This document shows, in pieces, positions 1 to 12,042 of a stretch of DNA of 12,042 nucleotides. A program made the translations under genes and the position numbers. The stretch comes from Gemmatimonadota bacterium (GTDB lineage Bacteria; Gemmatimonadota; Gemmatimonadetes; Longimicrobiales; UBA6960), in the NCBI GenBank assembly GCA_019347995.1, contig JAHWKH010000031.1, positions 1 to 12,042 on the forward strand. Direction: 5' to 3'. Numbering within the stretch: position 1 is the stretch's first letter; each line of letters starts with the position of its first letter. Below the pieces are notes generated by a model that saw only the letters and a list, made by a program, of their open reading frames with translations, had not been told where the DNA came from and did no database searches.

Positions 1-1197
1 CCATTCGTCGTCGCCGTCCAGGGGGAGGAGGGCCTGCAGCCGGTGCCCTACACCGAGCGCTGGCCCGAGCAGATGGCGGCGGCCGCGACGGCACTTCGCC
101 AGGCCGCGGCCGCCGCTCCGGAAGAAGAGGCCGCCCTGCGCGCCTACCTGCAGGCGGCGGCGAGCGCGTTCCAGACCAACGACTGGTTCGCGGCGGACCA
201 GGCCTGGGCCGCGGGCCGCGTCAGCGACCCGTCGATCCGCGTGGCGATCCTGGACACCGGCATCGACTTCCTGCACCGCGAGCTCGAAGGGCTGGTCGAT
301 CTCGAGAGCTCCGCCTCGTTCGTCGAGGGCGAGCCGGACATCGACGACCATCACTTCCACGGCACGCACGTGGCCAGCACGGTCGCCACGAACAGCGTCA
401 CCATCGCGGGCATCGCGCCCCACAGCACGCTCATCGCGGTGAAGGTGCTGTCGTTCCAGGGCAGCGGGACGTTCGAGGGCGTGATCGGCGGCATCGTGCA
501 CGCGGCCGACGTGGACGCCCACGTGATCAACATGAGCCTGGGCGCGCAGTTCGACCGCCGCCTCGAAGGCGCCCGGGAGCTGATCGAGGCGACGCGACGC
601 GGCGTGAAGTACGCCGAGAAGGCGGGCACGATCGTGATCTCGGCCGCCGGCAACAGCGAGACGAACCTCGACGACGCGGGCGCGCCGATCGTCGCGCTGC
701 CGTGCATGGTGAGCACGGTTTGCGTGGCCGCGACCGGGCCGCTCAACGGCCAGTTCGACGAGAACGGTCCGATCGTCACGGCGAACCACGACCAGCCGGC
801 CTACTACACCAACTACGGCCTCAGCGCGATCCACGTCGCCGCCCCGGGTGGCAACGCCAACCCGGACGACCCGGATCAGGCGCAGGGCACGTGGCGTGAC
901 GAGGACCTGATCGTGGGCGCGCTGGCCGGCCGCTGCCTGAGCCCCGGACTGGCCCCGTTCTGCACCGTCAACAACCAGCCGCTCGTGAACTTCTACGTGT
1001 TCGCCGCCGGCACCAGCATGGCCGCGCCGCACGTGAGCGGCGCCGCCGCCATGATCCAGGCCGCGCACGGCGGCGTGCTGAGCGTGGACGAGGTCTTCGC
1101 GATCCTGACGGGCACCGCCGACGACGTCGGCGAGCCCGGCCCCGACCCGTTCTCGAACCACGGTCGCATCAACGTGCTGAGCGCCGTGACGCACTGA
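1..1197 (+). CDS. S8 family (subtilisin-like) serine peptidase, 5'-truncated by the window edge
   Basis: This is a secreted-type serine endopeptidase of the subtilisin family. The frame is open from base 1 with no stop, so the GTG at 43 is probably not the real start and the N-terminus lies outside the window. Numbering from that GTG, the catalytic triad is complete: Asp71 in AILDTGID, His106 in HFHGTHVAS and Ser325 in GTSMAAPHVSG, with the oxyanion Asn204 in SAAGN. Two cysteine pairs (221/227 and 298/307) could form disulfides, which suits an exported enzyme. No signal peptide is visible because the start is missing. The protein ends about 60 residues after the catalytic Ser, so it has no C-terminal pre-peptidase or sorting domain. 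A strong hairpin follows the TGA by about 20 bases. The neighbours give no hint of substrate. The family call is very secure; the specificity is unknown. Confidence 0.95.
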   Translation, partial: PFVVAVQGEEGLQPVPYTERWPEQMAAAATALRQAAAAAPEEEAALRAYLQAAASAFQTNDWFAADQAWAAGRVSDPSIRVAILDTGIDFLHRELEGLVDLESSASFVEGEPDIDDHHFHGTHVASTVATNSVTIAGIAPHSTLIAVKVLSFQGSGTFEGVIGGIVHAADVDAHVINMSLGAQFDRRLEGARELIEATRRGVKYAEKAGTIVISAAGNSETNLDDAGAPIVALPCMVSTVCVAATGPLNGQFDENGPIVTANHDQPAYYTNYGLSAIHVAAPGGNANPDDPDQAQGTWRDEDLIVGALAGRCLSPGLAPFCTVNNQPLVNFYVFAAGTSMAAPHVSGAAAMIQAAHGGVLSVDEVFAILTGTADDVGEPGPDPFSNHGRINVLSAVTH

Positions 1198-1215
1198 CGC
1201 GCCGGACCCGAGGCG

Positions 1216-1247
1216 CCTGGGGGGAGGCTCGCCGGCCTCCCCCCAGG
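1216..1247 (+). terminator. Perfect 13-bp hairpin after the S8 peptidase gene
   Basis: The arms CCTGGGGGGAGGC (1216-1228) and GCCTCCCCCCAGG (1235-1247) are exact reverse complements around a 6-nt loop, TCGCCG. The hairpin begins 18 bases after the stop codon. No T-tract follows, which is common for terminators in very GC-rich genomes. It could instead only stabilise the 3' end of the mRNA. Confidence 0.7.
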
Positions 1248-1355
1248 ACCTCCCCGCCTTCTCTACGCGCCCACCCTCGCTTCGGCCCGATCGGTCTCGA
1301 CGGAGCTGGCGGGCCCTCCAGCGCACGCTCGAGCCCCCAGCCGAGGGCCTCTCGG

Positions 1356-1378
1356 GCCCCGCTATGACAGAGCGGGGC
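1356..1378. other. 8-bp perfect hairpin in the intergenic gap
   Basis: GCCCCGCT (1356-1363) pairs exactly with AGCGGGGC (1371-1378) around the 7-nt loop ATGACAG. It lies directly before the ADOP remnant and has no T-tract on either strand. It could be a second terminator or the edge of the remnant. Its role cannot be decided from sequence. Confidence 0.4.
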
Positions 1379-1488
1379 GACGAACGGGCCTCGATGTCCA
1401 TCTTCCTCCTGGTGGGGCTGGCCGCCTGCTGGATTCCGCGCGGCGCGCCACGGCGGTGAGCCCGCAGGCGGCGCTGCGCTTCGAGTGA
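1379..1488 (+). pseudogene. Remnant of the C-terminus of an ADOP-type permease, frameshifted
   Basis: Frame 2 reads SMSIFLLVGLAACWIP up to base 1438. Frame 1 then continues from the same G as ARRATAVSPQAALRFE and stops at TGA 1486-1488. One missing base after the CCG codon (1436-1438) therefore separates the two halves. Joined, they match the layout of an ADOP/MacB-FtsX C-terminus: a last membrane helix, W-I-P-A-R-R-A, and a closing A-L-R-x-E. The intact permease at 1911-4556 ends with the same pattern (LLAAWIPARRAARLDP, then TLRSE). No convincing permease sequence is visible upstream of about 1379, so only some 35 codons survive. The remnant points towards the intact copy on the opposite strand. 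Family identity rests on a short stretch, hence moderate confidence. Confidence 0.6.
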
Positions 1489-1675
1489 ACCGGCGTCCGC
1501 ACATCGACTCGCCAGGGACCCTATGTCGGTGCGGCTTGTACGGAAGAGGTGGGTGACCGGCGTGGGCGACCGACTCGCGTACGAAGCGGGGAGCCCCGGC
1601 GTTGTGATGTAGGGCCGGCCCGCGCTCGGGCAGCCCGGCCCATGATTCGCCTTGCCCGCATTGCCCGCGACCGGT

Positions 1676-1841
1676 GCGAATCCCGCATTCGAAGTACCCG
1701 AGCGTCCGAGATCGGGATTCGCGTCGCCCGGCGACGTCAAGTCCGCACGCGTCCTCGCGTCGGGATGTCCAATGCGGATTATGCATCGTATGGCAACGTC
1801 AATTCCGCATTCGTCTCATCGGATGCCGCCGATGCGGAGTT
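1676..1841. repeat. Three tandem ~60-62-nt units, each containing an inverted repeat
   Basis: The unit starts at 1679 (AATCCCGCATTCG), 1739 (AAGTCCGCACGCG) and 1801 (AATTCCGCATTCG) align to one another. The segments ending GGCGACGTC and GGCAACGTC before the second and third units also align. Each unit has its own stem: 10 bp perfect at 1676-1685/1713-1722, 8 bp with one G-T pair at 1740-1747/1773-1780, and 10 bp with one T-G pair at 1801-1810/1832-1841. The loops are 21-27 nt. The stretch looks less GC-rich than the neighbouring genes and has no convincing ORF. It lies 70 bases beyond the stop of the ADOP permease. It could be a dispersed intergenic hairpin family, a structured 3' UTR, or a small RNA. 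The bases around it, 1489-1675 and 1842-1910, show nothing I recognise. Confidence 0.6.
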
Positions 1842-1910
1842 CGCACGCGGGCGCGCTGCGCTCCCGCGGCGACGAATCGATCCTGGCCGTTGCGGCAGGC
1901 GTTCGCCCCG

Positions 1911-4556
1911 TCACTCGCTCCGCAGCGTCCGGGCCGGATCGAGGCGCGCCGCCCGCCGGGCCGGAATCCACGCGGCCAGGAGCCCCAGCGCGCCCAGGCC
2001 GGCGGTGACGACGGCGAGGGTCGCGGGATCGGTGGCGCTGACGCCGAAGACGAAGCTCTCCAGGACGCGGGTGGCCACGAGGGCGGCGCCCAGGCCCAGC
2101 CCCAGCCCCAGCGCCGTCAGGAGCGCGCCCCTGCGCACCACGAGCGCCACCACGTCCTGGCTGCGGGCCCCCAGGGCCATGCGCACGCCCACCTCGTGGG
2201 TGCGCTGCTCCACCGCGTAGGCGGTCGTGCCGTACACGCCCACCATGGCCAGAAGCAGGGCCAGGCCGGCGAAGGCCGTGAGCAGGCCGGTGTAGAAGCG
2301 CGGCTCGGTGATGGACGCGCGCACGTGGCCCGGAAGCGTGCCGTACTCGTCCACGGGGAGGGAGGGGTCCAGGGCGTGGACCTGGGCTTTCATGGGCTCC
2401 AGGAGCGCCGCGGGGTCTCCCGGCGTCCGGACGACGAGGTGGATGGCCGTTCTCGGGCCGGCGAGGAACGGCATGTAGAACTCCGGCTCCGGCTCCGACG
2501 CGAGCCCTTGCTGGCGCACGTCGCCCACCACGCCGATCACCGTGGTCCAATTTTCCCCTTCGTTGCCCAGCGCCACGCGGCGCCCCAGCGGGTCCTGCCC
2601 CGGCCAGAACGTGCGCGCCAGGCTCTCGTTGACCAACATGACGCGCCGGGCCTCCGCGTCGTCGGCGGGGGTGAATGCGCGGCCGCGCCGCAGCGGGATT
2701 CCCAGGGCCTCGAAGGTGCCGGGGAGGACCTGGTGCCAGCTCACCACCGGAGGCTCCTCGTCGGGCCCGAGCTCCATGCCCTCGGGCGTCATCCAGGTCA
2801 TGTTCCGGCTGCGGCCCAGCGGGAGGATGTTGGTCCCGCCCGCCCTCTCCACGCCGGGGAGCCCCGCCACGTCCCGGTGGAGCGCGCCGAAGAAGGCGAT
2901 GCGCTCCTCGTCGGTGGGATATTCGCTACCGTCGACCCGCACGGTCATCCACGCCACCCCCCGGGCGTCGAAGCCCGGATCCACGCGCACCAGGCGCACG
3001 AAGCTGTGCACCAGGAGCCCCGAGCCCACCAGGAGCACCAGGGCCACGGCCGTCTGGGCCACCACCAGCGCGCCCCTGAGCCGGCTCCGGCCCCCTCCCG
3101 CCCCCGGGCCGCTCTCGCGCAGCGCGCCCGCCGGGCCCGGCTTCGTCGCCTCGCCGGCGGGGAGCAGCCCGAAGACCACGCCCGTCGCCAGCGCCAGCGC
3201 GAGGCCGAAGGCCAGGACCCGGTAGTCCACGGCCACTTCGCCCAGGCGGGGCAGGTCACCGGGCCCGAAGGCTCGGAACGACCGCACGGCGGCCTCGGCG
3301 AGGCCCAGGGCGAGGAGCGCGGCGGCGGCGCTCAGCAGCAGGCTCTCGGTGAGGAGCTGGCGCGCCAGCCGGCCGCGAGCCGCACCCAGCGCGCAGCGCA
3401 CGGCCATCTCGCGGCTCCGCTCGCTCGCCCGGAGCAGGAAGAGGTTCGCGACGTTGGCGCACGCGATGAGCAGAAGGAGGCCCACGGCGCCTCCCAGGAC
3501 CAGGAGCCGGGGGCCCACCTCGCCCACCGTGCTCTGCCGCATGGGATCGGGCACCGGCCAGCGCAGGCCCGCCTCGGGAGTCTCGGCGGAGAGGGACTCA
3601 CCGATGGTCCGCAGCTCGTCGCGCGCGGCCTCCAGCGAAGCGTCGGGAGCCAGCCGGCCGAGAGCCTGCACGAAGAAGTTCGCCCGCTCCGTCAGGTCGT
3701 CCTGCACGCGCTGGATGGGATACCACACCTCCACGTCGCCGTGGGAGATGGCCTCGGGGGGATGGAAGCCGGGGCCCATGACGCCCACCACCGTGAACGG
3801 CTCGCCGTCGAGGCGCAGCGTCCGTCCCAGCACCCCGAGGTCGCCCCCGAAACGTCGGGTCCAGAAGCCGTGGGAGAGGACGGCGACGCCCTCCACGCCC
3901 GGGCGGTCCTCGGCCTCGGTGAACGCGCGGCCCAGGGCGGGCCGCACGCCCAGAACGTCGAACCAGGCGGCGGAGACGCCGGCCCCCAACACCTCTTCGG
4001 GCTCGCCGACGCCCCTCAGCACGCGGCGCTCCAGCCTGGAGGCGGCCAGCGCCTCCAGGGTGCGGCTCCGCTCGGCCCAGTCGCGCACGTCCACGGGCGA
4101 GGAGGAGAAGGTGCGATCGCTCTCGCCGTCCGTGGTGCCCACCACGACCAGGCGGTCCGCTTCGGGATAGGGAAGGGGCCGGAGCACGACGGCGTCCACC
4201 ACCGAGAACACGGCGGTGCCGGCGCCGACCCCGAGCGCCAGGGTCGCCACGGCCGCCAGGAAGAAGCCCGGGTGCCGGCGGAAGGAGCGCAGGGCGTAGC
4301 GCAGGTCCTGGCCGAGGGTGCTCACGATGCCGTCTCCACGAGAGGGTCGCCGGACGCCACGGCGGGCCAGCGCCGCGCCGCGCGGGAGGTCGAGGACGAG
4401 GAGGGTCCAGAGACGGAATCGGCCGAGGAGGCCCCGGTGCCGCGGCTCGGCGCTCCGGTCCCGGTAGGCCTCGACGAGCTCCGCGCCGTGCTCCTCGCGC
4501 AGGCGGCGGGGCAGGAGCCGCAGGAGGAGCCTGTAGACGCGCTCGCCCGGAGGCAC
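1911..4556 (-). CDS. ADOP-type duplicated ABC permease (MacB/FtsX-like), 881 aa
   Basis: This is an inner-membrane permease of the acidobacterial duplicated orphan permease type: two MacB-FtsX modules in one chain, with no ATPase gene beside it. A soluble prefix (about 1-75) precedes the first helix (98-122). A periplasmic MacB_PCD-like domain (to about 345) leads into the first FtsX block with helices near 352-376, 402-424 and 446-466. The second module repeats this, with helices near 494-518, 755-778, 805-828 and 843-865. The duplication shows in REMAVRCALGAARGRLARQL (382-401) against HEVGVRMALGARSQDVVALV (787-806). It ends with the family-type PARRAARLDP and LRSE. The GTG start lies one base after the padR stop, with GGAGG six bases upstream, so the genes are translationally linked. 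The substrate is unknown; MacB relatives export peptides, lipids or drugs, and some ADOPs may act without their own ATPase. Confidence 0.93.
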   Translation of the reverse strand: MPPGERVYRLLLRLLPRRLREEHGAELVEAYRDRSAEPRHRGLLGRFRLWTLLVLDLPRGAALARRGVRRPSRGDGIVSTLGQDLRYALRSFRRHPGFFLAAVATLALGVGAGTAVFSVVDAVVLRPLPYPEADRLVVVGTTDGESDRTFSSSPVDVRDWAERSRTLEALAASRLERRVLRGVGEPEEVLGAGVSAAWFDVLGVRPALGRAFTEAEDRPGVEGVAVLSHGFWTRRFGGDLGVLGRTLRLDGEPFTVVGVMGPGFHPPEAISHGDVEVWYPIQRVQDDLTERANFFVQALGRLAPDASLEAARDELRTIGESLSAETPEAGLRWPVPDPMRQSTVGEVGPRLLVLGGAVGLLLLIACANVANLFLLRASERSREMAVRCALGAARGRLARQLLTESLLLSAAAALLALGLAEAAVRSFRAFGPGDLPRLGEVAVDYRVLAFGLALALATGVVFGLLPAGEATKPGPAGALRESGPGAGGGRSRLRGALVVAQTAVALVLLVGSGLLVHSFVRLVRVDPGFDARGVAWMTVRVDGSEYPTDEERIAFFGALHRDVAGLPGVERAGGTNILPLGRSRNMTWMTPEGMELGPDEEPPVVSWHQVLPGTFEALGIPLRRGRAFTPADDAEARRVMLVNESLARTFWPGQDPLGRRVALGNEGENWTTVIGVVGDVRQQGLASEPEPEFYMPFLAGPRTAIHLVVRTPGDPAALLEPMKAQVHALDPSLPVDEYGTLPGHVRASITEPRFYTGLLTAFAGLALLLAMVGVYGTTAYAVEQRTHEVGVRMALGARSQDVVALVVRRGALLTALGLGLGLGAALVATRVLESFVFGVSATDPATLAVVTAGLGALGLLAAWIPARRAARLDPARTLRSE

Positions 4557-4557
4557 G

Positions 4558-4902
4558 TCAGGCCTCCAGGCGCGCCGCCACCAGGCGGGCCGCCTTCCCC
4601 AGCCGCTCGCCCTCCGCCCGCAGCGCCGCCCGGCCCAGGGGCGTGAGGGCGTAGTAGCGGCGGCGGCCCGCGTGGGCGCCCTCCTCGCCGGGGTTCTCGG
4701 CCTCCTCGAGGAGGCCTTCGTCGCGCATGCGCTGCAGGGAGCCGTAGAGGGTGCCGGGTCCCATGCGCACCCGCCCCGACGTCACCTCCTCCACCTCGCC
4801 CGCGATGGCGTAGCCGTGCGCCGGCCCGCGGGCCAGGGCCAGCAGGACGTGGAAGACCACCGGAGTCAGGGGCAGGAGGCTGTCGAGGCGGGCGTCGTCC
4901 AC
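4558..4902 (-). CDS. PadR family transcriptional regulator, 114 aa
   Basis: This is a small winged-helix DNA-binding regulator, usually a repressor. Residues about 12-95 form the PadR fold: LTPVVFHVLLALARGPAHGY is the first helix pair, GPGTLYGSLQRM is the conserved recognition segment, and GRRRYYALTPLGR is the wing. A C-terminal helix (about 96-114) would form the dimer interface, as in short PadR proteins. I chose the GTG at 4902-4900 because AGGA lies eight bases upstream and the fold begins at once. The frame stays open further upstream, but a longer start would overlap the divergent hemG-type gene and add low-complexity residues. It is the first gene of a two-gene unit with the ADOP permease, a pairing widely seen in Acidobacteriota and Gemmatimonadota. 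It probably represses its own unit. Confidence 0.9.
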   Translation of the reverse strand: MDDARLDSLLPLTPVVFHVLLALARGPAHGYAIAGEVEEVTSGRVRMGPGTLYGSLQRMRDEGLLEEAENPGEEGAHAGRRRYYALTPLGRAALRAEGERLGKAARLVAARLEA

Positions 4903-4954
4903 GGAGGCGATCCTGAGCGGGGAGCGTTGCGCTTCACCCGGGTTCGACGCGGAA

Positions 4955-4965
4955 GTGTCGGACAC
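4955..4965. promoter_or_regulatory. Candidate operator palindrome between padR and hemG
   Basis: GTGTC-G-GACAC is a perfect 11-bp palindrome 53 bases upstream of padR and 55 bases upstream of the divergent FAD enzyme. PadR proteins bind dyads in their own promoters, so this is the best visible candidate in the 118-base divergent gap. It is short enough to occur by chance. Confidence 0.3.
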
Positions 4966-5007
4966 CGTTGCATCCGCTGTCGATGTAAGTGACCCAGGCG
5001 GCCGGGT

Positions 5008-5013
5008 TACCTT
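5008..5013 (+). promoter_or_regulatory. Candidate -10 box giving a leaderless hemG-type mRNA
   Basis: TACCTT fits TANNNT and ends seven bases before the ATG at 5021, so transcription would start at or next to the start codon. No Shine-Dalgarno sequence precedes that ATG. This spacing is the usual sign of leaderless genes. No clear -35 element is visible. Confidence 0.35.
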
Positions 5014-5020
5014 GTGCGCC

Positions 5021-6286
5021 ATGATCGTGATCGTGGGGGGAGGCATCAGCGGGCTCGCCGTGGCGCACCACCTGGTGCGCCGGGGAACCGACGTGCGCCT
5101 CTTCGAGGCCGGTACGGAGTTCGGGGGCGTCATGCGCAGCCGCGTCGTCGAGGGCCGGGTCCTGGACCTGGGACCGCAGCGGACGCGCCTGACCTCCGAC
5201 GTGCGCGAGCTCGTGGAGGGAGCCGGCCTGGGCGATCGCTTGATGCGCGCCCGGGGCGACCTTCCCCTCTTCGTGTACCGCAGGGGCCGCCTCCGCCGCG
5301 CCCCCCTGTCCCTGGGCGCGGCCGTCACCACGGACCTCTTCGGCTGGGGCGCCAAGCTGCGCGCCCTCGTGGAGCCGCTCACGGGCGGTCCCCGCGAAGG
5401 CGAGAGCGTGGAGGCCTTCTTCGTCCGCAAGTTCGGGCGCGAGGTGTACGAGGCGCTCCTCGGGCCGCTCTATGGGGGCCTCTACGCCTCGGATCCCGCC
5501 CGCATGAAGGTCGGCCACGGCCTCGCCCGCACCCTCCGGGAGATGGGGGCGGAGGAAGGCAGCCTGCTGCTGCGTCTGGCGCGGCGCGGCGCGGCGGCCC
5601 GGCGCGCGGTCGAGGCCATCTCCTTCGAGGCGGGGATGGGCGCGCTGCCGGCGGCGCTGGCGCGGAGGCTGGGGGACCGCGCCCGCGCGGCGAGCCCCGT
5701 CACGGCCCGGGAGCCGGCGGCCGCCGGAGGATGGGAGGTGACGGCGGGCGGCGAGGCCGTCCGGGCCCGGGCAGTGGTGCTCGCGGCGCCGGCCGACGCC
5801 GTCGCGGCCATCCTCCCCCCGTCGGCCCGCAACGCGTCGCGGCGGCTCGCGTCGCTGCGCTACAACCCCCTCGCGGTCGTCCACCTCCATGCCGACGCCT
5901 CCGGGCTCGAGGGCTTCGGATACCAGGTGGCCTTCGGAGAGAGCCTGGAGACCCGGGGCGTCACCTGGAACGCGAGCATCTTCGGCCGGGACGGCGTGTT
6001 CACCGCCTACCTGGGGGGGATGGCGAACCCCGGCATCGTGGAGGAGGACGACGAGCGGCTGGGGCGCCTGGCGGCCGCGGAGTTCGAGACGGTCACGGGC
6101 CGACCGGCGCGGCCCCTGCTCGTCAGCCGCCTGCGCCAGCCCGCCTGGGACGCCACCTGGGACGCCCTGGACGGGCTGGATCTGCCGCCGGACCTCCACC
6201 CGTGCGCGGCCTGGTACGCCCGACCGGGGGTGCCGGGGCGGGCGAAGGACGCGCGGGCGCTCGCGGCGCGGCTGGCGGGGGGCTGA
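5021..6286 (+). CDS. hemG: Protoporphyrinogen oxidase family FAD-dependent oxidase (HemG/HemY type), 421 aa
   Basis: This FAD enzyme oxidises the porphyrinogen ring late in haem synthesis, protoporphyrinogen IX to protoporphyrin IX or coproporphyrinogen III to coproporphyrin III. The N-terminus is a Rossmann dinucleotide motif, VGGGISGLAVAHHL (5-18), ending at Glu29 of LFEAG, followed by the flavin-monooxygenase-like GGVMRSRVVEGRVLDLGPQR. The segment FVRKFGREVYEALLGPLYGG is typical of the substrate domain in this family. The C-terminus carries YARPGVPGRAKDAR in place of the usual GVPDCI-type loop, as in some divergent members. At 421 residues it is slightly short. The ATG at 5021 begins the Rossmann strand directly. 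It is divergent from padR and has hemE and hemH on the other strand 1.3 kb away, which supports a haem role. It could be a related amine-oxidase-type FAD protein, but context favours haem. Confidence 0.87.
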   Translation: MIVIVGGGISGLAVAHHLVRRGTDVRLFEAGTEFGGVMRSRVVEGRVLDLGPQRTRLTSDVRELVEGAGLGDRLMRARGDLPLFVYRRGRLRRAPLSLGAAVTTDLFGWGAKLRALVEPLTGGPREGESVEAFFVRKFGREVYEALLGPLYGGLYASDPARMKVGHGLARTLREMGAEEGSLLLRLARRGAAARRAVEAISFEAGMGALPAALARRLGDRARAASPVTAREPAAAGGWEVTAGGEAVRARAVVLAAPADAVAAILPPSARNASRRLASLRYNPLAVVHLHADASGLEGFGYQVAFGESLETRGVTWNASIFGRDGVFTAYLGGMANPGIVEEDDERLGRLAAAEFETVTGRPARPLLVSRLRQPAWDATWDALDGLDLPPDLHPCAAWYARPGVPGRAKDARALAARLAGG

Positions 6287-6317
6287 CCCGCGTGCCACCT
6301 CGATCCGGGATTGCCCC

Positions 6318-6349
6318 GGGTCCGGGTTGGTCAGGCGATCCGGGGACCC
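6318..6349 (+). terminator. Weak hairpin after hemG
   Basis: GGGTCCGG (6318-6325) can pair with CC (6340-6341) and GGACCC (6344-6349), with a two-base bulge. It lies about 30 bases after the hemG stop and lacks a T-tract. The other bases of this 163-base gap hold no gene. Confidence 0.3.
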
Positions 6350-6445
6350 CAGATTACCCTGCCGGCGGCGCGTCGGGCCAGGTCCGGTGCCGCGCCACGA
6401 TGACCGCGGCCGCGCCGCGCTCGCGGATTCCCTTCTCCTCCCAGC

Positions 6446-6451
6446 TACGGT
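6446..6451 (+). promoter_or_regulatory. Candidate -10 box upstream of the permuted oxidase
   Basis: TACGGT fits TANNNT and ends six bases before a TTG at 6458, the same geometry as in front of the hemG-type gene. It overlaps the in-frame GTG at 6450. If this promoter is real, translation cannot begin at that GTG. Another TANNNT match, TACCCT, lies at 6355-6360. Confidence 0.25.
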
Positions 6452-7592
6452 GAAGCCTTGGACCGCCGCACGCTCCTCCGCCGCCGCCGCCGGCTCCGCC
6501 CTGGGCGGCTGCGCGGGCCGCGCCCCCGGCTCGGGCACGCTCCCGCCCGCGCGCGGCCTGCCGCCCCGCCATCGCCTCATACCCGTGGACGCGTCCTTCG
6601 ACCGCATCGTGCGCACGGTGGTGGGCCTGCGTCCCTACCGTCCGTCGGGCTTCGTGGTGCGTGCCGAGCCCATGGGGGGCAAGCTCGTGGTCCACAACTA
6701 CGGCCACGGCGGCGGCGGGATCAGCCTCTCCTGGGGCTCCTCGCACCTGGCGGTGGAGGAGGTGCTCGCCAGCGAGCACCGGGAGGTGGCGGTGGTCGGG
6801 GCGGGCGTCATGGGGCTCACCACGGCGCGCCTGCTCCAGCGCGCCGGGCGGCGCGTCACGATCTACGCGCGCGACCTGCCGCCGAGCACCACGTCCAACG
6901 TCGCGGGGGGGCAGTGGACACCCTTCTCCGTGTTCGATCCCGACGCGGTCACGCCGACCTTCCGGGCGCGCTTCGACCGGGCGGCCCGCCTGGCGCACCG
7001 CCACTTCCAGGACTTCCTGGGCCGCGGCTACGGCGTCTCGTTCGCGGACAACTGGTACCTCTCCGACGCGCCGGTGCGGCTGGGCTCCCTCATCACGGAG
7101 CTGCCCGACCTCTTCCACGACGTGGAGGAGGCCGTCCCGTTCGAGGAGCATCCCTTCCCCAGCCGCCACGCCGCGCGCGTCACCACCATGATGGTCGAGC
7201 CGGGGGCCTTCCTGGCGGCCACCGAGCGCGACGTGCGGCGCGCCGGCGGCGTGGTGGTCGTGCGCGCCTTCCGGGACGCCGCCGACCTGCTGAGCGTGCC
7301 GGAGCGCGTCATCGTCAACTGCACCGGCCTCGGCGCCCGGGAGCTGTTCGGCGACGAGGAGCTCGTGCCCGTCAAGGGACAGCTCACGGTGCTCGTTCCC
7401 CAGGCGGAGGTGGACTACCTGGTGCTGCGCGGAGGCGCGTACATGTTTCCGCGCAGCGACGGGATCCTGCTGGGCGGCACGTTCGAGCGGGGGGAGTGGA
7501 GCCTGGAGCCCGACGCGGACGCGCTGCGCCGCATCGTCGCCGACCACGTGGGCTTCTTCGACGCGATGGGGGCGCGGCTGCGGGGCGCCTGA
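6450..7592 (+). CDS. Circularly permuted D-amino-acid oxidase family FAD oxidoreductase, exported or lipoprotein
   Basis: This is a flavoprotein of the D-amino-acid oxidase (DAO) family, expected to oxidise an amino or imino acid. Numbered from GTG 6450, the order is unusual. VVGLRPYRP (57-65, with the arginine that normally binds the substrate carboxylate) and the DAO signature VVHNYGHGGGG (80-90) come first. The Rossmann motif VVGAGVMGLTTARLL (115-129), TTSNVAGGQW (147-156), NCTG (290-293) and AYMFPRSDG with Tyr331, then GGTFERGEW, follow. In ordinary DAO proteins the first two segments are at the C-terminus. Residues 1-21 read as a signal with lipobox LGGC. A TTG at 6458 in another frame reads LDRRTLLR, a classic twin-arginine start, so a one-base indel may split the signal. 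GTG 6450 has no Shine-Dalgarno. No stop or frameshift breaks the catalytic part. The gene sits among haem genes and converges on hemH. Confidence 0.85.
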   Translation: MKPWTAARSSAAAAGSALGGCAGRAPGSGTLPPARGLPPRHRLIPVDASFDRIVRTVVGLRPYRPSGFVVRAEPMGGKLVVHNYGHGGGGISLSWGSSHLAVEEVLASEHREVAVVGAGVMGLTTARLLQRAGRRVTIYARDLPPSTTSNVAGGQWTPFSVFDPDAVTPTFRARFDRAARLAHRHFQDFLGRGYGVSFADNWYLSDAPVRLGSLITELPDLFHDVEEAVPFEEHPFPSRHAARVTTMMVEPGAFLAATERDVRRAGGVVVVRAFRDAADLLSVPERVIVNCTGLGARELFGDEELVPVKGQLTVLVPQAEVDYLVLRGGAYMFPRSDGILLGGTFERGEWSLEPDADALRRIVADHVGFFDAMGARLRGA

Positions 7593-7614
7593 GGCCCCGC
7601 TCCACCGCCGGGGC
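7580..7614. terminator. Overlapping alternative hairpins between convergent genes
   Basis: GCCCCG (7594-7599) can pair downstream with CGGGGC (7609-7614). As GCCCCGC (7594-7600) it can instead pair upstream with GCGGGGC (7580-7586). The two stems are mutually exclusive. They lie in the 27 bases between the oxidase stop and the hemH stop, reaching into the end of the oxidase gene, so they could terminate transcription from both sides. No T-tract is present. Confidence 0.45.
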
Positions 7615-7619
7615 TGCGG

Positions 7620-8690
7620 CTACTCCACGCCCACGGGCTGCGACAGCCGGAGCCCGTTGGTGCAGCGGGCGTGGCCGCCCGCCCGGCACAGGCAGCGCCG
7701 CAGCGAGAGGCTCTGCGTCCCGCTCCCGTCGCCGAGCCGCGCTTCCACCAGGTCGGCCAGGATCCGTGTGAAGCGCGGGCTGTCGTGGGGCACCGGGACC
7801 CGGTGGAACGCGAGGCCCGCGTCCTCGGCGACCTCCCGCAGCTCGCCGTCCAGCTCGGCCAGGGTCTCGGACTGCTCGTGCATGAAGCTCACCGCCACCA
7901 CCACGACCCGCTCCGCCTCCAGCGCGCGCACCACGTCGTCCACGTCCGGGGCGGTCCACTCGATGGGGCGGTTGGTGTGGTTCTGATAGCCCATCCAGTA
8001 GCGCGCCACCCCGAGCCGCGCCGCGATGGCGGCGCACGTCTCGTCGACGTAGCGGTCGTAGCGGTTGCCCTCTTCCAGGTACCGGATGGGGGTGCCGTGG
8101 ATGGAGAACAGGAGCGCGGTGGAGGCCTCCCGCAGCTCCGCGCCCCGGGCGCGGCAGAAGGTGGCCGTGTGCTCCGCGTGGAAGGCGGCGTAGTCGGGGT
8201 GGGCGTGCCAGCCGCCGATCTCCAGGAGCTCGGCCCCGGCCCCTGCGGCCTCCAGCGCACGGCTCGTCTCGGCGAGGGCGGCCACCGTGGTGGAATGGCC
8301 GCACAGCGGATAGACCGGCAACGCCACGAGCCGCTCGCAGCCGTCGTCCAGGGCCCGCCGCACCACGTCCTCGACCAGCGGCTCGAGGAACTGGTATCCG
8401 GCGTAGCAGACGGCGTCGTGGCCGCGGCTCCGCAGCTCCTCCCCGAGACGCTCGGCCTGGCCACGGGCCTGGCCGTTCAAGGGCGAGCCGCCGATCGCCC
8501 GGTATTCCTCCACCAGGGCGTCCACGCGGTCCTCGGCGAGCTGCCGGCTGCGGGCGCGCCGGGCCTCCTCCGACGCCGCGCCCTCCAGGCGGGCGTTGGT
8601 GAAGAAGATGCGCTCGAGGAAGGGCAGCACCTCCTCCCGTGTCGCGTTCTCCGGCTCCCCGAAATTGAGGACCAGCACGCCGGTCTTCAC
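7620..8690 (-). CDS. hemH: Ferrochelatase, 356 aa, with cysteine-bearing C-terminal tail
   Basis: This enzyme inserts Fe(II) into the porphyrin, the metallation step of haem synthesis. Family marks are the N-terminal GVLVLNFGEPEN, IGGSPLNGQARGQ (67-79), LVALPVYPLCGHST (121-134), the catalytic His198 in LLFSIHGTPIRYLEEGNRY, YWMGYQNHTNRP (231-242), and the metal-side Glu275 in HEQSETLAELD. A tail after about residue 320 carries Cys333, Cys335 and Cys343. With Cys130 these resemble the cysteine ligands of bacterial [2Fe-2S] ferrochelatases. The GTG start overlaps the end of hemE by 4 nt (GTGA), with GGAG seven bases upstream, so it is translationally coupled. The product may be protoporphyrin- or coproporphyrin-specific; sequence alone does not decide this. 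Confidence 0.96.
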   Translation of the reverse strand: MKTGVLVLNFGEPENATREEVLPFLERIFFTNARLEGAASEEARRARSRQLAEDRVDALVEEYRAIGGSPLNGQARGQAERLGEELRSRGHDAVCYAGYQFLEPLVEDVVRRALDDGCERLVALPVYPLCGHSTTVAALAETSRALEAAGAGAELLEIGGWHAHPDYAAFHAEHTATFCRARGAELREASTALLFSIHGTPIRYLEEGNRYDRYVDETCAAIAARLGVARYWMGYQNHTNRPIEWTAPDVDDVVRALEAERVVVVAVSFMHEQSETLAELDGELREVAEDAGLAFHRVPVPHDSPRFTRILADLVEARLGDGSGTQSLSLRRCLCRAGGHARCTNGLRLSQPVGVE

Positions 8691-9772
8691 GAGAGGGCTC
8701 CGCGGCCCGCCGACGACACCCCGGCACCGGGAGGGGCGTCCGCGCCGGAGGGGGCGGCCGCGTGCACGGCCTCCACCACGGCCGCCAGCACGCGATGGTC
8801 GGTCTCCGGCAGGATGCCATGGCCCAGGTTGAAGATGTGCCCGGGACGGCCGCCGGCCCGCTCCAGCACGTCCCGCGCCCCGGCCACGGCCACGTCCTCG
8901 CCCGCCAGCAGCGCCACCGGATCCAGGTTGCCCTGGATGGCGCGCCCGTGTCCGATGCGTGTCCAGGCCTCGTCGAGGGGGAGCAGGTGGTCGACGCTCA
9001 CCGCGTCGCCGCCCGCCTCCGCCACCGACTCCAGCAGGGCCGGGTTGCCGCCGAAGTAGTGGATGGAGGGGATCCCGGCCTCCTCCAGGCGCCGGAAGAG
9101 GCGCCGTGAGTACGGCATCACGTGGGCGCGGTAGTCCTGTACCGACAGCGTCCCCGCCCAGGAATCGAAGACCTGGACGGCCGCGGCGCCGGCCTCGTGC
9201 TGCGCCACGCCGAAGTCGGCCAGGTGGTCGGCCCAGTAGGTCGCGAGCCCGTCCCACGCCGCGGGCTGCTCCCAGATGAAGGTCTTCAGCTCCCGCAGAT
9301 CCCTGGAGCGGGGGCCCTTCACCAGGTAGGAGCACAGCGTGAACGGCGCACCCACGAAGCCCAGCACCGGCACGTCGAGGCGCTCCACCAGGATGCGGAT
9401 GGCGTCCAGGTTGTAGTCCAGCGCCTCGCGGGGGTCGAAGGGACGCAGCGCCCCGACGTCGGCGGCGGAGCGCACCGGCCGGTCCACCACCGGACCCACG
9501 CCCTTGCGCAGCTCCACCTCGAGCCCCGCGGCGAAGAACGGTGTCGCCAGGTCGTTGTAGAGGACGGCGGCGTCCACCGGGAAGTAGTCCAGGGGCAGCG
9601 CGGTGATCTCCGCCGCCGCCTCGGGGTCGCGCAGGAGGTCGAAGAAGGCCTGATCGGCCCGCAGCTCCCGGTAGCGCGGCAGGCACCGCCCGGCCTGGCG
9701 CATGAACCAGATCGGCGTGCGGTCCACGGGCTCCCGGCGCAGGGCCCGGAGGATACGATCGTTGAAGCTCAC
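8687..9772 (-). CDS. hemE: Uroporphyrinogen decarboxylase, 361 aa
   Basis: This cytoplasmic enzyme removes four acetate carboxyls from uroporphyrinogen III to give coproporphyrinogen III. Both family signatures are present: PIWFMRQAGRCLPRYRELR (20-38), with the substrate-binding Arg25 and Arg29, and LGFVGAPFTLCSYLVKG (137-153), with Tyr149. The catalytic Asp74 lies in LYNDLATPF, Ser204 in FDSWAG and His318 in FNLGHGILPETD. A 20-residue tail rich in Ala, Gly and Pro follows the fold and is probably disordered. The GTG at 9772 was chosen because the fold begins there (SFNDRILRALRREPVDRTP). A weak AAGG lies six bases upstream. It is first in an operon with hemH, and a dyad lies 42 bases upstream. 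Confidence 0.97.
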   Translation of the reverse strand: MSFNDRILRALRREPVDRTPIWFMRQAGRCLPRYRELRADQAFFDLLRDPEAAAEITALPLDYFPVDAAVLYNDLATPFFAAGLEVELRKGVGPVVDRPVRSAADVGALRPFDPREALDYNLDAIRILVERLDVPVLGFVGAPFTLCSYLVKGPRSRDLRELKTFIWEQPAAWDGLATYWADHLADFGVAQHEAGAAAVQVFDSWAGTLSVQDYRAHVMPYSRRLFRRLEEAGIPSIHYFGGNPALLESVAEAGGDAVSVDHLLPLDEAWTRIGHGRAIQGNLDPVALLAGEDVAVAGARDVLERAGGRPGHIFNLGHGILPETDHRVLAAVVEAVHAAAPSGADAPPGAGVSSAGRGALS

Positions 9773-9813
9773 GGAGGGCCTTGGCGGTCGATGAGGTGGG
9801 GCCGGCGGAGTCG

Positions 9814-9829
9814 CGGCCTGTATAGGCCG
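9814..9829 (-). promoter_or_regulatory. Dyad over a candidate hemE -10 region
   Basis: CGGCCT (9814-9819) and AGGCCG (9824-9829) form a 6-bp inverted repeat around GTAT. On the minus strand TATACA (9824-9819) lies inside it and could be the hemE -10 box, giving a leader of roughly 40 bases. No good -35 is visible. The dyad could be an operator, but no regulator can be named. Confidence 0.3.
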
Positions 9830-9901
9830 ACGCGACGGATCAGGTTCCCGGCGCGACGGGGAACGGGGGTGGCGCGACGTGCCGTCCCGACCGAAACTCC
9901 G

Positions 9902-9933
9902 TAAGGTTCGTTGACCCGTGAAATTCCGAGGAG
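9902..9933 (+). promoter_or_regulatory. Candidate -10 box and ribosome binding site of the response regulator
   Basis: TAAGGT (9902-9907) fits TANNNT. GAGGAG (9928-9933) lies seven bases before the GTG at 9941 and decides that start over the in-frame TTG at 9911. The ribosome binding site is convincing; the -10 box is only a candidate. Confidence 0.5.
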
Positions 9934-9940
9934 TCAGCCC

Positions 9941-10372
9941 GTGCGCCTGTGGCCCCGCCGCCGCTCCGCCGCAGGTCCCGTCCGCGTCATGGTGGTGGAC
10001 GACGACGACGCGCTGCGGCTGTCCGTGGCCCGGGTGCTGCGCCGCGCCGGATACGGGGTGGAGGAGACGGACGACCCGCGCCTGGCGCTGGAGCGGCTCC
10101 GGAGGGACGACCCTCCTCACGTGGTGGTGTGTGACGTGGTGATGCCCCTCATGAACGGCATCCTGTTCGGCCAGCGCGTGCGGGAGCTCGGCGTGGACGT
10201 GCCCATCGTCTACATGTCCGGGCTGGCCGAGGAGAGCGCGCTCCGCGACTGGGGCATCCCCGCGTCCATCCCGTTCCTCGCGAAGCCGTTCGAGCCCGCC
10301 GAGCTCCTGGCCGTGGTGGAGGGGATCGTGGACCGGTCGGACGCGGGTGAGCGCGCCGGCGGCGAGCCCTGA
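9941..10372 (+). CDS. Single-domain response regulator (REC), 143 aa
   Basis: This is a phosphoacceptor receiver protein with no output domain, of the CheY/DivK type. After a basic leader (RLWPRRRS) the REC fold runs from about residue 14 to 130. Visible are the acidic pair Asp20/Asp21 in MVVDDDDALR, the phosphorylated Asp65 in VVVCDVVMPLMNG, Ser93 of YMSGLAEES in the Thr/Ser switch position, and Lys115 in FLAKPFEPAEL. No histidine kinase is in the window, so the partner is elsewhere. It is divergent from hemE across 168 bases and is followed on the same strand by the M14 peptidase after 101 bases. It could act by protein-protein contact, or as an intermediate in a phosphorelay. Confidence 0.93.
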   Translation: MRLWPRRRSAAGPVRVMVVDDDDALRLSVARVLRRAGYGVEETDDPRLALERLRRDDPPHVVVCDVVMPLMNGILFGQRVRELGVDVPIVYMSGLAEESALRDWGIPASIPFLAKPFEPAELLAVVEGIVDRSDAGERAGGEP

Positions 10373-10381
10373 TCCCGTCCC

Positions 10382-10401
10382 GCGGCCTTGCCGTCGGCCG
10401 C
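10382..10401 (+). terminator. Small hairpin after the response regulator
   Basis: GCGGCC (10382-10387) and GGCCGC (10396-10401) pair around an 8-nt loop, nine bases after the stop. The stem is only 6 bp and has no T-tract, so it is a weak candidate for separating this gene from the M14 peptidase. Confidence 0.35.
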
Positions 10402-10473
10402 CCACGGGCCGAGCATGGATCCGGTTCCCCCACCGAACGCCGACGGCCCCCATCCTGATCTGGAGGTGCGCCC

Positions 10474-12042
10474 GTGCTCCGCTTCTCGACCCTCTCGCGC
10501 CTCGCGCTCGCGCTCCTGACGGCCGCGGCCGCGCTCCCCGCCGCGGCGGGCGCGCAGGCGGCGAGCCTGGTGGCGCCGGACGGGTCCTTCGACCTGAACC
10601 GGTTCTACACGTCGGACGAGACGAACCGGATCCTGGGCGAGCTGCACGTGCGCTTCCCGGAGCTGACCGAGCTGTACGCCGTGGGCGAGAGCCTGCACGG
10701 CCAGCCGCTGCTGCTCATGGAGGTGACGAACGAGGCCACGGGTCCCGCCGCCGACAAGCCGGCGCTCTACGTGGACGGCGGCATCCACGCCGCCGAGCTG
10801 ACGGGCTCGGCGGTGGCGCTCCACCTCCTGGGGCACCTGCTGCAGGGCTACGGGAGCGACGCGCGCGTCACGCGGCTCCTGGACGAGCGGGCGTTCTACA
10901 TCCGGCCGAAGTTCAACCCCGACGGCTCGGATCTGGTGCTGATCCACGACCAGTTCCTGCGCAGCTCCATGCGCCCGGTGGACGAGGACGAGGACGGGCT
11001 CTTCGACGAGGATCCCCCCCGGGACCTGGACGGCGACGGGTGGATCACGTCCATGCGCATCCCCGATCCGGACGGCGGCTTCTACGCCCATCCCGGCGAC
11101 TCCCGCCTCCTGGTGGAGATCGACGACGACGCGCCGGCGCCGGCGGGTGCGCGCCGCTACCGGGTGGTGCGCGAGGGCGTCGACGAGGACGGCGACGGGC
11201 GCATCAACGAGGACGGGTTCGGCGGCAACGACATGAACCGCAACTTCCCGCGCAACTGGGAGCGGCTGCACCTCCAGCCCGGCTCGGGCCCGTTCCCCCT
11301 CTCCGAGCCCGAGACGTACGCCACGGTGCGCTTCCTGGTGGACCATCCCAACGTGACGGGGATCGTGCACGGCCACACCTCGGGCGGGTTCGTCTACCGC
11401 CTGCCCTCGGCGTCGGCGCCCTCGCTCTTCCCGCGCGACGACCTGGAGCTCATCGAGCACCTCGGCGCCGAGTACACCCGCAGCACGGGTCGCCCGGTGG
11501 TGCCCAGCGCGACCCACCCCACCGAGCACCGCTACGGCACGCTCATCTCGTGGGGCTTCTGGGACGGCGGCATCATCGGCTGGGTGCCCGAGTACTCGCC
11601 CGGGCCCGAGGCGTGGGTCACCGACTACGACGGCGACGGCAGCATCGACCCCCTGGAGGAGATGCGCTACAACGAGGAGGCGCTGGGCGGGCGCTACTTC
11701 TCGGCGTGGACGCCGTACGACCACCCGCAGCTCGGCGCGGTGGAGATCGGCGGCTGGCACACCAAGTTCTGGGGGCAGAACCCGCCCGCCGAGCACCTGG
11801 AGGAGGAGACCACGCCCCAGCTTCCGTGGCACCTGTACCTGGCGGAGGCGTCGCCGCTCCTCACCCTCTCCGAGCCCCGCGTGGAGGCCCTGGGCGGAGG
11901 CCGTCACCGCGTCAGCGTCACCGTCGGCAACGAGGGCTTCCTGCCCACGAGCCTCACGGGCCGCGGCGCCGTGGGCCGCGAGGACGACGGGGCGCTGGTC
12001 GAGCAGGTGGTGCGGCCTCCCCACGCGACGCTCGAGGTGGGC
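10474..12042 (+). CDS. Exported M14 family zinc carboxypeptidase, 3'-truncated by the window edge
   Basis: This is a metallocarboxypeptidase-type enzyme. The GTG at 10474 has GGAGG seven bases upstream and opens a Sec signal peptide: R3/R9, then a hydrophobic Leu/Ala core, with likely cleavage near AAAGAQA (23-29). Zinc ligands are His105 and Glu108 in GGIHAAELTG, with His301 in IVHGHTSGG as the third. Arg256 in MNRNFPRNW binds the substrate carboxylate, and Glu424 in AVEIGGW is the likely catalytic base. Between Glu108 and Arg256 is an acidic insertion with DxDxDG motifs at 170-175, 184-189 and 237-242. A full EF-hand-like loop, DYDGDGSIDPLE, lies at 384-395. The spacing His105-His301 is far longer than in classic carboxypeptidase A. 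After about residue 460 a beta-rich domain begins and runs off the window; 523 residues are visible without a stop. The substrate is unknown. Confidence 0.93.
   Translation, partial: MLRFSTLSRLALALLTAAAALPAAAGAQAASLVAPDGSFDLNRFYTSDETNRILGELHVRFPELTELYAVGESLHGQPLLLMEVTNEATGPAADKPALYVDGGIHAAELTGSAVALHLLGHLLQGYGSDARVTRLLDERAFYIRPKFNPDGSDLVLIHDQFLRSSMRPVDEDEDGLFDEDPPRDLDGDGWITSMRIPDPDGGFYAHPGDSRLLVEIDDDAPAPAGARRYRVVREGVDEDGDGRINEDGFGGNDMNRNFPRNWERLHLQPGSGPFPLSEPETYATVRFLVDHPNVTGIVHGHTSGGFVYRLPSASAPSLFPRDDLELIEHLGAEYTRSTGRPVVPSATHPTEHRYGTLISWGFWDGGIIGWVPEYSPGPEAWVTDYDGDGSIDPLEEMRYNEEALGGRYFSAWTPYDHPQLGAVEIGGWHTKFWGQNPPAEHLEEETTPQLPWHLYLAEASPLLTLSEPRVEALGGGRHRVSVTVGNEGFLPTSLTGRGAVGREDDGALVEQVVRPPHATLEVG

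Follow-up and report, generated by a model that had tools for sequence, protein, structure and literature searches.

D-amino-acid oxidase (DAAO) and DASPO are textbook flavoenzymes. An excerpt of a published article (PMC9844085) describes GxRPxR and YGHGGxG as motifs shared by bacterial DAAOs, notes that the active-site tyrosine of DAAO is not strictly conserved, and gives a DAAO search rule in which the FAD fingerprint must be N-terminal. In human DASPO (6rkf), the GLRPYRP...YGHG segment lies at 280-331, after the core, and canonical bacterial DAAOs (a Streptomyces protein, P0280, and two Gemmatimonadota loci, L089 and L090) carry the same motifs, again with the segment C-terminal. By contrast, the segment comes first in the protein described here, which is encoded in a 12,042-nucleotide stretch of Gemmatimonadota DNA (called the window below). 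Glycine oxidase ThiO (TIGR02352) and D-amino-acid dehydrogenase (NF001933) have the superfamily fold in common with the window protein, which scored 65.2 against the ThiO cut-off of 250.8 and 30.4 against the dehydrogenase cut-off of 383, the best stretch in the latter case being the Rossmann start.

The permuted form is not covered by the PDB matches at E <= 0.001, the listed NCBIfam families or the open-licence literature searched: the 19 distinct PDB sequences at that threshold include none whose best stretch joins the segment to the core, none of the 25 listed families (of 86) reached its cut-off with the window protein, and no description of a permuted DAAO/DASPO form was found in that literature. 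The best NCBIfam E-value for the other 65 members of our alignment was 5.8e-20, to ThiO.

Motif order in the window protein

Positions 6450-7592 of the forward strand translate as a single open frame of 380 residues, with the following features.

6450..7592, + strand: called ORF for a permuted DAO-family flavoprotein, 380 residues, stop codon included (translation and Pfam)
6603..6767, + strand: moved segment of three strands and a helix, residues 52-106, corresponding to the C-terminus of canonical DAAO/DASPO (DASPO match, rotation, models)
6624..6644, + strand: GLRPYRP, residues 59-65 (Arg61 in 100% of each permuted group and of 29 canonical rows)
6693..6713, + strand: HNYGHGG, residues 82-88 (motif conservation among homologues)
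6768..6782, + strand: junction of the old C-terminal helix with the first Rossmann strand, residues 107-111 (model and motif spacing)
6783..7544, + strand: FAD-binding and substrate-binding core in canonical order, residues 112-365 (Pfam, fold match, profile)
6798..6815, + strand: GAGVMG FAD fingerprint, residues 117-122, N-terminal in canonical enzymes (translation, conservation)
7440..7442, + strand: Tyr331 (Tyr in 99% of the window's own group, P1a, and in 93% of 29 canonical rows)
7515..7586, + strand: new C-terminal helix, residues 356-379 (model; canonical counterpart about H241-254)

The preliminary description had placed GLRPYRP and HNYGHGG before GAGVMG, with the other DAO landmarks in their usual order, and the translation agrees with it. 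VVGLRPYRP (residues 57-65) and VVHNYGHGGGGISLSWG (80-96), the latter with the HNYGHGG loop that we take to be the flavin/substrate loop, are followed by GAGVMG, VAGGQW (151-156), NCTG (290-293), AYMFPR (330-335) and GGTFERGEW (342-350), and the chain ends at residue 380. Both GxRPxR, with the substrate-binding arginine, and YGHGGxG are thus present and conserved, as in DAAO and DASPO, and the canonical arrangement (GxGxxG N-terminal, GxRPxR/YGHGG last) is absent. Pfam DAO (PF01266) matched residues 113-364 with an E-value of 9.2e-34 (117.9 bits, gathering threshold 27.9), which places the protein in the superfamily. Human DASPO was the top match in the search against solved structures. Its alignment fell into two parts, each significant by itself, whose order is exchanged between the two proteins: residues 111-364 of the query pair with 13-265 of the solved chain, and residues 54-102 with 280-331. 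The alignments to the Rasamsonia DAAO (7ct4) and to 1an9, presumably pig DAAO, showed the identical swap. The Pfam match and the two significant, swapped DASPO stretches argue that the motif order did not come about by chance.

Circular permutation of the DAAO/DASPO fold

The front segment and the core are a circular permutation of DAAO/DASPO and not debris of an upstream gene, a reading already put forward from the sequence and upheld here by profile rotation, a fixed motif order, constant spacing, a tree and a predicted structure with a canonical control. The profile was built from 30 canonical sequences (24 bacterial loci of canonical order and 6 database proteins, likewise canonical) and had a length of 316; rows were found by motif, with 13 of 132 loci and 17 of 360 proteins unparsed and 8 outgroup loci and 2 translations set aside. 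In its natural order, the window protein gave two matches, one of 155.4 bits (profile 2-246 on residues 112-365) and one of 42.8 bits (258-309 on 52-103). After rotation, one continuous and nearly full-length match of 205.9 bits was restored (profile 2-308 of 316), and rotated versions with a shuffled segment scored 156.3-158.3 bits (20 trials). Rotation raised the score in 201 of 211 permuted sequences, the window protein included (median +59.6 bits), with no gain in the remaining 10, and over the 211 the best match covered a median of 0.97 of the profile, up from 0.79. When the segment was shuffled before rotation, the best match in the permuted set shifted by a median of 0.4 bits and by 6.4 at most.

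The breakpoints were located from motif spacings. The distance from the start of HNYGHGG to GxGxxG was 35 residues in the 211 permuted sequences (median and both quartiles; range 35-42). In 251 canonical sequences, a set that includes many close mammalian or Streptomyces relatives, the YGHGG motif lay 24-40 residues from the C-terminal end, and the distance from LGG to RPxR was 45 residues (quartiles 45-45, n=246). The permuted chains end 36 residues after the start of LGG (quartiles 34.5-40, n=197), and the loop that leads from the helix behind LGG to the GxRPxR strand is therefore where the new ends fall. The former C- and N-termini are joined through a short link, of 5 residues in the model.

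The structure prediction called for in the preliminary description was carried out with AlphaFold2. The monomer model had a pLDDT of 89.7 and a pTM of 0.86, with ten-residue blocks of residues 51-110 at 94-98, and residues 53-106 were modelled as strand-strand-strand-helix (E53-63, E69-75, E78-84, H87-106). The model of the canonical Streptomyces control (P0280) has the same secondary structure elements, ending in E263-273, E278-283, E289-294, H298-302 and H304-316, so that the predicted secondary structure of the moved segment is, at high confidence, that of the canonical C-terminus. A sequence-ordered fold alignment paired model residues 109-374 with DASPO residues 2-264 and left the moved segment out. 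Among the 50 rows of fold matches listed, the matched range, which records the first and last aligned residue only, started at model residue 106-112, except in four MnmC rows (29-30); these start points fit a permutant without proving the site of the segment. Sequence, secondary structure and pTM thus point indirectly to residues 50-105 occupying the position of the canonical C-terminus. The moved piece would comprise the strand with the carboxylate-binding arginine, the HNYGHGG loop and the last helix, and would fold back within its own chain, rebuilding the canonical active site. An alternative explanation is that the segment is swapped between two subunits and completes the active site of the neighbour in a dimer, since the same sequence order can come from circular permutants and from domain swaps and the model is of a monomer only. 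We consider such a swap improbable, as the monomer was modelled with confidence (pTM 0.86, blocks of the segment at 94-98) and a link of 5 residues to the first strand suits a local connection.

Conservation, distribution and origin of the permuted order

A search for homologues, also proposed in the preliminary description, found the permuted order in every close relative that was read. Of the at least 7996 candidates scored in the protein search, at least 7949 had E <= 0.001; the list covered 120, among them the protein of the window itself, and the YGHGG motif preceded NCTG in 119 of the 119 other proteins among these matches. The same order was read in 80 of 80 genome loci (the best 80 of 578 relatives). 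With human DASPO or the Streptomyces protein as the query, 119 of the 120 matches listed were canonical in each case, with one uncalled. A further 52 loci comprised 23 canonical, 19 permuted and 10 uncalled ones, and two of the uncalled (L107 and L131) have the segment last. A rival idea takes the front segment for what is left of another, degraded DAO gene upstream, its tail being in frame by accident; evidence for this had been named at the outset as one finding that would overturn a permutation. The idea draws on the frame break near the start of the called ORF (see below), a feature of decayed genes. Conservation of the order across at least five phyla, in all 119 listed proteins and all 80 loci and with a spacing of 35 residues, rules it out for practical purposes.

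The phyla with the permuted order include Gemmatimonadota, Acidobacteriota, Pseudomonadota, Verrucomicrobiota and Bacteroidota. Window-type matches were present in 31 of 150 Gemmatimonadota genomes (E <= 1e-70; one split over two contigs; 2 read canonical), 15 of 199 Acidobacteriota genomes (E <= 1e-60; 7 read canonical), 20 of 398 Pseudomonadota genomes (E <= 1e-35) and 2 of 296 Bacteroidota genomes (12 fetched loci read canonical); these counts, taken by hand from tables with the order read for only part of the matches, are rough because each sample includes its central permuted genome and scoring was confined to the best 4 to 13 candidates in each genome. Bacteroidota matches that apparently extended upstream into the segment proved to be canonical genes when read. 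The order is mostly canonical in Bacteroidota (e.g. L093-L095, L099-L101, L103-L106, L130, L132) and mostly permuted in Gemmatimonadota. One Acidobacteria genome (G005, L017) contains five near-full-length copies and one fragment.

A maximum-likelihood tree was computed from 66 rotated or canonical sequences picked for spread (37 permuted, 29 canonical), with the root unfixed. One branch separated the permuted rows from the canonical ones, including the canonical bacterial DAAOs, with a support of 100/100, and was present in 100% of 200 bootstrap trees. As the two orders split on a single branch, one permutation event suffices, and the permutation most likely arose once, in bacteria. ThiO was tried as an outgroup; its one usable sequence sat on a very long branch beside or within the permuted rows, and the resulting root was not trusted. 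The permuted order could plausibly have originated by tandem duplication followed by trimming. An intermediate with the segment at both ends was absent from the called sequences (119 + 119 + 119 proteins, 80 loci and 42 of the 52 further loci), with 2 proteins and 10 loci uncalled in this search.

For the comparisons below, 212 permuted rows (the window counted twice) were sorted by motif and name into four groups of convenience: P1a, the window's own (169); P1b, with TTVG(L/H)RP (26); P2, made up of rows with CysLRP or CysTRP and two rows added by name (12); and P3, a rhizobial and Nonomuraea type (5), of which 4 of 5 have no signal. P1b (e.g. L026, L037, L044, L046, L062) comes mainly from records of Gemmatimonadota and Acidobacteriota, and its moved segment contains TTVGLRP.

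Export signals, active site and possible function

Two elements of a possible export signal lie at the 5' end of the gene.

6458..6481, + strand: Tat motif LDRRTLLR in frame 6452/6458, shifted by one frame from the enzyme (motif and enzyme share a frame in the relative P0004)
6501..6512, + strand: LGGC at residues 18-21, lipobox-like and in frame with the enzyme (Cys21 conserved in at least 90% of 66 aligned homologues)

The lipobox-like AAAAGSALGGC and the enzyme are both in frame 6450, and the frame breaks between 6452 and 6512, in a stretch of CGC repeats beyond about 6479. In P0004, the nearest relative among the matches listed (89% identical), the Tat motif and the lipobox share one frame. 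With its Tat motif out of frame, the window copy may carry a sequence error at the 5' end or may have decayed there, and the N-terminus of the called ORF is probably not the real one; the break, seen on one contig only, may be either a sequencing error or a real lesion. The Tat-type signals of the family support the export proposed earlier, which is only partly borne out by the ORF of the window as called, its Tat motif and its enzyme being in different frames. A twin-arginine motif with an uncharged stretch was found in 76 of the 78 parsed loci among L001-L080, and 60 of the 78 had a lipobox pattern too; the two loci without it either contain unknown bases or lie at a contig edge. Among database proteins, 94 of 115 had the twin-arginine motif and 74 of 115 the lipobox, and many of the 21 without twin-arginine have short N-termini. 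The 17 other permuted loci gave 13 and 10, respectively. All these sequences were parsed from stop to stop, so that a few of the motifs counted may be located upstream of the true start (e.g. L081, annotated without one). The Tat pathway exports proteins folded and with their cofactor bound. Since most members have Tat-type signals, they would be exported folded, with FAD already bound, and many of them would become lipoproteins.

The active-site residues were compared across the groups. Arg61, presumably the counterpart of the substrate-carboxylate arginine Arg283 of pig DAAO, is invariant in the permuted groups and the 29 canonical rows, and His82, Tyr84, Gly85, His86 and Gly87 are found in 100% of every group counted. 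Position 331, which we take to correspond to the active-site Tyr228 of pig DAAO, is Tyr in all P3 rows as well as in nearly all P1a and canonical rows, is His in 76% of P1b (26 rows), and has mostly lost the Tyr in P2. Residue 327 varies among the groups. Cys replaces Gly59 in most of P2 (e.g. L086, L087, L115-L117, L120-L124, L127), the usual Tyr and LGG are absent, and position 342 (Gly342) is Gln in 91%; judged by these residues, the P2 active site is much altered, with Arg61 and YGHGG retained. As Tyr331 varies among groups, function is not uniform across the branch.

On sequence and modelling grounds, we consider it very probable that the window protein belongs to a widespread permuted DAO (PF01266) branch of bacterial flavoproteins, putative exported amino-acid oxidoreductases with a DAAO/DASPO-like C-terminus of about 55 residues placed before the Rossmann domain. 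It would oxidise D-amino acids or close analogues outside the cytoplasm and pass the electrons to O2 or another acceptor. A different reaction on the same fold, such as a glycine-oxidase-like one or the oxidation of an N-methyl amino acid or another amine instead of D-amino acids, is a less likely alternative to be taken seriously: the active-site Tyr varies among groups, residue 327 is variable and ThiO is the best NCBIfam match. However, the ThiO score is far under its cut-off, Arg61, Tyr331, GxRPxR and YGHGGxG match the DAAO/DASPO pattern, and DASPO and DAAO chains come first by sequence and by fold. The motifs alone do not decide the substrate, because some glycine oxidases also have GxRPxR and YGHGGxG, according to the excerpt cited above (PMC9844085).

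Gene neighbourhoods were examined in 82 of 88 loci (6 were not anchored) by clustering the ORFs up to 4 kb from the gene. No conserved operon partner was found, the largest neighbour cluster covering 9 of the 82 loci, and several clusters resemble opposite-strand shadow ORFs. A gene that we take to be HslU-like lies downstream in 7 loci. In the window (4955-10372), the gene is flanked upstream by an amine-oxidase-family gene (+), presumably protoporphyrinogen-oxidase-like, and on its other side by convergent ferrochelatase and uroporphyrinogen decarboxylase genes (-), followed by a response regulator; none of the amine-oxidase-family, ferrochelatase and uroporphyrinogen decarboxylase genes was prominent in the neighbour clusters of the 82 loci.

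The neighbours also bear on the electron acceptor. A permuted DAO-fold dehydrogenase that hands its electrons to an envelope quinone or cytochrome rather than to O2 would suit an exported, often lipobox-bearing protein, and an annotated cytochrome c gene directly follows the permuted, exported relative on a Kozakia baliensis plasmid (L087:2929-4589); neighbours with CxxCH also form a cluster, which lies about 2.2 kb from the gene in 5 of 82 loci. We regard this as rather unlikely, because the cluster covers few loci on mixed strands, CxxCH frames occurred in two of the 15 loci with short flanks that were parsed (2 of 17 were not), namely the Kozakia cytochrome and a non-coding-looking frame in L086, and the closest solved relatives are oxidases. 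As an adjacent partner, cytochrome c was found beside the Kozakia relative only. The broader assignment, an extracytoplasmic amino-acid oxidoreductase of DAAO/DASPO type, is the one proposed here.

Signal-less permuted relatives of rhizobia and Nonomuraea lie directly upstream of a thiamine-pyrophosphate enzyme gene in 4 loci (L081:3491-7717, L088:1363-5690, L083:2777-5639, L082:2989-5712), in two of them also after an FAD-binding oxidoreductase gene, and these neighbouring genes possibly form a small operon. On the Mesorhizobium onobrychidis plasmid, L083:2777-3840 is annotated as two adjacent FAD-dependent oxidoreductase genes, with a change of frame just past the first Rossmann glycines.

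A widespread natural permutant shows where the DAAO/DASPO fold tolerates new ends, and offers a natural scaffold for DAAO-based biosensors or biocatalysts. It would escape the N-terminal-fingerprint search rule given in the excerpt of PMC9844085. The findings also point to the oxidation of amino acids in the envelope of many soil and marine bacteria. As a tentative and rather speculative proposal, a single ancient permutation may have founded an unnamed branch of amino-acid-oxidising flavoproteins, probably with thousands of members in at least five phyla, which would mostly fold and take up FAD in the cytoplasm and then leave it through Tat as envelope lipoproteins. The permutation would have freed the Rossmann start from the chain end, so that the signal peptide and lipid anchor sit away from the FAD site, and subgroups may later have replaced the active-site Tyr and changed the reaction.
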